A stretch of DNA of 64,000 bases, taken from Biomaibacter acetigenes. GTDB lineage: Bacteria > Bacillota > Thermosediminibacteria > Thermosediminibacterales > Tepidanaerobacteraceae. The DNA lies in contig NZ_CP033169.1 of NCBI RefSeq assembly GCF_003691585.1, positions 2,604,001 to 2,668,000 of the forward strand. The letters are read 5' to 3'. The position numbers and the translations under genes were made by a program. Position 1 is the stretch's first letter, and each line of letters begins with the position of its first letter. Positions 1 through 64,000 of this stretch are shown piece after piece. The notes beneath the pieces are model-generated. The model did not search any database. It saw only the letters and a list, made by a program, of their open reading frames with translations, and was not told the DNA's origin.

Positions 1-385
1 GTAATGATACCGCATTTTAATGATATTGCGGACGATACTATCAAAGCATCGGGCATTTTTAGCCCGTACTCTGCCCTTATCTGTGCAGCTACAGTAGCCA
101 CATGTTTATCTACAGAAACCAGGTTCAAATTAGGAAAATTATTAATAAACTTATTTATTTCAGTAACCAATTTTGCATCTTTCATCTTCAAGGGTTTCAC
201 GAGCAGTTCAGCAAGAGAGATGACAGAAACATAGCCTTTCACTTCGGCATTTTTTATTAATGTTAGAACTTTTTTTGAAGCCAAGCCAAATTCATCATTT
301 CCTTCTAAAAATAAATAAGGACATTTGTATCTATCAGCACTTTTTTATCCTGTTTAATGCGGTCAATCAAGACGTCTATTCCCAA
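1..385 (-). pseudogene. PIN-domain toxin, frameshifted and cut by window edge
   Basis: Reading the minus strand from a TTG at 385, the protein shows the PIN-family opening (KVLIDTNVLIYF). It then hits a stop at 305-307. In the next frame it continues to the window edge with the typical body LEGNDEFGLASKKVL, a SVISLAELLVKP segment and a late MPDALIVSSA segment carrying a conserved acidic residue. PIN toxins are metal-dependent RNases. The gene overlaps the end of the AbrB-type antitoxin upstream, as in VapC/VapB-like pairs. One missing T in the A/T run at 305-312 explains the break, so it may be a real mutation or a sequencing error. Confidence 0.72.
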
Positions 386-615
386 TCTTCTCTCTCCTTT
401 TTAACATACTCATCCATCTCTTCAGCGCATTTGCCATAGGTTCCCTTTGCGATTCCATAATAGTATTCTACATAATCTTGCGGCTCCGGTGTTAATATAA
501 TTCTATTATCTTTTTGTTCTATCAAAAGTTTATTGCCTTTTTTTATTTTTAGTGCCCTGCATATTTGCGCCGGAATAGTAATTTGGTTTTTGCTTGATAG
601 TTTTACGCTATGCAT
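376..615 (-). CDS. AbrB/MazE-type antitoxin (swapped-hairpin DNA-binding protein)
   Basis: This 79-residue protein has the SpoVT/AbrB signature near its N-terminus (VKLSSKNQITIPAQICRALK, then KKGNKLLIEQKDNRIIL). The acidic C-terminal tail is probably the toxin-binding part. It lies directly upstream of, and overlaps, the PIN toxin remnant, so it is the antitoxin and likely autorepressor of that pair. It is intact, unlike its toxin. Naming the exact family (VapB versus MazE) is not possible from sequence alone. Confidence 0.85.
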   Translation of the reverse strand: MHSVKLSSKNQITIPAQICRALKIKKGNKLLIEQKDNRIILTPEPQDYVEYYYGIAKGTYGKCAEEMDEYVKKEREDWE

Positions 616-716
616 GATTTCTTTACCTCCTTCAATGTTTCTTTACTTTTAATTATAATATTTACTTTCAAGAACTTCAACTTTAATATCAGTTCTTCGC
701 ATCGACTAGGATATAA

Positions 717-743
717 AAAAGCTGTGGAAATTCCACAGCTTAA
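717..743 (-). terminator. Intrinsic terminator
   Basis: A perfect 11-bp inverted repeat (AAGCTGTGGAA and its complement) is followed on the minus strand by a run of six T. It lies just after the end of the broken pRiA4b-type gene. Confidence 0.75.
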
Positions 744-763
744 CTTTTTCAAATACTCAATAA

Positions 764-1262
764 CTAATCTTCGCATTCTTCATCATCAGCCTCATATTCT
801 TCATCATAATAACCTTACTGTTCAACCTCGCCGTAACTTTCCAGAACAGAGGGGTATTCTTCGTTTTCTTTTGGTTCTTCCACTCTCATTAATTGCGTAA
901 TAAAATGCCATTCATCCCCGTAGTCAAATAAAAACAACATTTTTTCTTTACATAGTTAAAGACTTTGCCAACCTTGGCTCTTTTAAAACTCCGGGAAATT
1001 GTTCTCCTTCGCCGATATCTGCAAATAATTCATAGCCTTCATCGGATCTGGGCCATCTTTTTATATTGCTGTAAAACCCAAAAGCATGGTCAAAATCAAA
1101 GCCAAAGCTTTCGATAATGATTTCCGCCAGGTCGTATAAACTCATCTTCTCGGGTATTGCTATGACCCTGTAGGGCATTCCCCTGACTCTACCTTCCCAA
1201 TCCGATGCAGTTGCTTTCAAAATCAGTATCTTTTCGTCATCTTTGGCTGGTTTTCTGGTCAT
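764..1262 (-). pseudogene. Plasmid pRiA4b ORF-3 / IS1096-type family protein, broken
   Basis: The first 100 codons from 1262 include YRVIAIPEKMSLYDLAEIII and a DHAFGFY segment, as in the pRiA4b ORF-3-like family, often linked to mobile elements. The frame ends early at 948. A second frame carries the hallmark FLFDYGDEWHF, and the protein continues to an acidic tail ending at 764, interrupted by an in-frame TAA at 815-817. One frameshift near 948-970 plus one nonsense codon break the gene. The family's biochemical function is unknown. A terminator follows directly. Confidence 0.7.
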
Positions 1263-1350
1263 CCGTATTCCTCCATTCTTTATGCTGTAAAAATTGCTTT
1301 TTATGGCCAGTTCCCTTGTTTTCTCTTCTATTCCTTTTTCTATGATGTTG

Positions 1351-1412
1351 AATGAGACAGGGGACGGTTCCTTGACTCAAAAGTGAGTCAGAGAACCGTC
1401 CCCTGTCTCATT
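1351..1412. repeat. REP-like palindrome, copy 1 (complete)
   Basis: A long inverted repeat whose arms read GAGACAGGGGACGGTTC and its complement is separated by TTGACTCA-AAAG-TGAGTCA. It is the most complete member of the family that recurs near 7690-7917, 39150, 42278, 53457, 57162 and 59523. Confidence 0.9.
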
Positions 1413-1435
1413 CCTGTCAAACATCAAGAAAGCCG

Positions 1436-1507
1436 GGAGAATAGCATTGGCATTTGATGTTTTGGAAAGAGCAGTAAAATCAGCATCTGAAAATCAAGGT
1501 TCGTGAA
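1436..1507 (+). other. Short open remnant in the 1263-1615 gap
   Basis: Apart from the REP palindrome, this gene-free stretch holds a short open frame ending at TGA (IKKAGRIALAFDVLERAVKS). It looks like the C-terminus of a lost protein. I cannot name the family. The following 100 bases contain the likely promoter region of the antitoxin gene at 1616. Confidence 0.3.
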
Positions 1508-1615
1508 AAGAAGTAAAAAAGTAGGGTTTCTACACTAGAATCAATGACTTAATTGATGAAAGTTCATCTTGCACATATTGCACATTTATGCTAGACTTAT
1601 TGAAGAGGTGGTTAT

Positions 1616-2047
1616 ATGCTGAATGAATATGGTTTTACCGAGGCAAGAAACGATTTTTCTCGGGTATTTAATATGGTATTTAATGAGCGGGAACCGGCGG
1701 TCATCAGAAGAAACCGGGATCAAGAGGTATTAATGTTGCGCAAGGATTTGCTGAAAGATATGCTCTCGGCTTATGTTCTTGATGTAGATCTATTGCCCGA
1801 AAATGATTGTTCTTTTACCGTATCTATAGATATACTGGAACTTGCGGCTAACGGTCCTACACAAGAAGAAGCCTTAAATGAGCTTATACAAGATTTGAAA
1901 ATATATGCTCAAGACTATATGGAAAGGTCTCAACTTTTTCTTAATGCTCCCAACCGTAAACACCACTTGCCTTACCTTCTTAGAATTTTACTTTGTGATT
2001 CGGACGAAGAGATAAAGTCGCTTTTAAAGGTGCATCATGCCTCCTAG
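1616..2047 (+). CDS. Two-domain antitoxin (Phd-like N-terminus, HicB-like C-terminus)
   Basis: Residues 1-50 resemble Phd/YefM (GFTEARNDFSRVFNMV, then AVIRRNRDQEVLML). Residues 65-105 resemble the HicB fold (FTVSIDI...ANGPTQEEALNELIQDL). The C-terminal stretch PYLLRILLCDSDEEIKSLL is shared in pattern with the second such protein at 40406-40876, so both belong to one family. The start codon follows an AGGTGG ribosome-binding site. Its stop overlaps the start of a frameshifted HicA-like toxin, giving antitoxin-toxin order with translational coupling. Confidence 0.75.
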   Translation: MLNEYGFTEARNDFSRVFNMVFNEREPAVIRRNRDQEVLMLRKDLLKDMLSAYVLDVDLLPENDCSFTVSIDILELAANGPTQEEALNELIQDLKIYAQDYMERSQLFLNAPNRKHHLPYLLRILLCDSDEEIKSLLKVHHAS

Positions 2048-2263
2048 ATTTCGAGATTTAAAACGTTATTGTGACAATAACGGTTGGGTCATGGTTAAAA
2101 ATACCGATCATTTTACTACGAAAAGGTTTTATCTGATGGGTCGCTGTTAAGGACTAAAATAAGCCATGCATTGCAAAAGGAAATACCGGGGAACTTATGG
2201 AAAAAAATACTGAAGTTACAGTTAAAAATGCAGGAAGATGAGTTCTGGAGTAGCATAAAGTAG
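2037..2263 (+). pseudogene. HicA-like toxin, frameshifted
   Basis: From the ATG at 2037, overlapping the antitoxin stop, the protein reads MPPRFRDLKRYCDNNGW and so on. It loses frame at the T run 2111-2114, then continues as YYEKVLSDGSLLRTKISHAL to a stop at 2261-2263. Adding one T restores a 75-codon protein with a small double-stranded-RNA-binding-like HicA layout. It is the partner of the 1616 antitoxin and corresponds to the intact toxin at 40155-40415. The break may be decay or a sequencing error. Confidence 0.65.
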
Positions 2264-2608
2264 CTCATTCTACAAACATGCGGGCTAAAAAAGCCGTGCT
2301 TTTTTGTGCGCGGCTGAATTTATTTTAATGTTTGCTGAATTTATTTCATTGTTTCTGTCCAGCAGTTTATCTACAAAGTATTTTCTCTGCGTTTTGTTGT
2401 TTTATTTTTATTATCCTGACTCTATATTTTATCTATATTTTATCGATCCAGCATCCAGTTCGTCGGTGATGTTATAGTGTAAATCAGTTCAAGAGTAGCA
2501 TATTTTATAAAGTGTCAACAATCCCATCCCCTTGACAATCATCCGATGTATACTAAATAAAAAACCTGACCAAAAATGCAATTTTCACCAATCTAACGTG
2601 ATGAATAA
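2264..2608. other. AT-rich gap between two toxin-antitoxin loci
   Basis: No gene is supported here. A stem-loop (AGCCGTGC...GCGCGGCT, about 2294-2319) could terminate the upstream toxin transcript. The part after 2480 lies where a toxin partner of the orphan Phd antitoxin would be expected, but no toxin-like reading frame remains. Confidence 0.5.
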
Positions 2609-2836
2609 TTATTTTTCTTTTATCCTCTCATCTCTGATTTGCTCTGCCGTTACATCCTTTTTTTCTTTATCGGCTAAAAGCCCATATAAAAAATCTGCAT
2701 TAGGAGTCCCTTGATTTTTAATTGGTATAAGTTTAGCTACTTCCTTACCATTCCTTGTTATAATAACTTCTTCTTTATCTACAATTTCTAAATATTTTCC
2801 TGCTCTTGTTTTAAACTCTGTTGCATTAACAATCAT
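2609..2836 (-). CDS. Phd/YefM-family antitoxin, orphan
   Basis: A 75-residue protein with the Phd signature MIVNATEFKTRAGKYLEIVD and VIITRNGKEVAKLIPI, where the N-terminal fold binds DNA and the C-terminal tail (AEQIRDERIKEK) binds toxin. I chose the internal ATG at 2836, seven bases after a GGGAGGTG ribosome-binding site. No toxin gene follows on the minus strand, so the toxin has been lost. Confidence 0.8.
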   Translation of the reverse strand: MIVNATEFKTRAGKYLEIVDKEEVIITRNGKEVAKLIPIKNQGTPNADFLYGLLADKEKKDVTAEQIRDERIKEK

Positions 2837-2887
2837 TTTAACACCTCCCACTTTGATTAATTAAATTATACCATTATTAATTAATCA

Positions 2888-2985
2888 AAAGCGAATTCTC
2901 ATAATCCTCCGATTCTATGTTTTTCCTGAAGGCGGCTTATGTCGTTTGTTTCTTTTTTGTTTTTCCCTTCTGCGTTCATTGTGGA
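2888..2985. other. Mosaic of fragments matching other places in this window
   Basis: Bases 2888-2916 match the 3' part of the sugar transferase gene near 8982-9008. The next stretch (TTTTTCCTGAAGGCGGCTT) matches the Rpn-like gene near 5250-5270. The part after that resembles 5558-5585. No open frame spans it. It looks like a chain of recombination scars. The rest of the gap to 3147 shows only AT-rich promoter-like sequence for hicB. Confidence 0.6.
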
Positions 2986-3147
2986 TTTGTACAGGTAGGT
3001 GCTATCAATTCCAAAAATTTTGCATTTTTGGCTATTAATTAATGCATATTAATTAAATCTCTATAATCTATCCCTGCGAAAGTTGAGTGTCTAATTTATT
3101 AGAAAGATGATATAATATAAATATAATCTATCTTGAGGTGATTGTAT

Positions 3148-3354
3148 ATGAGTATAAAAGTTACGGTTGTAGTTCAAAAAGATGAAAACTGGTACGTCGC
3201 AAAGTGTATCGAAAATAACGTAGCTTCACAGGGTAAAACAATCGAGGAAGCGCTAAACAATTTACGTGAAGCATTGGAGTTATATTATGAAAATGAAAAA
3301 CCGGATATCTCCTATTATCAGACTTTTATAACCACCATGGAGGTAGCGCTATAA
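3148..3354 (+). CDS. hicB: HicB-family antitoxin
   Basis: A 68-residue protein with the canonical partial RNase-H-like HicB pattern: KVTVVVQKDENWYVAKC, then ASQGKTIEEALNNLREALELYYE. HicB binds and neutralises HicA and represses the operon. The ATG at 3148 is preceded by GAGGTG at ideal spacing, so I prefer it over the TTG two codons earlier. It overlaps hicA by one base. Confidence 0.88.
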   Translation: MSIKVTVVVQKDENWYVAKCIENNVASQGKTIEEALNNLREALELYYENEKPDISYYQTFITTMEVAL

Positions 3355-3585
3355 TGGGATCAAAGTATCCTGTTCTCCCTCCAGACGATATAATAAAAGT
3401 TCTTGTGCAGTTAGGATTTAAAAAGGTATCGCAAAAAGGTAGCCATGCAAAATATGTAAAATCAGGTGCAAATAAAAAAGTTGTTATAATACCTATGGCA
3501 CTATGAAATTGCAAAAGGAACGTTAAAAAGCATATTAGAACAGGCTGGGATAACACTGGAAGATTTTTTAAAGTATTTAAAATAA
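3354..3585 (+). pseudogene. hicA: HicA-family mRNA interferase, frameshifted
   Basis: The protein opens MGSKYPVLPPDDIIKVLVQL and contains the HicA core GFKKVSQKGSHAKYVK, with the conserved Gly-Ser-His, followed by KKVVIIPM. An extra G at 3497-3498 shifts the frame. Without it the protein continues HYEIAKGTLKSILEQAGIT to a stop at 3583-3585, the normal HicA C-terminus. HicA cleaves mRNA and is paired with hicB just upstream. Confidence 0.8.
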
Positions 3586-3589
3586 CTTA

Positions 3590-4027
3590 AAATAGATGGT
3601 TTTTCTTCTTCTTCACCTTCAACATAATAAACATAAATCACATTGCCAGGTTTATCAATCATCGCACAATTGCTTGATAGATTCGTAATCTGTAACAACT
3701 GCACCGGCTCCGGTTTTCCGCCAATCACGTATGCATTGTAACATCTTGGAAGCCTTTGGCAGCAATATTCACCAGCAAACTTTTAATATCTTCTGATAAT
3801 TTGATTGCAAATAAATATATTAAAACGCCGACAAGAGCGTCTGCAAATTTCGGCCATGTCCTCCAGCGAAAATCTTCTATTATTCTCCTGCCTTCCCGGC
3901 CTTTCTTCTGTCTCAGTTGTTCATCACGACTTAACCTGTCAATAGCCTTCTCTGTAGTCTCAATGTCATTTACCGGCACCAATATGCCGTTTACGCCATT
4001 TTGAATTAAATCCCTGTTTCCCCTCAT
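3590..4027 (-). pseudogene. Chimeric scrap: glycosyltransferase C-terminus joined to an unknown gene's tail
   Basis: Codons from 4027 to about 3866 encode the typical C-terminal part of a GT4 glycosyltransferase (GNRDLIQNGVNGILVPVND, then an AIDRL...GREGRRIIEDF segment). The frame then runs without a normal ending into an unrelated sequence (FADALVGVLIYLFAIKLSED). After a frameshift near 3726 that sequence ends near 3590 with an acidic EGEEEEKPSIL tail. No start codon or N-terminal domain is present. This is a deletion junction between two genes of an older polysaccharide cluster. Confidence 0.6.
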
Positions 4028-4044
4028 GTCTGTCTTTTGAATAA

Positions 4045-4165
4045 AATTATTTCCTCATCCCCCGAACTTTTCTATCCCTTCCCTTACTTTTTCCACCACG
4101 TAGTCTATCTCTTCATCAGAGAGGTTGTTGTGAAAGGGCAGGGAGATGGTGGAAGAAGCGATGGG
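4045..4165 (-). pseudogene. C-terminal fragment of a DegT/DnrJ/EryC1 aminotransferase
   Basis: The minus strand encodes ASSTISLPFHNNLSDEEIDY followed by VVEKVREGIEKFGG and a TGA. This is the standard ending of PLP-dependent sugar aminotransferases of the DegT family. Everything upstream is missing: the fragment is joined directly to the sugar-transferase remnant. A matching N-terminal fragment of the same family lies at 27400-27583. Confidence 0.65.
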
Positions 4166-4777
4166 CACCATCTATCATTGTCCTAAATTTATAAAGTATA
4201 AATGGTTTTCCATGCTGACCTACTCTTTTTTTGATGGTATAAGACGGGCCCTGGTGAAGTCAGCTTTATGCATAACGAAATCATGACCATAGGAACAACA
4301 GCAATTAAAAGACCTGTTATAGAAAGTATTATATCAAAAAATCTCTTCAATACAATTTGGGTCAAAAGAAAGATTTAATTCATCTAATTCAAACACCGGC
4401 ATATCATCTATTCTGGTAAAATTAGACTTTGAAAGAAAGAACTCGTACATATTCGTCGATATTATCTTTCATCTATCACATATTCTATTTTAAACCATCC
4501 ATCCGATATATTTTTAAATTTGCGTGCCACTTCAAAAGCTTCTTCTTTTGAACCTACCAGTGCTACTTTTTGTACGCCATGAATGCGCTTAATTGAAAAT
4601 AAACAGTATATTTTCCACAGCAATATCAGCAGAAATTGTATCATTGCTCCTATTAAAAATACACTCCTGGGAAAGGCAAACCCTAATAAATGCCAGAATA
4701 TATCCGGCATTAATTATTAATACATCTGTTATCACCATAAAAAAAGAATCCAAAAAACCCAATTTTCTTACTTTCAA
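4166..4777 (-). pseudogene. Polyprenyl-phosphate sugar transferase remnant
   Basis: Pieces align in order with the intact enzyme at 8926-10332. They are an N-terminal membrane segment (DVLIINAGYILAF), then GFAFPRSVFLIGAMIQ, IHGVQKVALVGSKEEAFEVA, MPVFELDEL, and finally the catalytic-domain motif LYKFRTM near 4200. At least one large deletion and several frameshifts separate them. It is a dead paralogue of the priming transferase. Confidence 0.7.
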
Positions 4778-4870
4778 TTATATTACCCCCCAAATTAATT
4801 ACCCCCAAATTTTGTTTTTGAATTAGGTTTGCCGCAGCCTCAATGTTCAAGTATAGCCATGCTTTCAATT

Positions 4871-5580
4871 TTAATTCAAATACTTTCTTACATCTTCTAC
4901 ATCATTTATGCTAAAGATATCTTCCACCATTTTTTCGACCTTCCTGATGTCCCGGGTTTTCTTGATGGTTTCGATAATATCATCTGGAATATTTGAAAGC
5001 TTCTTTTTAAGCAGCTTCATAGCTAGTTCTTTCGCTTTTTCTTCTTTACCTTTTTCCATGCCCTCCTCTATTCCTTTTTCTATTCCTTTTTCTATTCCTC
5101 TTTCTATTCCTCTTTCTTCTACCTTCTTCAGTTCCTGCTCGGTATAGATTTTTAGCTTGGTCTGTTTTAATGTCTTTATCACATACTCCTGAACTTCTTC
5201 ATTTATCATGTCCTCATACATCTTATACACCTCCACAGCTTTTATTATGTTTTTCCTGAAGGCGGCTTCAAGAAGCCTTTTCGCTTCTGATGAACTTTTT
5301 TCGCCTGTTATTGTTTGAAAGTATTTTTTCAATGCTTCCTGAAAATATTCATTGTCGCTCAGTAGTATAGAGCGAAGTTTTCTTCGACATTTCTTATTTC
5401 GCTCTGAACTATTATCTGTACAGGAATCCATTCACCGTTTATATAATATATGCCGTCTATGGGTTTTTCTATTTTTTTGTCGTGTTTTTTTTAGATACGA
5501 TATGAGTTTTTCCGGAAATTTGTTGCATACAAAGCTGAGGGTCATTTCTTCAATGTTTATGTCGTTTATTTCTTTTTTGG
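4871..5580 (-). pseudogene. Rpn-family recombination-promoting nuclease/transposase-like protein, broken
   Basis: The C-terminal 170 codons (from about 5380) include a long charged coiled-coil region with repeated GIEKGIEKGIE-type residues and the end IFSINDVEDVRKYLN, typical of the Rpn/PD-(D/E)XK family. Upstream codons (FPEKLISYLKK, IDGIYYINGEWIPVQIIVQS) belong to the same gene in other frames, with shifts near 5371 and 5490. The N-terminal nuclease half is missing, replaced by a UPF0158 gene end. Part of its C-terminus is duplicated at 7452-7534. Confidence 0.65.
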
Positions 5581-5885
5581 CTTTCCCTGAATACTTTTTT
5601 GGACCTGTTTAATGCCTCACAAAGCCTTTGCCTTATCTTTGATGAAGCAACTGTTTCTGCAAATTCTTCCATTACATCATAACCCTCAGATGACGATATT
5701 CGGGGAACCCTGAAGTAGATTTCGCCGAAACCTTCTTCTATCCTATCGGATAGCTCTTCGTCAGGTTCATAATCTGTCAAAAATTCAACTTCCCCCGTCT
5801 TGACATTCAAAAAATATTGGTGCATAGGATCATTATCCTCATATGCATCGACGAGCTCATCAAGCAATCTTTTAGAAATCTTCAT
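5550..5885 (-). CDS. UPF0158-family protein with a replaced C-terminus
   Basis: The protein starts MKISKRLLDELVDAYEDNDP after GGAGG. It carries the UPF0158 pattern FLNVKTGEVEFL, IEEGFGEIYFRVP and DVMEEFAETVASSKIRQRLC. After about residue 102 (ALNRSKKVFR) the expected C-terminus is absent: the frame runs into sequence derived from the adjacent Rpn-like gene and stops. The family function is unknown. It is likely a deletion fusion and may be non-functional. Confidence 0.65.
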   Translation of the reverse strand: MKISKRLLDELVDAYEDNDPMHQYFLNVKTGEVEFLTDYEPDEELSDRIEEGFGEIYFRVPRISSSEGYDVMEEFAETVASSKIRQRLCEALNRSKKVFRESQKRNKRHKH

Positions 5886-5944
5886 TATAAATCCTCCACT
5901 CCGTTTTACCGCTGGCGGCACAAATTAATTATGAATAAAAAATG

Positions 5945-7309
5945 CTATCCGTTTAATACTATATCATTCCATGTACCTCGGAAAGCGATTTCCAACATAT
6001 TTGCGCAAAGATCGGCACTTTCAAGTTCAGTATCCTCGACCAGCATTTTGTTCAAGACTTCTATATCCAGTCCCTCATGAATCAGTGCATTCCGTATCTT
6101 TTCGTATGCTTTTATTATATACTTTCTCCATTTCCGTTGTTGTTCAGTATTATTATTCAGTCTTTTTGAACAAAACTCCCCTATAGTTATCCCTATGCCT
6201 CTTCCCCTTATTTCCTCACAACATAAAGTGTTCAATGCTATAAATAAATCTACAAGCCTTTCATCCGCATCTTTACAGCTTATGCTTTTTGCAAACCATC
6301 GAAGTGCATTTTTATATCTTTCACGCCGACCTGGGTCAGCATTATTTATAAAGTCATACATTTTCTTTAGCCATTTATCCCAGTCTTTGCCGGGGATAAA
6401 CCACTCCCTATCTATTGGGCAAGTATCTAAAGGCCAGGAAAAGCAGGGTGAAAAAGGATTTCCAAAAGGATTAGCAGCCCATTCATCAGTCTTATAAATC
6501 ACAACCGGACTATCTATAGAAAACCAGTGATTCATTTCACCGACACTTGTTGCGGCTTGAAGTACCGAAATAATAGAACGGATTTCTTTCAAAGGAAGAA
6601 ATTCCGGTTTTATTATATTCCATCCTGCTGAAAACTTATCAAATTCAATCTCATGTTTGTTACATGCTAATACATATCCTATTACCGGATAAGCTTCTGC
6701 AGAATACACCATTACCGCAGGAAGTCTGAGATAGCCCTTTATTTTTTCTATTAAATGATACTCTTCTTTCTTAATCGAGCGGATACGCCATTTCGCATCA
6801 AGTTCAACCTCTGGAAAGTAATATGTGCCGCTTATGCCTAAAAGTGGAACAACAAATTCTATGTTATACGAGCCTCTTTCCCAAACATTTTTACTTTGCA
6901 GAAATATTTCATCGAAGCATTGATTATTCCAATCAAGAGATTTTGTTATATTTAAATACCTCCATAATATGGAAACCAAAAATTCCATGGGAAAAGTAAA
7001 ATCTCCTATAGGACCTCTTTCTTTTTTGGGTATAAATTTATTGAATAAATCATCATTTAAAAGTATCCTGGAAAACTTCCTGTAATCGGAAGAATTCTCT
7101 ATAATATAATTAGATACTATAGGTACTAATGATAACGGATATCGCATCTCGGACGGCGTAGATTGAAAATTATCTTCTTCGATAAGATTGAAAAGTATGA
7201 GGGCTTCTTCTGCCGGGGGTTTTTTATGATCGCTCACGCATTTAGATAATAAGCCAAGAATCTCAATAATTAATGTTTTTACAAGAGCATAAAAATCATT
7301 ATTAAACAT
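5945..7309 (-). CDS. HEPN-domain protein of unknown function
   Basis: This is a 454-residue soluble protein. The last 120 residues contain an ApeA-like/HEPN pattern: LVDLFIALNTLCCEE, then IKAYEKIRNALIHEG with the R-x4-H motif of HEPN ribonucleases. The N-terminal 300 residues match no family I recognise. I chose the ATG at 7309, eleven bases after GGTGGAG. It stands alone between recombination debris. HEPN proteins of this type often act in phage defence as abortive RNases, but no partner is visible here. Confidence 0.6.
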   Translation of the reverse strand: MFNNDFYALVKTLIIEILGLLSKCVSDHKKPPAEEALILFNLIEEDNFQSTPSEMRYPLSLVPIVSNYIIENSSDYRKFSRILLNDDLFNKFIPKKERGPIGDFTFPMEFLVSILWRYLNITKSLDWNNQCFDEIFLQSKNVWERGSYNIEFVVPLLGISGTYYFPEVELDAKWRIRSIKKEEYHLIEKIKGYLRLPAVMVYSAEAYPVIGYVLACNKHEIEFDKFSAGWNIIKPEFLPLKEIRSIISVLQAATSVGEMNHWFSIDSPVVIYKTDEWAANPFGNPFSPCFSWPLDTCPIDREWFIPGKDWDKWLKKMYDFINNADPGRRERYKNALRWFAKSISCKDADERLVDLFIALNTLCCEEIRGRGIGITIGEFCSKRLNNNTEQQRKWRKYIIKAYEKIRNALIHEGLDIEVLNKMLVEDTELESADLCANMLEIAFRGTWNDIVLNG

Positions 7310-7451
7310 AAAAATATACACTCCACCGGATGCTTTTTAACATCCGTTGCAATTACCAGCTTTCTAATCACCAAGGCATCCCTAATTCACCCGGAAAGGT
7401 TCTTGTGCTAAATTTATGTTAGCAGCCGTCCTGGCTCGTTCCCTTGTAATC

Positions 7452-7578
7452 TTAGTTTAAATAGTTTCTTACATCTTCTACATCATTTATGCTAAAGATA
7501 TCCTCCACCATTTTTTCGACCTTCCGGATGTGACAGTTCTTTTATTGCAGCGTAAAAATCGCTGTGCCAGTCGCTCAT
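7452..7578 (-). pseudogene. Internally deleted Rpn-like gene (start and end only)
   Basis: From the ATG at 7578, behind a GGAG site, the codons MSDWHSDFYAAIKELS look like a genuine N-terminus. They are followed at once, out of frame, by the last ~28 codons of the Rpn-like gene (VEKMVEDIFSINDVEDVRNY), almost identical to 4873-4950. The middle of the gene is gone. Confidence 0.55.
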
Positions 7579-7584
7579 GTTACA

Positions 7585-7749
7585 TTCTCCTGTTTTTATT
7601 ATATTATTTTGGTTGTCCGGTATCAAATGTTGTCACCAAATCCGTCCCGGTAACAACTTCATAGCATATGCAATTATCAAAGTGACTGATGAGCCAGGGA
7701 ATGTGAGCCACGGGACGGTTCTCTAACTCACTTTGCTGCACTGAGTCAA
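7585..7749. repeat. REP-like palindrome, copy 2a, plus spacer
   Basis: 7690-7749 holds GGGACGGTTCT flanked by TGAGCCA and TAACTCA, then CTGAGTCAA, the 3' half of a REP unit interrupted by the intron remnant. 7585-7690 shows nothing recognisable. Confidence 0.75.
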
Positions 7750-7895
7750 GTCGAGTAGACATGGGCCTTGCGGCCCATGCCCCTCACAGAACGGACGTGC
7801 CTAATTAAGGCATCCGGCTCTTCATGCAGTCATTTGCTTCGGGCTATGCCTTACCATAAAGTTTTCTGCTATATACTGTGCGCCTCGTGGCGCAC
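7750..7895 (-). mobile_element. Group II intron, internally deleted (ends only)
   Basis: On the minus strand the element starts GTGCGCC at 7895, the usual 5' end of bacterial group II introns. It ends with a domain V-like hairpin (GAGCCGGATGC...GCACGTCCG-TTC) and a domain VI hairpin closing in CTACTCGAC at 7750. Most of domains I-IV and the reverse transcriptase are missing. The flanks join to ATGAGTCAGGGGACGATTCC and TTGACTCA, an uninterrupted REP unit. Domain V lacks one G and has an unusual loop, so it is probably inactive. Confidence 0.75.
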
Positions 7896-7917
7896 GGAAT
7901 CGTCCCCTGACTCATTT
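7896..7917. repeat. REP-like palindrome, copy 2b (5' half)
   Basis: The half-unit GGAATCGTCCCCTGACTCAT lies on the other side of the intron remnant and matches the left arm of copies at 1351 and 39194. Confidence 0.8.
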
Positions 7918-7923
7918 CTAATA

Positions 7924-8916
<993 letters not shown>

Positions 8917-8925
8917 CTATATATA

Positions 8926-10332
8926 TTACTTCTCTCTGGCCGCCGCGATATTATCATGCGTAAGTATTTCGATACCGGCCAAAAGCGAATTCTCATAATC
9001 CTCCGATTCATCAAGTCCCTTAGAGCTATCCTTCATGAAAACCACCTTAATAGTTAAGAATAATATTCTCAAATCCAGTAAAAAAGAATAATTTCTTATG
9101 TATATAAGGTCATATCTGAGCTTATCATCAGCACTGGTGCTATACCTGCCCAGCACCTGAGCAAGACCCGTAATGCCAGGTTTTACTATATGGCGGTATT
9201 TATAGTGGGGATTTTCCTGTTTGAACTGTTTCACGAAAAAAGGCCTTTCAGGCCTGGGCCCCACCATGCTCATCTCACCTTTAAAGACATTTATTAACTG
9301 CGGAAGCTCATCTAAGCGTGTAGCTCTGAGGATCCTCCCTATAGGTGTTATCCTGGGATCCTTTTCAGTGGCTAACACCGGCCCGGTGAATTTTTCCGCA
9401 TTATTTATCATAGTTCTGAATTTATACAGCATAAATGTTTTACCAAAAAGCCCCACTCGTTCTTGAGTATAAAATACTGGACCAGGGGAAGTTAACTTTA
9501 TTAGAATTGCAATCAATAACATTATTGGAAAAGAAATTATCAGTCCTATGATAGATACAATGACATCTAGAATTCTTTTTATAATCATTTGTTCTGCAGT
9601 AAGAGTAAGGTCAATCAATTCAAAGACAGGAATATCGCCGATCTGAGTGGATGAAGATTTGGCAAGAAAAACCTCATAAAGTTCAGGGATGAGTAAAATC
9701 TTCCTTCTCTTTTCAAGGGCCATCACCGAAATCTCATTTTTCAACTCCTGCGAAAGCCCCGGGCATAAACAAACTATATCCACCATTGAAATGGCATCTG
9801 TTATATGATTAATATTTTCCTCATCTATTATGTACTTAGCCTCAAACCAGCCTCGTGACATATCCTGAAACTTTCGGACCACTTTATAAGCTTCTTCTCT
9901 TGAGCCTACCAGCAGAACTTTCTGCACTCCATGAAGATGTTTTATTACTATCAGGCAAATCCCTTTCCATAAAGCAATGAGGATTACTTGAATCACCGCA
10001 CCAATCGCAAATACGCTTCGCGGGAATGCGAAACCCCTGTAAAAGAAGGTCAACGCCATGGTAAACACCATGATCATGATCAATGACAGGACGACAGAAA
10101 ATAAGAGCTCGGTAAAAGTCTTCCGCTCTATATCATATAGTCCATAAATTTTGAATATAATAAATGCTGTTATGATAATCCATGGAATCAACTTTACATA
10201 ATCGGCAAAGTTTGCAGCCGGAATATTTTCAAACCTAAACTGAAAAGCCAAATAATAACCCAGATTCACTAAAAATGCATCTATTAATGCAATAACAATA
10301 TGATGAATAGTTCCCACTCTTTTTTCCAGCAT
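8926..10332 (-). CDS. Polyprenyl-phosphate sugar-1-phosphate transferase (priming transferase)
   Basis: A 468-residue membrane enzyme of the WbaP/WcaJ type that puts the first sugar phosphate onto undecaprenyl phosphate. The N-terminal half has about four membrane helices. A soluble CoA-binding-like domain (VQKVLLVGSREEAYKVVRKF) follows, then one helix and the catalytic domain with LYKFRTM, TRLDELPQLINVFKGEMSMV and GPRPERP. I chose the ATG at 10332, preceded by GGGAGAGG. It begins polysaccharide assembly; the final sugar specificity cannot be read from sequence. Confidence 0.9.
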   Translation of the reverse strand: MLEKRVGTIHHIVIALIDAFLVNLGYYLAFQFRFENIPAANFADYVKLIPWIIITAFIIFKIYGLYDIERKTFTELLFSVVLSLIMIMVFTMALTFFYRGFAFPRSVFAIGAVIQVILIALWKGICLIVIKHLHGVQKVLLVGSREEAYKVVRKFQDMSRGWFEAKYIIDEENINHITDAISMVDIVCLCPGLSQELKNEISVMALEKRRKILLIPELYEVFLAKSSSTQIGDIPVFELIDLTLTAEQMIIKRILDVIVSIIGLIISFPIMLLIAILIKLTSPGPVFYTQERVGLFGKTFMLYKFRTMINNAEKFTGPVLATEKDPRITPIGRILRATRLDELPQLINVFKGEMSMVGPRPERPFFVKQFKQENPHYKYRHIVKPGITGLAQVLGRYSTSADDKLRYDLIYIRNYSFLLDLRILFLTIKVVFMKDSSKGLDESEDYENSLLAGIEILTHDNIAAAREK

Positions 10333-10527
10333 GAATTTCCTCTCCCATTGAAACACTTACCGCACTTTTTTATTAAGACTAACATTATAAATATTCTATA
10401 CTGAAATCAGATTCCCTTTTTTGGTCTTTCAATTTGTTTATTCTAAATTTCCCTTATCCACCAGAAGGCAATAAAAATTTAAATTTTTTTTAGCAGCGCG
10501 GAGTATGGATTATTCTTTTAAGTTAAT

Positions 10528-11148
10528 TTACAATAATTTATTCAGCCAAGTCTTAATAAAATCATCTTGACTAGATTTTATAGAATCATCATAAAGTTGA
10601 TGCCCATATTTATCCCATTGTTGATGATTAACTTTTTGTCTATAATATTCTTTCATACGATTGTAAATAAAAACAAGAATTTCATTCCATGTCAGTTGAA
10701 CTACCTTAGATTTAAGAGTATCACGTTTTTCTTTGCCAATTGCAAAAAACTGAAAAACTATATTTTCATCTTCATAAAATTGATTATTATAAATTTCTTT
10801 AGCGACTTTATCTACACAATTTTCTGGAAAGACGCCCAAGGCATATAATATGCTTTCGATATTTTTCTTCTTCGGCTGAAGATAAGGCTTATTTAGTTTG
10901 CATTCTCCTCTAGTAAGTTCAGCAAAAATTATTTGTATCTTGTTAGGGAACTTCAAAAATTCTTTATAGTCTTCCATCGGATGACTAGAAGTTTTAAGCT
11001 CGCATCTATAAGGAAACCGAACACTTAAAATATCCGCTTCAGTTCTTTGTGATCCACGTTTTTCTGGATGAACTATGAAGTTAGTGATTGTTAAACATCC
11101 ATTAAGTCTAAAGAACCAATAAGCAACTGATATTGTTTCTGAACTCAT
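10528..11148 (-). CDS. Putative PD-(D/E)XK-like nuclease, third gene of QueC-linked unit
   Basis: A 206-residue soluble protein. The region FFRLNGCLTITNFIVHP, then RTEADILSVRFP, then FAELTRGECKLN, follows the layout of a nuclease-like family in which D (ADIL) and E-x-K form the active site. Here the position usually held by Lys is Thr (AEL-T), so activity is doubtful. The C-terminal half is charged and helical. Its start overlaps the stop of a small frame ending at 11145. It reads in the same direction as the QueC-like gene and probably shares its transcript. I infer a defence role from context only. Confidence 0.55.
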   Translation of the reverse strand: MSSETISVAYWFFRLNGCLTITNFIVHPEKRGSQRTEADILSVRFPYRCELKTSSHPMEDYKEFLKFPNKIQIIFAELTRGECKLNKPYLQPKKKNIESILYALGVFPENCVDKVAKEIYNNQFYEDENIVFQFFAIGKEKRDTLKSKVVQLTWNEILVFIYNRMKEYYRQKVNHQQWDKYGHQLYDDSIKSSQDDFIKTWLNKLL

Positions 11149-11257
11149 AAAAATCTCGCCTTCTCAATATCGGAATCAAAAAATACATTATAAATTTCAT
11201 CCATCCCTTTTAGCACTTTTTCGATAAAATATTTGCCTATCTTAGGTTGTCAACCAT
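11145..11257 (-). CDS. Possible small protein in QueC-linked unit (one frameshift)
   Basis: From the ATG at 11257, behind AAGGGAACAGG, a 37-codon protein (MVDNLKIGKYFIEKVLKGMD, ending in SDIEKARFL) appears if one A is restored in the run near 11240. Its TGA overlaps the ATG of the next gene, the spacing expected in an operon. It could also be the tail of a larger lost gene. No family recognised. Confidence 0.35.
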
Positions 11258-11310
11258 CCTGTTCCCTTGATACCATCTATAGATTAGGCTCCCTCTTCCT
11301 TCTTATTAGC

Positions 11311-13184
11311 CTAGCGATATATTCTTACATAACACCCTTCGCGTCTACTTTCAAAATCTCTAATAAAGGTATCATCATCATCTATTTTCCTTTCAGGGTC
11401 ATACACAATAAATAATAAGCCGTATGCTTTTGGTACTTTTGTCATATCTTCAGCGATACCACTGGTTGCAACGGAAGGTGTTGTATTTTTGCGAATAAAT
11501 TTAGTTTCAATCAGCAAATCATCTTGTGAATGATCGGGATTATATGTGGTAATTCCAAATCTTATTGGTGGATATTCTCGCTCGAATTTAGTACTTTCGT
11601 TTATCAGGATAGCCTGAACTTTATCATTTAGATCATTCTCACTTTTGGGTTCTTCTCTTTTAAATAATATGGGTATTGTTTTTTTCAATAAGTTATCAAT
11701 CTCTATAACTTTATGCTCTATGGGTGTTTTTTTATATGCACGACTTGCCAGCATTTCAAGAAGAGAATCTTTAGGAATTTGACTTGACAAATCTTCATAC
11801 TTCATTTGCATACGCTTTGCAGCATAGAGAATAGAGTCTCCATATCTACAGAAAAGATCATAAACGTCTGACAACTTATCATCAGGGTTGTCTCCCGGTA
11901 TATAATCAATTAAATCATCGAGCTCATTTAAGAACTTTTCCCGAAAGTCTGCTTGATTTCTAATACCTTCCATACAGGCCAGACGAAGAGTACCATACAA
12001 TCTTTGCTTTGTCTCAGAATCAGGAATATGGTTTATAAAATCTTCCGTATATACACCTTCATCATATGCCTCTAGCTCAGCAGAATATATAGCGAACCTT
12101 CTATCAATACATTGTGAACAATAACCACAATGTGAGGCGCCACCTGGTTTATTTCGTGTTGAACTACAGGATACAGCATTTTCAATCATATTTAATTCAT
12201 GCGTTTTCTTAAAAATATTAACTACATCCTTTTTTGTTTCATTATAAATGGATTTTTTATTGTAAATGTATTATCAAAACATTGAAGAAAAGCTTGCATT
12301 AAGCCTATTGTCTTTGGATGAGTTGTCCGACTAGCCCTTGCATTCATGATATCGCCTTGTTTCGGTAAATTGATACTTGTAATGCCATTTTCATAAACAT
12401 TAAAACTGTGCTTATCATAGTAATTACAAATAGAAAAAGCGATTGAAGCATATAGAAACATCCTCGTTCTTTGGGTTTCTTCCAGGCTTGAAAATTTTCG
12501 TAAATGACATTCATATTTATAATGATTAATTCTATTATGGAATTTTTTCATTAATAACTCAACCAAAACATCTTGCGTATGAGTTACTTTTTTATTAGCT
12601 TGATGACTTACTAGACATAACTTTTTTTCTGGATAGGTATGCAAAAAATCTAGCGCTCCTGCTAAAGAATCCAGGCCACCAGAAAATAATATAATCTCAG
12701 TATTAGAAGCATCAGAAATAGGCAAAAAATCTTTGGTAAATAAAGATAGCTGGGTATAATTGCTTTCATTCGGTTGATTTTCTTGATTCATTTGGTAAAA
12801 ATAAAAATTATATTTTCTATCTCCAGACATAAAAACTAAAGCATTAGATAAAGCAGTCTTAACACTATCTTGTTCCCAAAAAGCTAGGTCCCTGACTGGA
12901 ATATGAAACTCAAAGATTCGAGCCCAGCTTTCGTTATAGAGACTATCACGCTCTCCTCTATCCACAGCTCTATCGGCTGAAAAAACATATGAAGCAATCT
13001 CTAATAAATCCAAGATCCTTTCAGGTAATTCATCCGGATTTTTAATAAAACGGCTAAGTGCAATATGTACGTTTCCTTTTTCTTTTTCATTATCAAAATA
13101 TGATAGCCTTATAACTTTTCCGGTAGGATTTACTTTATCTGGATGAACATTACTACAAATAATTATATTTGGAGACTGACTCAT
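11311..13184 (-). CDS. QueC-like (QatC-type) protein fused to a PD-(D/E)XK-like domain; one frameshift
   Basis: Restoring one A near 12240-12245 joins two frames into a protein of about 624 residues. It has an N-terminal domain (1-160; RAVDRGERD, GDRKYNFYF) as in QatC proteins and a PP-loop ATPase core with SGGLDS at 168-173, the QueC signature. A zinc-binding Cys cluster (CSSTRNKPGGASHCGYCSQC) follows, then a helical linker. The C-terminal segment DHSQDDLLIETKFIR has a D...ExK pattern typical of restriction-like nucleases. QueC itself makes preQ0; QueC-like proteins in defence systems act on partner proteins. The start overlaps the upstream gene by four bases (ATGA). Confidence 0.7.
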
Positions 13185-13960
13185 AGAGCTTCAGCCTCCC
13201 TCCGTAACTCTGCCCTTATTTTGCCGAATGTCATATTTAGAAATCTGGTTATTTCTTCATTAGTAGGAATATCACTACGACTATATTTATTAAACCATCC
13301 TGCAGCAAAAGATTGCATAATCTTTGAAATCTCAAAAGCATGTGTAGACAAAGCCTCACTTTGCTTTGTTAGCTTTTGTGAAAATATTTCTATCGAATCA
13401 TAATCATCAATAGCTTGAGCGGCTTCTCTTTCTAAATAATATCTCAGATGTCGATTTGTAAATTCTGTAAAGAAAAGTCTTGCCAATTCACAGAAAGCTG
13501 CACCTGTTCCTATATTTTTCCATGGGGTTTCATTTGAATTATTAAAGAGTGAAAGTTGTTTGTTGCCTTTTTTTCTTTCATAAGAAGAAAGAACATATAA
13601 TACAGCATCAACAACCATTTTATTGGTCTCAAGTGATCCAGTATCTGTGACTATATAATCCTTTGCACATCTTATAAGAGAAAATAAGGAGAATCTTTCA
13701 TCAACGATGAGTCCGTTTTTTGCAAGAAATTCCCTTTGATCTTGTTGATTTGCAGAAAGAGATAGGATTATCAAAAAGCGAATTGCTTTAATAACAGATT
13801 CATCAGATGACATTTGTTCATATTTCTTTTTAATATTCGCAAGCGTATTATTGGAAATTTTTGTAACTGTATCATCTGAGCAATCAAAATCAGTAAGTTG
13901 CTTAATAATGTCAACCCAGGGCTGTGTTCGCGGTAAAAAACCTATTCTTTCATGCCCCAT
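13181..13960 (-). CDS. Partner protein of the QueC-like protein (Met-Gly start)
   Basis: A 259-residue, mostly helical protein with no membrane segments or known motif. I chose the ATG at 13960 because GGGGGA lies seven bases upstream; the protein then starts MGHERIGFLPRTQPWVDIIK. After removal of Met, Gly would be N-terminal. The stop overlaps the QueC-like start (ATGA), implying tight co-expression. In other QueC-linked immune systems the gene beside the QueC-like enzyme encodes its substrate, so this is the likely substrate. No QatA-type ATPase or TatD-type QatD is nearby. Confidence 0.55.
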   Translation of the reverse strand: MGHERIGFLPRTQPWVDIIKQLTDFDCSDDTVTKISNNTLANIKKKYEQMSSDESVIKAIRFLIILSLSANQQDQREFLAKNGLIVDERFSLFSLIRCAKDYIVTDTGSLETNKMVVDAVLYVLSSYERKKGNKQLSLFNNSNETPWKNIGTGAAFCELARLFFTEFTNRHLRYYLEREAAQAIDDYDSIEIFSQKLTKQSEALSTHAFEISKIMQSFAAGWFNKYSRSDIPTNEEITRFLNMTFGKIRAELRREAEAL

Positions 13961-14069
13961 TTTCATTCCCCCTGAAAAAATACAAGAAACAAGCGTCAAG
14001 CCTGAAAAATATGATCATTGCTTTACCTCGATATACGGGTCACGATCTATTACTTTTCTGAGGCTAAAT

Positions 14070-15680
14070 CTATATAGCTATTCTCTTTGATATCTTTTTT
14101 CTCAATAAATTTGCCATCCAGAAAACTTCATTCACCTTAAATAGCACACATGTTATTATATATATTAATGCTCCTACTAGAACGGCCACTGCAAGGTCTA
14201 GGGCTTGATATATAATCCCTTCTGTCCCAAAAATGGTGCTCATGTAATTATAGGTAAAATGTACCACTACCCCTATTATAAGGCATGCAAGCCCTGATTT
14301 GAACAGAGTTTCGATAATTTTCTTTCCGCCCAAAGGGCCTATCTTTTTCCTTAAGCTATAAAAAAGCATAACTGTACATATTATAGCAGAAATACTGGTA
14401 GAGAGGGCCAGGCCTCCTATACCCATAAATCTTACAAGAATTAGATTTAAGATTATGTTTATTATCATTGCAATGGCACCGTTAATCATCGGTGTCTTTG
14501 TATCCTGTAAAGAATAGAATCCACGGTTTAACACTTCTCTAATACCTATGCCTACCATACCTATAGAATAAAATAAAAGTGCGGTAGCAGTCATGTATGT
14601 GGCTCTTTGATCAAAGGCGCCTCTTTCGAATAAAAACCTAATAATCGGTACCCTTAGGATTATCGCTCCGGTCATTACTGGCATAATAACGGCGATTACA
14701 ATACCTGTAACTCTATTCAAGGTATTTTTAAATGTATTAACATCTTTTTCAGCCGAAAACTTTGAAAGTGTCGGATATATTACGGTAGTTATAGGAGATA
14801 TGAAAAGCCCAAGGGCAAAAAAGTTCAAGCGATTAGCAAAGTTTAATGCAGATATACTACCTTCGGCAAGAAATGAGGCCATCATCCGGTCAACCAAAGT
14901 ATTTATCGTACTTACACCGGTCCCGATAACAACAGGAATCACAAGAGTCCCCATACGAATTAGATCTTTATCAAAAAAATCCGGCTTTCCTCCAAAACGA
15001 AATCCATTTTTCATAGCCGAAGGTAATTGTATAAATATCTGTGCTGTAAAGCCTAAAACTGACGCTACTACTAATCCCCATATTCCGAAAACAGAATTTA
15101 ATATTAGTGAACCGATCACGATCACATTGAATATGATATTTACTGTTGCCGGTATAGCAAATTGCTGATGGGATTGTAAAAAACCTGTTAGGATATTAGT
15201 TAAACCCAAAGAAATGCAGATAAACATCGTTATTCGCGTGAAATTTACGGCCATTTCAAGGGTGTTTCCCTCAAATCCCATTGCCACTAACTTAACTAGA
15301 GGTCGAGCAAATATAGCGCCACCTATGCTTATAACAAGTGAGATAACTAAAACTACATTAAAAAGATTCTGTGTGAAATATATAGCTTTTTGCTCACCTT
15401 TTTTCGCAGCTATTTTAGAATATACCGGAATAAAAGTAGTAGCTAAAGCACCGGCAACAGTAGCAAAAATTACTGTCGGAACCGTCAATGATACGAGATA
15501 TGCGTCGGTAATATTTGTAGCACCAAACTTTGTCCCGATAAGTAGTTCCCGTAAAAAACCTAATAATTTACTTAAAAGACCTGCTACCATTATAATAGCA
15601 GCCGACTTAGCCACACTTCCGGAACTATACTTCTTCCCTTCAGATACTATTTTTTTATCGCATAGCAGTTCACTTTGCAA
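14070..15680 (-). CDS. murJ: MurJ/MviN-family lipid-linked precursor flippase
   Basis: A 536-residue polytopic protein with about 14 predicted helices and the MurJ opening GLLSKLLGFLREllig, a G-T-x-A-D-A-Y-like segment (GATNITDAY) and a conserved RGFYSLQDTKTPM segment. MurJ flips lipid II, but this copy sits inside the polysaccharide cluster, where no classical Wzx is present. It may therefore flip the lipid-linked repeat unit. It starts at TTG 15680 after AAAGGAG. Confidence 0.85.
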   Translation of the reverse strand: MQSELLCDKKIVSEGKKYSSGSVAKSAAIIMVAGLLSKLLGFLRELLIGTKFGATNITDAYLVSLTVPTVIFATVAGALATTFIPVYSKIAAKKGEQKAIYFTQNLFNVVLVISLVISIGGAIFARPLVKLVAMGFEGNTLEMAVNFTRITMFICISLGLTNILTGFLQSHQQFAIPATVNIIFNVIVIGSLILNSVFGIWGLVVASVLGFTAQIFIQLPSAMKNGFRFGGKPDFFDKDLIRMGTLVIPVVIGTGVSTINTLVDRMMASFLAEGSISALNFANRLNFFALGLFISPITTVIYPTLSKFSAEKDVNTFKNTLNRVTGIVIAVIMPVMTGAIILRVPIIRFLFERGAFDQRATYMTATALLFYSIGMVGIGIREVLNRGFYSLQDTKTPMINGAIAMIINIILNLILVRFMGIGGLALSTSISAIICTVMLFYSLRKKIGPLGGKKIIETLFKSGLACLIIGVVVHFTYNYMSTIFGTEGIIYQALDLAVAVLVGALIYIITCVLFKVNEVFWMANLLRKKISKRIAI

Positions 15681-15715
15681 TACAATACTCCTTTTTATGT
15701 ATTAAAATATAGATA

Positions 15716-16897
15716 TTAATTGACTTGTTTTATTTTCAACAACAATGTTTTAATTACTTCAATCTCAGTATCCAACACCTTTTGTTCATTAAAATATCTT
15801 TCTGCGCGCTTCCTACCATTTGTCCCAAACTTTTGTGCCAAATCCTGATTATCAAGTAATTTTCTTATAGCTTCATATATTTCCTTCGGTGAATTTACAT
15901 TTACTAAAAATCCTGTCTCGCCATCCACGACTTCTTCCCGACAACCCCTTATATTTGTAGCAATAACAGGTTTACCCATAGCCATGGCTTCTATTATAGA
16001 CCTGGGCATCCCTTCTCTGTATGATGGCAAAATAAAAATATCACTTATCTTTAACAACTCCGGGATATCATTTCTGCTGCCTGTCAATATAATTCGATCT
16101 TTATATTTATCATTGCTCAAGTAATGTTCAATTTTCTGTTTTGTTTCTATATCCCTTTCACTTAAAGATGCATCACCCACTATCATTAGATATAAATCAC
16201 TATAATCATCAATTAGATATTTAAAAGCCTCCAGAAGATCCAATATACCTTTTTCTTTAACCAGCCTACCAATAAAACAAACGACCTTACTTTTTGAGGG
16301 TAATTCCAAACTATCTTTATATTCATTTATATCAATTCTTACATTTTCAGGATTAAACCTATCAATATCTATCCCGTTACTTATACATGCGATCTTATCT
16401 TTATTTATAATTCCCAATCTAATTGCCGTGTCATAATCTTCCCGACTCTGGGTAAATATGTAGTCTGTAAAATACCGTCCCATGATCTTTTCAATACTTG
16501 CAAAAATTTTATAGCTCAATTTAGACATATTATCATGAAAATAAAAACCGTGGGCAGTATAAATAATAATTGGGATACCGGCAAGTTTGGCAGCTATTCT
16601 TCCCAAGACACTTGCTACCGGAGTATGGACATGAACTATATCGTACTTATAATGTTTCATTATTTTATATAGATTCCAGATAGTTTTTATATTAGATATG
16701 GGATTTATTTTTCTATCTATTTTTACGTATCTAAACACATACCCCTTTTTTTCTAATTCTATTGAGGCTTGTCCTCTTGAGCAGGAGATTTCAACTTCAA
16801 ATCCTTCTTCTTCTAATCTGTCGATTAATGGCAATAATAAGTTTTTTACAGTGAAATCCACAGCACATACCTGTAGAATCTTAGGCAAGGATTTCAC
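15716..16897 (-). CDS. GT4-family glycosyltransferase
   Basis: A 393-residue GT-B enzyme. The N-terminal acceptor domain has HVHTPVASVLGRI. The C-terminal donor domain has CFIGRLVKEKGILDLLEAF and the E-x7-E region PSYREGMPRSIIEAMAMGKP, followed by GCREEVVDGETGFLV. It transfers an activated sugar to the growing lipid-linked oligosaccharide at the cytosolic face. GTG start at 16897 after AGAGGA, overlapping the upstream epimerase by 17 bases. Sugar specificity is unknown. Confidence 0.9.
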   Translation of the reverse strand: MKSLPKILQVCAVDFTVKNLLLPLIDRLEEEGFEVEISCSRGQASIELEKKGYVFRYVKIDRKINPISNIKTIWNLYKIMKHYKYDIVHVHTPVASVLGRIAAKLAGIPIIIYTAHGFYFHDNMSKLSYKIFASIEKIMGRYFTDYIFTQSREDYDTAIRLGIINKDKIACISNGIDIDRFNPENVRIDINEYKDSLELPSKSKVVCFIGRLVKEKGILDLLEAFKYLIDDYSDLYLMIVGDASLSERDIETKQKIEHYLSNDKYKDRIILTGSRNDIPELLKISDIFILPSYREGMPRSIIEAMAMGKPVIATNIRGCREEVVDGETGFLVNVNSPKEIYEAIRKLLDNQDLAQKFGTNGRKRAERYFNEQKVLDTEIEVIKTLLLKIKQVN

Positions 16898-17828
16898 TCC
16901 TCTTATACCATTCTATTACTTTTTTTAATCCCTCATCTAAAGAAACCTTAACATGATATCCAAGCAATCTTTCCGCCTTTTCGATAGATGCCAGAGAATG
17001 TTTAACGTCACCAATTCTAGGTTTATCATATATCGGCCGTACATCAGTTCCTAATATCTCATTTAATTTTTGAACCAGTTGATTCAATGATATCCTCTTA
17101 CCGCTTGCGATATTTATTACTTCGCCATGTCCAACTTTCTCTGAAGTTGCAGCTAATATATTTGCTTCAACGACATTATCTATATATGTAAAATCCCTCG
17201 ATTGTTCACCATCACCATAAATAATGGGGGACTCCGCCTTTAATATTTTAGTGATAAATTTAGGAATTACCGCAGCATATTGAGAATTCGGGTCCTGCCT
17301 GGGGCCGAAAACATTAAAATATCTTAATGAAACAGTTTCCAATCCATATACTTTACTAAAAACCTTCCCATATAATTCTTCTACATATTTGGTAACAGCA
17401 TACGGCGATAAAGGATTCGGCACCATATCTTCAACTTTAGGCAATATTTCAGTGTCCCCATAAGCCGATGAAGATGCGGCGATAACTACACGTTCTACGC
17501 CGGCGTCTCTAGCTGCAACCAACAGGTTTAAAGTCCCATCTATATTACTAGCATTGCTTGAAATTGGATCTACTACCGACCTTGGAACAGAAGACAATGC
17601 CGCCTGATGCAAAATATATTCAATACCGTTTACCGCTTTTTTTGCATCCTCGATATTCCGCAAATCACCTTCGATTAACTCAATATCATTAATAAATCGT
17701 TCAATATTTTCTCTTTTGCCGGTAGAGAAATTGTCAATGATCCTGACCTTTTCCCCTCTTCTCAAAAGTTCTTCAGCTATATTTGATCCTATAAATCCGG
17801 CGCCACCCGTAATTAAATAATTAGCCAT
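16881..17828 (-). CDS. NAD-dependent nucleotide-sugar epimerase
   Basis: A 315-residue extended SDR enzyme with GGAGFIGS near the N-terminus, SSSAYGD, the catalytic SPYAVTKY (Tyr-Lys) and FNVFGPRQDPNSQYAAVIP, as in WbpP/Gne-type UDP-hexose or UDP-GlcNAc 4-epimerases. It is coupled to the dehydrogenase gene by a TAATG overlap, so the two probably act on the same UDP-sugar, for example toward a uronic acid. The exact substrate is an inference. Confidence 0.88.
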   Translation of the reverse strand: MANYLITGGAGFIGSNIAEELLRRGEKVRIIDNFSTGKRENIERFINDIELIEGDLRNIEDAKKAVNGIEYILHQAALSSVPRSVVDPISSNASNIDGTLNLLVAARDAGVERVVIAASSSAYGDTEILPKVEDMVPNPLSPYAVTKYVEELYGKVFSKVYGLETVSLRYFNVFGPRQDPNSQYAAVIPKFITKILKAESPIIYGDGEQSRDFTYIDNVVEANILAATSEKVGHGEVINIASGKRISLNQLVQKLNEILGTDVRPIYDKPRIGDVKHSLASIEKAERLLGYHVKVSLDEGLKKVIEWYKRSEILA

Positions 17829-19210
17829 TATTTTTTATCAATCCTTTCTTTAGCAACCGCAATCTCTTTTATATAGTCATAAATACCAGTATCCCCATCG
17901 TATATGGGTGAACCCAATTTTATATATTTTTTGTCAATAAACCCTTTAAAAGCATTTCGAGCATCGATAATAACTCTTGCTTCTTCAACAATTTTTTCAT
18001 AATCATAACAGGAATGGTCAGTGCATAAAATAACACAGTCATATATTGACAAAGTTTTATAATTCAATTCAAATGACTTAACTATATTTCCTTTTTCATC
18101 CATAAACTCTACGGCATAGGGATCATTGTAATCCAAAATTGCACCTTGTTCTTTTAACATCCTGTATATTTCTAACGAGGGGGACTCCCTTATATCATCT
18201 ATATCCTTTTTGTATGCCATGCCCAGCAATAATATCTTAGAACCATTTATACATTTTTTATATCTATTTAATACTTCACTTACCTTTGTTACTACATATC
18301 TTGGCATATTGCCATTTATATCGCTGGCAAGTTCTATAAATTTATTATAAAAATCATATGTCTTGGCTTTCCATGATAAATATTGAGGATCCAGTGGTAT
18401 ACAATGCCCGCCGATTCCCGGGCCGGGATAAAAAGGCATGAAGCCAAAAGGCTTAGTAGCAGCGGCATCTACAACTTCCCAGATATCGATACCCATCCTA
18501 TCGCACATCATCGCAAGCTCATTCACCAATCCTATATTCACAGCCCTAAATGTATTTTCCAATAGCTTTACCATTTCAGCCACCTTAGTAGATGAAACAG
18601 GGATTACAGTATCTATAGCACTACTGTATAAAAGATATGCGAGTTCCAGACACTTTTTTGTAACACCACCGATAACCTTCGGCGTATTTTTAGTATTGTA
18701 CTTTTTATTGCCGGGGTCTACTCTCTCGGGTGAAAAACATAAATAAAAATCTTCCCCAACTTTATACCCCATACTTTCTATTTCTTTTTGAACCAATTCT
18801 TCAGTTGTACCCGGATATGTAGTACTCTCCAACACTATTAATAAATCCTTATGAAAATATTTTTTTATTTCATTTACTGCATTTACTATGTATGATATAT
18901 CGGGATCTTTAGTCTTTCTCAATGGAGTCGGCACACATATGCTCAAAGTATCTACTTCTGATATTTTGCTAAAATCCGTAGTAGGTATTAATTTACCTTC
19001 ATCAACATATTTTTTTACAATATCAGATTGAACATCCAATACATAAGATTGACCATGTAATAATGAATCTATCTTTTTTTCATTAACATCAAAACCTATA
19101 ACCTTATATCCTGCGTTGACAAATTCAATCGCTAAAGGTAGACCCACATAACCCAAACCTATGATACCAACAATAGCTTGCTTAGAGATAATTTTTTGTT
19201 TTAATGTCAT
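17828..19210 (-). CDS. Nucleotide-sugar dehydrogenase (WbpA/WecC/TviB type)
   Basis: A 460-residue UDP-sugar 6-dehydrogenase with the NAD motif GLGYVGLPLA, SICVPTPLRKTKDPD, a VLESTTYPGTTEE segment and the catalytic region PGPGIGGHCIPLDP with its Cys. It oxidises C6 of a UDP-hexose or UDP-HexNAc to the uronate using NAD+. The resemblance is to UDP-N-acetyl-hexosamine dehydrogenases rather than to UDP-glucose dehydrogenase. It overlaps the next epimerase gene by one base. Confidence 0.9.
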   Translation of the reverse strand: MTLKQKIISKQAIVGIIGLGYVGLPLAIEFVNAGYKVIGFDVNEKKIDSLLHGQSYVLDVQSDIVKKYVDEGKLIPTTDFSKISEVDTLSICVPTPLRKTKDPDISYIVNAVNEIKKYFHKDLLIVLESTTYPGTTEELVQKEIESMGYKVGEDFYLCFSPERVDPGNKKYNTKNTPKVIGGVTKKCLELAYLLYSSAIDTVIPVSSTKVAEMVKLLENTFRAVNIGLVNELAMMCDRMGIDIWEVVDAAATKPFGFMPFYPGPGIGGHCIPLDPQYLSWKAKTYDFYNKFIELASDINGNMPRYVVTKVSEVLNRYKKCINGSKILLLGMAYKKDIDDIRESPSLEIYRMLKEQGAILDYNDPYAVEFMDEKGNIVKSFELNYKTLSIYDCVILCTDHSCYDYEKIVEEARVIIDARNAFKGFIDKKYIKLGSPIYDGDTGIYDYIKEIAVAKERIDKK

Positions 19211-19237
19211 AATAATGCCCTCTCATCAATTTTTAAG

Positions 19238-20080
19238 TCAATTTTTTAGAAATGACAGATATTCATTTAAACCCTCTTCCCAATCCCTCAACTTATAATC
19301 AAATCTCAACCTCAAAACATAATTATCAAGTACCGAATATTTAGGCCTCGTGGCAGGAGCATTGTATTCTTCTGTGGTTATAGGTTCGACTTTCATATTT
19401 ATATTCGTTATTTTGAATATATTTTTTGCAAAATCATACCATGTAGTGTCACCATTATTTGTCATATGGTAAGTTCCATACGCACCAGTCTTAATGAGAA
19501 AATGAATCCCTTTTGCAAGATCTTTTGTATAAGTTGGCGTACCCCATTGATCATTTACAACTTTTATTACTTCCTTTTCTTTAGAAAGCCTTAACATGGT
19601 TTTGACAAAATTATTACCATTTATTCCATACAGCCAGGATGTCCTTACTATATAATGCTTATCTAATATTTCTTTGACTATATTCTCACCTGCTAGTTTA
19701 CTTTTGCCATACACATTCAATGGATTAGGTGCATCAAATTCATTATAAGGTTTTCCTTTTGTTCCATCAAATACATAATCTGTGGATATATATACCATTT
19801 TAGCACCGATATCGCTGCAAATTGATGCAATATTGCCAGCACCTATTGCATTTACTTTATAGGTTAAATCAACATTTTTTTCCGAATCATCAACTTTTGT
19901 ATATGCTGCACAGTGAATTACTATATCCGGCTTATATTCTTTTATAAATTTATGCGTGCTTTCTATATCCGATATATCGAAATCACTACAGCCAGTTGCG
20001 ATAACCTCGTCTTTATCTTTTATCAATTCATATAGGTCATATCCCAATTGGCCAGTCTTACCTGTAATAAGTATTCTCAA
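19238..20080 (-). CDS. rfbD: dTDP-4-dehydrorhamnose reductase
   Basis: A 280-residue enzyme of the RmlD family: ILITGKTGQLGYDL, HCAAYTKVDDSE, a VYISTDYVFDG segment and the catalytic NVYGKSKLAGE. It makes dTDP-L-rhamnose by NAD(P)H reduction, the last step of the pathway encoded by rfbA-C-B-D here. TTG start at 20080 after AGGTAGGTG, ten bases after the rfbB stop. Confidence 0.92.
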   Translation of the reverse strand: MRILITGKTGQLGYDLYELIKDKDEVIATGCSDFDISDIESTHKFIKEYKPDIVIHCAAYTKVDDSEKNVDLTYKVNAIGAGNIASICSDIGAKMVYISTDYVFDGTKGKPYNEFDAPNPLNVYGKSKLAGENIVKEILDKHYIVRTSWLYGINGNNFVKTMLRLSKEKEVIKVVNDQWGTPTYTKDLAKGIHFLIKTGAYGTYHMTNNGDTTWYDFAKNIFKITNINMKVEPITTEEYNAPATRPKYSVLDNYVLRLRFDYKLRDWEEGLNEYLSFLKN

Positions 20081-20089
20081 TTGCTACAC

Positions 20090-21095
20090 CTACCTGTTTG
20101 CATACATCTTTTCATAATAATTCCGATATTCCCCCGATATAATTTTTTTCCACCAATCTATATTCTCAAGATACCAGCTAATCGTCTTTTTCATGCCTTC
20201 TTCAAATTTATACTCCGGTTTCCAGCCCAGTTCTTTCTGAATCTTTGTAGAGTCTATAGCATACCTTCTGTCATGTCCGGGCCTATCCTTTACATATTTT
20301 ATCAATGATTCCGGCTTACCCAGCTCCCTTAATATTAATTTAACTATCTCGATATTCGCTTTTTCATTGTTGCCGCCAATGTTATATACCTCTCCGTTTT
20401 TTCCTTCATGTAATACCATGTCAATCGCCCTACAATGGTCTTCCACATAAAGCCAATCTCTTACATTTAACCCATCTCCATAGACAGGTAATTCTTTATC
20501 ATGTAATGAGTTTATTATCATAAGGGGTATGAGCTTTTCCGGAAATTGATAGGGCCCATAGTTATTTGAACACCTTGTTATATTGATAGGCAATCCATAT
20601 GTATGATGATAAGCTTTTGTCAGCATATCGGCAGAAGCCTTGCTTGCAGAATATGGGCTGTTGGAGAAAGTGGTGTGTCTTCCGTAAAATAACCTGTTTC
20701 ATCAAGAGACCCATATACTTCATCAGTAGATATCTGGAGATATTTTTTTACGCCGTATTTTCTAGATGCATCGAGAAGGATCTGAGTGCCAATGATATTT
20801 GTTTAAGAAATATACCCGGGTCTACTATACTCCTGTCCACATGAGATTCGGCCGCAAAGTTTACTACATATTCTATTCCCGCCTCAAATATTTCTTCTAC
20901 CTTATCTCTATCAGTTATATCGCCTTTAATAAATGAATAATTGGGATTATCCTCTATATCTTTGAGATTTTCAAGATTGCCGGCATATGTGAGCTTATCT
21001 AAATTTACTATTTGATAATCCGCATGCCGTTTTAACATATATTTGATAAAATTACTACCTATGAATCCGGCACCGCCGGTAACTAATATCTTCAT
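20090..21095 (-). CDS. rfbB: dTDP-glucose 4,6-dehydratase (two frameshifts)
   Basis: The intact N-terminal 105 residues hold [15 protein letters not shown] and [12 protein letters not shown]. The C-terminal 178 residues hold [20 protein letters not shown] and [13 protein letters not shown]. Between them the nucleotides encode the expected dehydratase body ([32 protein letters not shown]) if one base is restored near 20803 and another near 20663. Both breaks lie in short homopolymers. It converts dTDP-glucose to the 4-keto-6-deoxy sugar. It is either a recent pseudogene or a sequencing artefact; the flanking rhamnose genes argue for the latter. Confidence 0.85.
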
Positions 21096-21104
21096 CTTTG
21101 CACC

Positions 21105-21567
21105 TCATCTATTCTTTGTCGTCCAATCAAATCCTATAGATGGATCGTCCCATGGTATCCTGTATTCATCCGGGGCCTGCGGATTATATGACATTGTAGT
21201 AAAATAAGTTATTATAGCAGGTTCATTCCCCAATACCCTATATCCGTGAGCAACTCCTGCAGGTATTAACAAAAGTATTGGATTGTGTTCTCCCATATAA
21301 AACACATTAGTCAAGCCTTTTGTTGGCGAATTTTCTCTCATATCGTATAGTACGACCTGTGCATTTCCTTTTGAAAAAACCAAAGATCATCTTGAAGCTT
21401 ATGGTAGTGAAATGCCTTTATAACACCGGGATAAGACATTGACATTGATGCTTGCCCAAATCTTTTAAGTAAATTATCGTCGTCCCTCAACACCTCCATA
21501 AAGAAGCCCCTGTCATCAACATGCTTAATAAGCTTTTTAACCTGTACTTTCTCGATTAATTATCCAT
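21105..21567 (-). CDS. rfbC: dTDP-4-dehydrorhamnose 3,5-epimerase family (two frameshifts)
   Basis: From the ATG at 21567, overlapping the rfbA stop as TAATG, the protein reads MDN then LIEKVQVKKLIKHVDDRGFF once a T is restored near 21557. A second missing T near 21374 separates AFHYHKLQDDLWFF from SKGNAQVVLYDMRENS. The remainder (LLLIPAGVAHGYRVLGNEPA) is the RmlC cupin. The His of AFHYH is in the catalytic position. About 153 residues, slightly short for RfbC but as in clostridial homologues. Confidence 0.8.
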
Positions 21568-22340
21568 TATATTAAGTCCTCCCTCTCTTTAGTGACTGCT
21601 GCATATTCTAATGCCACATTAAAGTTAAGTTCTATATTATACGATAATTCATTTGCTCTTCTTAATGACTCAAACGTACCTGCATCTGTCCATGATCCCT
21701 TCAGTATGTCGTATGTAAGCATTCCTTCTTTTATATAGGCATTATTTACATCTGTTATTTCAAGCTCTCCTCTCGCTGACGGCTTTAATGTTTTAATTAT
21801 ATCAAAAACTCTGCCGTCGTACATATATATACCTGTTACACAGTAATTGCTTTTTGGGTTTTTAGGCTTTTCTTCAATAGATACGACTTTTCCATCTTTT
21901 AATTCTGCAACACCAAATCTGTGAGGATCAGATACTTGTTTTAACAATATTTTTGCTCCTTTTTGCTGCCTTTTAAAGTTATTTACATATTCTGATATGT
22001 TATCTTCAAATATATTATCACCAAGTATTACAACGCATTTATCACCATTTACAAAATGCTCAGCTAATCCTAACGCCTGTGCTATACCTCCAGGCTGGTC
22101 TTGTATCTTATATGTAAATTCCACTCCAAATTCATAACCGCTACCTAAAAGATTAACAACACTTCCCATATGCTCCTTACCTGTGACAATAAGTATCTCC
22201 CTAATTCCCGCTTCAACAAGTCGATAAATCGGATAATAAATCATAGGATATTTGCCAACTGGTAATAAATGCTTATTCGTAACTTTTGTAAGTGGAAATA
22301 ATCTTGAGCCCGTTCCACCTGCTAAAATAACTCCTTTCAT
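21567..22340 (-). CDS. rfbA: Glucose-1-phosphate thymidylyltransferase
   Basis: A 257-residue nucleotidyltransferase with the signature GGTGSRLFPLTKVTNKHLLP at residues 8-27, VVILGDNIFEDN and SIEEKPKNPKSNYCVTGIY. It makes dTDP-glucose from dTTP and glucose-1-phosphate, the first step to dTDP-rhamnose. It lacks the C-terminal ~30 residues of enterobacterial RmlA, like many Gram-positive and archaeal forms. First of four clustered rhamnose genes. Confidence 0.92.
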   Translation of the reverse strand: MKGVILAGGTGSRLFPLTKVTNKHLLPVGKYPMIYYPIYRLVEAGIREILIVTGKEHMGSVVNLLGSGYEFGVEFTYKIQDQPGGIAQALGLAEHFVNGDKCVVILGDNIFEDNISEYVNNFKRQQKGAKILLKQVSDPHRFGVAELKDGKVVSIEEKPKNPKSNYCVTGIYMYDGRVFDIIKTLKPSARGELEITDVNNAYIKEGMLTYDILKGSWTDAGTFESLRRANELSYNIELNFNVALEYAAVTKEREDLI

Positions 22341-22377
22341 AATGTAATTCTCCTCTCTTCTTTATCTTTAAGAGCAA

Positions 22378-23438
22378 TCATATTGATTTTATTATTTTTA
22401 TCAATTTTGGAGCTGTTACTTGTATACAATAATTTTGTTCAACTAACTTCCGGCCTGCTTGACCCATTTTTAATCTTAAATTATAATCCTGATGTAGCTT
22501 TTTAAAAGCATATATCCATTCATTTATTGTATTTGCTTTAAATCCGTTGATACCATCAATAATTATTTTATTATTTATACCAACCGGCGAACCAACTACC
22601 GGGACACCGCAAGCCATATATTGTATTAATTTATATCCACATTTTCCTCTTTCCCATGGTTCATCAACTAATGGCATAATACCAACATCGAATTCCTTAA
22701 TATCTTCAACTTCTGTTTCTTCTCTCCATGGTTTAATTTCAATTGGAATATCAGATAAGTTTATCTTATTAGATCCCACAAGTATTAAGCGGAATCTAAT
22801 ATTTAAACAAATTTCCTTAAATGCATCTTGTATTAAATATAAATACTTTGATGTTGCTGGTGAACCTATCCACCCAATCTTAAAAATTTCATTATTACCT
22901 ATTCCACATTCTTTTAATTTATATCGATTTAAATCAATTACTGTTGGCAGATATTCAATTCGTCGTGCACCTGCTTTTTGAGCTCGTTCTGCTAAATAAT
23001 CATTTCCAACGATAACTACTGCTGCATTTTTCATAACTTTATCTATTTTATTTTTTAGCAAACTACGTATTATACGTTTCTTATTCAAATCATAATTATG
23101 AAAAATTGCATCATCATAATCTACAATATACGGAATTTTTAATATAGAAATTATCTCTTCCGCCCATGCAGGTAACATAGGAAACAATTCTTTTTCTATC
23201 CATAACAAATCAAATTTTTTATTTTAGTCAAATCAAATAATCTTTTAAAATAAGAATATAACACGATGTTTAACTTTTTTGCATTTTTTTCGTATAAACT
23301 TTTAATATAATCATTATTAAATAAGGGAGCTATTGTAACGTCAATACCTTCCTCTTTTAAATATGGAATATATTGATACGTTCTTACCCTGCTGCTGGCT
23401 CCAAGATTTCCATAACGGCTTAAAAGCAATACTTTCAT
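22378..23438 (-). CDS. GT4-type glycosyltransferase (one frameshift)
   Basis: It starts at ATG 23438 (MKVLLLSRYGNLGASSRVRT) behind GGAGAGAAAG. A missing A near 23214-23224 splits it into two frames. The second begins at LWIEKELFPMLPAW and ends with the donor domain (FKIGWIGSPATSKYL, EKGKCGYKLIQYMA-like CGVPVVGSPVGINN). About 353 residues. It overlaps the preceding glycosyltransferase by four bases. Transfers a sugar in repeat-unit assembly; specificity unknown. Confidence 0.8.
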
Positions 23439-24375
23439 GTAAACTTTCTCTCCTTTATTATTAAACATGGAATATCAGACCAAAGTAATCTATATGCTTT
23501 TAATGTTTCAATAATCTCAATATATTTGCCCTTTATAATTGCAAAAACGATTCTTGTTATTGGTTCAATTGTTAAGGTACAAAAAGCAAGAAGAGTTGCT
23601 GAAACCCAATTAAAATGTTTATATCCATATAAAATCCGGCTTCGCAATGAATAAAATAATCGTACATCTTTAACTTTTCTGAAGAACCTCCACCTTTATG
23701 ATACGCTTTCGTCGATGTTAAATAATAAGAACTATATCCTAATTGTTTTGCTCGATATGAAAAATCTAAATCCTCTAAATAAACAAAAAATCTTTCATCA
23801 AAACCATTTAGTTTTTCAAAAAGTTGTCTACGTACTAAAAAAAACGCACCGATTACATGATCAACAAATCTATCACTTTTATGATCCCATTCAGCCATAA
23901 AATAACTTAATTTAGGAAACAAACGATCTAAGCCAAAAATTTTTGAATTAAATTGTCCTAATGTAGGAAACCGTGCACATGTACGACTAATTTCTTTATT
24001 TTCATTAATTAGCTGTATTCCAACTATTCCAATATTTCTATTTTCAGCTTTTTCCATAAAAGCAATCGGTTTTGAAAGAGAATATTTGAAAAGAAGAGTA
24101 TCGGGATTAAGAAACAACAAATAATCTGCATTACTCTCTTTAGCGCCTTGATTGCAGGCAGCAGCAAAACCTCGATTTGTAGAATTTTTAATTATTTTTA
24201 ATGGTATATCAATTTCCTCTAACCCAAACAACGAATTATCAGATGATGCATTATCCACAACAACAACTCTATCAATCTCTAATCCATCCTTTTTAGCATT
24301 ATAAATAGACTTTAAACACTCATATAATTGTCTGCCAGAATTCCAGTTAACTATTACTATTGAAATTAATACCAT
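23435..24375 (-). CDS. GT2-family glycosyltransferase, rhamnosyltransferase-like (one frameshift)
   Basis: The N-terminal GT-A domain has SIVIVNWNSGRQLYECLKS, VVVVDNASSDNS, the metal-binding-type LFLNPDTLL and a FFVYLEDLDFSYRAKQLGY segment. A missing T near 23645 diverts the frame. The true C-terminus continues as LRSRILYGYKHFNWVSATLL with a membrane-associated helix and ends at 23435. The fold resembles WbbL/RfbF-type rhamnosyltransferases, consistent with the neighbouring dTDP-rhamnose genes. Confidence 0.82.
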
Positions 24376-25627
24376 TTAGCTTATGCACCTCTTGTCTCAA
24401 AATAAAATAAACAACTGGACACCAAAACATCCACTGAAATTCGAATGACTCAAGGTATGGATTTGTGGCAGATATTATTATAGTTGCTATAAAGCCAACA
24501 AACATATATCTATCAACCAAACGTAGCCATGAATGTGACTTGTTTTTAGAAACTTTAAGATATCCTCTTATAACAAATAAACTTGGTAACGAATAAACAA
24601 TAAATCCAATCAATCCTACTCGATACAAAGTAGCCAAATATAGTAATTCATATCTCCATGGAAATTCAGAATTACGAATGACCCCAACACCAACACCATG
24701 TCCGGAACCTAAGAATAAATTAGAACAAATACCTTGTATAAGTGCATTAGCTTGCAGTATTCTTTCTTGTCCTCCCATTTCCAAAATTTTACTTATATAA
24801 TTATGGACTACCATCAGAATATTAAAATTAAATATTGTAGATAACAAATAAGAACAAAACAATAAAATACCTCCTGAAATTAAATAATAAATAAAAGAGA
24901 AAAAATTAAAGCAACGCTTATGCATGCCAAATAAAATATTAAAAAAAATGCCAACAAAAAATGAAACAAACAATGCAGCTCGTCCAGAAATGATAACTGC
25001 AATTATAAAGACAAATGATATTATGAATCTTAAGAATAGATTCTTAATGATTTTGGGGGTAGAAAAAAAACCAGCAACAACAAAAGACAACGGACCTAAA
25101 ACATGCATCGTTACACCTGCAGAACCAGAAGTAAAGACCGCGTTTGGTTCTTTAATCAGCCAATTTAAAGCATGTGGACCATATAATAAAAATATTATTA
25201 AAAAAAGTGGGACTGATATGGCACCAATAAATGAAAAAGAAAAGAAAGTTTTAAAAATAAATTGAAGATTATATTTAGAAAAAACAAAACTTAAAATCAG
25301 CATCCAAATAAATGGAGCCACTATATATACAAAAATTACCTGTGGAACTGCTGCAGGGTAAGAATTGGGAAGCCCGATCAATATGTAAAAAATGGTAACA
25401 CAACTACCCATTAAACCATAGTGATGTTAATCTTCTATTAAATAATCGCATACTAAATAAGGATATAAAGCCCAAAAAAAGAAAAGTGGTATGGTGATAA
25501 ACCGAAAGGAATTTGGCACTACTACAACTAAAAAGAAAAAGACAAAAATAAACAGAGAAATTAATCGATCAAATATATAATTAGTCCACTTAGAAACATT
25601 AAAAGATGTTAAAAATACTTTTTCCAT
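24347..25627 (-). CDS. O-antigen/polysaccharide polymerase-like membrane protein (in-frame stop)
   Basis: This is a Wzy-like protein with about ten hydrophobic helices and a GSGHGVGVGV periplasmic-loop-like motif. The N-terminal 66 codons (from 25627) and the main 354-codon part (from 25411) are in one frame, separated by a single TAA at 25427-25429. It may be a nonsense mutation, an error, or two starts. It would polymerise lipid-linked repeat units on the outer face of the membrane. Its 3' end overlaps the next glycosyltransferase by 29 bases. Confidence 0.65.
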
Positions 25628-25732
25628 TATCAATTCCTTCTCACTACTCTTTTTTATCTTTTTAAGATCAGTCAGTACTATTATATTTTTTAACTTTATT
25701 GTTTTTACAATCTAGCTAAGAAGACCATATCT

Positions 25733-25940
25733 TATTCATTGTCTTTATTCATTGTCTTTATTCATTGTCTTTATTCATTGTCTTTATTCATTGTCTTTCA
25801 TTCTTATTGTCTTTATTCATTGTCTTTATTCATTGTCTTTATTCATTGTCTTATTCATTGTCTTTATTCATTGTCTTTATTCATTGTCTTTGATTCATTG
25901 TCTTTATTCATTGTCTTTATTCATTGTCTTTATCCATTAT
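25733..25940. repeat. 13-bp tandem repeat array (unit TTCATTGTCTTTA)
   Basis: About fifteen head-to-tail copies of a 13-base unit, mostly identical, with three irregular units (near 25798, 25852 and 25890). It fills the gap between the polymerase-like gene and the upstream glycosyltransferase. Short open frames through it are only translations of the repeat. There are no spacers, so it is not a CRISPR array. Confidence 0.95.
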
Positions 25941-25953
25941 CATATGTCCCATA

Positions 25954-26912
25954 CTATTCCTCCGACATTGCAACCTTGCCAAGTTTTCCTTTCAAGCCAT
26001 CTTTAATTCCCATAAGAATGTATATAATTCTTTTCATCTTTTCGGAATAATCGTACAATAAAATTGCTACTACTTCCTTTGCCATTTTTATAATAAAAAA
26101 CAAAATAGCTCTCCAATCTTTAAATTCATACAGGTACGTATACAATTCATTACGTGCTATATAATAAAGTCTCCAAGGGGAATGATCCGCATATGATCGT
26201 TTTTTACCAAATCGGGGTAAGGACCTTCTTATTACTGTTTCCCTACTTCATGGTAAATAATACTTGAAGGAATATATACAATTTGAAACCCCCATCTCCT
26301 TGCCCTAAGATTATATTCATGGTCTACAAAATCTATAAAAAAGTCTTCTCTTGGTAAACCTACGTATTCAATCACATCACGTTTTATTAAAGAACCGGAA
26401 GAAATCACTGAATCTACTAATAAAGGTTTACCCGACAATATAAGTTCCTCCGAAACTTTTACTAATCTACCTCTCCAAAGGAGCGGTTGATATCTTCTAT
26501 TTGTTAACGGATTAACAGGAGAGGAAGCTAAAATCCCTATCTCGGAATAAACATTTTTTATCTCTTTAAAACTTGATATCAATTGTTCTAGAGCTGTTTT
26601 CTCAGGAAAACTATCTCCATCCAAGAGCCACACCCAATCATATCCTCTCTCGAAAGCATATTCAAGTCCTTTAGCATATCCCGCACCTACACCTAGATTA
26701 GATAGATTTCTCAATAAAGTTACCTGAGAAAATTCTTCTTCAAGCATTTGTACAGTACCATCTTTAGAAACATTATCCACTACAGCAATTTCACTCAAAG
26801 AATAAGTTTGAGATAAGAGAGCAGGAATTAACTTTCTGAGATTTTTTTTTGTATTATATGACAATACTATGGCAATTACTTTAAAACTTGTTTTTTGAGC
26901 AATAACATCCAT
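25954..26912 (-). CDS. GT2-family glycosyltransferase (one frameshift)
   Basis: The main part has VIAIVLSYNTKKNLRKLIPA, VVDNVSKDGTVQML, the DGDS-type metal motif WVWLLDGDSFPE and FIDFVDHEYNLRARRWGF. A missing A near 26240 diverts the frame at HEVGK. The expected tail then reads TVIRRSLPRFGKKRSYADHS and PWRLYYIARNELYTYLYEF to the stop at 25954. About 318 residues in all. Rhamnosyltransferase-like layout. ATG at 26912 after AGAGGTG. The tandem-repeat array lies just downstream. Confidence 0.82.
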
Positions 26913-26963
26913 AATATTTCACCTCTTCTTTTTTCGTTTTAACCTCCATACACCCAATTATCC

Positions 26964-27215
26964 TTAATTATGATTTCGTTCAATATGCTTTTTTAACCTT
27001 AAAATCCTTTGTAAAGAATCTTTATAATTAACATGTTCTTTATAATTTCGTTCAATAAATTATAATTGCTCCAAATAAACCTCTTAATCGCTCCGCTTTT
27101 CCCAAACTTAGGTTGAGTGTTCTCTGGTATTTTTTTATTTTTGCATTACTTTTCTCATTAAAATATTGCGAATTAGAATTATAGATAATTAGCTTATCAT
27201 TACTTTTAATAATTT
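26964..27215 (-). pseudogene. Degraded coding remnant
   Basis: Two overlapping frames on the minus strand read like one broken C-terminus: KYQRTLNLSLGKAERLRGLF, then ERNYKEHVNYKDSLQRILRL to a stop at 26964. No family is recognisable. The rest of the 26913-27337 gap is AT-rich with nothing evident. Confidence 0.35.
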
Positions 27216-27337
27216 GGCATAAATGGTTAATTACTCAATTTTCGCAGAGCGAAAGATAGCTGCAAACCTTGATGAATCAATAATTATAAGCAAATAAAAA
27301 TGCAAGGACCATCCTTTTTGTGATACAATGGAATTGG

Positions 27338-27583
27338 TTAAAAAAATAAAAAATACGAAGCCGTCTTCATGGATGGTTTTCCCTTGCAATATGGTGGCTT
27401 GGTGCCGTTTGCCACGGCTATGGCATGCTTTACGCCGAGGTAGGAGGCCATTTCCTCTTCAAATTGTTTTACGTTGGGGCCCATAATGAAATGACCGCTC
27501 CGTATGACTTCCGATACGGCGGTGTCTATTTCATTTTTTATGGAATCATACTGGGCTTGCAAATCTAGAAAGGGTATTTTCAA
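27338..27583 (-). pseudogene. N-terminal fragment of a DegT/DnrJ/EryC1 aminotransferase
   Basis: The first ~62 codons are a perfect DegT-family opening: MKIPFLDLQAQYDSIKNEID, SGHFIMGPNVKQFEEEMA and GVKHAIAVANGT. The frame then enters unrelated sequence and stops at 27338, so the PLP-binding domain and the rest are gone. The gene begins seven bases after the O-antigen-ligase stop. The matching C-terminus of such a gene survives at 4045-4165. Confidence 0.75.
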
Positions 27584-27589
27584 TTTATT

Positions 27590-30500
27590 TTATTCCTCCC
27601 ATATTTCCAGGTTTTTGATGTTGATCTGCTTCTGGGAAATTCCCTGGATATCCAGCCTCAGCCATTGTTTGCCTTCTTTGAGGTCCTTTGTGGTGAGAAA
27701 TGTAGCCGTCATTTTTGAAAGCTGCTGGGTTGGATTTATTTCTTTCCATTGGTACTGGGGATTCTTGCCTTCCCTTGTGAATACATTGAAAACCAGTTTA
27801 TCTTTCGGTATGTCGCCACTGGCCATAATATTTATGGTGTAAAAGTTTTGAGGTTTCAGGGAAATATCCTGTTTTGTGTATATATAGGACGGGCCCTGGC
27901 CTTCATTTGTTAACCGAGCATAATCCTTTTTTATGATATCGGCTTTGAGCAAGCCTTTTTCCGAGTTGGAAGTACGCCATAAATCAGGGATCCCGTCATG
28001 GTCTGCATCTACGGTAAAATCTGACGCAAAGACCAAATCTTTAAGTTTTTTATAGTAATTTTCGTCGTCGATGTTTTCGGCCAGAAGTTTTGCTTTATAT
28101 ACATACAGCATCAGATTACTGGTGATCTCCAGTTTTTCCGGCGCATTTTTCGGAGATTTCATGTTAAGGTCGGAGATTTTATCGAAGATGTTCCGGGATT
28201 TTTGAGTGAGGTTTAAAGCCTCATCTTTCTTGCCCTGTCTTATATATACCTCGGCAACTTTTTCATAGGCATCGGCCAGGTTTTCCCATACTTCCATGTT
28301 ATAGGGGTTGAGATCTGAAGCTTTTTCAAGGGCCAAAAGGCCATCCGGCAGTTTGCCGTTTTGCAGGCAATATGCCCCAAGCTGCGTTTGGAGCTTTGCG
28401 TTGTAACGGTCGAGGCCTATTGCCGTCATCCTATCCTGTTCGGCTTTTTTAATAAGTTCGTCGTCTTTTGTCTGTCTTCCTATGACATCTTCCAGTTGGG
28501 CAAGATCCGCCTTGAACGAAGCTGTCAATGGATCATATTTTGAAGCCTTCTCAAAGGCATCTTTTGCCTTCGTGATATTCTGCTGCTGGATATATCCCAC
28601 CGCCTGCTGGCCGTAGGTATAGCCCTGATAAAGGAAGAAAGATGATACAATCAATATGCAGGATATTGCTGTATAAGCCCATGCCGGCCAGGCGACAGTC
28701 GAGGATGTTTTATTCTCTTGAGGATTTGCCATATATGACGATGATTTTATGATGCCGAAGAGTTCCCAGAGATACAGGGCTACCGCGCCCAGGGAAAGGT
28801 TAAAGTCCATGGCGCTGTGGCCTCCCAGGGCTACAGCGCCCGCCATGGCTCCCCATGCGAGGCCCCTTATCTCCGAATGTGCATCGGACCTCATTACTTT
28901 AAATCCTGAAATCAGGACAAAAGTCCACAGGCTAATGAGCACCAGTAATCCTATGGTGCCAGTTTCCACCCAGAGCTGCAGGAAAAAGCTATGAACTTCC
29001 GTGGTGAAGTAACGGTAAGATTGATAGGCAAAATATACGGATTTCCAGCCACCGCCACCAGTGCCAAAGATGGGGTGGGATTTTATGATCTTCAAGGCGT
29101 CCCGATAGAAGGTAAGCCTTTCCTGAACACTGTGTTCACCGATATTTATACTGGATATCCGTCGGCTGATGGCCTGGGGAATATATTTATATGCAAGGGT
29201 TATTTTTTGAGCTGTGGACTTATCCCCGGATTCGTAAAATTGTACATTGGAAAAAGATGCAGCGGTGCCGGGGAAACGGTTGGAAAAACCTATGGAAAGG
29301 CTTTTTGTATCGGGCCTGGTGGTAAAGGTAAATTCTTTTACCTGCCCGTTTAAAGATTCTTTTATGTATTCATTCAAAATCCTAACTGAGTTTTTATTTT
29401 CATCCAGGCTGTTGACAAGCAGGGCGGCGCCCCATTGTTCTTCTTTTGCTCCAGGTTTAGAAGAAACGGTAACTTTGACGGTATATTCCGTATCTGGCCT
29501 GACGTTTTCTACCGGATACCACGCGGTTTTCCAGCTTTCCGGTTCGTTTTCCGTGTGGGAAAGGGTCAGAGATGCCTCAGTAGTAAGGGCTATATAGCCG
29601 CCGGTGCCTGCCAGGATAATGAATATTATAAGTGCTGTAATGATAACTTTCGGCCTTATATGGAGGGCAAAGTGCTCACTGATTTTCTCCACCGCAAAGA
29701 ATAGGATGACGGCTATGGCGGCACCCGCCGCATACCACATCCATGCCTGGCTTTTTTGAGCGGCGGATATAGCGGTGCCGAAGCCGGGGGATGCGATTAC
29801 AGCGGCTATAAACGTCTCCATAGAGTATCCCAGGGCTTTCATTCGGTATTCGCCGGGCATGCCGACAATTAGAATCAGAAAGAACACCGGAAACATGAGC
29901 CATGCGGCCCGGGACAGAGTGAAGAGGAAACACAGAAACAGGGTGTAGTTTACAACGGACAGTATACCCCTCTGCCAGCGCTGTCCGGCGGTGGCCCACA
30001 GGGATGTGGATATCATGAAGGCGGCGGTGAGGTATGCCGCCAGGGTATTCGGGTACTGGATGGTGGAGTTTATCCTGCCGCCCACGAAGGCGCCGTTGTA
30101 AGTGAAGGTGCCGGCGGCGGCGCCGATGCCAATGAAGGCCACGCCGAAAGCGGAGAGCGCCATGGCCCAGAGGATTATTTTGATATCCTTCCTGGTGCGG
30201 GCAAAGTCCGATACCAGATAGAAGGCCATGAAGTAATTTATGTACTTCAGCAGTTCTCCCACCGCCGAGCGGATATTTACGGCCACAAAGAGGGATATAA
30301 AGTAGGCTCCCACCAGGGCCAGAGCGGCAAAGTCCATGGGGGATCTAAAGAATCTCTGCTCTTTCAGGATAAAGCCTTTATATATCACCCATGCCAGGAA
30401 CAAGACGCCGGTATACATATGGGTGGGGAGGAATTCTTTGTCGAAGAACATGCCCCTAAAATAGGGGGGATAGAGCAGAAGGATGATAAGGCCTATATAT

Positions 30501-30606
30501 ATAAGGTAATACAAGGTCCCTTTCTCGGCAGGAATACTCTGCTGTAGAGATCCGCTCCTTTTTCTTCATTTTTTCTCTGTTCCTTTAGTTTTTGCTTTCT
30601 TCCCAT
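27590..30606 (-). CDS. O-antigen ligase-family protein with TPR and C-terminal carbohydrate-binding-like region (one frameshift)
   Basis: A large (~1005-residue) membrane protein: about twelve N-terminal helices, a Wzy_C-type loop with HPIFGTGGGGWKSVYFAY and EVHSFFLQLWVETG, a tetratricopeptide region around residues 640-790, and a C-terminal beta-rich domain ending NIKNLEIWEE. The true start is probably ATG 30606 (MGRKQKLKEQRKNEEKGADL); a missing C near 30526 separates it from the long frame beginning LYYLIYIGLI. It likely ligates or polymerises polysaccharide chains at the outer membrane face. Confidence 0.85.
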
Positions 30607-30665
30607 CTATTTTCACCTATTTTTTCATAATTTTAGCTGCATGGCCTGGTAAATGTATTTATTAT

Positions 30666-31963
30666 TTATCCCTTAACATTCGGTATGACTTGAGATTCGC
30701 CCGACTTTTGCCAGTAGTCCAGGAAAAATACCGTAAACACGCCCACCATAAGCCCCAGCGCCATGGCTATGGCCACGTTCAAAGCCTTCTTTGGGGCTAC
30801 GGGTTTAATAGGCACTATGGCCGGGGATACTACCATGATGTTGGCATCGCCGATCTTGCTGGAAGTGGTGATACGGGCTTCCTGGTATTTCTGCAGGAAG
30901 GTGTTGTAGGTATCCTGCGCCACGGTAAACTGCTGCTGGAGGCGGTTATACTCCGTCTGCTTTTCCGCCAGGGTCGCCTGGAGGCTTTCCAGCTCCGCCT
31001 GGGTTTTGCGGATATTGTCAGAAATGGCGGCTTTCTGTGAAATAATGCCGGACAGTGTCACTTCCAGTTCCGCCACCTTATTGTTTAACATGGTGTAGTT
31101 TTCATTTATCTCCTGGCTTTTCATGGTAAGGCCTGCCACATCCGACATTTTTCCGTCGGATTTGCCGGCAGCAAGGCCTGCCATGACGGGGTCATCTATG
31201 ACGGATTTTTGAAGGTCCAGGAATTTAGGTTCCTTTGAAAGGCGCGCCCGGGCGCTTTCCAGAGATGCCCTGGTGGCCTTTTCATCCACATCCAGCTGTA
31301 CCAGCTGCGTTTTAAAATCTGTGATAAGTTTTAACTTAGCTTCTATATCCTGCTGGAGCTCATTTACGCTCTGGGGCTGGGCCATGAATTTTTTAAGTTC
31401 TTCGGTGGCGGCCTGAAGGTTTTTCTGCTCCTCCTGCATCTGAGTTTTTAAGAATGCGGCGGATTTACCCATCTGCTCCTGTAAGGCATTGGAAAGAAAA
31501 TCAACAAACCTGGGTGCCAGGGTATTGGCTATCCTGGCGGCCATCTCCGGATTTTTATCCTTTACTGTGATCCTGATAAGGTTTGTATCTTTGACTGCCT
31601 CCACATCTATGGCGTCTCTCAGGGAATTTAAGTCGTATTTTTCCGGGTCGAGGTTGAGGTCTTTTATGACCTGATTCAGTATATGGGGTTTGTCACCTGC
31701 ACCCGGTAGGTTTCCAGTGTCATCTGGGGATACTGGGAAAGATAGCTTAAAAGCGTGTTGTAGGCGCTTTCCTGGGTCGGCGGCGGGTTCTTGGGCACCA
31801 GGGGCGATACCATAAGGGTAGTCCTGGCCTCATATGTAGGTGATATTATGAAAAAGCTGAAGATACCGCTCACCAGCATGGCGATTATTGTTATGGCGGC
31901 GATGATCCATTTGCCTCGCAACAGCACTTCAATCAATTCTCGCAGGCTTATTTCTTCTTCCAT
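30666..31963 (-). CDS. Wzz/chain-length determinant protein (one frameshift)
   Basis: It starts at ATG 31963 behind AGGAGGAAT (MEEEISLRELIEVLLRGKWI). A first membrane helix, a long periplasmic-type coiled coil (residues ~150-360) and a second helix near the C-terminus (ALNVAIAMALGLMVGVFTVF) follow. A missing C in the run at 31684-31687 interrupts it at VTNP; restored, it reads HILNQVIKDLNLDPEKYDLN and continues. About 432 residues. It lacks a fused BY-kinase domain. It controls chain length together with the polymerase. Confidence 0.87.
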
Positions 31964-32086
31964 ATTATTCCTCCTGTGTGATATTTTACCATAATAAAGT
32001 ACAGAGCTCTGCCTTATGATTTGCGTGTTTTTTTTACAAATCAAAAAAAGGTTTATTTTTCCGTCGCTCAAGGGCGCCGAAACGCC

Positions 32087-32225
32087 TCAGGAGTTTGCCG
32101 CTTTGTCCAGGGTTTGCAGTACCACCAGACGCAGGTCCACTTTTTTCGTCTCGTTCAAAATGTCGATTCATGCCCGATTTTATTTTTATTCTACATAAGG
32201 AAGCGATTTCCTTCTTTTTGGGGAG
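32087..32225 (-). pseudogene. Collapsed loaP copy: leader joined to the last ~20 codons
   Basis: The minus strand reads a leader element (GTAGAATAAAAATAAAAT, GGGCATGAATCGACAT) shared with 34544-34580. It is joined directly to a loaP-type ending (TKKVDLRLVVLQTLDKAANS), the counterpart of 33928-34000. The junction lies in ATGTCGA, present at both parental sites. A second loaP once stood directly upstream of wzz and was lost by microhomology deletion. Confidence 0.75.
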
Positions 32226-32263
32226 GTAATTTTGTTTCATCTTCTATGAATTCGGGCTCTACA

Positions 32264-33764
32264 TCATTTTTCCACAACCTCGTATTCGTCCTTGCCGATG
32301 AATATCAGCAGGGCCTGTTTGAGGTCTTTTTTGTTTTCCAGGCGGCGGCTTTTTTTATAGCGCTCCAGCTGCTCCTGACCTTCTGCCTTTATTTTTTCAA
32401 CGTATGCGGCAAAGTCCGGCCTTCTTTCTTCGCTCTTTTTTATATACTTCAATTCAATCAGCCATTCATACTTTACGTCCGGGTTGCGCATGTCCCGCTC
32501 CAGATATATGTCTATATAGCCGGATTCGACTTCTTTTTCGCTAACCGGTTTATACAGCCCGCTGGTGATTAAAAAAGATGGTTTTTATTACATAATTGGG
32601 TATGGCCAGTTCCACTATGTTGTATTTGCTCTCTTTTATGGTCAACATTCCCATATAAAAAAGTAATGAAATGAAATATTCATCATCATACATCCTGTCA
32701 AAAGAAAATTTCGTAACTATGTCGGAGACAATACTTTCATCCCTCAAGATCTTCTCCAGGACTTTTTTATTTTTTTCATTGGTTGCAAGCCGGTTCAGAC
32801 GGCCGTAATCGGTTTTTACGTTGTCGTCTATCAGTATTCTGGGCTCTTTATTATATCTTGTATATTGATCTAAAAAATAGAATATCATATCGGGATTATA
32901 CATTCTCTCAGAAGCATCTAAATTAAACAAATATCCGTTATAGTAGTCTTTAAGCTTAATCTGAATGTCGGCCGGATTTATGTTTAGCATATCGAGAATT
33001 TTCTGCAATTCCTTCTCTGTAAATCCCATCATTTCATTCAGGTTCTTATCCATGGTGATGTTCATGGCTATGTTGAAGCCGCTGGTGAGGTCATCCAGCA
33101 TGATGGGGGATATGCCGGTGATGAATATCCTGTCTATAACAGTTTCGGTGCCTATCTTGACGGTTTCATAAAAGTCTCTCACAAAACCTGATGCCCTTAT
33201 AATTTCCTTATAAAGATCATTTTCCCCCATGGCGATGATGTCGTTGGCAAAATGGTCATATTCGTCGATTATGAGATATATTTTTTTGTTATGCTTTCTT
33301 ATTTCTTCGATAAATAAATCTATGATAGAGCGTATATCGGATATATTAAAAAGAGCATTTTTAAGTTCGGTCTTATCGCCCAGGACCCATGAATATTTAC
33401 TTAAAAAACTTGCAATAGAGTTAATTAAACTTGATTTAAACGATCCATATAATGATTCTTTATTCTCGGTATTTAAGCCTGAAAAATTGAGTTTTAAAAT
33501 GAGGTAAGTGTTTTTCAAGGGAGTGGGATTTTTCCCTATGTATAAATCACCAAAGAGTTTCTGGAAATCTTCTCTGGCATTTATGTCGTAGTAGTGTTCC
33601 AGGGTGGACAAAAACAGGCTTTTCCCAAAGCGGCGGGGCCTGATGAAGAATATGTATTTGCTGTTTAAGTTTTCTAGTTTTTCTATGTATGGTGTTTTAT
33701 CTACGTAAAGATACCCTTGTTCCCTGAGGCTTTTGAAGTTGGAGATGCCATAGGGGATTTTCAT
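32264..33764 (-). CDS. AAA-ATPase-like protein with C-terminal PD-(D/E)XK domain (one frameshift)
   Basis: The N-terminal 400 residues are the AAA_ATPase-like family (KIPYGISNFKSLREQGYLYV, Walker A-like FIRPRRFGKSLFLS, Walker B-like YLIIDEYDHF). The C-terminal ~95 residues (ESGYIDIYLERDMRNPDVKY, then EWLIELKYIKKSE with E-x-K) are the associated PD-(D/E)XK_9 nuclease domain. A one-base change in the T run at 32569-32576 separates them. Start ATG 33764 after GGAGGA. Such genes are abundant, often multicopy and of unknown role. Its position between loaP and wzz looks like an insertion. Confidence 0.78.
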
Positions 33765-33927
33765 GGGGCGCCTGTCCTCCTGCACAGCTAACCCTCCCGT
33801 GCAATATTTTCTGATTACAATGATATCACATTGTGATAAATATGGCAATTAATTGAACATTACCCTGATAAAGTAAAAGCGCCAGCTTTTGATGACGGTG
33901 CTTACATACGGCTTGGTGGTGTGACGA

Positions 33928-34458
33928 TTATATGCTTTTGCTCTTTTCAATATCTTTAATTACCGTAAGGCCCAGGTCTACTTTTTTCGTCTCGTTCAAA
34001 ATGTCGAGCATGACTTTGGCTCTGCCCTTCCTGCTGTCTACGTCGATGATGATGCCTTCAAAGTCCTTTAAGGGGCCCTCGATGATTTTGACTTTTGTAC
34101 CCACTCTTATCCCGGTGGAAAATCCTATGACATCTGATACGCTCGTAAGTCTGAGGATAGGCTTCATTTCTTCCGGTGGCACTTCTGCCGGCTCAAGGTC
34201 CGTCATCAGAAGTTTTGCAGATACCGGCATTAATTTTATGCTGCGGTAGGTTTCTTCGGTCATGACGGTATTTATAAAGACGTAACCCGGGAATAGTGTG
34301 CGCACCACTTCTATCTTTTTCCCCTGCCGCTTTTCCATGAGCCTTCTTCGTGGTATCAGGGGCTTTACTTCATCCGGCGGGAAGATGTGCTCGATGGCTT
34401 CCTTCAGCTTTTTTTCCTCGCCCGTCTTTGTAAACAGCACATACCATTTTTTTCTCAT
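33928..34458 (-). CDS. loaP: NusG-paralogue antiterminator LoaP
   Basis: A 176-residue NusG-family protein with the NGN domain (KKWYVLFTKTGEEKKLKEAI, LFPGYVFINTVMTEETYRSI) and a KOW domain (GTKVKIIEGPLKDFEGIIID). It is not the housekeeping NusG, which would lie beside secE. LoaP-type paralogues load onto RNA polymerase at leader hairpins of long polysaccharide operons and prevent termination. It is the first gene ahead of the ~26-kb minus-strand polysaccharide cluster. A hairpin (CGGGGA-CA-TCCCCG) sits between a GGGAGG site and the ATG, suggesting structured translation control. Confidence 0.88.
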   Translation of the reverse strand: MRKKWYVLFTKTGEEKKLKEAIEHIFPPDEVKPLIPRRRLMEKRQGKKIEVVRTLFPGYVFINTVMTEETYRSIKLMPVSAKLLMTDLEPAEVPPEEMKPILRLTSVSDVIGFSTGIRVGTKVKIIEGPLKDFEGIIIDVDSRKGRAKVMLDILNETKKVDLGLTVIKDIEKSKSI

Positions 34459-34540
34459 CGCAGATTCGGGGATGTCCCCGGAAAGCCTCCCGCTATGCTG
34501 AAATAGGTATCATCAGGCCGGATATTTATGGTATTGCATA

Positions 34541-34605
34541 ATATGTCGATTCATGCCCTATTTTATTTTTATTCTACATGGGGAGGAGATTTCCTTTTTT
34601 TTGAG
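34541..34605 (-). promoter_or_regulatory. loaP leader element (repeated at 32160-32215)
   Basis: This conserved leader segment contains TAGAATAAAAATAAAATAGG and CATGAATCGACAT on the minus strand. The only other copy in the window precedes the collapsed loaP near 32160. Conservation outside the gene suggests a promoter or RNA leader function for LoaP-controlled transcription; the exact role is not visible. Confidence 0.45.
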
Positions 34606-34691
34606 GATATTTTTTGGGAAATATAAGGATAATGAATCATCTTTGTCTTTTTTTATTTTCCATGCTATAATAAAAAAAGCGGTTAATCCTG

Positions 34692-34728
34692 CCCGGGTCG
34701 CAGACACCCCGGTTAAAAAAACAAGGAG
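34692..34728 (+). promoter_or_regulatory. preQ1-I riboswitch controlling queT-queF
   Basis: The sequence CCGGGTCGCAGACACCCCGG then TTAAAAAAACAAGG has the preQ1 class I layout: a P1 stem CCGGG/CCCGG, a C-rich loop and an A-rich tail forming the pseudoknot. It closely resembles the T. tengcongensis aptamer as I recall it. The tail overlaps AAGGAGG, the ribosome-binding site of queT, so preQ1 binding would block translation. Confidence 0.9.
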
Positions 34729-34736
34729 GAATTTCT

Positions 34737-35216
34737 GTGTCCAAAAAAATCAAAGACCTGACACAAATATCACTGGTAGCCTGCCTCTATGTTATATTCA
34801 CCCTTATCTCTTCATCGATTTCTTATCTTCCCAGTCAGTTTAGAGTGGGTGAAATGGTAAAACCCATCAGCACTTTTGACAAAAAGTTTGCCGTATCTAT
34901 GATGATTGGAAATTTCCTTTCAAATCTTTTCAGCCCTTTTGCCGGCCCTATGGAACTGGTATTTATGCCGCTCTCTAATTTAATCGGTTGTAGAATGGGT
35001 TTTATTATAGGTAAATACACGAACAGGTTCATCGGTTCTCTTTTCATTGCCTTCTGGATTTCCGCTTCGGTAGCCTTCACTTTGAAAATTGCCGCCGATT
35101 TCCCCTTTTTTGAAACCTTCATGAGCGTATTGGTATCCGAAGCCATCCTAATGATAGCAGGCTATTTTATAATGGAGTTTATGTGTAAGAGAGGAGTGCT
35201 TAAAATAAATGGATAA
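34737..35216 (+). CDS. queT: QueT-family transporter (ECF S component) for a queuosine precursor
   Basis: A 159-residue membrane protein with about five helices. It has the QueT-family regions [19 protein letters not shown] and [17 protein letters not shown], and an internal [18 protein letters not shown]. It is the substrate-binding S component, needing a shared ECF energising module encoded elsewhere, and takes up preQ1/preQ0-type bases. GTG start seven bases after GGAGG, under the preQ1 riboswitch. It overlaps queF by eight bases. Confidence 0.9.
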
Positions 35217-35604
35217 ATACAGTGAAAAGAGATTTGATATTTACGGATATGACAAAATCGATACCGATGTTTTAGAAACCATGGAATACGAGTATCCAGA
35301 AAAGGATACGATTATTGAATACCATACCGAAGAATTTTCTTCCGTCTGTCCGTGGACCGGTTTGCCTGATAATGCAAAGCTTACCATCAGATATATACCC
35401 GGCAATAAACTTGTGGAATTAAAATCTCTAAAATATTACCTGACATCTTACCGCAATATAGGGATATTACAGGAGCATGCTGTAAATCGGATACTGGATG
35501 ATCTGGTAAAACTGCTGGCTCCTAAATATATGGAAATTATCGGGGATTTTGTGGCAAGAGGCGGGATATCCACAAAGGTTATGGCAAAGTACAACGGATC
35601 ATAG
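35209..35604 (+). CDS. queF: NADPH-dependent 7-cyano-7-deazaguanine reductase QueF
   Basis: A 131-residue QueF of the short (YkvM-like) type: [13 protein letters not shown] with the catalytic Cys, then the family motif [19 protein letters not shown] and GDFVARGGI. It reduces the nitrile of preQ0 to preQ1 for queuosine in tRNA wobble positions. Co-transcribed with queT under preQ1 control. The end overlaps the convergent truD gene by six bases. Confidence 0.93.
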
Positions 35605-36771
35605 CACGCCTATGGCTTTCACCAGCATGGTGGCAAAGGAGCCGGGAGGCAGGGCGAACTTGAGCTTGAATTTGACAAAGCCCGGGTAGATGTCGTCATC
35701 CTCGAAGGGACCGATGTACAGGTTTTCGGGGAATATGATTGCCGGGCGGAGGAAGGACTTGAAAAAGGACTTCCTTATTTTTTTTAGATTGAAGTCGGAG
35801 GGCTTTACTTCTCTTTGGGAAAGGACTTCGCTGACGGCCCTGTCGATATGCGGCGACGTTTTGGGTATCCTGCAGGACACGGTAGGAATCTCCATTTTTT
35901 CTAAGGTTTTTAAGTTTTCCGGTGTAAGGGTCTTGTAAAAGTAGTAGTCCATTATCTTGCCCTTTACTTCAAAGAGTTCGTCGGCATGAGAGAAAAGTAT
36001 GCGTTCCAGTGCTTTGTTCCACAGAAAGCTCTGGTAGGCGGAAAAGTGCATGCTGAGGCTCTCTTTGGGGATGGCGTTTATGGCCTCCACCAGGGCATTC
36101 TTGCTTTTTCCGGTGGAAAGTATCTCCATTATCTCTCTTTCGGCTTTGGTGCGGCAAAGGGGCAGGATCTCCCGGAAGTTTCCCCAGAGCTCGGTTATTT
36201 TTTTCTTGCGCTCTTTCTCCTCTTTTTTATCTTCGGGGTGGATGGCGGTAAAGTACAGCTTCAGGGCGCCGTTATAGTGCTTTTTTATTATGCGCTCGGC
36301 CAGGATCTCGTCGGGGTTTCCTATGCTGCCGAAGCGCTGGTCGTCAAAGTAGTTGGGAAAGCCGAAGTTTTCGATCTGTTTCAGGCGCTGCTCGATGGCG
36401 TCTTTTTCTTCGGGCTTTATCCTGCGCAGGGTGAGTTCAAAGTAGTTGCCCTTAAGGATGGCCGGAGATACAAAATCGTCAGCGAAGCCTTCGAAGGTGA
36501 GCTCCACGTTGGGCAGGGAAAAGGATATCTCCCGGTCCCGAGGGACAGAGATATACTGATAGGTGACGGCATGGCGGTCCTTCCTGCCTCCGGAGCCTAT
36601 GATGTACATGGGGATGTGGTTTTCCCGGGCGATGTAGAGCAGGGCGTCCATGGTGTTCCAGTGGCGTTTTTTGAGCCTGTATATGCGATAGCGACCGCCG
36701 GATGTATATTTTAAGTCTATGAGTTCTCTCACTATGAAATCCTCGGGAGTGACTTTTATTTTCAAAAGCAT
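35599..36771 (-). CDS. truD: tRNA pseudouridine(13) synthase TruD
   Basis: A 390-residue TruD-family enzyme with the catalytic motif [12 protein letters not shown] (Asp at position 65 from ATG 36771), [10 protein letters not shown] and the TRUD domain between. It isomerises U13 in tRNA. The protein ends near [12 protein letters not shown], the normal family end. I prefer ATG 36771 to the TTG one codon earlier; its ATG overlaps the TGA of a hepT scrap. TruD is less usual in Firmicutes than in proteobacteria. Confidence 0.9.
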
Positions 36772-36848
36772 CAACCCTCTTTTTTAGCTATAAAATTTGC
36801 TATTTCTTTTAAGAATGTCTCAAAGTCTTTTAATTCCTCTCTATCAGG
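36771..36848 (-). pseudogene. C-terminal scrap of a HepT-like toxin
   Basis: The last ~25 codons read PDREELKDFETFLKEIANFI then AKKEG and a TGA, the typical end of HepT HEPN toxins (DF-x2-F-x3-I). Everything upstream, including the R-x4-H catalytic motif, is missing. It overlaps the end of mntA in another frame. It is a remnant of an mntA-hepT pair. Confidence 0.5.
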
Positions 36849-37246
36849 TTTTGTATAAACTCTTTTTGCATGCTGTTATATCGATAATAGTGGAGTCTGA
36901 AAGAGTTGATTACCGACTCTAAAAAATCATCTGTAATATCTCTATCCTTTTCATAAATTATCCTTCCTTTTATGACCGCATTGTACCTTAATAGGAAATT
37001 AGCTTTGTTTAGATTTAATAAATCAATGTCTTCGAATTTTAATATCTCGGATAAATCGTCCATGATACGGGCTTCATCCGGTAAAGATATATCATTTTTA
37101 AACAATATAGCTATGTCTATATCGCTGATTTTTTCAAGAAAGTTGTTTTCTATTAAGGAACCAAAGACTGTAACCAGCAGGATGTTGGGGTCTTTTTTGA
37201 AGTAATTTATTAAATCCTGGTTATCCATCACATTAATAGACTTCAT
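36830..37246 (-). CDS. mntA: MntA-like minimal nucleotidyltransferase antitoxin
   Basis: A 138-residue protein with the MNT nucleotidyltransferase pattern: TVFGS (Gly29-Ser30), then SDIDIAI with Asp42 and Asp44, the metal ligands. MntA antitoxins adenylylate and silence HepT toxins. The ATG follows AAAGGGG at seven bases. Its toxin survives only as a C-terminal scrap, so it is now effectively orphaned. The C-terminus may also be altered by the same deletion. Confidence 0.8.
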   Translation of the reverse strand: MKSINVMDNQDLINYFKKDPNILLVTVFGSLIENNFLEKISDIDIAILFKNDISLPDEARIMDDLSEILKFEDIDLLNLNKANFLLRYNAVIKGRIIYEKDRDITDDFLESVINSFRLHYYRYNSMQKEFIQNLIERN

Positions 37247-37388
37247 ATGAAAGCCCCTTTCTTTATTTTCATTATTTTCCTTTTTTCATCATATCATACA
37301 CTCTGTCAGGCTGCAATTGTGGCGGTAAAATTTATGATATTGATGGACCTGTCCCGGATGGGATCATTTTTTTTGTGGCAAATATGCC

Positions 37389-37518
37389 CACCGGTTCCCG
37401 GTGGTGTGTTTTTTGGTTTTATTCGGGCCGGATGGATGTTCTTTTACGCCCGATCGGGGCGACCCGGCCTTTTTTTATTTGCAGTGGGCTGCCGAATCAG
37501 TGTGATCCGGCTTTTTTG
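37389..37518 (+). terminator. Three successive intrinsic terminator-like hairpins
   Basis: Hairpin 1 is CCACCGG-TTC-CCGGTGG followed by a T-rich stretch (37389-37414). Hairpin 2 is GGGCCGG...ACCCGGCC followed by seven T (37425-37478). Hairpin 3 is GCCGAATCA-GTG-TGATCCGGC followed by six T (37491-37518). All are oriented for plus-strand transcripts. The rest of the 37247-37767 gap holds no gene I can support. Confidence 0.7.
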
Positions 37519-37767
37519 TTTTTTTCCCGGGCCATCGTATAATCAAATCGTAATTCGGACAGCCCCGGAAAAACAGGTGGCCGGGAGGCGGGATGAAGGC
37601 CGCCTGTTCCGATGGAATAACGGCGGACGGCATGCCTTCTTCCCGCAAAGATGCGGGGGCGTGCAAAAAGGGCTGGCGAAAATAAGATGATCTCTTGCCA
37701 GCACCGCATCCTCCAGGGCGGAGGGTTTTTAAGACCGGGGCTGGCGAAAGGGAGAGGAGGTGAGAAC

Positions 37768-37995
37768 ATGCCGGTTATAGTGACTCCCGTGGATTCCAGT
37801 CTCCAGATCATAGTTCAGACCGGAGTCGACGCAAACAACAAGCCTGTTTACAGGACCAGGTCTTACAACCGTGTAAAGACCGATGCGCAAGACCAGGATG
37901 TGCTGGATGTGGCAAAACAGATCATCGGGCTCCAGGCTCATCCGGTAAATTCTATCCGCCGGGTGATGGAAACCGAGCTGAACGAGCAGGTTTAA
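37768..37995 (+). CDS. DUF1659-family protein
   Basis: A 75-residue protein (MPVIVTPVDSSLQIIVQTGV, YRTRSYNRVKTDAQDQDVL) matching the DUF1659 family of small clostridial and Bacillus proteins, function unknown. ATG behind GGAGAGGAGGTGAG. First gene of a conserved cassette with DUF2922, a YvrJ-like peptide and an amidase, which suggests a cell-envelope or phage-derived role. Confidence 0.85.
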   Translation: MPVIVTPVDSSLQIIVQTGVDANNKPVYRTRSYNRVKTDAQDQDVLDVAKQIIGLQAHPVNSIRRVMETELNEQV

Positions 37996-38045
37996 GAGCA
38001 TCCCAAAAGTATGAGGACAAATTTATAAAGGGGAGGTGAGACTGT

Positions 38046-38267
38046 ATGGATAAAAACCTGGAGATGATCTTCCAGAACGCTGCCGGGAAAAACGCCCGGA
38101 TATCCGTGGCGGACCCCAAAGACAACCTGACCGCTGCGGAGGTTCAGACCGCCATGGACACCATACTGGCAAAAAACATCTTTAACACCACCGGCGGAGA
38201 TATCGTCAAGGTGGTGAGCGCCAGGATAGTAACCAGAGATGTGGCGGAGATTTTGCCCCAGAGTTAA
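38046..38267 (+). CDS. DUF2922-family protein
   Basis: A 73-residue protein (MDKNLEMIFQNAAGKNARIS, VQTAMDTILAKNIFNTTGGD, VSARIVTRDV) typical of DUF2922, which regularly accompanies DUF1659. Function unknown. Strong GGGGAGGTGAG ribosome-binding site. Confidence 0.85.
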   Translation: MDKNLEMIFQNAAGKNARISVADPKDNLTAAEVQTAMDTILAKNIFNTTGGDIVKVVSARIVTRDVAEILPQS

Positions 38268-38380
38268 AGTGGGCAAGTAACAACTAGCTGAGATTCTGAA
38301 GGAGCGGGGCCTTGCGGGCAGGGATGCCGGCGGGCCCCTTTCTCGAGGTTCGAAGTTCGATTTGGAAGGAGGAGGGGGTC

Positions 38381-38533
38381 ATGCAGGAAATCGTAGCTCA
38401 GGTGGCCAATGTGGGCTTCCCCATAGTGGTTTCCATCTATCTGCTGGTGCGGGTGGAGGCCAAGATGGAAAGCCTGACAAACAGCATCTATGAGCTGGCA
38501 AAGGTGATTTCCAAATTCGAGGTTCGAGATTAG
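38381..38533 (+). CDS. YvrJ-family small membrane protein
   Basis: A 50-residue protein with one hydrophobic helix (VGFPIVVSIYLLVRV) followed by an amphipathic segment, the YvrJ family pattern. ATG at 38381 follows GGAAGGAGGAGGGGG. The size and helix recall holin-like proteins, and it stands directly before an amidase; a holin-type role is possible but unproven. Confidence 0.75.
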   Translation: MQEIVAQVANVGFPIVVSIYLLVRVEAKMESLTNSIYELAKVISKFEVRD

Positions 38534-38628
38534 AGGCTCGGTTAAAAGCTTATCAGAGGTTATGGTTTGAGATTAATATGGGACAGAAACCATCCCCATT
38601 CTCACATTCTCACAGGAGGTGGACAAAT

Positions 38629-39138
38629 ATGGAGAGGCTTTATCCCAGATTTATAATACTGCATCACACCGCCGGCCATGATGTGCCGGCCCTTGACATA
38701 GACGGGTATCATGCCCGAAGGGGTTTCGGAGTAAGGGTGGCGGGGCCTGAGCCGCTGGTGGAGGAATATATCGAAAGAGGGTTTGAGCGCACTGATGGAG
38801 GGGTGGTGGTACACATCGGTTATCATTACCTTATCCGGGCCGACGGCAGCGTGGAAAAGGGACGGCCGGATTTTGTGCAGGGAGCTCACTGCAGCGCTCA
38901 GGGCATGAACTTCAAATCCCTGGGGGTAGCCCTTACGGGAAATTTCGATTTCATCGACAATCCTCATGGGCAAAAGGGACCTGCGGAGCCCACCGGGGCG
39001 CAGATAAAATCTCTAAGAAATCTACTGAATTATCTCATGGATATATACCAGATACCTAGAAGCGGTATTATTAGGCACTGCGATGTGGCGGGTGCCGCCA
39101 CCAGCTGTCCGGGGGACAGGTTCCGGTTTAAACTTTAA
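38629..39138 (+). CDS. N-acetylmuramoyl-L-alanine amidase (Amidase_2/PGRP fold)
   Basis: A 169-residue zinc amidase with FIILHHTAGHD (first zinc His), HIGYHYLIRADGSVEKGRP, SLGVALTGNFD and IIRHCDVAGAATSCPGD (second His and the Cys ligand). It cleaves the MurNAc-L-Ala bond of peptidoglycan. No signal peptide, so export may need the small YvrJ-like membrane protein or lysis, as in phages. I chose ATG 38629 after CACAGGAGGTGG. Confidence 0.9.
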   Translation: MERLYPRFIILHHTAGHDVPALDIDGYHARRGFGVRVAGPEPLVEEYIERGFERTDGGVVVHIGYHYLIRADGSVEKGRPDFVQGAHCSAQGMNFKSLGVALTGNFDFIDNPHGQKGPAEPTGAQIKSLRNLLNYLMDIYQIPRSGIIRHCDVAGAATSCPGDRFRFKL

Positions 39139-39149
39139 AATTTTTTTGG

Positions 39150-39223
39150 ATGAGTCAGGGGGGTGAGTCAGGGGACCGGGATGAGTCAGGAGAGATGAGT
39201 CAGGGGACGGTTCCTTGACTCAA
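39150..39223. repeat. REP-like palindrome array, copy 3
   Basis: Four partial TGAGTCAGG units are followed by a full ATGAGTCAGGGGACGGTTCC-TTGACTCA. The last part shows the uninterrupted target that the intron remnant at 7750-7895 splits. Confidence 0.88.
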
Positions 39224-39244
39224 TATCATTTTTTATTTAAAGCC

Positions 39245-39292
39245 TTGACATAAAACTTTTGTTCGTATTATAATATTTTTGATTATACGAAC
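39245..39292 (+). promoter_or_regulatory. Sigma-A promoter with overlapping inverted repeat
   Basis: TTGACA (39245-39250) and TATAAT (39269-39274) are spaced by 18 bases. An inverted repeat GTTCGTAT...ATACGAAC (39261-39292) overlaps the -10 box and looks like a repressor operator. Downstream, GACGGC...GCCGTC can form a leader hairpin near 39323-39353. The likely target is the ComK-like gene. Confidence 0.7.
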
Positions 39293-39414
39293 AATTGTTT
39301 GTTTGGCTTTCGCTTCTGAATAGACGGCAAAAAGCTGAGGTGTTGGGCCGTCTTTCATAGGGGAGCAACTTACACCAAAATCATATCTTAGTTTAATAAT
39401 CGGGGGTGTTATTC

Positions 39415-40131
39415 ATGGTGATAGAAGATATGCTGGAGCTGGGTGTGGCGGCTATACTTCCGGTATATGAAGGCGGCAATGTCACAAGGCTCATCGCATC
39501 CGACGGCACGGAAATGACGGATTCGAGGACCTGCAGGACTGTTTTGAAGAGTTTTGCCAGGATGTACGGTATAGACCTTCCCGCCACCAGAGAATTTTAC
39601 GGCAGGGCCATAAATAAAAGGCATGCCGTCCCCATACCTTTTGGGGCAAACATGATCCTCATGCCGGTGAAAATTCGGGAAAAGCCTCTCGGGGAAAATG
39701 ACGGTACTTTCGGGTATGTGAATTTCAGGGAGGTTCAGCAGATAGATGATGCAGGGGACAGGTCCTCCTGCATTGTATTGAGATGCGGCAAAACCGTAAA
39801 CACACTGGCAAGCAGGACCACCGTGCTGGAGTACATGAAAAATGCCCGCCTGGTGGAAAGCCTTTACTTGAACAGGCATTTTCACGGTGTCCCGGCGGGC
39901 TGCAAAGTCGCAGTAAGCGACGCTGCAGCGGTAAAAGAAGCTTCTTTTTACTCTCCTCTCAGGCAGGAAAAGGATCTGCTGCGGGAAGGCAGGGAAGATT
40001 TGCGATTTTTGCAGGAAGGCGGCTTCCTGCAGGAAAATCCGCAGGATCATGATGATTTGCTGCGGATATATTTGCTGGAGCTTCTGGTAAAAGCGCTCCT
40101 GCAGCGCAAAAATGACAAAGATTTCACCTGA
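39415..40131 (+). CDS. ComK-like protein (weak family resemblance)
   Basis: A 238-residue soluble protein. The order of features recalls the competence regulator ComK: an early AAILPVYEGGNVTRLIASDG, then CRTVLKSFARMYGID with Cys, AVPIPFGANMILMPVKI, a GYVNFREVQQI segment and LRCGKTVNTLASRTTVLEYM. The C-terminal 60 residues are charged and specific to this protein. The resemblance is by pattern only. Its promoter carries an operator-like repeat, and an intrinsic terminator follows. It could instead be an unrelated regulator. Confidence 0.5.
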   Translation: MVIEDMLELGVAAILPVYEGGNVTRLIASDGTEMTDSRTCRTVLKSFARMYGIDLPATREFYGRAINKRHAVPIPFGANMILMPVKIREKPLGENDGTFGYVNFREVQQIDDAGDRSSCIVLRCGKTVNTLASRTTVLEYMKNARLVESLYLNRHFHGVPAGCKVAVSDAAAVKEASFYSPLRQEKDLLREGREDLRFLQEGGFLQENPQDHDDLLRIYLLELLVKALLQRKNDKDFT

Positions 40132-40132
40132 T

Positions 40133-40158
40133 TGGGCGGCTGTCGAGCCGCTTTTTAA
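40133..40158 (+). terminator. Intrinsic terminator
   Basis: GGGCGGCT-GTCG-AGCCGCTTTTTAA directly follows the ComK-like stop codon. Confidence 0.8.
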
Positions 40159-40415
40159 TTTTCAAACCTTTTTTTATAACCATTATCTATAAACTTCTTC
40201 ATCTCTTCCAGAGATATAAACCCCAGTGAAATAGATATTTGTTTTAATGTGCCTATCTTAAGGTAGTCACTATCTTTATGGTAATCAAACTTGACAGTCC
40301 TCTTTTGACCATCATATCCGATTCCCATATATATGGTTCCCTTTTTTCGCGCCTTAACAAATCCCATTTTGTTCAGAAGTTGCCTGATTTCACCCTGAGT
40401 ATATCTTATTGGCAT
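40155..40415 (-). CDS. HicA-like toxin (intact)
   Basis: An 86-residue protein: MPIRYTQGEIRQLLNKMGFV, KARKKGTIYMGIGYDGQKRT, then IGTLKQISISLGFISLEEM. This is a HicA-like fold with the second half extended. Its start overlaps the stop of the upstream two-domain antitoxin by ten bases. It is the unbroken counterpart of the frameshifted toxin at 2037-2263. Expected to be an mRNA interferase, but the canonical catalytic His of HicA is not obvious, so the mechanism may differ. Confidence 0.65.
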   Translation of the reverse strand: MPIRYTQGEIRQLLNKMGFVKARKKGTIYMGIGYDGQKRTVKFDYHKDSDYLKIGTLKQISISLGFISLEEMKKFIDNGYKKRFEN

Positions 40416-40876
40416 TTTTCTTCCACAAATAATTGCTTTATTTTCTCTCTATCGCCATTGCAACGGGCGATTCGGCGTAAAAAAGGGAAATCGAAATTTG
40501 TGGCAGAGTTTTCAGAGGTGAACCATTCAATGTTGCTGTAATAAAGTTCCGTATATTCAAGAAGCGCATCGATAAGATCTTCTATAGCTTCCTCTTTTGT
40601 ATTGCCCTCGCCATAAACCGTGGAAAGGCCTTCTATAGTTACGGTATAGCCTTTTAAAATTTGGTCATACTCCCATATTAGTTTAAAAGGAGCTATCCTT
40701 GAAAATAAATTATCAAGGGATTGGGTGCTTATGATTGAAACCGCGTTTTTCTCGTCGCCTTTGTTTCTTAAAGCGTCTATAACTATTATTTCCTCCCCGC
40801 GTTCGGCCTTGTTAATTATCTCTCCGAATAGTCTTTTAGCCGTTGACCTGTTTAATTTTTCTAAATTGACACCCAT
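40406..40876 (-). CDS. Two-domain antitoxin (Phd-like plus HicB-like)
   Basis: A 156-residue protein. Residues 1-50 resemble a Phd-type DNA-binding domain (RSTAKRLFGEIINKAERGEE). Residues 68-115 resemble HicB (GYTVTIEGLSTVYGEGNTKE, AIEDLIDALLEYTELYY). It ends with FPFLRRIARCNGDREKIKQL, the same tail pattern as the 1616-2047 protein. Upstream and overlapping the toxin, it is its antitoxin and likely autorepressor. Confidence 0.72.
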   Translation of the reverse strand: MGVNLEKLNRSTAKRLFGEIINKAERGEEIIVIDALRNKGDEKNAVSIISTQSLDNLFSRIAPFKLIWEYDQILKGYTVTIEGLSTVYGEGNTKEEAIEDLIDALLEYTELYYSNIEWFTSENSATNFDFPFLRRIARCNGDREKIKQLFVEEKCQ

Positions 40877-41010
40877 GTCTAATCCCCACTTTGCTCAATT
40901 TTCTAGTTTATATTATAAATAATTTTTGTTTATAGTTCAAGTGGTACATGTTGGCCTTTTTAAATCTTTCATTTTTTTAACTATCTCTCAACAATCACAA
41001 ATTTTAAAGT

Positions 41011-41033
41011 CGGGTTTTATCCCGACTTTTACA
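41011..41033 (-). terminator. Intrinsic terminator
   Basis: AAGTCGGG-TTTTAT-CCCGACTTTT lies just past the stop of the nitrilase-family gene and can function in either direction. Confidence 0.75.
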
Positions 41034-41038
41034 TACGT

Positions 41039-42013
41039 CTAATACAGTTCCGGACGGCGGTCTTCGAATACGGTTATCTTTTGACGGGCATGGTCTATGC
41101 GGGAAAGGTCCAGGGTTGTGGTGAGCACTTCCTGTTTATCGCTTCCCTCCAGCAGCACCTCGCCCCAGGGGTCCACCACCAGGGACATGCCGGGGAAATC
41201 CCCGCTTTTGTCCCTTCCCGCCCGGTTCACCGCCACTACAAAAAACTGGTTTTCGATGGCCCTGACTATGTTTAAAAGTTTCCAGTGTGCCTCCCGGGGT
41301 TTAGGCCACTGGGCCGGCACAAACAGTATTTTCGCCCCCATCAGGGCCAGCTTTCGGACGAATTCGGGAAACCGCAAATCATAGCATATGATTACCCCGC
41401 AGGGGATGTCGTCCAGCTTAAAGGTTACGGTTTCCCGGCCAGGGGAAAGGTATCTGTCCTCTTCCATCAGGCGGAAGCGGTGGACCTTGTCATAGCGGGC
41501 GACTATCTCCCCTTCCCTGTTGATGACATAGGAGGAGTTAAACACTCCTTCTTTTTTGTTTGGGCTGCTCCAGGTGCCGGCGGCGCCACTTTGGGGCCTG
41601 TCGACGTTGCTTTCTTTTTCTCCGGCGCCGGTTGCCTGAAAGTTGCCGATTGTGGAGCACTCATCCGCTTTGTCCGGAGTTCGGGCGCCTTCGTTTCTCA
41701 CTATACCGGAACTCATCGTCCTCCTGTCGGCTATGGATCCTGCCACTATATTCACCCTGTTTTTGCCTGCCACTTCCTGAAGCCACTCGATGGTGGGGCT
41801 GCCTTCCCGATCGGCGATGTCTCCTATCCTTGCCAGGTCATATCCCGTTGTCCACATCTCGGGCAAAACCAGCACATCGGGTTTTTTCCTCTGTTTCAAT
41901 ACCTCTTTGAGCATAGCTTCGGCCCGGCGGCGGTTTTGCTCCGGGTCTCCGTATGCCACATCCATCTGGAGCAATGAAACCTTTAATTTCATATCATCGG
42001 ACATTTTACTCAT
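41039..42013 (-). CDS. Nitrilase-superfamily amidohydrolase with an unusual insertion
   Basis: A 324-residue carbon-nitrogen hydrolase with the Glu-Lys-Cys triad: VLVLPEMWTTGYD (Glu52), RYDKVHRF (Lys) and GVIICYDLRFPE (Cys). Closest in pattern to omega-amidase/YafV-type enzymes acting on alpha-ketoglutaramate-like amides. Residues ~99-155 are an in-frame, low-complexity, Ser/Gly/charged insert between GSIADRR and GVFNSSYVI that normal family members lack. Starts at Met1, Met4 or Met8 are all possible, with the GAAAGG site best placed for Met4 (42004). Confidence 0.85.
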   Translation of the reverse strand: MSKMSDDMKLKVSLLQMDVAYGDPEQNRRRAEAMLKEVLKQRKKPDVLVLPEMWTTGYDLARIGDIADREGSPTIEWLQEVAGKNRVNIVAGSIADRRTMSSGIVRNEGARTPDKADECSTIGNFQATGAGEKESNVDRPQSGAAGTWSSPNKKEGVFNSSYVINREGEIVARYDKVHRFRLMEEDRYLSPGRETVTFKLDDIPCGVIICYDLRFPEFVRKLALMGAKILFVPAQWPKPREAHWKLLNIVRAIENQFFVVAVNRAGRDKSGDFPGMSLVVDPWGEVLLEGSDKQEVLTTTLDLSRIDHARQKITVFEDRRPELY

Positions 42014-42277
42014 CCTTTCATATCAGGATAATAATTCCCGCAGCCTTCTAACACTTTTGATCACCTTCATAATTTATCCTCCAGTCTATGAATTATTTTT
42101 AATATTCTACATGAATTTTAAAAAACCTTTATTTATATTTCCCGGGAAAAAGCATGGAACTTTTAATCATATTTTTCGTCTAAATATTATAGAATGAGGA
42201 ATGAGCCTTGGGGAGGGAGGTGTATAAATATCATTTTATCATTTACCGGGGGCAGAGATGGGATCGCATGAAGTCGC

Positions 42278-42356
42278 ATGAGTCAGAGAACCGTCCCCTG
42301 TCTCAGAAGTTCGGGCCGCATGAGGCCATGAGTCAAAGAACCGTCCCTTGACTCAT
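42278..42356. repeat. REP-like palindrome, copy 4 (two units)
   Basis: Two minus-sense units, TGAGTCAGAGAACCGTCCCC and TGAGTCAAAGAACCGTCCCT, are each followed by a TCTCA or GACTCA end. They lie just upstream of the SLH-protein gene. Confidence 0.88.
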
Positions 42357-42395
42357 AAATACTTAATTATAATCGTAAAGGGAGGCATTTTTGCA

Positions 42396-44579
42396 ATGAA
42401 GAGGCTAAGATACTTAACAGCGCTGGCATTGAGTATTGTTTTTACCATTTCGGTTTTTATCCCCGGCGCTTACGCCCAGGGGAATGCCGCCTTTTCTCAG
42501 GAAAAGGCCATCGAAAAGATAAAGAGTATGTTTGACACCAGTGGTTATGACAAATTCAACATTAATTACAACGAGGATAAAATCCGCAAGACCTGGAACC
42601 TCAACTGGTCGAACACCAAAGAACCTTACGGTAGCCTGTATGCCACCGTGGATGCCGATACGGGTAATATTCTGAACCTCAGTATGTACGCTGGATATGA
42701 CCCCGAGCAGAAACCTTCCCTTATACCGAAGGTTTCCGAAGAGGAGGCCAGGAAGATTGCCGAAGAATTTGCCAGAAAGCACCAGCCCGATGAATTTGCC
42801 CAGACCGTATATCGGGAGCGCCAGGAACCTGTATATAAACCCGTGAAGACGGTCCGCTACCAGCAGGATTATTATTTCAATTTCGTAAGGGTCATCAAGA
42901 ATATACCTGTAGAGGGCGACGGGTTTAATATCAATGTTGACGCCGGCACCGGCGAGGTACGCAGCTACAGCTTCAACTGGTCCTATGAAGAGATGCCGTC
43001 GGCCGAAAAGATTATTTCCCTGAAAGATGCCGAAAAGATATTTAAAGAAAAAGTGGGATTGAAGCTGGCCTACCAGAGATATTTTGACTATATGACCAAA
43101 AAAGACGATGTAAAGCTGGTTTATACAATAGATGGCCCTTACAGGGTGCTCATCGATGCTATTACAGGTGAATTTTTAAATGATGCCAATTACGATTATC
43201 CGTATTACGACGGCTACGGTGGCGGCGGGGAGGCTCAGAAGGCGATGAATGCTGAGCTCACACCGCAGGAGTTAAAGGAGGTGGAAGCCACCAGGAACTG
43301 CATTACCAAGGAAGCTGCGTTGAAGGTGGTGCAAAAGTATCTAACCATCCCCGAGGGTTATGAGCAGAGTTACGCCAACCTGTATGAGGATTATGACAAC
43401 CCCCAGCAAAGAGTATGGAACATAAGCTGGAGCAAAAAGACAGATACCCCAGGCGATTACGGGTCCATAAACGCCCGGGTAAATGCGGTAACCTCGGAAT
43501 TGCTCAGCTTCAATATCTGGGATGACAGCCGCTACAACAGGGATTTCACCCAGAAGTACGACAGAGCGGCAGCCCAAAAGATTGCGGAAGATTTCCTGAA
43601 GAAGCTCCAGCCGGAAAAAGCCGGCAGCGTGAAGCTGGAGGAGATAAAGGGTGAAATCAAGTACCCCGAAAAAATCCGGGACCATTATTTCAACTTTACC
43701 AGGCTGGTGAATGGTATACCGTATCTGGCCAACGGATTTTCCATCACCGTGGACTCCTCCACCGGCAAGGTCCTGGGGTATAACATGAGGTGGCAGGATA
43801 GGGAATTCCCCAAGGTCGACGGGGTGCTGTCAAGGGATGAGGCCGAGGCTCGCTTCCTGAAAGACATAGGCCTTGAGCTTTCCTATACCAGAGTATACCG
43901 GCCGCAGCAGGAAGAAAGCAAGTTCTATCTGGTTTATAAGCTCAAACCTTCAAGCTCCTACACCTTTGATGCTTTTGACTTCAAACCTCTGGACTATCGG
44001 GGTAAGCCCATAGAAAAGCAGCCCGAGACGGCCTTCACCGATATCAAGGGACACTGGGCGGAAAAGGATATACAGCTTCTGGTGGATATGGGAGTAATCG
44101 AGTCAAAGGAAGATAAGTTCCGCCCCGATGAGAATATAAATCAGGGCGATTTCATAAAGCTTTTGATGATAGCCACAGGCCGCGGCCCGATAAATGATGA
44201 GGTGGCTTTGAAATATGGTATAGAGGCCGGCAAAGATTCCGGGGATGACATACAGAAATATATCGATGCGGCCATCAAGGCGGGCATTGTGAAGCAGGGT
44301 GAAGTTGATGCTCAAAAGCCCCTGCCCAGGGAAAAAATGGCGGCCTTTCTGGTGAGGTCTCTGGGATTTGAGAAAGTGGCATCCATCACCGGCATTTACA
44401 CTGTTCCCGCAAAGGATGCCGCCGGCATATCCCCAGCCTATAAGGGCCATGCGGCCGTAGCCATGGGTCTTTCGCTTATCACCGGCATCGACGGCAGGTT
44501 TGAGCCCCGGGGCAGCGTCACCCGCGCCCAGGCGGCGGTAGTGCTGGTGAGGATGCTGAAGCTGCAGGCAGAAAAGTAG
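42396..44579 (+). CDS. Secreted YcdB/YcdC-type repeat protein with SLH domains
   Basis: A 727-residue protein. A signal peptide (MKRLRYLTALALSIVFTISV, cleavage near GAYAQ) is followed by four repeating units that alternate KIRKTWNLNWSN-like and HYFNFTRLVNGIPYLANGF-like segments, the YcdB/YcdC (PepSY-related) layout. The C-terminal ~170 residues are S-layer homology domains (DIKGHWAEKDIQLLVDMGVI, FRPDENINQGDFIKLL, FEPRGSVTRAQAAVVLVRML) that anchor it to cell-wall polymer. ATG 42396 lies after AAGGGAGG. Probably a surface protein inhibiting or processing peptidases; function unproven. Confidence 0.87.
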   Translation: MKRLRYLTALALSIVFTISVFIPGAYAQGNAAFSQEKAIEKIKSMFDTSGYDKFNINYNEDKIRKTWNLNWSNTKEPYGSLYATVDADTGNILNLSMYAGYDPEQKPSLIPKVSEEEARKIAEEFARKHQPDEFAQTVYRERQEPVYKPVKTVRYQQDYYFNFVRVIKNIPVEGDGFNINVDAGTGEVRSYSFNWSYEEMPSAEKIISLKDAEKIFKEKVGLKLAYQRYFDYMTKKDDVKLVYTIDGPYRVLIDAITGEFLNDANYDYPYYDGYGGGGEAQKAMNAELTPQELKEVEATRNCITKEAALKVVQKYLTIPEGYEQSYANLYEDYDNPQQRVWNISWSKKTDTPGDYGSINARVNAVTSELLSFNIWDDSRYNRDFTQKYDRAAAQKIAEDFLKKLQPEKAGSVKLEEIKGEIKYPEKIRDHYFNFTRLVNGIPYLANGFSITVDSSTGKVLGYNMRWQDREFPKVDGVLSRDEAEARFLKDIGLELSYTRVYRPQQEESKFYLVYKLKPSSSYTFDAFDFKPLDYRGKPIEKQPETAFTDIKGHWAEKDIQLLVDMGVIESKEDKFRPDENINQGDFIKLLMIATGRGPINDEVALKYGIEAGKDSGDDIQKYIDAAIKAGIVKQGEVDAQKPLPREKMAAFLVRSLGFEKVASITGIYTVPAKDAAGISPAYKGHAAVAMGLSLITGIDGRFEPRGSVTRAQAAVVLVRMLKLQAEK

Positions 44580-44597
44580 AACAATGCGCTAAAATAC

Positions 44598-44637
44598 ACG
44601 GGAAACGCGAGGCCTGGCCCGGCGTTTCCCCGTTTTT
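44598..44637 (+). terminator. Intrinsic terminator
   Basis: GGGAAACGC...GCGTTTCCC followed by CGTTTTTATTTC ends the SLH-protein transcript; the next gene converges on it. Confidence 0.85.
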
Positions 44638-46369
44638 ATTTCTTGATTATTACTCCCTTCATGTGATCCCCATCCAGAAATACATCGAACTTGCCTTCAT
44701 AGACCCATACGGCTTTATGGCCGGTGGCCTTTCTGGGAGCGTTTTTGAACCAGTCAAAATTTATGATGTTGGTCTCAAGGTTATCGAAGACCGGCATGTA
44801 TAGGATGCCGTCCACGTCCAGGTCCGCAAAAAAGTGGGTGCCGTAGGAGAGCTCCGGGGTGAAGTTTTTGCGCTGGATGCCCACTTCCACCAGCATGCCG
44901 CAGTTGGCAATCTCGTTGTATCCCACCGGAACTCCCAGGGCCGGGTTGCTGGAGCCCCATCGGCCAGGGCCTACCAGTATGTATTTTTCCCCTGCCAGAA
45001 CATCGTTTACCTTTCCCACTTCTCTGGCGATGGCGTATTTGTCGGGGCTTGCGTAAAACTCGTCATGGTCCACATACACCAGGTATTTTATACCTCTCAG
45101 CATACCGTTGGTGAGCATGTGGTCACCCGAAAGGATGATATCCTCGGTCTTTATGTCATCGGGTATCTTTATTTTTCTGTATTCCTCCCAGCTTGACAGG
45201 GGCCGCACCTGAAGCAGCGCAAACCTTGGGTCTTCAGGCTCGTAGGCCCATTCCACATCCACCGCTATGCCCATGGCATCTTCCAGCACTTCAAAGAGAT
45301 ATTTCATGAGCTTGAAAAACCGCGGCCTATATGACGGAAATCTGTCAAATGTGAATATGAGCTTTTCTCCCGGGCCGGGTTCGGGGAACACAGGTGAAAG
45401 GTCTTTTATCATATTTTCTGCTGACGAATATAGGGATGCAAGACGGAAGAAATTTTCATGGTATTTTATGATATCCAGCCTGTCATTTATGTTGTAGGAT
45501 TCCAGCTGCCCCGTTTCCATGTTGAGCATGTCAAAGGTCTCCTGGGAATACTTGGCGATCTCCTGGGCATTATTGCCTTCGGGCCTCAAGTTTAGATTTG
45601 TGAGGGAGAAGGTCCTGGCATAGCCTCTGGAAGTGCTCTTGGTGCCGAGGCCGAAGACCACCCGGACTACGCCGTCTTCTTTTCTTATCCTCTCGGTGAA
45701 ACGGCGGTAGTTTTCGGAAAATCCCACTCCCGCCACTTCGGGGTAAAAACCGCTGCCCCGCCTTTTTCCGAAAAGCTCCTGGATAATCACCGCCATTCTT
45801 TCTTCGGAAAGGGCGTGCTTTCTCCTGTATACTACGGCGTTTTTGCCGTAGGTGCTGGCATATATTTGCTTTATAGCTGAGATGAGCTGGGAGAGCCTTT
45901 CTTCCATAGTGCCGGTGTTGGGTATAAAGGTGGTGAAGTATTTTCCGGCAAAGGAGAAACGCACGCTGTCTTCCAGCATGGAAGAGGACCTTATGGCCAG
46001 GGGACATGTAAGTTCACGGAGGACAGTTTCAAACTGCTCCTGGGCCTCCTCGGAAAATTCCCCGTCGAAGATGGCCTGACGGATTCTATCAATATCATTG
46101 GGAGATTCTTCGATTATGAGGTCTATCTCATTTTGCGCAAGATAATCGTCATACATACTGGAGGCGATGAAATAACTCTCGGGAATGACCACATTTTTTA
46201 GAATCTCATCATCTTTTTGTTTTAGTATCATGCTGGAGTAGAGCAATCCTTTAGCCTTTCCGCCTATGCTTCCGCTACCGATGGTCCTTTTCCGGAATTC
46301 CGGGAATTTCAGGGGGTCAAAGGCTATGTATTCCTTGATTTTATCGTTCCACTCGGCCAAGAGTACCAC
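44636..46369 (-). CDS. PEP/pyruvate-binding domain protein (PPDK N-terminus-like)
   Basis: A 577-residue protein with the ATP-grasp pyruvate phosphate dikinase/PEP synthase N-terminal domain: GSIGGKAKGLLYSSMIL, CPLAIRSSSMLEDSVRFSFA, GKYFTTFIPN and LLQVRPLSSWEEY. It lacks the central phosphohistidine and C-terminal PEP-binding domains of a full dikinase and ends with a distinct ~190-residue domain (LVGPGRWGSSNPALGVPVGY). The catalytic role is unknown; it may be a phosphotransfer or regulatory relative. Confidence 0.82.
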   Translation of the reverse strand: MVLLAEWNDKIKEYIAFDPLKFPEFRKRTIGSGSIGGKAKGLLYSSMILKQKDDEILKNVVIPESYFIASSMYDDYLAQNEIDLIIEESPNDIDRIRQAIFDGEFSEEAQEQFETVLRELTCPLAIRSSSMLEDSVRFSFAGKYFTTFIPNTGTMEERLSQLISAIKQIYASTYGKNAVVYRRKHALSEERMAVIIQELFGKRRGSGFYPEVAGVGFSENYRRFTERIRKEDGVVRVVFGLGTKSTSRGYARTFSLTNLNLRPEGNNAQEIAKYSQETFDMLNMETGQLESYNINDRLDIIKYHENFFRLASLYSSAENMIKDLSPVFPEPGPGEKLIFTFDRFPSYRPRFFKLMKYLFEVLEDAMGIAVDVEWAYEPEDPRFALLQVRPLSSWEEYRKIKIPDDIKTEDIILSGDHMLTNGMLRGIKYLVYVDHDEFYASPDKYAIAREVGKVNDVLAGEKYILVGPGRWGSSNPALGVPVGYNEIANCGMLVEVGIQRKNFTPELSYGTHFFADLDVDGILYMPVFDNLETNIINFDWFKNAPRKATGHKAVWVYEGKFDVFLDGDHMKGVIIKK

Positions 46370-46639
46370 CTTCGCTTATGTTATTTGGGAGGCGTGAAGT
46401 CATAAGTGTGGTTTAGCCGCTACGCCTCCTCTGATAAATGATGGATAGTCATATAATATTATATCACCATAAATTAAAATTTAAATTAACTTGATAGATT
46501 TTTTCATCAGCAGGTAATCAACTTTCAACGAAGTATGTGACGGCTGCCGTCAGGAGTACTTTTTGCACCGCAATTAACTTTTTAAATATAAAAAACTTGT
46601 ATATTTTAAAATCAACAGGGGCAATATAAATAACGAGGG

Positions 46640-47061
46640 TTCGCAGTGGCCGAGCCAAGACTGCCGGAGGATCCTTCATCCGGGTTTTCCGGCAGTCGGC
46701 CAAAGGTCGGTACCGGGTCTTGAGGCTCGGTACCGGCCGGCGGGCAGAGTGCTATGCGTCTTGTAAGGCTTCGTGGCAGCCCGAACTGTTGTCACGGGGT
46801 CAAAAAAGAGGCGTAGCATTCGAGCTAAGATCATCCTGGGTTCCGCAGATTTTACAATATGGAGTATTTTTATAATACTTATATTGTAATAATTGGAGGT
46901 CTGCGGCAGTCGAGAGATTGCCGCAGGTTTCTAAGGTACTCAGGATGGTCGAGCACAGGTTGCTGTGAGTTCCGTAATGGTCTATTGCAGCCGAAAGGTT
47001 GCAGTGGGCTATGCAGGGATTCATGGCAGCTGCAGCGCAGGTCACTGCGGGCTCTTTTTTT
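46640..47061 (+). ncRNA. Candidate large structured RNA
   Basis: The region is packed with inverted repeats: GACTGCCGGA/TCCGGCAGTC (46659-46697), an 11-bp stem around GGTCGGTACCG (46707-46739), TTACAATAT/ATATTGTAA (46851-46890) and CTGCGGCA/TGCCGCAG (46901-46926). It then has three ~41-nt imperfect units each with a YCGAR...GRTTGC motif. It ends in CGCAG-GTCA-CTGCG and seven T. No protein family fits on either strand. The gap 46370-46640 is AT-rich with no gene and may hold its promoter. Confidence 0.5.
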
Positions 47062-47064
47062 ATA

Positions 47065-47087
47065 AAAAAGCCGGGGATTACCCCCGG
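47065..47087 (-). terminator. Intrinsic terminator of the dehydrogenase operon
   Basis: On the minus strand CCGGGGG-TAAT-CCCCGG is followed by CTTTTTTATA, downstream of the last operon gene. Confidence 0.85.
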
Positions 47088-47134
47088 TGGAATTGTCTGA
47101 ATGTTGAATAAGTGAATAAGTGAGTGCCTGGCAC

Positions 47135-48280
47135 CTACACTACTGACGGTTCGAATATGAGTTCTCCTCTCTTGAATCTTCCCACATCCAGCTTGTCGAT
47201 GGGCAGGGTGGTGGGGAGGCCCAGGATGTATTCGGCCATGAGCTGTCCGGTGATGGGGCCGAACATGAAGCCGTGGCCGGAAAATCCGGTGGCAAGGTAA
47301 ACTCCTTCCACTTCTTCGGCCTTGCCCAGGATGGGCTGGGCATCCGGAGACATCTCGTAAAGGCCTGCCCACTGGCGCACTACGCGCACATTTTTCATGT
47401 AGGGCAGATAGCGAGTGGCCTTCCTGCACATGGTCTCCACGAAATCCCAGGTGGATGAAATGTTATAAGTCTCATGCTCCGCCGGGCCGAAGCCCATGAT
47501 GAATTCTCCTCCGGGCTCCTGCTGCAGGTAGATATTTCCGGCAAAGGACATGAGCATGGGGCCCAGGATGGGATTTACGGGTTCGGTCACCAGAATCTGG
47601 TGGCGCTCGGGCCTTACCGGCACGTCACAGCCCGCCAGTTCGCCCACGTGTTTGGACCAGGCTCCGGCGGCTATGACTATCTTGTCGGTGGAGATATAGC
47701 CTTTATTTGTCTGAACACCTTTTACCCGGCCTTCCACTACATCAATGCCGGTAGCTTCGGTATAGGTGTATATTTCTGCTCCATGCCTTCTGGCGGCTTC
47801 GGCGTAGGCCTGCATGGTCTTAAAGGGATTGGCGTGGCCGTCTTTATGGCAGAAGGTGCAGGCCAGGATTCCTTCTATGTTTAGTTCAGGAACGATGTCC
47901 AGAGCTTCCCGGGGGGTCAACATCACCGAGGGTATCCCCATGCTGTGTTGAAGCTCGATGTTTTTCTTGAACTGTTCCACTTCTTTTTCGGTGATGGCCA
48001 TCATCAGGTATCCGCCCTGCTTGAATTCGATATCATCCTCAAAGTCCAGGATTTCATTGAGGTTCTCGAATATCTCGCAGGTGGCTTTGCCGAGGGCGCA
48101 GTTCATCTCGGTACCCCACTGTTGCCTTACTCCCGCCCCGCAGCGCCCGGTGGAGCCGCTGAACAGGTAACTTTTTTCAAGGACTACGACATCTCTCATG
48201 CCCATGGATGCCAGATTAAAGGCTATCGACAGGCCGGAGATCCCGCCGCCTATTATAACCACCTCAGCTGTTTTCTTCAT
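47135..48280 (-). CDS. FAD-dependent amine/imino-acid oxidoreductase (DAO family, HcnC/SoxB-like)
   Basis: A 381-residue protein with the FAD-binding VVIIGGGISGLSIAFNLASM, the sarcosine-oxidase-like GSTGRCGAGVRQQWGT and the C-terminal VYLATGFSGHGFMFGPITGQ. It is the substrate-oxidising subunit of a multi-subunit dye-linked dehydrogenase, similar in layout to glycine oxidase/HcnC and proline or opine dehydrogenase beta subunits. It overlaps the BFD-like gene by 17 bases. The substrate (proline, sarcosine, opine or a D-amino acid) cannot be told. Confidence 0.85.
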   Translation of the reverse strand: MKKTAEVVIIGGGISGLSIAFNLASMGMRDVVVLEKSYLFSGSTGRCGAGVRQQWGTEMNCALGKATCEIFENLNEILDFEDDIEFKQGGYLMMAITEKEVEQFKKNIELQHSMGIPSVMLTPREALDIVPELNIEGILACTFCHKDGHANPFKTMQAYAEAARRHGAEIYTYTEATGIDVVEGRVKGVQTNKGYISTDKIVIAAGAWSKHVGELAGCDVPVRPERHQILVTEPVNPILGPMLMSFAGNIYLQQEPGGEFIMGFGPAEHETYNISSTWDFVETMCRKATRYLPYMKNVRVVRQWAGLYEMSPDAQPILGKAEEVEGVYLATGFSGHGFMFGPITGQLMAEYILGLPTTLPIDKLDVGRFKRGELIFEPSVV

Positions 48281-48551
48281 CTTCTATCCCTCCCAGTATC
48301 ACCGACATTTTTACATTTTTCACCGGGGGCCGGAAAGTGGTTACCTTTATATCATTGGGATGAGTGTTGGTGGCTTTTGCCAGCTCCGCCAGCAGCAGAG
48401 TCCTGCATGTGCGGCCCTGGCACTGCCCCATGCCGCACCGGGTGATGCGTTTAATCTCATCCATGGAGGTATAACCTTTCTCAATGACGGCTTCGATATC
48501 TTCCAGGGTCACATCCTCACAACGGCATATTATAGTTTTGCTTTTCGTCAT
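48264..48551 (-). CDS. BFD-like [2Fe-2S] protein
   Basis: A 95-residue protein with the bacterioferritin-associated-ferredoxin-type motif IICRCEDVT (C-x-C) and RCGMGQCQGRTC (C-x4-C), four Cys for a [2Fe-2S] cluster. In related dehydrogenases this domain links the FAD subunits electronically. Overlaps neighbours on both sides, so clearly co-translated. Confidence 0.88.
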   Translation of the reverse strand: MTKSKTIICRCEDVTLEDIEAVIEKGYTSMDEIKRITRCGMGQCQGRTCRTLLLAELAKATNTHPNDIKVTTFRPPVKNVKMSVILGGIEDEENS

Positions 48552-49045
48552 CTCACATCGCCCCCTACCTTTATGTTCCTTACAACCATTGAAAGCTCTT
48601 TCGGAACTGCCACGGTGATGACCGGGGTCCTGTCTTCATATTTTCCGTTTCTAACTTTCAACACTTTGCCTTTGCCTACTTTTTTTCCGCTGCGATCTAA
48701 TAAATCCACTTCTTCCCCCTCATGGGGAAGTGGCAAAAACTCGAATGGAAGCGAAACGGTGGCCTGAGTTTCGGAATAGGTCTCGTCTATGACAAATATG
48801 GCAAGACCCGGGCACTTGCTTATACACAGGCCGCATCCATTGCAGTTGTCGAAATTCACGGACGGGAGGTCATTGATATCCTCAAATTTTTGAATGGCTC
48901 CATGTTTGCAGGCTGTATAGCAGGGGTTACACGGTATCTTCTGAAAACACTCTATCATCACCACCGGGCCCTTTCTCCGCCTCTCTTCCGGCGGAATTCT
49001 TGTGGCCAGGTCTTCGGTGGTGGGAATTCCTTTTGTGCAGAGCAT
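48548..49045 (-). CDS. 4Fe-4S ferredoxin-type subunit
   Basis: A 165-residue protein. It has two cluster motifs, CFQKIPCNPCYTACKHGAI and CNGCGLCISKCPGLAI, followed by a beta-rich C-terminal domain (VDLLDRSGKKVGKGKVLKVR). It probably carries electrons from the flavoproteins of this operon to ferredoxin or the membrane. Four-base overlap with the BFD-like gene. Confidence 0.87.
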   Translation of the reverse strand: MLCTKGIPTTEDLATRIPPEERRRKGPVVMIECFQKIPCNPCYTACKHGAIQKFEDINDLPSVNFDNCNGCGLCISKCPGLAIFVIDETYSETQATVSLPFEFLPLPHEGEEVDLLDRSGKKVGKGKVLKVRNGKYEDRTPVITVAVPKELSMVVRNIKVGGDVR

Positions 49046-49068
49046 TCTTTTTCCCTCCTTGATACTAA

Positions 49069-50160
49069 TTATGATACTAATTGAGCCAGACCCTGTCTAA
49101 TCTTTTCACCCACAGGACCCGAGCGCAGGCTTTCAAGCTGTTCCAGGGCTTCCCGCCTTTTTTCATTAAATGTGCCGTTGTCGTATCCCAGGCTCTTGGC
49201 GGCATTGAGGCCTGCCAGTCTGCCTTCTATCATGGCGCTGCTGGCCTCTTCTACGCCAGCCACATCGCCGGCCACATACACACCGGGTACGGTGGTTTCC
49301 ATGTTTTCATTTCTGAGGGCTACGTGTCCTCCCAGCTGCGGTACATATTTCATCTTACATCCCGCCTGCCACAATATCTCCGCCAGCGGGGAAAGCCCCA
49401 CGGAAATGCATATTACATCTACTTTTAACACCTTTTCGGTCCCCGGTATGGGCTGCCATTTGTTATCTACCTGCCAGATAACGGCTCTTTCCAGGGCTCC
49501 GGTAAGTTCATTGGCATAGGCTGCCTTTACGGTATAGGACGTCATGATGGGCACTCCCAGGCGGGCCACTTTGGAGGCATGGACCCAGTATCCTCCGATG
49601 TTGGGAGCGGCATCGATGATGGCCTTTACATTGACTCCCGCCTGCATGAGCTGGTAGCTCACTATTAGGCCGATGTTTCCGGCCCCCACCATGAGAACAT
49701 TGTCCCCGGGAACCACACCGTGCTCGTTCATAAGGGTCTGTACCGCTCCGGCGCCGTATATGCCGGGCAAGTCGTTATTTTCAAAGGGCAGGAATTTCTC
49801 CGAGGCGCCGGTGGCCACTATCACTTTTTCGGGTTTTATTTTCACAAAGGTCTTTTCCTCAACTTCTACGCCCAGAACTCCGTCATCGGGGTAATACCCT
49901 ATGACCGTGGAATCCAGCATGGTTTCAATCCTGGGGTTTTTGAGCACTTCGGCGGAGAGGATTTTTCCTATGTCTATACCTCTTATGGAAGCATATTCCT
50001 TTTCTGAACCGAAGAACATATGGGTCTGTTTCACCAGCTGGCCGCCCAGCCTGGAATTCCTGTCAATGAGGGTTACCCTGGCGCCCATTTCGGCAGCGGC
50101 CAGAGAAGCCATAAGCCCTGCAGGCCCTCCCCCAATAACCGCTATCTCGGTTTTCTTCAT
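49069..50160 (-). CDS. NAD(P)/FAD-dependent oxidoreductase (HcnB-like subunit)
   Basis: A 363-residue pyridine-nucleotide-disulphide-reductase-fold protein. FAD motif EIAVIGGGPAGLMASLAAAE, VIVATGASEKFLPF, second dinucleotide motif NVLMVGAGNIGLIVSYQL and VYVAGDVAGVEEASSAMIEG. It is the electron-transfer subunit that pairs with the DAO-type subunit at the other end of the operon. Overlaps the small [2Fe-2S] gene by four bases. Confidence 0.88.
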   Translation of the reverse strand: MKKTEIAVIGGGPAGLMASLAAAEMGARVTLIDRNSRLGGQLVKQTHMFFGSEKEYASIRGIDIGKILSAEVLKNPRIETMLDSTVIGYYPDDGVLGVEVEEKTFVKIKPEKVIVATGASEKFLPFENNDLPGIYGAGAVQTLMNEHGVVPGDNVLMVGAGNIGLIVSYQLMQAGVNVKAIIDAAPNIGGYWVHASKVARLGVPIMTSYTVKAAYANELTGALERAVIWQVDNKWQPIPGTEKVLKVDVICISVGLSPLAEILWQAGCKMKYVPQLGGHVALRNENMETTVPGVYVAGDVAGVEEASSAMIEGRLAGLNAAKSLGYDNGTFNEKRREALEQLESLRSGPVGEKIRQGLAQLVS

Positions 50161-50462
50161 TTGATATCACCTCTTCCCTTTTGTGTTTCCACAACCATGC
50201 CTTCCCGGAGTTTTTCGGTGCAGACCCTGACATTGGGCTCACCGTTTACCGTCATAAGACAGGATGAGCAGTTCCCAATGGCGCAGTAAAATCCCCTGGC
50301 TCTATGAAGGTGTTTGCTGTAGCTTAAAACCCTCACGCCGTTGTCGTGGAGGGCTGCAGCTATGGGTTCTCCTTCGTATCCTTTCATTTTCTTGCCATCG
50401 AAAGTAAATTCTACTTCCCGGCCCCTTTCAAAAGAAAGAATGGGGTGTTTTACTATTCGCAT
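50157..50462 (-). CDS. [2Fe-2S] ferredoxin-fold subunit (HcnA/SoxA N-terminal-like)
   Basis: A 101-residue protein with VEFTFDGKKMKGYEGEPIAA (ferredoxin beta-grasp) and YCAIGNCSSCLMTVNG...CTEKL cluster Cys. It corresponds to the N-terminal [2Fe-2S] domain of sarcosine oxidase alpha or HcnA, here a separate protein. First gene of the operon, preceded by a palindromic site at 50501-50524. Confidence 0.86.
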   Translation of the reverse strand: MRIVKHPILSFERGREVEFTFDGKKMKGYEGEPIAAALHDNGVRVLSYSKHLHRARGFYCAIGNCSSCLMTVNGEPNVRVCTEKLREGMVVETQKGRGDIK

Positions 50463-50500
50463 TTTTGTCCCTCCTTTGTAATTTCAAGAAATATACAATA

Positions 50501-50524
50501 GTGAGATATTTGGAAATATATCAC
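50501..50524. promoter_or_regulatory. Candidate operator of the dehydrogenase operon
   Basis: GTGAGATATTT-GG-AAATATATCAC is a 24-bp near-perfect inverted repeat (10 of 11 positions) 39 bases upstream of the first operon gene. The adjacent GntR-family regulator is the natural candidate to bind it. A second small palindrome, ATTTC-AA-GAAAT, lies at 50481. Confidence 0.5.
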
Positions 50525-50651
50525 TCCCTTCCTGAAGTTTATAAATAATACATCCCCCCTTCACTGGAATATTCCTCCTCAGTATTGGTCAGATTGTGAA
50601 TATTGTCACTTTTTATAAGAGCGGCTTTGCCGCAGCTTGATTCCGAGTTCA

Positions 50652-51368
50652 TTACTGCATCAGCTTTTTCTTCAGGATATCCCGGCGCAGGCTTTCCATG
50701 TGCAGCGACATTTTATAGGCCGCATCGTCGCCGTTTCTCCCCACTATGGCTCTTACTATGTCACTGTGCTGCTCGCACAGCACGATCCAGTCGTCATAAT
50801 CCAGGATGGCTTTTTCCCGCAAGTCCTTTGTGAGGCTGAGCATTAAACTCACCATTTCCCTGAGCATGAAGTTGTGGGCCATCTCCGCCAGCGCCATGTG
50901 AAATGCCAGGTCCCGGTCCTTTTCCCTGTATTCCACGAGATTTTTCCTGTTCCCGTGGAATTCCTCATTAAGTGCCAGGAGATTTTCTATCTCCTGGTCG
51001 GTAGCCCTTTCCGCAGCAAGCCTGGCTACCTTAACCTCCACGATTTCCCTGGCTTCCACTACATCCACCAGGGCGAACCTTTCCAGGGCCATTGATGTGC
51101 TTCCATTAAGCTGAAAACCGCTGACCTTTCTCAGGTACCGTCCGCCGCCTGGCTTGCTCTCTACAAGGCCGCGGGATTCCAGCACTCTGAAGGCTTCCCG
51201 GAGAACCGCCCTGCTCACCCCGAGTTTTTCCATGAGCTCCCTTTCCGAAGGAAACTTGTCTCCGGGCTGTATTTCCCCACGGTCTACCATCTGTTTGATC
51301 TGCTCGATGATAGTCTCATAAAGCCTGACATTCTTTACTTTCTGGAAATCCATTCTTATGGCCTCCAT
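50652..51368 (-). CDS. FadR-subfamily GntR transcription regulator
   Basis: A 238-residue regulator. The N-terminal winged helix spans residues 10-75 (IIEQIKQMVDRGEIQPGDKF, ELMEKLGVSRAVLREAFRVL, VESKPGGGRYL) and the C-terminal all-helical FCD ligand domain includes EAREIVEVKVARLAAERATD and a late RAIVGRNGDDAAYKMSLHME. Next to and divergent in function from the catabolic operon it most likely controls, responding to the substrate or a product. Confidence 0.9.
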   Translation of the reverse strand: MEAIRMDFQKVKNVRLYETIIEQIKQMVDRGEIQPGDKFPSERELMEKLGVSRAVLREAFRVLESRGLVESKPGGGRYLRKVSGFQLNGSTSMALERFALVDVVEAREIVEVKVARLAAERATDQEIENLLALNEEFHGNRKNLVEYREKDRDLAFHMALAEMAHNFMLREMVSLMLSLTKDLREKAILDYDDWIVLCEQHSDIVRAIVGRNGDDAAYKMSLHMESLRRDILKKKLMQ

Positions 51369-51569
51369 ATCCGGGCTACTGAGTAACCCACTTTTATATA
51401 TATTTCGATATTTTTTTCGGAATTCCTTTTAATCTATAAACTTTTATTTAAATTTTTTTATGATTTTTGGCCTCCGGCAGCGGACTTTGTTTCCAAACGA
51501 CTCAGCCTTGTTTTATATTGTTGGCTGTGCTAACATATACATATAGTCTTGTGGAACGGGTGATGCTAT

Positions 51570-53456
51570 ATGGCTATACTTTCTGTATCAAACCTTGGAA
51601 AAAGCTTTGGAACGGATACAATACTCCAGAATGTGAGTTTTTTAATAGAGGAAAGGGATAAAATAGGGCTGGTAGGTTTGAACGGGGCCGGCAAGTCCAC
51701 CCTCCTGAAGATTCTCGCAGGCAGAATGCCTTATGACACCGGCACCATATCGGTTTCCAAAGGAACTACTATAGGTTACATGGCCCAGGATATAAGGTCC
51801 GAGGGTTTCGAGACCGTGGGCGATGCGCTGGAATCCGTATTTGAGACACTGTGGGAACAGGAGAGGCAGCTTCGGGACCTGGAAAAGCAGATGTCTCTGC
51901 CGGAGGTCTACAGCGACGAAGATGCCCTTCACCGCCTCATGGAAAGGTATTCGGCCCTGTCGGAAGCCTTTAAAAGCAGCGGAGGCTATGAGATCGAAAG
52001 CCGCATCCGCGGGGTGTTAAAAGGCCTAGGGTTCGAAGACCCTGCCACCCCTCTTGACACCTTAAGCGGCGGCCAGAAGACCCGCCTGGCCCTGGGGCGG
52101 CTGCTACTGGAATCCCCGCAGCTCCTGTTGCTGGATGAACCTACCAACTATCTTGATATGGAATCCCTGCAGTGGCTGGAAGGATTTTTAAAGGACTATC
52201 CCGGGGCGGTGCTGGTGGTGTCCCATGACAGGTATTTTCTGGACCGGATGGCCACAAGAATCTTTGAGCTGGAAAACTGCCGCCTGACCGTATATTCCGG
52301 AAATTATTCCGAATTTATAAAGAAGAAGGAGACAAATCTCGCCATAGAACAGAAGCATGAAATTCTCAGGCAAAAAGAAGCCGAACGTCTGAAAAAGAGC
52401 ATCCAGAACTTCATATCCCACAGGAATTTTGTTCAGGCCGAGACCCGCCGCAGGATGCTGGAGGACCTTCTGCCAAAATCCACATCTGAAAAGGCCGGTA
52501 AGGATCTCTTTAAGGTCAGGTTCAATATGCGGCAAACTAGCGGCAGAGAGGTGCTTACGATCTGCGACCTGGAATTTTCATACGGCAACAAGCTCATCCT
52601 GAGTTCCGTGAACCTCCGGGTGTTCCGCGGAGAGCGCATCGGAATCATCGGGCCCAACGGCATAGGAAAATCCACCCTGCTGAAAATTCTGGCGGGAGAA
52701 CTGGAGCCTGATGATGGAAGCGTGTATTTTGGCCACAAGGTGCAGCCGGTATTTTTTGCCCAGGAGCAGGAAGACCTTTCTCCGGATTCCACGGTGCTTT
52801 CGGAGGTATGGAGTGCGGCACCGGGGCTTTCAATGACCCAGGTACGCTCTTTTCTTGGAAGTATGCTGTTTTCCGGCGAGGATGTAGAAAAGCCCATAGG
52901 GGTGTTGAGCGGTGGGGAAAAGAGCAGGGTGGCTCTGGCAAAGGCCATCCTGCAGGGAGCTAATTTACTTTTGCTGGATGAACCTACAAATCATCTGGAC
53001 ATAATATCAAAGGAAAAACTTGAACAGGCCCTCCTGGAATTTGACGGCACCATCATAGCCGTTTCCCATGATAGATATTTTCTTTCCAAAATAGCCACCC
53101 GCATATGGGAATTCACCTCCAGCGGCATCCGGGATTTTGACGGGGATTTCAATTATTACCTGGAGAAGAAACGGGAAACAGAAAAACCTGAAGAACCACA
53201 GTTTGTAGGAAACAAGACCCAGCAGCGAAAGGCCAGGATGCAGGAGAAGAAAAGGCGGGAGGAACAGAGGCAGGAAGAGATGAGGTTAAAACAGATAGAG
53301 CAGGATATACAGGCCCTGGAAAGGGAGATGGAGGAGCTGGAGCACCTGCTCTGCCTGCCGGAAGTTTACGGCAATCCCGAAAGGGCAAGAGAGGTAAATG
53401 CCCGCTACAGGGCTGTGATGGCTGAGCTAGAAGAGCTTTACGAGAATCTGGGGTAG
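51570..53456 (+). CDS. ABC-F family ATP-binding protein
   Basis: A 628-residue soluble protein with two ABC ATPase domains. The first has Walker A GLNGAGKST (36-44), LSGGQKTRLALGRLL and LLLLDEPTNYLD. The second has GPNGIGKST, LSGGEKSRVALAKAI and LLLLDEPTNHLD. A charged linker joins them and a C-terminal coiled coil follows (residues ~545-628). ABC-F proteins act on the ribosome, not in transport. Resembles YdiF/YfmM-like housekeeping members rather than antibiotic-resistance ones. Confidence 0.9.
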   Translation: MAILSVSNLGKSFGTDTILQNVSFLIEERDKIGLVGLNGAGKSTLLKILAGRMPYDTGTISVSKGTTIGYMAQDIRSEGFETVGDALESVFETLWEQERQLRDLEKQMSLPEVYSDEDALHRLMERYSALSEAFKSSGGYEIESRIRGVLKGLGFEDPATPLDTLSGGQKTRLALGRLLLESPQLLLLDEPTNYLDMESLQWLEGFLKDYPGAVLVVSHDRYFLDRMATRIFELENCRLTVYSGNYSEFIKKKETNLAIEQKHEILRQKEAERLKKSIQNFISHRNFVQAETRRRMLEDLLPKSTSEKAGKDLFKVRFNMRQTSGREVLTICDLEFSYGNKLILSSVNLRVFRGERIGIIGPNGIGKSTLLKILAGELEPDDGSVYFGHKVQPVFFAQEQEDLSPDSTVLSEVWSAAPGLSMTQVRSFLGSMLFSGEDVEKPIGVLSGGEKSRVALAKAILQGANLLLLDEPTNHLDIISKEKLEQALLEFDGTIIAVSHDRYFLSKIATRIWEFTSSGIRDFDGDFNYYLEKKRETEKPEEPQFVGNKTQQRKARMQEKKRREEQRQEEMRLKQIEQDIQALEREMEELEHLLCLPEVYGNPERAREVNARYRAVMAELEELYENLG

Positions 53457-53513
53457 GTGAGTCAGGGGAAAGTGAGTCAGGGGACGGTTCTCTGACTCAT
53501 CCCCTGACTCACT
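53457..53513. repeat. REP-like palindrome, copy 5
   Basis: GTGAGTCAGGGGAAAGTGAG then GGGGACGGTTCTCTGACTCA and GTCCCCTGACTCAC-like end. It lies between the ABC-F gene and tsaD. Confidence 0.88.
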
Positions 53514-53544
53514 GAACCAAACTGAAATAAGGAGCGGAATCGGA

Positions 53545-54555
53545 TTGGCTGAAGATTTTTTGACACTGGGCATAGAAACATCATGCGACGAGACTTCGGC
53601 GGCGGTAGTAAGGGGCGGCCGAAAGGTGCTCTCCAATGCTATTTTTTCCCAGATAAAGTGGCATGAAAAATTCGGCGGGGTGGTGCCCGAGATAGCGTCC
53701 CGAAAACATCTGGAAGCCATATGCCATGTGGTTCAGAAGGCTCTGGAAGATGCCGGGGTAGGATTTCGAGACCTGGACCTGGTGGCGGTGACCTGCGGTC
53801 CGGGACTGGTGGGAGCTCTGCTGGTGGGAGTATCATACGCGAAGGGATTGTCTTACACCTTAAAAAAGCCCATCATTGGGATAAATCACATCGAGGGACA
53901 TATCTTTGCCAACTTTCTGGAAAGCGATCTGGAGCCGCCATTTCTCTGCCTGGTGGTTTCGGGAGGACACTCCCATATTGTATATGTCAGGGATTACGGT
54001 AAATATGAAGTTATGGGGAGGACGGTGGATGACGCCGCCGGGGAGGCTTTTGACAAGACAGCCCGGGCCCTGGGGCTGGGGTATCCCGGGGGGCCGCTTA
54101 TCGACAGAGCCGCAAGATGCGGCAATGAAAACGCCATTTCCTTCCCGGTGGCCCATGTCAGGGGAGAGGACCTCAGTTTCAGTTTCAGCGGTATAAAATC
54201 GGCGGTGCTCAATTACCTGAACCAGAGAAGACAGAAGAATCTTCAGGTGGTGGTGGAAGATGTGGCGGCCAGCTTTCAAAAGGCTGTGGTGGATGCGCTG
54301 GTGGAAAACACCCTTAAGGCTGCCCACATAAAAAAGGTAGAGACCATCGCTCTGGCGGGAGGAGTGGCGGCCAACAGCAAACTGAGGGAAGAGCTGGTGA
54401 AACGAGCGGGAAAGGACTTTAAAGTCCATTTTCCTCCCATGGTGATGTGCACCGACAATGCCGCCATGATAGCCTGTGCGGGTTACTATAGGTATAAAGA
54501 CGGGTTTCGATCGGACATGGCCCTAAATGCTCATGCGACCTTGAACCTATTTTAA
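53545..54555 (+). CDS. tsaD: tRNA N6-threonylcarbamoyltransferase TsaD
   Basis: A 336-residue ASKHA-fold protein: [15 protein letters not shown], the metal-binding [23 protein letters not shown] and [16 protein letters not shown]. It transfers the threonylcarbamoyl group to A37 of ANN-decoding tRNAs, with TsaB and TsaE encoded nearby on the other strand. TTG start after AGGAGCGG. Essential in most bacteria. Confidence 0.95.
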
Positions 54556-54557
54556 AC

Positions 54558-54661
54558 TTGTGGATAAGTGGATTTTTCTTCTGGGGATATTGTGGAAAAC
54601 TTACGGACAAAGTATTATTTTTGAGGGTTTTCTGTGGATAAGTCTGTGGATATGTGGATAA
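54558..54661 (+). promoter_or_regulatory. Cluster of DnaA-box-like sites
   Basis: Three exact TGTGGATAA boxes (54559-54567, 54633-54641, 54653-54661) and two near matches (TGTGGAAAA at 54591, TGTGGATAT at 54645) lie in 104 bases, all in the same direction, in the intergenic space between convergent tsaD and rimI. Confidence 0.7.
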
Positions 54662-54696
54662 ATACTTATTTTCCCATAAAAGGAGCAATAAACAAA

Positions 54697-54722
54697 AATC
54701 CCTGTTTTCCGAAAAACAGGGT
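54697..54722 (-). terminator. Bidirectional terminator
   Basis: CCCTGTTTT-TCCG-AAAAACAGGG with flanking A and T runs serves the convergent tsaD and rimI genes. Confidence 0.8.
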
Positions 54723-55186
54723 CAGATTAAATCCAGCCACATGATTACCGCGTCTTCTTTGTTGTCAATATAGTATCCCCGGCGGATGCCGCGGGGTTCA
54801 AAACCGAGCTTTGAATACAGGTTTTGAGCCACATAGTTGCTTTTCCTAACTTCCAGGGTCATCTTGTCGGCGCCGTGTTTTTTTGCAATGGCCATAAGGC
54901 TCCTCATGATAAGTTCTCCGATACCTTCACCACGGTATTCGGGCAATACGCCCACATTGGTCACATGGGCTTCATTGAGCACTATCCACATGCCTCCGTA
55001 ACCCACGGTTTTTCCATCGACTTTTGCAACGATATAGTGGGAAAACTGGTTGTCTTTCAGTTCACAGGTAAAGGCATACCGGGACCAGGGAGTGGTGAAG
55101 CACCGCTGTTCTATTTCCATCACATCGTCCAGGTCTTTCATCTTCATTATTTCAATTGTCACATCTTCCGGTGCGCGCTCTTCCAT
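54722..55186 (-). CDS. rimI: Ribosomal-protein alanine N-acetyltransferase RimI
   Basis: A 154-residue GNAT acetyltransferase: EIEQRCFTTPWSRYAF, GGMWIVLNEAHVTNVGVLPE, the acetyl-CoA loop YRGEGIGELIMRSLM and VRKSNYVAQNLYSKLGF. RimI acetylates the N-terminus of ribosomal protein S18 in E. coli. Overlaps tsaB by 35 bases in the classical tsaE-tsaB-rimI operon. Confidence 0.9.
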   Translation of the reverse strand: MEERAPEDVTIEIMKMKDLDDVMEIEQRCFTTPWSRYAFTCELKDNQFSHYIVAKVDGKTVGYGGMWIVLNEAHVTNVGVLPEYRGEGIGELIMRSLMAIAKKHGADKMTLEVRKSNYVAQNLYSKLGFEPRGIRRGYYIDNKEDAVIMWLDLI

Positions 55187-55901
55187 GTTTTTCCTCCCAT
55201 TTTTCTTCCGCGTGGGACCTTCTTATATAAAATGGTTTTATGGTATAACACGTGTCAAACCTGCCCTGGGCGTATTCGTTGAGGGCAACGGCTGCTACGG
55301 ATGAGGCCCGGGGCATGGCAAAGGCGGGATGGGCTATGGCTATGCGGTCTTGAATTGCCGGCTCTTTTTGCTCCTTTTCATTTAACGCTTTTGTCAATAC
55401 CGGCACTCCATCACCCAAAATCACAACTCTTTTTGCAAGTGTTAAAAGCCTTTCCACCAGGTCTGCGGCTTTTACAACTTCATATTCCCACAACCTCTGT
55501 AGCCTGCCGTCTTCCCAGCAGTAAATGGATTCGTATACTTCCTGCCTCTGGGCATCTACCACCGGACAGATAAAAGAACTTTCTCCCATTAAATTATATG
55601 CGAGACCATCCAGGGTATTGACGCCTACCATAGGCTTTCCCAGAGCGTGAGCAATGCCTTCAGCGCATGCCATGCCTATGCGGATGCCGGTAAAGGAGCC
55701 GGGGCCTCTGGCGACCGCTACCGCGTCCAGGTCTTCAAGGGATATGCCGGAGTCCTGCAGCACCCTGTCCACCACCTGCATCATTTTTTCGGAGTGGTTT
55801 TTTTTGTTGTTTACGATGTATTCTGCCAGCAGCTTTTCCGGGCTTATTACGGCAGCAGTGGCCACCATGGATGAAGTGTCTATCCCGAGAATATACATCA
55901 A
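55152..55901 (-). CDS. tsaB: tRNA threonylcarbamoyladenosine biosynthesis protein TsaB
   Basis: A 249-residue ASKHA-fold protein: ILGIDTSSMVATAAVI, AVARGPGSFTGIRIGMACAE, GVNTLDGLAYNL. It dimerises with TsaD to support threonylcarbamoyl transfer. Starts Met-Met, four-base overlap with tsaE. Confidence 0.92.
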   Translation of the reverse strand: MMYILGIDTSSMVATAAVISPEKLLAEYIVNNKKNHSEKMMQVVDRVLQDSGISLEDLDAVAVARGPGSFTGIRIGMACAEGIAHALGKPMVGVNTLDGLAYNLMGESSFICPVVDAQRQEVYESIYCWEDGRLQRLWEYEVVKAADLVERLLTLAKRVVILGDGVPVLTKALNEKEQKEPAIQDRIAIAHPAFAMPRASSVAAVALNEYAQGRFDTCYTIKPFYIRRSHAEEKWEEKHGRARTGRCDN

Positions 55902-56359
55902 AGATTCAACTCCTGAAGTATGTTGTCATAGTGCGAAGTTTGCGATTGAAATTCTATGGTGCGGCGGTTTTCATCCAGCACAGTAAAATATATCCATAAA
56001 ACATCCCCGGGGAGCAGTTCCTCCACCCGATCGGCCCATTCCAGCACCACCACAAAGTCCTCCATGTAATCGTAAAATCCCGCATTTTCCAGTTCCTCGG
56101 GCGTTTTCAGACGGTAGGCGTCCATATGGGCCAGGGGTACCGGGGCTTCGTATTGATTGATAATCGTAAATGTGGGACTGGTGATATCTTCGTGAATCCC
56201 CAGCCCCCGGGCTATTCCCCTGGTGAAGGCGGTCTTGCCGGCCCCCAGGTCGCCTGCCAGGGCAAGGAAATCCCCAGCTTTCAGGAGTTTCCCCAGTGCC
56301 TCCCCGAGCTTTTCCGTTTGATTCTGGTTTAAGGTTTCAAAAATCTTTTTCATGGCCAT
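55898..56359 (-). CDS. tsaE: tRNA t6A biosynthesis ATPase TsaE
   Basis: A 153-residue P-loop ATPase with Walker A LAGDLGAGKTAFTRGIARGL, SPTFTIINQY and HMDAYRL, VVLEWADRVEELLP. Stimulates TsaBD turnover. First gene of tsaE-tsaB-rimI. Start Met1 or Met3. Confidence 0.92.
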   Translation of the reverse strand: MAMKKIFETLNQNQTEKLGEALGKLLKAGDFLALAGDLGAGKTAFTRGIARGLGIHEDITSPTFTIINQYEAPVPLAHMDAYRLKTPEELENAGFYDYMEDFVVVLEWADRVEELLPGDVLWIYFTVLDENRRTIEFQSQTSHYDNILQELNL

Positions 56360-56463
56360 CCCCGAAGGTAAAAAATATTATTTGCGCCCATGTGTATATG
56401 TCTTATTTTAATATATTGTATTATATCCTTTGATAAAATACAAGGCAGGATTTTGCATTTAAA

Positions 56464-56489
56464 AAGGTAGCGTTGTAAATCAACGCTAC
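56464..56489 (-). terminator. Intrinsic terminator of ribU
   Basis: On the minus strand GGTAGCGTTG-ATTTA-CAACGCTACC is followed by TTTTTAAA, eleven bases past the ribU stop. Confidence 0.85.
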
Positions 56490-56499
56490 CCATATTATT

Positions 56500-57114
56500 T
56501 TACCGGTGAAGCAGCGGGGACAGTCTCTTGTAAATCAGCGCGGTCACTATGGTAAGGATGATGCCCTTGATTATGTTGAAGGGCAATATACTGTATACCA
56601 CCAGGGTCCTGAGGTCGACTATATGCGGATTTACTTTGGAGCCCATGGCCACCACCGCCTGGGTAGGGAAGTTCAGGAGTTTCTGGTACAGCGGCACGAT
56701 AACATAGTAGTTGGCTATGGACATACCCACTGCCATTATGACGGTTCCTACTAAAAGACCTATTATGGCGGTCTTTTTGCTCTTGTTCGTGGAGTAAATC
56801 CACGCTGCGGGCGCTACCAGTAGAATGCCTGTTAAAAGGTTGGCCCCTTCTCCAATAAAGGCGGTTTCGCTTTTAAAAAGGTGCAGAAAGTTCTTTATAA
56901 CTTCCACCATGATGCCCGCCCAGGGCCCCATGGCGAAACCTGCCAGCAATGCGGGCACATCGCTGAAGTCGATCTTCAAAAAAGCGGCAAACATTGGTAG
57001 AGGAAATTCCACAAACATGATTATAAAGGCCAGGACTCCCAGAACCGCCGTCTTTGTAAGGTTTTTGGTTTGAAGCATCTCCCTTCTCAGGGTTTTTTGA
57101 TTTACTGCTGTCAT
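56500..57114 (-). CDS. ribU: Riboflavin transporter RibU (ECF S component)
   Basis: A 204-residue membrane protein with six helices and the RibU-family segments FPLPMFAAFLKIDFSDVPAL and GPWAGIMVEVIKNFLH. It is the substrate-binding subunit that takes up riboflavin together with a shared ECF module. Under an FMN riboswitch. SD AAGGAGG eight bases before the ATG. Confidence 0.92.
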   Translation of the reverse strand: MTAVNQKTLRREMLQTKNLTKTAVLGVLAFIIMFVEFPLPMFAAFLKIDFSDVPALLAGFAMGPWAGIMVEVIKNFLHLFKSETAFIGEGANLLTGILLVAPAAWIYSTNKSKKTAIIGLLVGTVIMAVGMSIANYYVIVPLYQKLLNFPTQAVVAMGSKVNPHIVDLRTLVVYSILPFNIIKGIILTIVTALIYKRLSPLLHR

Positions 57115-57161
57115 AAATAATGCCTCCTTATATGATATGATAAAATAGCCTTTAATCAGAG

Positions 57162-57192
57162 TGAGTCAAAGAACCGTCCCCTGACTCATTCG
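57162..57192. repeat. REP-like palindrome, copy 6
   Basis: GAGTGAGTCAAAGAACCGTC then CCCTGACTCAT, inserted between the riboswitch terminator and the ribU start. Confidence 0.85.
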
Positions 57193-57195
57193 GAT

Positions 57196-57226
57196 GAAAA
57201 TTAAAGCCCCGGAGAAAACTCCAGGG
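57196..57226 (-). terminator. Expression-platform terminator of the FMN riboswitch
   Basis: On the minus strand GCCCTGGAG-TTTT-CTCCGGGGC is followed by TTTAATTTT, between the aptamer and ribU. Confidence 0.75.
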
Positions 57227-57249
57227 CAATAAAATCAACAATAATACAC

Positions 57250-57366
57250 CTTCTTTCATCCAGACTTTACTGTCGGCTCCGGCTTATACCGGATCGGCTC
57301 CCTGAGGGAGTTCGCGGGCTCGCCTTTTGGCTTACCGCCGGTCGGGAATTTCACCCTGCCCTGAAG
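57250..57366 (-). promoter_or_regulatory. FMN riboswitch (RFN element)
   Basis: The minus strand shows the conserved RFN blocks GGGCAGGGTGAAATTCCCGA, CCGGCGGTAAGCC, AGCCCGCGA, GATCCGGT, GGAGCCGACAGT and AGTCTGGATGAAAGAAGG in order. FMN binding would fold the downstream terminator and switch off ribU. Confidence 0.95.
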
Positions 57367-57400
57367 GTTTTAAAAATGGATTATGTATTCACTTAAGTTA

Positions 57401-57429
57401 ATATTACCACAGATTGCTCGTACAGGCAA
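57401..57429 (-). promoter_or_regulatory. Promoter for riboswitch-ribU
   Basis: TTGCCT and TAATAT on the minus strand with 17-base spacing, 35 bases upstream of the aptamer. Confidence 0.6.
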
Positions 57430-57495
57430 TAGTTTTTACTGATTTATGTTTTTTACTGGTATAAAGGAGTGCATCGTTTTCTTAAATATGGCAAA

Positions 57496-58656
57496 TTATT
57501 GCCTCTTATAAGCTATCTGTCCGTTTATCACTACGCAAGACGGCCTTGATTTGATATCCAGGGGATGGCCGTCCCAGATGACCACATCGGCATCTTTGCC
57601 TTTTTCCAGGCTTCCTACCCTGTCTGCTATACCTATTATTTCCGCGGCGTTGATAGTGAGAGCCTTTATTGCATCCTCTTCCTTCATGCCTTCCCTTACG
57701 GCCAGGGCTGCGCATACCGGCAGATACTGGATGGGTATTACCGGGTGATCGGTCATGATGGCCACTTTCACACCCTTGCTCGCCAGAATGCCGGGAGTGT
57801 TGAAACTTAGGTCTTTGAGCTCCACCTTGGAGCGGGAGGTGAGGGAAGGCCCTACCACTGCCGGAACACCGGCTTCGGCTAGTTCGTCGGCTATGAGATG
57901 GCCTTCGGTGCAGTGTTCTATGACAATATCCACATCGAACTCCCGGGCTATGCGGATGGCGGTAAGTATATCATCGGCCCGGTGGGCGTGGGCCCGCAGG
58001 GGCAGCCTTTTGTCCAGCACATCGCATAAAACTTCCATTTTGAGGTCTCTTTCCACTACTTTGTCGGGGTCTTTGCCGTCTTTTTCCACTTTCTTCTTGT
58101 AGTTTAAAGCCTTTACCAGAGTTTCCCTGAGGAGGGCGGCGGTCCCCATCCTGGTGGATGGCATTTTTTTCTGTTCTCCGTAAACCCTCTTTGGATTTTC
58201 CCCGAAGGCTATTTTTAGGCCTGCCGGGGCCTTCACCACCATACGGTCAATTACCTTTCCATAGGTTTTGAGGGCGACGGATTGGCCGCCTATGACATTG
58301 GCGCTGCCTGGACCTGTAAACACACAGGTAATGCCGCCTTTTACGGCATCTTCGAAGGCTTTGTCGGCGGGATTTACAGCATCCAGGGCCCGAAGCTGAG
58401 GAGTGACGGGATCGGTCCACTCATTGCCATCCTCCCCTATTTCCCCCACCGCCTCTTCGAAGATTCCCACATGGCTGTGTGCGTCAATGAAGCCCGGGAA
58501 GACATATTTGCCAGCGGCATCGATAATCTCGGCACCTTCAGGTGCCTTTATGTTTTCACCTATTTCCTTTATCTTACCGTCTTCAATGATTATGGTCCCT
58601 TTTTCCAGGATATTTCCCGACATGGTATATACTTTTCCGTCTTTTATAGCAATCAT
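57496..58656 (-). CDS. Amidohydrolase-family metal-dependent hydrolase
   Basis: A 386-residue enzyme of the imidazolonepropionase/HutI-like or aryldialkylphosphatase-like amidohydrolase type: FPGFIDAHSHVGIFEE (H-x-H), RAHAHRADDI and IEHCTEGHL metal ligands, MTDHPVIP near the end, INGQIAYKR at the C-terminus. Such proteins hydrolyse amide or cyclic amide bonds; exact substrate unknown. Its neighbours are a D-aminopeptidase and a peptidase-like glutamine amidotransferase, which suggests peptide catabolism. Confidence 0.87.
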   Translation of the reverse strand: MIAIKDGKVYTMSGNILEKGTIIIEDGKIKEIGENIKAPEGAEIIDAAGKYVFPGFIDAHSHVGIFEEAVGEIGEDGNEWTDPVTPQLRALDAVNPADKAFEDAVKGGITCVFTGPGSANVIGGQSVALKTYGKVIDRMVVKAPAGLKIAFGENPKRVYGEQKKMPSTRMGTAALLRETLVKALNYKKKVEKDGKDPDKVVERDLKMEVLCDVLDKRLPLRAHAHRADDILTAIRIAREFDVDIVIEHCTEGHLIADELAEAGVPAVVGPSLTSRSKVELKDLSFNTPGILASKGVKVAIMTDHPVIPIQYLPVCAALAVREGMKEEDAIKALTINAAEIIGIADRVGSLEKGKDADVVIWDGHPLDIKSRPSCVVINGQIAYKRQ

Positions 58657-58679
58657 CAGGTTACTCTCCTTTATTATAT

Positions 58680-59498
58680 TTATCTTATGCCGGAGGTCAG
58701 CACCAGCATGGCTCTAAATACCCTATAGGCGTCCATGTAGTCCTTTGCGGTGTAGATGACGGTGCGGCCGTCTTTTTTGATGGTACCCGGGATGAGGAGA
58801 GCCATGTCGGCCATGCCGGAGATGGAAAGGCTTACTTCCAGTTCCACGGATCCTTTTTCCACCGTGGGTTCAAAGGTTTTTATGTTTTTCATGGCTTCGG
58901 CCATCCCTGCCCGGAGTCGTTCTTTAACCACATCAAAGGGGTGTATCATGGCTGCGTTGCGGCCCACGGCCTCCTTCACCACTACGCCCACGGGATTATT
59001 GAGTTCTTGCTTTGCACAGGCCACGGCATTCTGGTCTCCGGATAAAAAGGCGACCGGCACCCCAAAATATCCGGCCAGTCTGCCGTTGAGCCCAGCCTCG
59101 CTCATGGGCTTGCCGTTGATTTTTGCGCTTATGACCCTGAAGGCATATGTATGGTCCACCACGGCCTGAGCTGTGCCGGCTCTGGCATGGTAACCCACAA
59201 AAAATACTGCGTCGAAACTTTCATCGATGCCCTGCATCATGCTCAAGGGCTTGGGGCTGCCGCTGATGAGGGCGGCTTTGGGATTTAACTCCTCTATAAG
59301 GATATTGTCCATGTTATCATGAGAATCATTGACCACGATTTCCGTGGCCCCGTATTCCAGGGCAGCTTCAACCACCGTATTGACCTCTCTTGTCATCATA
59401 CGCCGGGCTCTTTCGTAATCCCTGGCGCCGGGATCTATCTGCTCCATGGAAACAATCCCGGAAATGCCTTCCATGTCTGCTGATATAAAGATTTTCAA
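58680..59498 (-). CDS. M55-family D-aminopeptidase (DppA-like)
   Basis: A 272-residue zinc peptidase: MKIFISADMEGISGIVSMEQ with Asp8 and Glu10, VNDSHDNMDNI, FFVGYHARAGT and FLSGDQNAVACAKQEL. M55 enzymes release D-Ala from D-amino-acid peptides such as cell-wall fragments. Overlap-free but 24 bases from the amidohydrolase gene, likely one operon. Start ATG after GGAGG. Confidence 0.9.
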   Translation of the reverse strand: MKIFISADMEGISGIVSMEQIDPGARDYERARRMMTREVNTVVEAALEYGATEIVVNDSHDNMDNILIEELNPKAALISGSPKPLSMMQGIDESFDAVFFVGYHARAGTAQAVVDHTYAFRVISAKINGKPMSEAGLNGRLAGYFGVPVAFLSGDQNAVACAKQELNNPVGVVVKEAVGRNAAMIHPFDVVKERLRAGMAEAMKNIKTFEPTVEKGSVELEVSLSISGMADMALLIPGTIKKDGRTVIYTAKDYMDAYRVFRAMLVLTSGIR

Positions 59499-59522
59499 AA
59501 ATAAAACCTCCTCCGTTGATTT

Positions 59523-59556
59523 GGTGAGTCAGGGGACGTTCTCTGACTCACTGACT
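59523..59556. repeat. REP-like palindrome, copy 7
   Basis: GTGAGTCAGGGGACGTTCTC then TGACTCACTGACTCG, between the M55 gene and the glutamine-amidotransferase gene, slightly overlapping the end of the latter. Confidence 0.85.
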
Positions 59557-60255
59557 CGCCCTTATAAAATGCTCGAAGAGTTTGAACTGCAAAGGGTCTT
59601 TGTGCCACATTTCTTCGGGATGCCACTGGACTCCCATACAAAAAAAATCCCTGCGCTTCGCTTCAATGGCCTCAACGACACCATCCCGGGCCACGGCAGT
59701 GACCTTGAAGTCCGGAGCGATGTCTTTTACCGACTGGTGGTGGAAGCTGTTTACCCGGATGTGATTCTGGCCGAATATCGCAAAAAGCTCAGAGTCCTCG
59801 CATATGATTTCAACTTCATGGCTGGCATGCCAGCGGGGGGCGTCCTGCCGGTGTTTTAAAGATTTTTTTATCTGAGATGGGATATCCTGGTATATGCTGC
59901 CCCCCAGGGCGATATTTAAAAGCTGGATACCGCGGCATATGCCCAGCATGGGTTTTGCCCGCCGCATACATTCCCGGGCAAGAAACACCTCGGCCTCATC
60001 CCTTTCAGGACAAATGTCTTCTGTATGAGGGTGGGGTTCTTCATGAAAATAAGAAGGGTCTACGTCGGGTCCGCCGGAAAAGATAATGCCGTCCAGGTGC
60101 TCCAGGAGTCTCAAGAGGATTTTTGTATCATCCAGGGGTAAGATGGGTACCGGAACGCCTCCGGCCTGTTGTACTGCCCGAAAATACCCCCGGTTCAGGG
60201 ATGCTTTTTTCTTTTCATTATCATAAGAAGTTGTTATTCCTATGAGCGGGTACAT
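59548..60255 (-). CDS. Class I glutamine-amidotransferase-like hydrolase (PuuD type)
   Basis: A 235-residue protein: PLIGITTSYDN, IFSGGPDVDPSYF, nucleophile in GICRGIQLLNIALGGSIYQD (Cys) and GVQWHPEEMWHKD (His-Glu). Gamma-glutamyl-GABA hydrolase family, which splits gamma-glutamyl amides in amine catabolism. Normal length. The last codons run into a REP repeat. Confidence 0.88.
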   Translation of the reverse strand: MYPLIGITTSYDNEKKKASLNRGYFRAVQQAGGVPVPILPLDDTKILLRLLEHLDGIIFSGGPDVDPSYFHEEPHPHTEDICPERDEAEVFLARECMRRAKPMLGICRGIQLLNIALGGSIYQDIPSQIKKSLKHRQDAPRWHASHEVEIICEDSELFAIFGQNHIRVNSFHHQSVKDIAPDFKVTAVARDGVVEAIEAKRRDFFCMGVQWHPEEMWHKDPLQFKLFEHFIRASQ

Positions 60256-60295
60256 CTATTAAGCCTCCATCGTCATCAATATGGGTCTTATCGTA

Positions 60296-60362
60296 AGGAA
60301 TTCGGCTCTGCTGAATTCCGACTTAATAGAACATCGAACCTCTAACTTCGAATTTCGAACTA
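60296..60362. repeat. GAATTC palindrome and TTCGAA-rich repeat
   Basis: GGAATTC-GGCTCTGCT-GAATTCC forms a hairpin (60298-60320). It is followed by CGAACCTCTAACTTCGAATT, a short repeat family also seen at 38344-38362 and 38516-38535 (GAGGTTCGAAGTTCGA). Confidence 0.6.
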
Positions 60363-61562
60363 AGGTAGGACTTTCGCCGCAACTTTGGCCACTCTTGGGT
60401 CAAACTGACTGCCGGAGTTTTTTATAAGTATGTCCCTGGCTTCGGTAGTACTTCTCTGCCGCTGGTAAGGCCTCAAGGAAGTCATGGCATCGTATGCATC
60501 GGCTACCGCCATGATTCTGGCACCGAAGGGAATGCTTTCACCTGTCAGGCCGTCGGGGTATCCGGCTCCGTCATACCGCTCATGATGGCCACCAGCAATG
60601 ACCACCAGGTCCTTTAAGGAGTTGACCATGCTCATGATTTCCATGGTGTACACGGGGTGTCTTTTCATGAGCTTGAATTCATCGATTGTGAGGCGGCCGG
60701 GTTTATCCAGGATACTTCGGGGAACGGCCACCTTCCCTGCATCATGCAGGTATCCGGCCACTTTGAGTCTTTCGGCTTGCCCCTCCGGCAAATCTAAGGC
60801 TTTCGCCAGGATATATGTATATTCCGCCACGCGCTCCGAGTGGCCCGCGGTATAGCTGTGCTTGGCGTCTATTACCTCTGCAAATACTTTTATGATTTCA
60901 TCGGTTTCGGTCCTGCACGAGGTCATATCCATAAAGGGCAGATTTTGCAAAGTTTTCGGCACTATATCCGATATCTTTTTTTCATCCATGATTTCATTGA
61001 AAAAGTCATCTTCTTCAATAGTAGCTACCATCAGCTCGTATATGAGGTCAGAGAACTCCGTCCCCCTTCGGGCAGACAGCGAAGTCTTCATCCCGTTCAA
61101 ACTGAGCGGGGGTTTAACTCTGGCAAGGATGTCAAAAGTGTCACAAATCCGGAGTATCTGCCCTCCCAGGTTTATGTCATTTCCGGCAAGTCCCCGGGGG
61201 TAACCGCTGCCATCCCACTGTTCATGGTGGTCCCGGATCATTTCTGCAGCCATAAAGAGAGGACCTATTTGCTTCACAATTTGTGCGCTCTTTCCGGGAT
61301 GATGGAAGAGGATAGGATTCGTGAAATGTTCTTTTATGTTGGTATAGTGCACCACATGGTCCGGCAGGGATATGGCGCCGATATCGTGAAGGAGGCCAGC
61401 ATAAAAGATCTGGGTCCTGTATTCGGGGAGTATTTTTTGGGCAAGTTTCTCGGCTAAAATCGCCACACGCCATGCATGAAACAGTTTCCTGTTTTCATCC
61501 AGGTCCATCATGAGAGACAGTGCTGTTATTAGCTCTGAAAAAAATTGAGTCTTAGATTCCAT
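60360..61562 (-). CDS. Tandem HD / HD-GYP domain phosphodiesterase-like protein
   Basis: A 400-residue protein with two HD domains. The first has HDIGAISLPDHVVHY and a HHEQWDGSGYPRGL segment. The second is a full HD-GYP with HDAGKVAVPRSILDKPGRLT, HHERYDGAGYPDGLTGESIP and VADAYDAMTSLRPYQ. HD-GYP domains hydrolyse cyclic di-GMP. I chose ATG 61562 after ATGGAGG. No membrane or sensor domain, so cytosolic. Confidence 0.88.
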   Translation of the reverse strand: MESKTQFFSELITALSLMMDLDENRKLFHAWRVAILAEKLAQKILPEYRTQIFYAGLLHDIGAISLPDHVVHYTNIKEHFTNPILFHHPGKSAQIVKQIGPLFMAAEMIRDHHEQWDGSGYPRGLAGNDINLGGQILRICDTFDILARVKPPLSLNGMKTSLSARRGTEFSDLIYELMVATIEEDDFFNEIMDEKKISDIVPKTLQNLPFMDMTSCRTETDEIIKVFAEVIDAKHSYTAGHSERVAEYTYILAKALDLPEGQAERLKVAGYLHDAGKVAVPRSILDKPGRLTIDEFKLMKRHPVYTMEIMSMVNSLKDLVVIAGGHHERYDGAGYPDGLTGESIPFGARIMAVADAYDAMTSLRPYQRQRSTTEARDILIKNSGSQFDPRVAKVAAKVLP

Positions 61563-61740
61563 TTTATTCCTCCATGTATTTTGCAAAAAGCTGCAGTAAA
61601 AGACCAATTTATGCAGGTTTTTGCACCAATTTTTTCAAAAAATGGCATATATAAATATATATTCTAAATTAATTTGAGTAATCCTTCTTTTTTTTTTTTA
61701 AATTTATATAGATTATTGCATAAATGTATAAAAAATGAAA

Positions 61741-61764
61741 CTTCGGTGTATACCCGAAGTTTTT
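61741..61764 (-). terminator. Intrinsic terminator of the TM1266-mazF-mazE-alr block
   Basis: On the minus strand AAACTTCGGGTATACACCGAAGT with flanking A/T runs follows the stop of the last gene. Confidence 0.75.
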
Positions 61765-61773
61765 ATAGTTGCA

Positions 61774-62013
61774 TTAAATCCTCATATGGGAAACGCTTAC
61801 TCCGTCAATTGCCGTCAGTTCTCTTGAAAACTCCTCGGTTTCCTGGACCGATGTATTCATGTAGAGGGTTATGATCCCATCTTCTTTGGCCGGATCCGGC
61901 AGTCCCATCCGGCACAAAATCCTGTCGCCGTACCTTGTAAGCACTTCCTGGACCTTCGGGGCTATGTCTTTTCTGTGGTCCAGGCGCAAACCCATAATGG
62001 TAAGATGCTCCAC
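61774..62013 (-). CDS. TM1266-family iron-only hydrogenase system regulator
   Basis: A 79-residue ACT-like protein: TIMGLRLDHRKDIAPKVQEV, LTRYGDRILCRMGLPDP, ITLYMNTSVQETEEF. Matches the small regulator often linked to [FeFe] hydrogenase maturation genes; none is visible here. GTG 62013 follows GGGGAGGTGAC and overlaps nothing, 20 bases from mazF. Confidence 0.8.
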   Translation of the reverse strand: MEHLTIMGLRLDHRKDIAPKVQEVLTRYGDRILCRMGLPDPAKEDGIITLYMNTSVQETEEFSRELTAIDGVSVSHMRI

Positions 62014-62032
62014 TTTGTCACCTCCCCTATGT

Positions 62033-62383
62033 TTAAAATTCGGTAAGGCCAAGGCTTATTTTCAGGGCTTCATCCACTCTGACCATGATCTCCTGGTCGA
62101 GAAAAGTAATCTTTTCCTTGAGTCTCCTTTTATCTATTGTTCTCAATTGTTCCAGTAATATAACCGAATCTTTTTCAAGTCCGTAATCCTCGCGCTTTAG
62201 TTCCACATGGGTAGGAAGTTTGGCCTTGTCTATCTGAGATGTAATGGCAGCAATAATAACAGTGGGGCTGTATTTGTTCCCCACATCGTTTTGCACCACC
62301 AGGACCGGCCTTATTCCACCCTGCTCTGAACCTATCACAGGGTTCAGGTCAGCATAGTATACATCCCCTCGCCTTACAAGCAC
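62033..62383 (-). CDS. MazF/NdoA-family endoribonuclease toxin
   Basis: A 116-residue mRNA interferase: [40 protein letters not shown] and [14 protein letters not shown], as in Bacillus NdoA (EndoA). I chose GTG 62383, giving the usual start [13 protein letters not shown]; a second GTG at 62392 is possible. Intact, unlike the toxins at the left end of the window. Confidence 0.92.
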
Positions 62384-62384
62384 A

Positions 62385-62660
62385 TTATTCACACTCCGAA
62401 AGTCTTGTTTCGTAAAGAACAAAATCCTTCAAGTCCTCGTATAATCCCATTTCGGACAATTTGACATTGAGCTCGGCCATTTGCATGTAACCGCTTTTTA
62501 GCTGTTCTCTCACTCTTATCTTTTCCCTTTCCCGGATATATAATCGCATGGCATCTCGGATAAATTCGCTGCGGTTTTTATTTTCCAGAGCCACGATACC
62601 GTCTACTTCTTCCAGCAAATTATTAGGCAGACTTACAATTATCCTTTTCAAGTCGGCCAC
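62385..62660 (-). CDS. MazE/NdoAI-family ribbon-helix-helix antitoxin
   Basis: A 91-residue protein with a CopG-like ribbon-helix-helix ([38 protein letters not shown]) and a C-terminal toxin-binding tail. GTG 62660 follows GGGGGTG. Standard alr-mazE-mazF arrangement. Confidence 0.88.
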
Positions 62661-62751
62661 ACCGGCACCCCCTAACAAATTTCGGAAACGCACACACGTA
62701 TATATTTTATTATATATAAGTCAATATAATTATGTCAATCAAACAAGAAAA

Positions 62752-63932
62752 TTATACCTGTCCTGCCAAAAGATTTTTGACCTTAACAATCTTGCCATCC
62801 CTGATATATACTCTGGGAACGCGCCTGGATACGCCGCAGACCACTTCGTAGTTGATGGTGCCTATGATCCTTGCTATTTCATCGGTGGAAACTGTGGGGT
62901 CGCCCGAACCTCCGAAAAGCAGCACATCTTCCCCCGGTTCCACGGCACCCTGTATGTCGGTGACATCCACCATGCACTGGTCCATGCATACCCTTCCCAC
63001 TACCGGAGCCCTTTGTCCTTTTATCATCACCGAAGCTCTGGATGAAAGCAGCCTGGAGTAGCCGTCGGCATATCCCACCGGTAATGTGGCGATGATGCTC
63101 TGTCTTCTGGTGATGAAGGTACCGCCGTAGCTGATGGCCCTTCCTGCTCCAAGTATCTTAACGTGGGAAACCCTGGTTTTGAGGGACATAACGGGCTTAA
63201 GGTCAATTCTACTCTTATCCACCTCATCTGAAGGGTAAAGACCGTAAAGGATTATCCCCGGACGCACCATGTCAAGATGGGTATGGGGCAGTTCCATAAT
63301 GGCTGCGCTGTTGGCCGCGTGTTTTATAGGGATTTTATATCCATCTTTTTCCAGAGTTTCGACCACCGCCATGTATTTTTTGAACTGCTCCTCGGTGAAA
63401 GTCTTGTCCTTTTCATCGGCTTTGGAGAAGTGGGTAAACATGCCTTCCACTTCAAGGTTTTCCATGGAAAATAATTTTTTGATTTCGTCGATAGAAGAAG
63501 GTTCAGCCTGAAATCCTATGCGGCTCATGCCGGTATCCAGCTTGATGTGAATCTTTGCCTTTTTGTCCTGTTTTTGGCTTCCAGAGAAAGTTTTTGAGCC
63601 GATGATACATTATAAACGGTCTGGGTGATATCATGCTCTACTATTTTATCAAATTGTTCTTCAGGTGTAAAACCCAAAATAAGGATGGGAGCTTTTATGC
63701 CCTCTTTTCTTAGCTGCAGTGCTTCGTCCAGGAATGCCACGGCAAGGTAGGAAACTCCGCAGTCAAGGGCAGTTTGGGCCACTTCCAGGACTCCATGACC
63801 GTAGCCGTCGGCTTTTACTACGGCGCAGATTGCGGCCTGGGGGTCAGCAACCCGCCGTATCTCTTTGAGGTTGTGCTTGAGATTGTCCAGATTTATCTCG
63901 GCTCTGGTGGGCCGGAGGTGTGTAAGGTCCAT
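62752..63932 (-). CDS. alr: Alanine racemase (one frameshift)
   Basis: A PLP enzyme making D-alanine for peptidoglycan. The N-terminal part has [20 protein letters not shown] and [10 protein letters not shown] with the PLP Lys. The C-terminal part has the catalytic Tyr in [10 protein letters not shown] and the YADGYSR segment. A missing A in the run at 63574-63578 breaks it inside [20 protein letters not shown]. The ATG at 63932 follows AAAGGAG. A broken alr would need D-Ala auxotrophy or a second copy, so a sequencing error is likely. An upstream gene, if any, runs off the window. Confidence 0.9.
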
Positions 63933-64000
63933 GGGGCATGCTCCTTTCTGGTGTGCTGGGTTCAAACATATGAATTTGTTTATCTCCGCTTCGCTAAGGG

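What the first reader, a model, noticed from the sequence alone, without database searches (positions are those of the whole stretch)
10528..13960. Candidate new QueC-linked defence unit inside the polysaccharide cluster
Three tightly coupled minus-strand genes, plus a possible 37-codon gene, encode a partner protein (13181-13960), a QueC-like protein with a QatC-like N-domain, PP-loop (SGGLDS) and Cys cluster fused to a PD-(D/E)XK-like domain (11311-13184), and a second nuclease-like protein (10528-11148). QueC-like proteins occur in Qat and type IV CBASS immunity, but no QatA ATPase, TatD-like QatD, CD-NTase or Cap10/OGG partner is present. The combination of a QueC-nuclease fusion, substrate and second nuclease looks like a distinct minimal system. 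It splits the otherwise continuous polysaccharide cluster, as an inserted accessory island would.
Basis: partly seen in the sequence, partly recalled or inferred. Interest (0 to 1): 0.85.

Follow-up and report, generated by a model that had tools for sequence, protein, structure and literature searches.

The report
Qat-like defence pair with swappable effectors
The window holds a broken copy of a widespread two-gene bacterial unit that looks like the core of the Qat anti-phage system but carries its own weapon (here a DNA-cutting domain, in relatives a TIR or protease domain) fused to one protein, so it is probably an overlooked branch of bacterial immunity.

Summary
The core observation holds, with corrections. 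Genes 13181-13960 and 11311-13184 form a conserved two-gene cassette: a helical partner starting MGHER, and a QatC-like enzyme fused to a PD-(D/E)XK domain. In the window the fusion is split over two frames; in most relatives it is one ORF of about 620 codons. The pair recurs in 42 of 42 non-window loci found with the partner (40 genome contigs, mostly MAGs of many phyla; one plasmid; one viral contig). The third gene (10528-11148) accompanies none, so the three-gene unit fails. QatA and QatD were not found in 47 of 47 family loci, but in 8 of 8 controls. Predicted folds match QatB (Z 15.4) and QatC (Z 31.3), though partner and QatB share no detectable sequence similarity. The C-terminal slot is modular: nuclease in 27 of 34 fusions, ThsB-like TIR in 2, trypsin-like in 2, other in 3. 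Neighbours include many defence genes. Best reading: a QatBC-type immune switch, probably modifying its partner's N-terminal glycine, with an exchangeable fused effector. Twelve of 41 carrier genomes lack QueD and a QueC over cut-off, so a 7-deazaguanine substrate is doubtful. New variant of a known kind; function untested.

The parts
13181..13960 (-). partner protein (259 aa, start assigned at 13960), QatB-like predicted fold, N-terminus MGHERIGFLPRTQPW with presumed acceptor glycine G2
   Evidence: ORF (the longest ORF starts at a TTG, 13999); homologues begin MGH; predicted fold matches QatB 9y01_A, Z 15.4, 207 of 215 residues
12222..13184 (-). first frame of the fusion: QatC-like N-terminal extension and QueC-type core (320 aa); its ATG overlaps the partner's stop
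   Evidence: NCBIfam QatC 150 bits, PADLOC QatC 136 bits; 42% identical to the intact Leptospira fusion
11311..12246 (-). second frame of the fusion: cysteine part of QatC, helical extension, DpnII/MboI-type PD-(D/E)XK domain (311 codons open; first ATG at 12189)
   Evidence: QatC 29 bits, PF18742 29.8 bits, 33% identical to the intact Leptospira fusion
12666..12683 (-). PP-loop SGGLDS (ATP pyrophosphate site)
   Evidence: sequence; SGGxDS in 50 of 50 aligned family and other QatC-like proteins
11500..11535 (-). PD-(D/E)XK active-site residues D...E-T-K
   Evidence: sequence; D554, E563, K565 of L038 are conserved in at least 90% of alignment A4

Best explanation
The unit is a minimal QatBC-type immune switch with a covalently fused effector. 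The QatC-like part binds ATP and probably joins a small carboxylate to the N-terminal glycine of the QatB-like partner (MGHER tail), keeping the complex poised or autoinhibited. On phage infection the complex changes state (release, demodification or clustering) and activates the C-terminal effector, which in this lineage cuts DNA and in others is a TIR domain or a trypsin-like protease. Shown here by computation: cassette conservation, predicted folds, conserved active-site residues, interchangeable effectors, absence of QatA and QatD, defence genes nearby. Inferred: glycine modification, infection sensing, effector activation, anti-phage activity. The window copy is split by a frame break and is probably inactive, unless that is a sequencing error.
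For: A QatC-like gene or remnant follows the partner in 42 of 42 non-window loci; start overlaps stop by 4 bases in 24 of 34. Partner begins MGH in 26 of 26 loci found without the N-terminal search pattern that still have an N-terminus and, by assigned start, in 3 of 3 complete partners from a later profile search; in A3, M1 G2 H3 R5 P10 W15 are invariant, recalling QatB's MGTS, P16 and W18 (PMC13279940). QatB fold Z 15.4, next row 5.7; QatC fold Z 31.3 over 401 of 428 residues. Effector slot: DpnII-MboI, TIR (ThsB 214 and 174 bits), trypsin-like (RT-Protease_XI 100 and 112 bits), PDC-M36A-like; the two TIR fusions are not sisters on the tree. QatA/QatD in 0 of 47 family loci and 8 of 8 controls. 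Neighbours include restriction-modification, Pycsar, Hma, AbiE, PglZ and DrmD-like genes. QatB and QatC alone protect against lambda, and the QatB glycine is essential (PMC13279940, Results).
Against: No phage or biochemical test. The window copy is frame-broken and 6 of 40 genome copies are broken too. QatC activity itself has not been reconstituted in vitro. The partner shows no profile similarity to QatB (hhalign probability 0.5%), its best Foldseek E-value is 0.024, and helical folds can reach high Z without kinship (note). The partner tail is short (first helix at residue 13) against 30-90 residues in many QatB proteins. The window's neighbours are polysaccharide genes. QatC-type genes without qatA nearby are not new in themselves: PMC13329287 (section read) finds qatA by only 34.3% of its QatC cluster.
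Confidence: 0.78

Rival explanations
1. A modification-linked restriction system: the fused nuclease (and TIR/protease variants) is kept off by a QatC-made modification, but the unit restricts incoming DNA such as plasmids rather than sensing phage infection.
For: DpnII/MboI-type domain; restriction-modification genes among neighbours.
Against: TIR and protease domains in the same slot would not cut DNA; no methyltransferase was seen as a constant part of the cassette (one search lists the ORFs next to it).
Confidence: 0.12
2. A toxin-antitoxin-like stabilisation module: the effector is the toxin, and the QatB-like protein or its modification is the antidote.
For: Two overlapping genes, rarity in the window's phylum (2 of 398 genomes matched, the own one and one remnant), swappable, possibly toxic domains, carriage on a plasmid.
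Against: The related QatBC core has shown phage defence in published work; TA modules rarely need an ATP-using conjugating enzyme (recalled).
Confidence: 0.07
3. The fold match of partner to QatB is convergent helical packing, and the fusion acts on another, unknown substrate.
For: No sequence similarity; helical bundles often score moderately (note).
Against: Z 15.4 covers 207 of 215 residues and the next row is 5.7; same gene order next to a QatC; invariant N-terminal MGH with P10 and W15.
Confidence: 0.1

Closest known systems
qatABCD (QatB-QatC core)
   Same: QatC fold including N- and C-terminal extensions (Z 31.3); QatB-like fold of the partner (Z 15.4); SGGxDS, cysteine pattern, S/T-x-T in place of the Tyr/Asp nucleobase motif; gene order B then C; N-terminal Met-Gly
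   Different: no QatA or QatD (0 of 47 against 8 of 8 controls); effector domain fused to the C-terminus; partner N-terminus MGHER on a short tail instead of MGTS on a long one; separate clade from 12 other QatC-like proteins, two of them nearly identical (bootstrap 100)
type IV CBASS Cap9/CD-NTase
   Same: QueC-family enzyme paired with a protein that has an N-terminal glycine; fold match to Cap9 Z 13.2
   Different: partner fold is QatB-like; Cap9's Tyr/Asp substrate residues (PMC13279940) are replaced by S/T-x-T; no CD-NTase hit among 42 other window genes
Thoeris ThsB, RT-Protease_XI, DpnII/MboI restriction enzymes
   Same: resemble the C-terminal modules
   Different: here fused to a QatC-like protein

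Membership tests
qatABCD | QatC equivalog score (NF041925, cut-off 280 bits) | tested here: not met
   150 bits for 12222-13184 and 29 bits for the second frame; the two frames were scored apart, and no intact relative was scored against this model
qatABCD | QatC fold with both extensions | tested here: met
   intact relative L038: Z 31.3, 401 of 428 residues, model 10-482
qatABCD | QatB-fold partner encoded next to QatC | tested here: met
   Z 15.4, but no sequence-profile similarity
qatABCD | N-terminal MGTS motif of QatB | tested here: not met
   MGH followed by E, V or T instead; the glycine is kept
qatABCD | QatA ATPase and QatD TatD nuclease in the operon | tested here: not met
   0 of 47 family loci by tblastn at E 1e-4, several short or cut by contig ends; controls 8 of 8, four of which supplied the queries
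type IV CBASS | Tyr/Asp nucleobase-binding residues of Cap9/QueC | tested here: not met
   S/T-x-T at these positions in 38 of 38 family sequences
type IV CBASS | CD-NTase and Cap10 partners | tested here: inconclusive
   no such PADLOC hit among 42 window genes; not sought by their own profiles in relatives
DpnII-MboI restriction enzymes (PF18742) | Pfam gathering score and PD-(D/E)XK residues | tested here: met
   29.8 bits against cut-off 27; D, E, K conserved
anti-phage defence system | protection against phage | not testable with these tools
   needs plaque assays

The most novel reading that the evidence does not exclude
QatBC is a general immune switch with interchangeable outputs, free-standing in qatABCD and fused (nuclease, TIR, protease) here, and the group it puts on the partner's glycine is not a 7-deazaguanine but another ATP-activated carboxylate: 12 of 41 carrier genomes, including the single-contig window genome and the L016 genome with two full-length genes, have no QueD, no QueC over cut-off and no strong QueE match, and the active site lacks the deazaguanine-binding Tyr/Asp.
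Probability: 0.35. Interest if true: 0.88.

Novelty: new variant of a known kind. Interest (0 to 1): 0.75.

Why it matters
PMC13279940 (Discussion) names two open questions: what QatC puts on QatB, and how that stops phage. A branch in which the output is fused and swapped suggests an answer to the second by anatomy (the core is a switch) and makes the first testable in hosts without 7-deazaguanine synthesis. It also offers a QatB-fold relative; that paper reports no structural match of QatB to a protein of known function.

Tried and rejected
Third gene as a component: rejected (0 of 42 cassettes). Its relatives occur in 12 of 397 other genomes of a phylum sample, while the partner profile in a 398-genome phylum sample matched only the own genome and an N-terminal remnant in G194. 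No viral relative found.

Programmed frameshift: not favoured. I saw no canonical slippery site in phase at the window break (by eye), and the breaks in L023, L039 and L048 lie at other places in the protein.

Sequence homology of partner to QatB: not found. Pfam and NCBIfam for the partner: nothing credible.

Empty-site test of the insertion claim: inconclusive. GC of the unit (about 31-35%) is not clearly apart from its flanks.

Rows dropped: L002 (E 8.8e-4) is a false match in spore-germination-like ORFs (read by eye). L079 (E 7.9e-6, stops inside) was not pursued. A3 leaves out L030, L039, L042, L048 and L051 (broken or cut) and L003 (structure-tool rule). L083's partner is cut at its N-terminus: left out of the MGH count and the tree.

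Literature: searches (listings) showed no paper describing QatC fused to nuclease, TIR or protease. The library is open-access only; one further QatBC report and the Science CBASS paper are not held, and a third QatBC preprint cited was not looked up, so a description elsewhere is not excluded.

Full report
WHAT IS IN THE WINDOW. On the minus strand the partner ORF (259 aa, 13181-13960) is followed by a QatC-like ORF (12222-13184) and, in another frame, by its continuation (11311-12246). I assign the partner start at 13960, seven bases after AGGGGG; the longest ORF starts at a TTG (13999). In some relatives the same start codon is GTG or TTG (L016, L021). The QatC-like part scores 150 bits against NCBIfam QatC (cut-off 280) and the second frame 29 bits; the C-terminus scores 29.8 bits against DpnII-MboI (cut-off 27). 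The homologous protein on a Leptospira noguchii plasmid is one ORF of 621 aa. The window copy is the only partner match in its single-contig genome. It is a broken copy or a sequencing error.

HOW WIDESPREAD. A scan of the genome collection with the three-row partner alignment A2 gave 158 stretches, 41 of them encoding relatives, in 40 loci. Record titles, nearly all MAGs, name Planctomycetota, Chloroflexi, Verrucomicrobia, Bacteroidota groups, Clostridia groups, Poribacteria, KSB1, Omnitrophota, Bipolaricaulota and others. One more locus came from a plasmid and one from viral contigs. Of the 40 genome loci, 31 have two full-length ORFs, 3 are cut by contig ends (L022, L036, L042) and 6 are broken (L023, L030, L035, L039, L048, L051). 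A QatC-like gene or remnant follows the partner in 42 of 42 loci (40 genome loci, plasmid L003, viral L011, where it is truncated). The fusion's start overlaps the partner's stop by 4 bases in 24 of 34. A profile search of 288 genomes of the Verrucomicrobia phylum, free of the N-terminal pattern, matched 5 genomes, one already known, adding four more divergent loci. In the window's phylum 2 of 398 genomes matched: the own genome, and an N-terminal remnant beside an ORF that by eye looks like a CRISPR RAMP protein.

THE PARTNER. Alignment A3 (window and 36 of the 42 loci) has M1, G2, H3, R5, P10 and W15 invariant; mean column identity is 49%. The search pattern partly selects for this, so I counted the loci without it: 28 of 42, of which 2 lack the N-terminus; the other 26 of 26 begin MGH. 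The three complete divergent partners carry MGHVR, MGHVL and MGHTR; in two of them the longest ORF starts further upstream. The predicted structure (pLDDT 81) is all helical, residues 1-6 below pLDDT 50. Its best PDB matches are QatB chains 9y01_A and 9y02_A, Z 15.4 and 15.1 at 3.3 A over 207 and 204 residues; next is 5.7. Foldseek gives E 0.024, probability 1.00. Profile comparison with seven canonical QatB proteins gives nothing (probability 0.5%). So it is QatB-like by fold, not by detectable sequence.

THE ENZYME. The intact L038 fusion was modelled (pLDDT 82); residues 10-482 match QatC 9y01_B at Z 31.3, 401 of 428 residues, above QueC and Cap9 (13.5, 13.2). SGGxDS is in 50 of 50 aligned proteins. 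In Pseudomonas QatC, T278 and T280 replace the deazaguanine-binding Tyr/Asp of QueC and Cap9 (PMC13279940, Results). By alignment, position 278 is S in 33 and T in 2 of 35 family members, T in 3 of 3 divergent ones and T in 12 of 12 other QatC-like proteins; position 280 is T in all 50. The family is a clade apart from those 12 (UFBoot 100, branch 0.81).

THE EFFECTOR SLOT. Of 34 fusions, 27 match the nuclease domain of the Leptospira protein (this counts L003 itself, and L036 only in part at its contig end). The other seven: TIR, L027 and L049 (PADLOC ThsB 214 and 174 bits); trypsin-like, L045 and L047 (RT-Protease_XI 100 and 112 bits); PDC-M36A-like, L033 (43 bits); unassigned, L018 and L042. 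The divergent loci have another C-terminus, without a Pfam match there in the three tested. The TIR pair is not a clade, and L027's neighbour on the tree, L024, carries the nuclease, which suggests repeated exchange; support inside the family was not examined. Interchangeable genes fused to core immunity genes are described for other defence systems (PMC12799240, passages seen).

CONTEXT. tblastn with QatA and QatD found neither in 47 family loci (window, L003, L011-L051, L080-L083; several short) but both in 8 of 8 qat controls, four of which supplied the queries. Published neighbourhood work already finds qatA beside only 34.3% of a QatC cluster (PMC13329287, section read), so lack of QatA alone is not new. 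Of 158 neighbour genes picked around 31 loci, 112 were scanned with PADLOC at E 1e-10; matching models include type I, II, IIG and III restriction-modification, Pycsar cyclase and TIR, HmaC, AbiEii, PglZ and DrmD (only the first 25 of 91 and of 154 families are listed, with totals by family, so I cannot say how many genes hit). Of ten neighbours chosen for length and scanned singly, six hit (L017 and L045 weakly) and four did not. In the window 1 of 42 other genes hit, an ATPase-like protein.

7-DEAZAGUANINE. QueD (PF01242) was found in 29 of 41 carrier genomes and QueC (TIGR00364) over cut-off in 19. Of the 12 without QueD, 0 have QueC over cut-off (G417 has a 47-bit partial match). They include the window genome (one contig, 99.56% complete) and the L016 genome, whose contig is 3.18 Mb of about 3.2 Mb and whose two genes are full-length. 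The QueE model (TIGR03365) reached its cut-off in 0 of 41; with 40 bits as my own line, 22 of the 29 QueD carriers and 0 of the 12 pass, so it misses QueE in genomes that have the pathway (e.g. G414), and its silence is weak evidence. In the own genome Pfam QueC gives only two short PP-loop matches (28.7 and 20.1 bits, both marked over its cut-off, the second with its neighbours). Tgt is present in 8 of 8 tested, so these cells may salvage queuosine precursors. Against this reading: most carriers do have QueD, most of the 12 are MAGs, and another source of substrate is possible. Of four genomes with other QatC-like genes two lack QueD, and of the four divergent carriers two lack it.

THIRD GENE. 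The ORF 10528-11148 has a relative on an Aquincola plasmid (35%) and in 12 other genomes of a phylum sample. It has no Pfam or PADLOC match and only a 12.7-bit NCBIfam one, and was found beside 0 of 42 cassettes. It is probably an independent gene.

MECHANISM. Published: QatB and QatC form a complex, suffice against lambda, and need the QatB glycine and QatC catalytic residues; the reaction is not known (PMC13279940, Results and Discussion). Cap9 takes part in attaching a deazaguanine to the CD-NTase N-terminus (PMC11996544, abstract). The anatomy here fits a QatBC switch whose fused domain is the weapon. Modification, sensing and killing remain inferred.

Noticed in passing
window 10528-11148: Orphan nuclease-like ORF (D...ELK motif by eye) with relatives in 12 other genomes of a phylum sample, not part of the cassette.
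   Followed up: partly
L011:7500-7760: In a viral contig the QatC-like gene is cut off at a stretch that by eye looks like a tRNA 3' end, as at an integration junction.
   Followed up: no
L073:1423-1620: N-terminal remnant of the partner (MGHERVGILPKTQRW) near an ORF that by eye looks like a type III CRISPR RAMP protein.
   Followed up: no
L080-L083: Divergent Verrucomicrobia-phylum cassettes with a different C-terminal domain of about 200 residues, no Pfam match there in the three tested.
   Followed up: partly
window 51570-53456: Protein that matches PADLOC mad3 and AriA models, probably through generic ATPase similarity.
   Followed up: partly
window 60360-61607: Protein with a weak Cas3-HD-like match (E 7.7e-10), probably a generic HD domain.
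   Followed up: no

Follow-up and report, generated by a model that had tools for sequence, protein, structure and literature searches.

A large structured RNA of spore-forming Bacillota with a common wobble register and a putative forespore promoter

OLE, ROOL and GOLLD form multimers that consist of RNA only, and in the case of ROOL and GOLLD these multimers are cages (PMC12286853). A structured RNA of the forespore has been described in Bacillus velezensis, where Bvs196 (known from B. subtilis as the S357/S547 fragment) is a 294-nt sRNA equipped with a sigma-F/sigma-G promoter and a terminator (PMC9147052). Its loss lowers the resistance of spores to heat and UV (PMC9147052), so that structured RNAs made in the forespore can evidently be of importance to the spore. 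Here we analyze a locus of Biomaibacter acetigenes that lies within a 64,000-nt stretch of contig NZ_CP033169.1, referred to as the window, and that encodes an RNA of the same broad kind as OLE, ROOL and GOLLD, that is, a large structured bacterial RNA of unknown function. Our best explanation, to which we assign a probability of roughly 0.55, is that this is a trans-acting architectural RNA of the forespore, which would present equal minor-groove faces and form a compact particle serving the spore.

The RNA is about 420 nt long and occupies positions 46636-47061 of the window on the plus strand, from its closing stem P1 to a T-tract, as delineated by its fold, by 149 consensus pairs and by homologues of the same extent. 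A sequence-only reading of the window had proposed, at 46640-47061, a large and structured RNA that consists of repeated units and lies outside the known classes. Covariation, wide homologues and the lack of an Rfam match uphold this proposal; of the extent, the end at 47061 stands and the start moves about 4 nt upstream, to 46636. The successive stable hairpins that had been noticed are reflected in a fold of -258 kcal/mol for the 437-nt segment 46632-47068 on the plus strand (z = -19.6, equalled in stability by 0 of 100 shuffles); for the opposite strand, z is -6.4. At the 3' end, the P1 strand runs into seven T residues (47055-47061, plus), which also gave a terminator-like match in our scan and agree with the intrinsic terminator read from the sequence. 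A small local hairpin at 47036-47049 likewise matches the terminator pattern. The gene is flanked by two minus-strand genes, one with a PPDK_N domain (44636-46369) and one for a DAO-family oxidoreductase (47135-48280), the latter being convergent with the RNA. The gap between them had been described as lacking a convincing gene, and indeed the overlapping frames are short or antisense; as the homologues show compensatory base-pair changes and loop indels instead, we rejected a coding sequence. On the minus strand, a terminator-like hairpin 3' of the DAO gene (47071-47087) faces the RNA's own end. Further away, positions 42348-44579 (plus) encode a DUF4901 (YcdB/YcdC repeat) protein with PepSY/YPEB-like and S-layer homology domains, homologues of which precede the RNA, in the same orientation, at 11 loci.

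RNAalifold analysis of 21 full-length homologues yielded 149 consensus pairs, and the covariance check proposed beforehand returned compensatory, both-side changes in 77 of them. For the part comprising D2 and E, represented by 59 sequences, 97.9% are standard pairs, and the covariation amounts to 0.58, as compared to 0.28 for shuffled and at most 0.18 for slid structures. These data establish the helices of the RNA: the closing stem P1 and arms A to E surround a junction, and the minimum-energy folds of most very distant members follow the same P1-plus-arms plan. We infer that nine helical segments of ~16 bp are thereby arranged around a six-way junction. P1 pairs 46636-46651 with 47040-47055 (16 bp, covarying, both strands on plus) and carries G.U at 46638 and 46649 and U.G at 46640, in 96-99% of 85 sequences. 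Hairpin A (46659-46697, plus; 46659-46674 with 46682-46697) and hairpin B (46705-46738, plus; 46705-46719 with 46724-46738) are both backed by covariation, A having G.U at 46670 (98%) and U.G at 46672 (93%), and B having U.G at 46707 and 46718 and G.U at 46716 (95-96%). Arms C and E each consist of two helices stacked on one another, with a symmetric internal loop (4x4) in between. In arm C (46747-46821, plus), the covarying outer helix joins 46747-46762 to 46806-46821, which accounts for the long-range complementarity of GTGCTATGCGTC and GGCGTAGCAT seen in the sequence-only reading; the inner helix pairs 46767-46781 with 46787-46801, likewise with covariation, and shows U.G at 46770 and a wobble at 46768, each in 85 of 85 sequences. 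The covarying outer helix of arm D (46829-46950, plus; 46829-46844 with 46935-46950) encloses D1 and D2. According to the alignment, D1 (46850-46894, plus) is a hairpin of variable length, extended in the closest relatives and almost missing in others. D2 (46896-46931, plus) is paired in 98.9% of cells over 59 sequences, with G.U at 46898 in 85 of 85 and U.G at 46900 in 84 of 85. Arm E (46958-47031, plus) is composed of an outer helix (46958-46973 with 47016-47031) and an inner helix (46978-46992 with 46997-47011), with 97% of cells paired and with G.U at 46979, G-C at 46980 and U.G at 46981, each in 85 of 85. GNRA loops close D2 (GAGA) and the inner helix of E (GAAA).

Short linkers connect the helices. 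The linker GAGCCAA (46652-46658, plus) is a repeated and highly conserved junction sequence, and similar linkers are GGCCAAA (46698-46704), GAGCTAA (46822-46828) and GAGCACA (46951-46957), all variations on the theme [C]GAGCNAA[G]. Between linkers, extra basal stems of 2-3 bp, which hardly vary, probably form at the foot of P1, B and D. Their presence on P1, B and D and their absence from A, C and E suggest a pseudo-three-fold symmetry of the junction. Mutual information revealed one clear extra covarying pair, 46764-46803, within arm C, and detected no pseudoknots, loop-loop (kissing) contacts or intermolecular covariation. A pair of mutually exclusive pairings had also been put forward, in which CCGCAGA would join TCTGCGG. 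Although present in the window, this alternative is not conserved, as only 60% of its cells pair and all 7 pairs occur in 9 of 85 sequences, compared to 98% for the D2 pairing; a bistable switch was rejected for this reason.

Most terminal loops are variable, and the conserved bases are nearly all paired or located in short linkers, with AAA and GUAA being the only conserved unpaired runs of three or more. These minimal runs argue against both an antisense seed and a catalytic core. A ribozyme or ligand-binding RNA might be considered given the large size and strong conservation, an argument made likewise for OLE RNA in the literature (PMC11332333), but a conserved unpaired core of notable size is missing, as is a conserved downstream gene to control, leaving such a function highly improbable. 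Over 91 loci, no conserved gene follows on the same strand, so that a riboswitch or mRNA leader was discarded as well. More generally, no neighbouring gene cluster is common to more than 13 of the 91 loci and the orientation is free, and on these grounds we regard the RNA as stand-alone and trans-acting.

The most distinctive property of the RNA concerns its wobble pairs. Three units of ~41 nt had been recognized in the sequence; they are real but give an incomplete picture, since all nine ~16-bp helices share one common register, and the model built on D2+E recognizes B+C within the same RNA as well (E = 1e-7). In this register, the pair at position 3 is either G.U or an invariant G-C and that at position 5 is mostly U.G; all nine helices have G.U at position 14 (71-98% wobble), and at position 16 they have U.G or C-G. 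The wobble motifs are 11 bp apart in 9 of 9 helices, a spacing that is one turn of A-form RNA, and the eight pairs between them vary freely, with compensation. Each strand reads approximately 5'-GNU-N8-GNY-3', making the helices nearly dyad-symmetric. In 85 of 85 sequences, the wobble is never replaced at 46898-46929 and 46979-47010 (G.U) and at 46770-46798 and 46981-47008 (U.G). When 52 non-redundant members were folded individually by minimum energy, without an alignment, a G.U followed by a G.U at 11 bp occurred 177 times (32 expected), a U.G followed by a G.U at 9 bp 273 times (44 expected) and a G.U followed by a U.G at 2 bp 334 times (92 expected). Because the individual folds exhibit the same spacings, the register is no alignment artefact. 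In a set of 20 OLE RNAs from the same phylum, the first two spacings were not enriched (0 vs 2.5 expected for G.U to G.U at 11 bp, 1 vs 5.1 for U.G to G.U at 9 bp). The same OLE RNAs (L182-L201) do contain an excess of G.U to U.G at 2 bp and of U.G to G.U at 8 bp (32 vs 6.5 expected), and OLE RNA may thus have another wobble spacing of its own.

In G.U pairs, the amino group of guanine is exposed in the minor groove, which is a common recognition feature. We know of no natural RNA in which a wobble code of one-turn period provides docking faces. We tentatively hypothesize from the sequence pattern that the RNA is architectural and would offer nine equivalent faces to a single type of partner, either a protein or RNA helices. 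The idea of docking comes from the wobble pattern, and that of an architectural role from the conservation residing on helix faces and linkers. One special case of our best explanation is an assembly made of RNA only, in which the wobble faces would pack helix on helix and yield a homo-oligomer or cage without protein. Regular helix lengths, the one-turn spacing and the two conserved GNRA loops would suit such an assembly, for which the multimers of OLE, ROOL and GOLLD set a precedent (PMC12286853). We nevertheless consider it unlikely, given that most terminal loops vary and no kissing-loop covariation was found, and that the known cages employ kissing loops and A-minor contacts, with wobble faces going unmentioned (PMC12286853).

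We aligned the sequences upstream of the RNA 5' ends and observed a GNATA-like box followed, after ~15 nt, by GG and A.A.TA, ending ~8-10 nt before the GGU of P1. GNATA and GG...A.A.TA make up the consensus of the forespore factor sigma-F known from B. subtilis, which is close to that of sigma-G. In the window, the -35-like box of this forespore sigma-F/G-type promoter is GTATA (46599-46603, plus), a GNATA-like box being kept at that spacing from the RNA start in the non-redundant members, and the -10-like box is GGGCAATATA (46619-46628, plus), which has one mismatch to the sigma-F consensus GGNNANAHTR, GG...A.A.TA being conserved among the members. A relaxed sigma-F pattern was present in 36 of 62 non-redundant members, as compared to a mean of 1.0 and a maximum of 4 in shuffles, and a strict pattern in 20 of 62 (0.1 in shuffles). 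Sigma-A sites in the same 62 members remained at shuffle level (15 vs 15.3). Distant loci carried a sigma-F-type site in 11 of 18 cases (0.4 expected), the 5' ends being doubtful in three of the 18 (L142, L151, L152), and some members do not have a clear sigma-F match. The sigma-F/sigma-G promoter by which forespore RNAs are recognized is thus present at the level of the consensus. As judged from these promoter sequences, transcription of the RNA very probably takes place in the forespore, through sigma-F and/or sigma-G polymerase. Such a promoter would also befit a forespore regulatory RNA that base-pairs with mRNAs, as proposed for CsfG or Bvs196, and a regulatory role is presumed for small RNAs of the Bacillus forespore (PMC9147052). 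However, with its conserved bases paired or in short linkers and its loops variable, the RNA offers no conserved seed, which makes regulation by mRNA pairing improbable.

To what extent the RNA follows spore formation can be seen from its distribution. Of 101 related genomes searched at the DNA level, 37 contained matches, some of them belonging to other families and classes of the phylum. Scanning named genomes with a pattern yielded at least 80 stretches, at least one of which (L096) does not contain the RNA; they derive from Tepidanaerobacter, Thermosediminibacter, Fervidicola, Thermovorax, Moorella, Pelotomaculum, Desulfotomaculum relatives, Carboxydocella, Desulfovirgula and many metagenome bins. 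A covariance model (R1) was built from D2+E and located the RNA in at least 165 (~40%) of 398 genomes sampled across the phylum, in a search that scored few candidates per genome; after a more thorough search of 40 negative genomes, 38 were still negative and 2 marginal (E ~0.006-0.009). The distribution is patchy but widespread. Some genomes contain two or more copies, and at three loci (L031, L053, L060) pairs ~0.5-2.6 kb apart and in the same orientation suggest local duplication. A sigma-F family model divided the genomes into those with a best E below 1e-76, in which spore sigma factors are present, and those with a best E above 1e-56. The RNA occurs in 164 of 340 genomes having spore sigma factors and in 1 of 58 lacking them (Fisher p = 1e-13, a figure inflated by shared ancestry). 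Spore sigma factors therefore accompany the RNA in 164 of 165 carriers, the exception being a bin that is 61% complete. Within one family (f15), the 3 carriers are spore-formers and the 2 members without spore sigma factors are also without the RNA. In one genome (G372, locus L150), the RNA is present though sigF scores like the Bacillus type; none of the other such genomes examined has it.

Because roughly one half of the genomes that have spore sigma factors do not carry the RNA, it must be dispensable for sporulation in general. In the window's genome, a sigF-like gene (L178, G000:C1:1715707-1716372) is interrupted by an in-frame TGA and the RNA is intact; the sigG-like gene (G000:C1:1391034-1391714) is uninterrupted, as is sigF of two relatives. 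The stop may reflect a recent loss of sporulation or a sequencing error. Both the RNA-free half and the interrupted sigF frame beside an intact RNA would be in line with a housekeeping RNA of growing cells, whose sigma-F likeness would be a chance effect of AT-rich sequence and whose sporulation link would come from shared ancestry. Against this, sigma-A stays at shuffle level with sigma-F far above, and the split in family f15 runs along the presence of spore sigma factors, and we rate a housekeeping role as quite improbable. The sequence-only reading was right on the structured RNA, but the wobble register, the sigma-F-like promoter and the link with sporulation had escaped it.

Returning to the architectural forespore RNA that we favor, its mechanism could be as follows. 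Sigma-F and/or sigma-G polymerase would transcribe the RNA in the forespore, where it would fold into a six-way junction with nine segments of ~16 bp, each bearing the same nearly dyad-symmetric wobble pattern. Being one A-form turn apart, the wobbles would lie on one side of each helix and create equal minor-groove faces. Docking partners of these faces may be either multiple copies of a single protein or further helices within the RNA, and a compact particle with a function in spore formation or spore resistance would result. SASP proteins, which bind A-like DNA in the minor groove, were considered as the partner and set aside for lack of support. If the RNA is made in the forespore, it would constitute an RNA component of spore development outside Bacillus, and if the wobble faces dock as proposed, they would represent a new structural principle with a role in spore resistance or dormancy. 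The faces provide a testable prediction, namely that RNA helices can be recognized or packed at one-turn intervals. The full picture of a new RNA class of endospore-formers, acting as a forespore particle with same-register helices, a pseudo-three-fold six-way junction and docking through a one-turn wobble code, is possible but more speculative.

Rfam 15 covariance models at the gathering score matched no family to the RNA, either in the window or at 28 homologous loci, which rules out a known RNA class; the sole Rfam match within the window is an FMN riboswitch at 57244-57372 (minus, 111.7 bits). Homologues in many families and the missing Rfam match were among the points on which the earlier candidate had been made to depend, and both came out in its favor. 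The open-access literature searched contains no description of the RNA. Within this literature and Rfam 15, the RNA appears to be new both as a class and in its helix code. Rfam thus lacks a large, strongly conserved RNA that ~40% of the genomes sampled from the phylum carry, Moorella, Pelotomaculum and Desulfotomaculum relatives among them.

Among the described systems, OLE RNA (RF01071) is similar in that it, too, is large and structured and occurs in anaerobic and extremophilic Bacillota. The OLE RNA of the window's genome lies at G000:C1:1736200-1736817, and RF01071 has no match in the window. OLE differs in its length of ~615 nt and in sequence and structure, is unmatched to our RNA and lacks the 11-bp wobble spacing; nor do the distributions coincide, OLE being wider (284 vs 165 of 398 genomes). 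ROOL and GOLLD share with our RNA the size, the unknown role and a regular architecture. They differ in that conservation in our RNA sits on helix faces and not on loop contacts and that no Rfam family matches it. In further distinction from ROOL and GOLLD, it found no match in phage, plasmid and viral collections, and we dismissed an origin from such elements. CsfG, a forespore sRNA of endospore-formers, is set apart by its smaller size. Bvs196 differs in its 294 nt, its restriction to Bacillus and its fixed site between hinT and ecsA. Even with filters off, the R1 model reached a best E of 0.16 over the hit-ecsA region of Bacillus-like genomes, in which Bvs196 was placed by position only, and thus detected no homology. 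Upstream of ecsA, on the strand opposite to it, four of these loci (L162, L163, L165, L167) contain repeated AAATGAGGTGTNTGTYAAAGAC units that are faintly like the linker-plus-GRY units of our RNA, the R1 match not being significant. In its general design, Bvs196 nonetheless resembles the RNA described here, both being stand-alone and strongly structured, with conserved stems and variable loops (PMC9147052).
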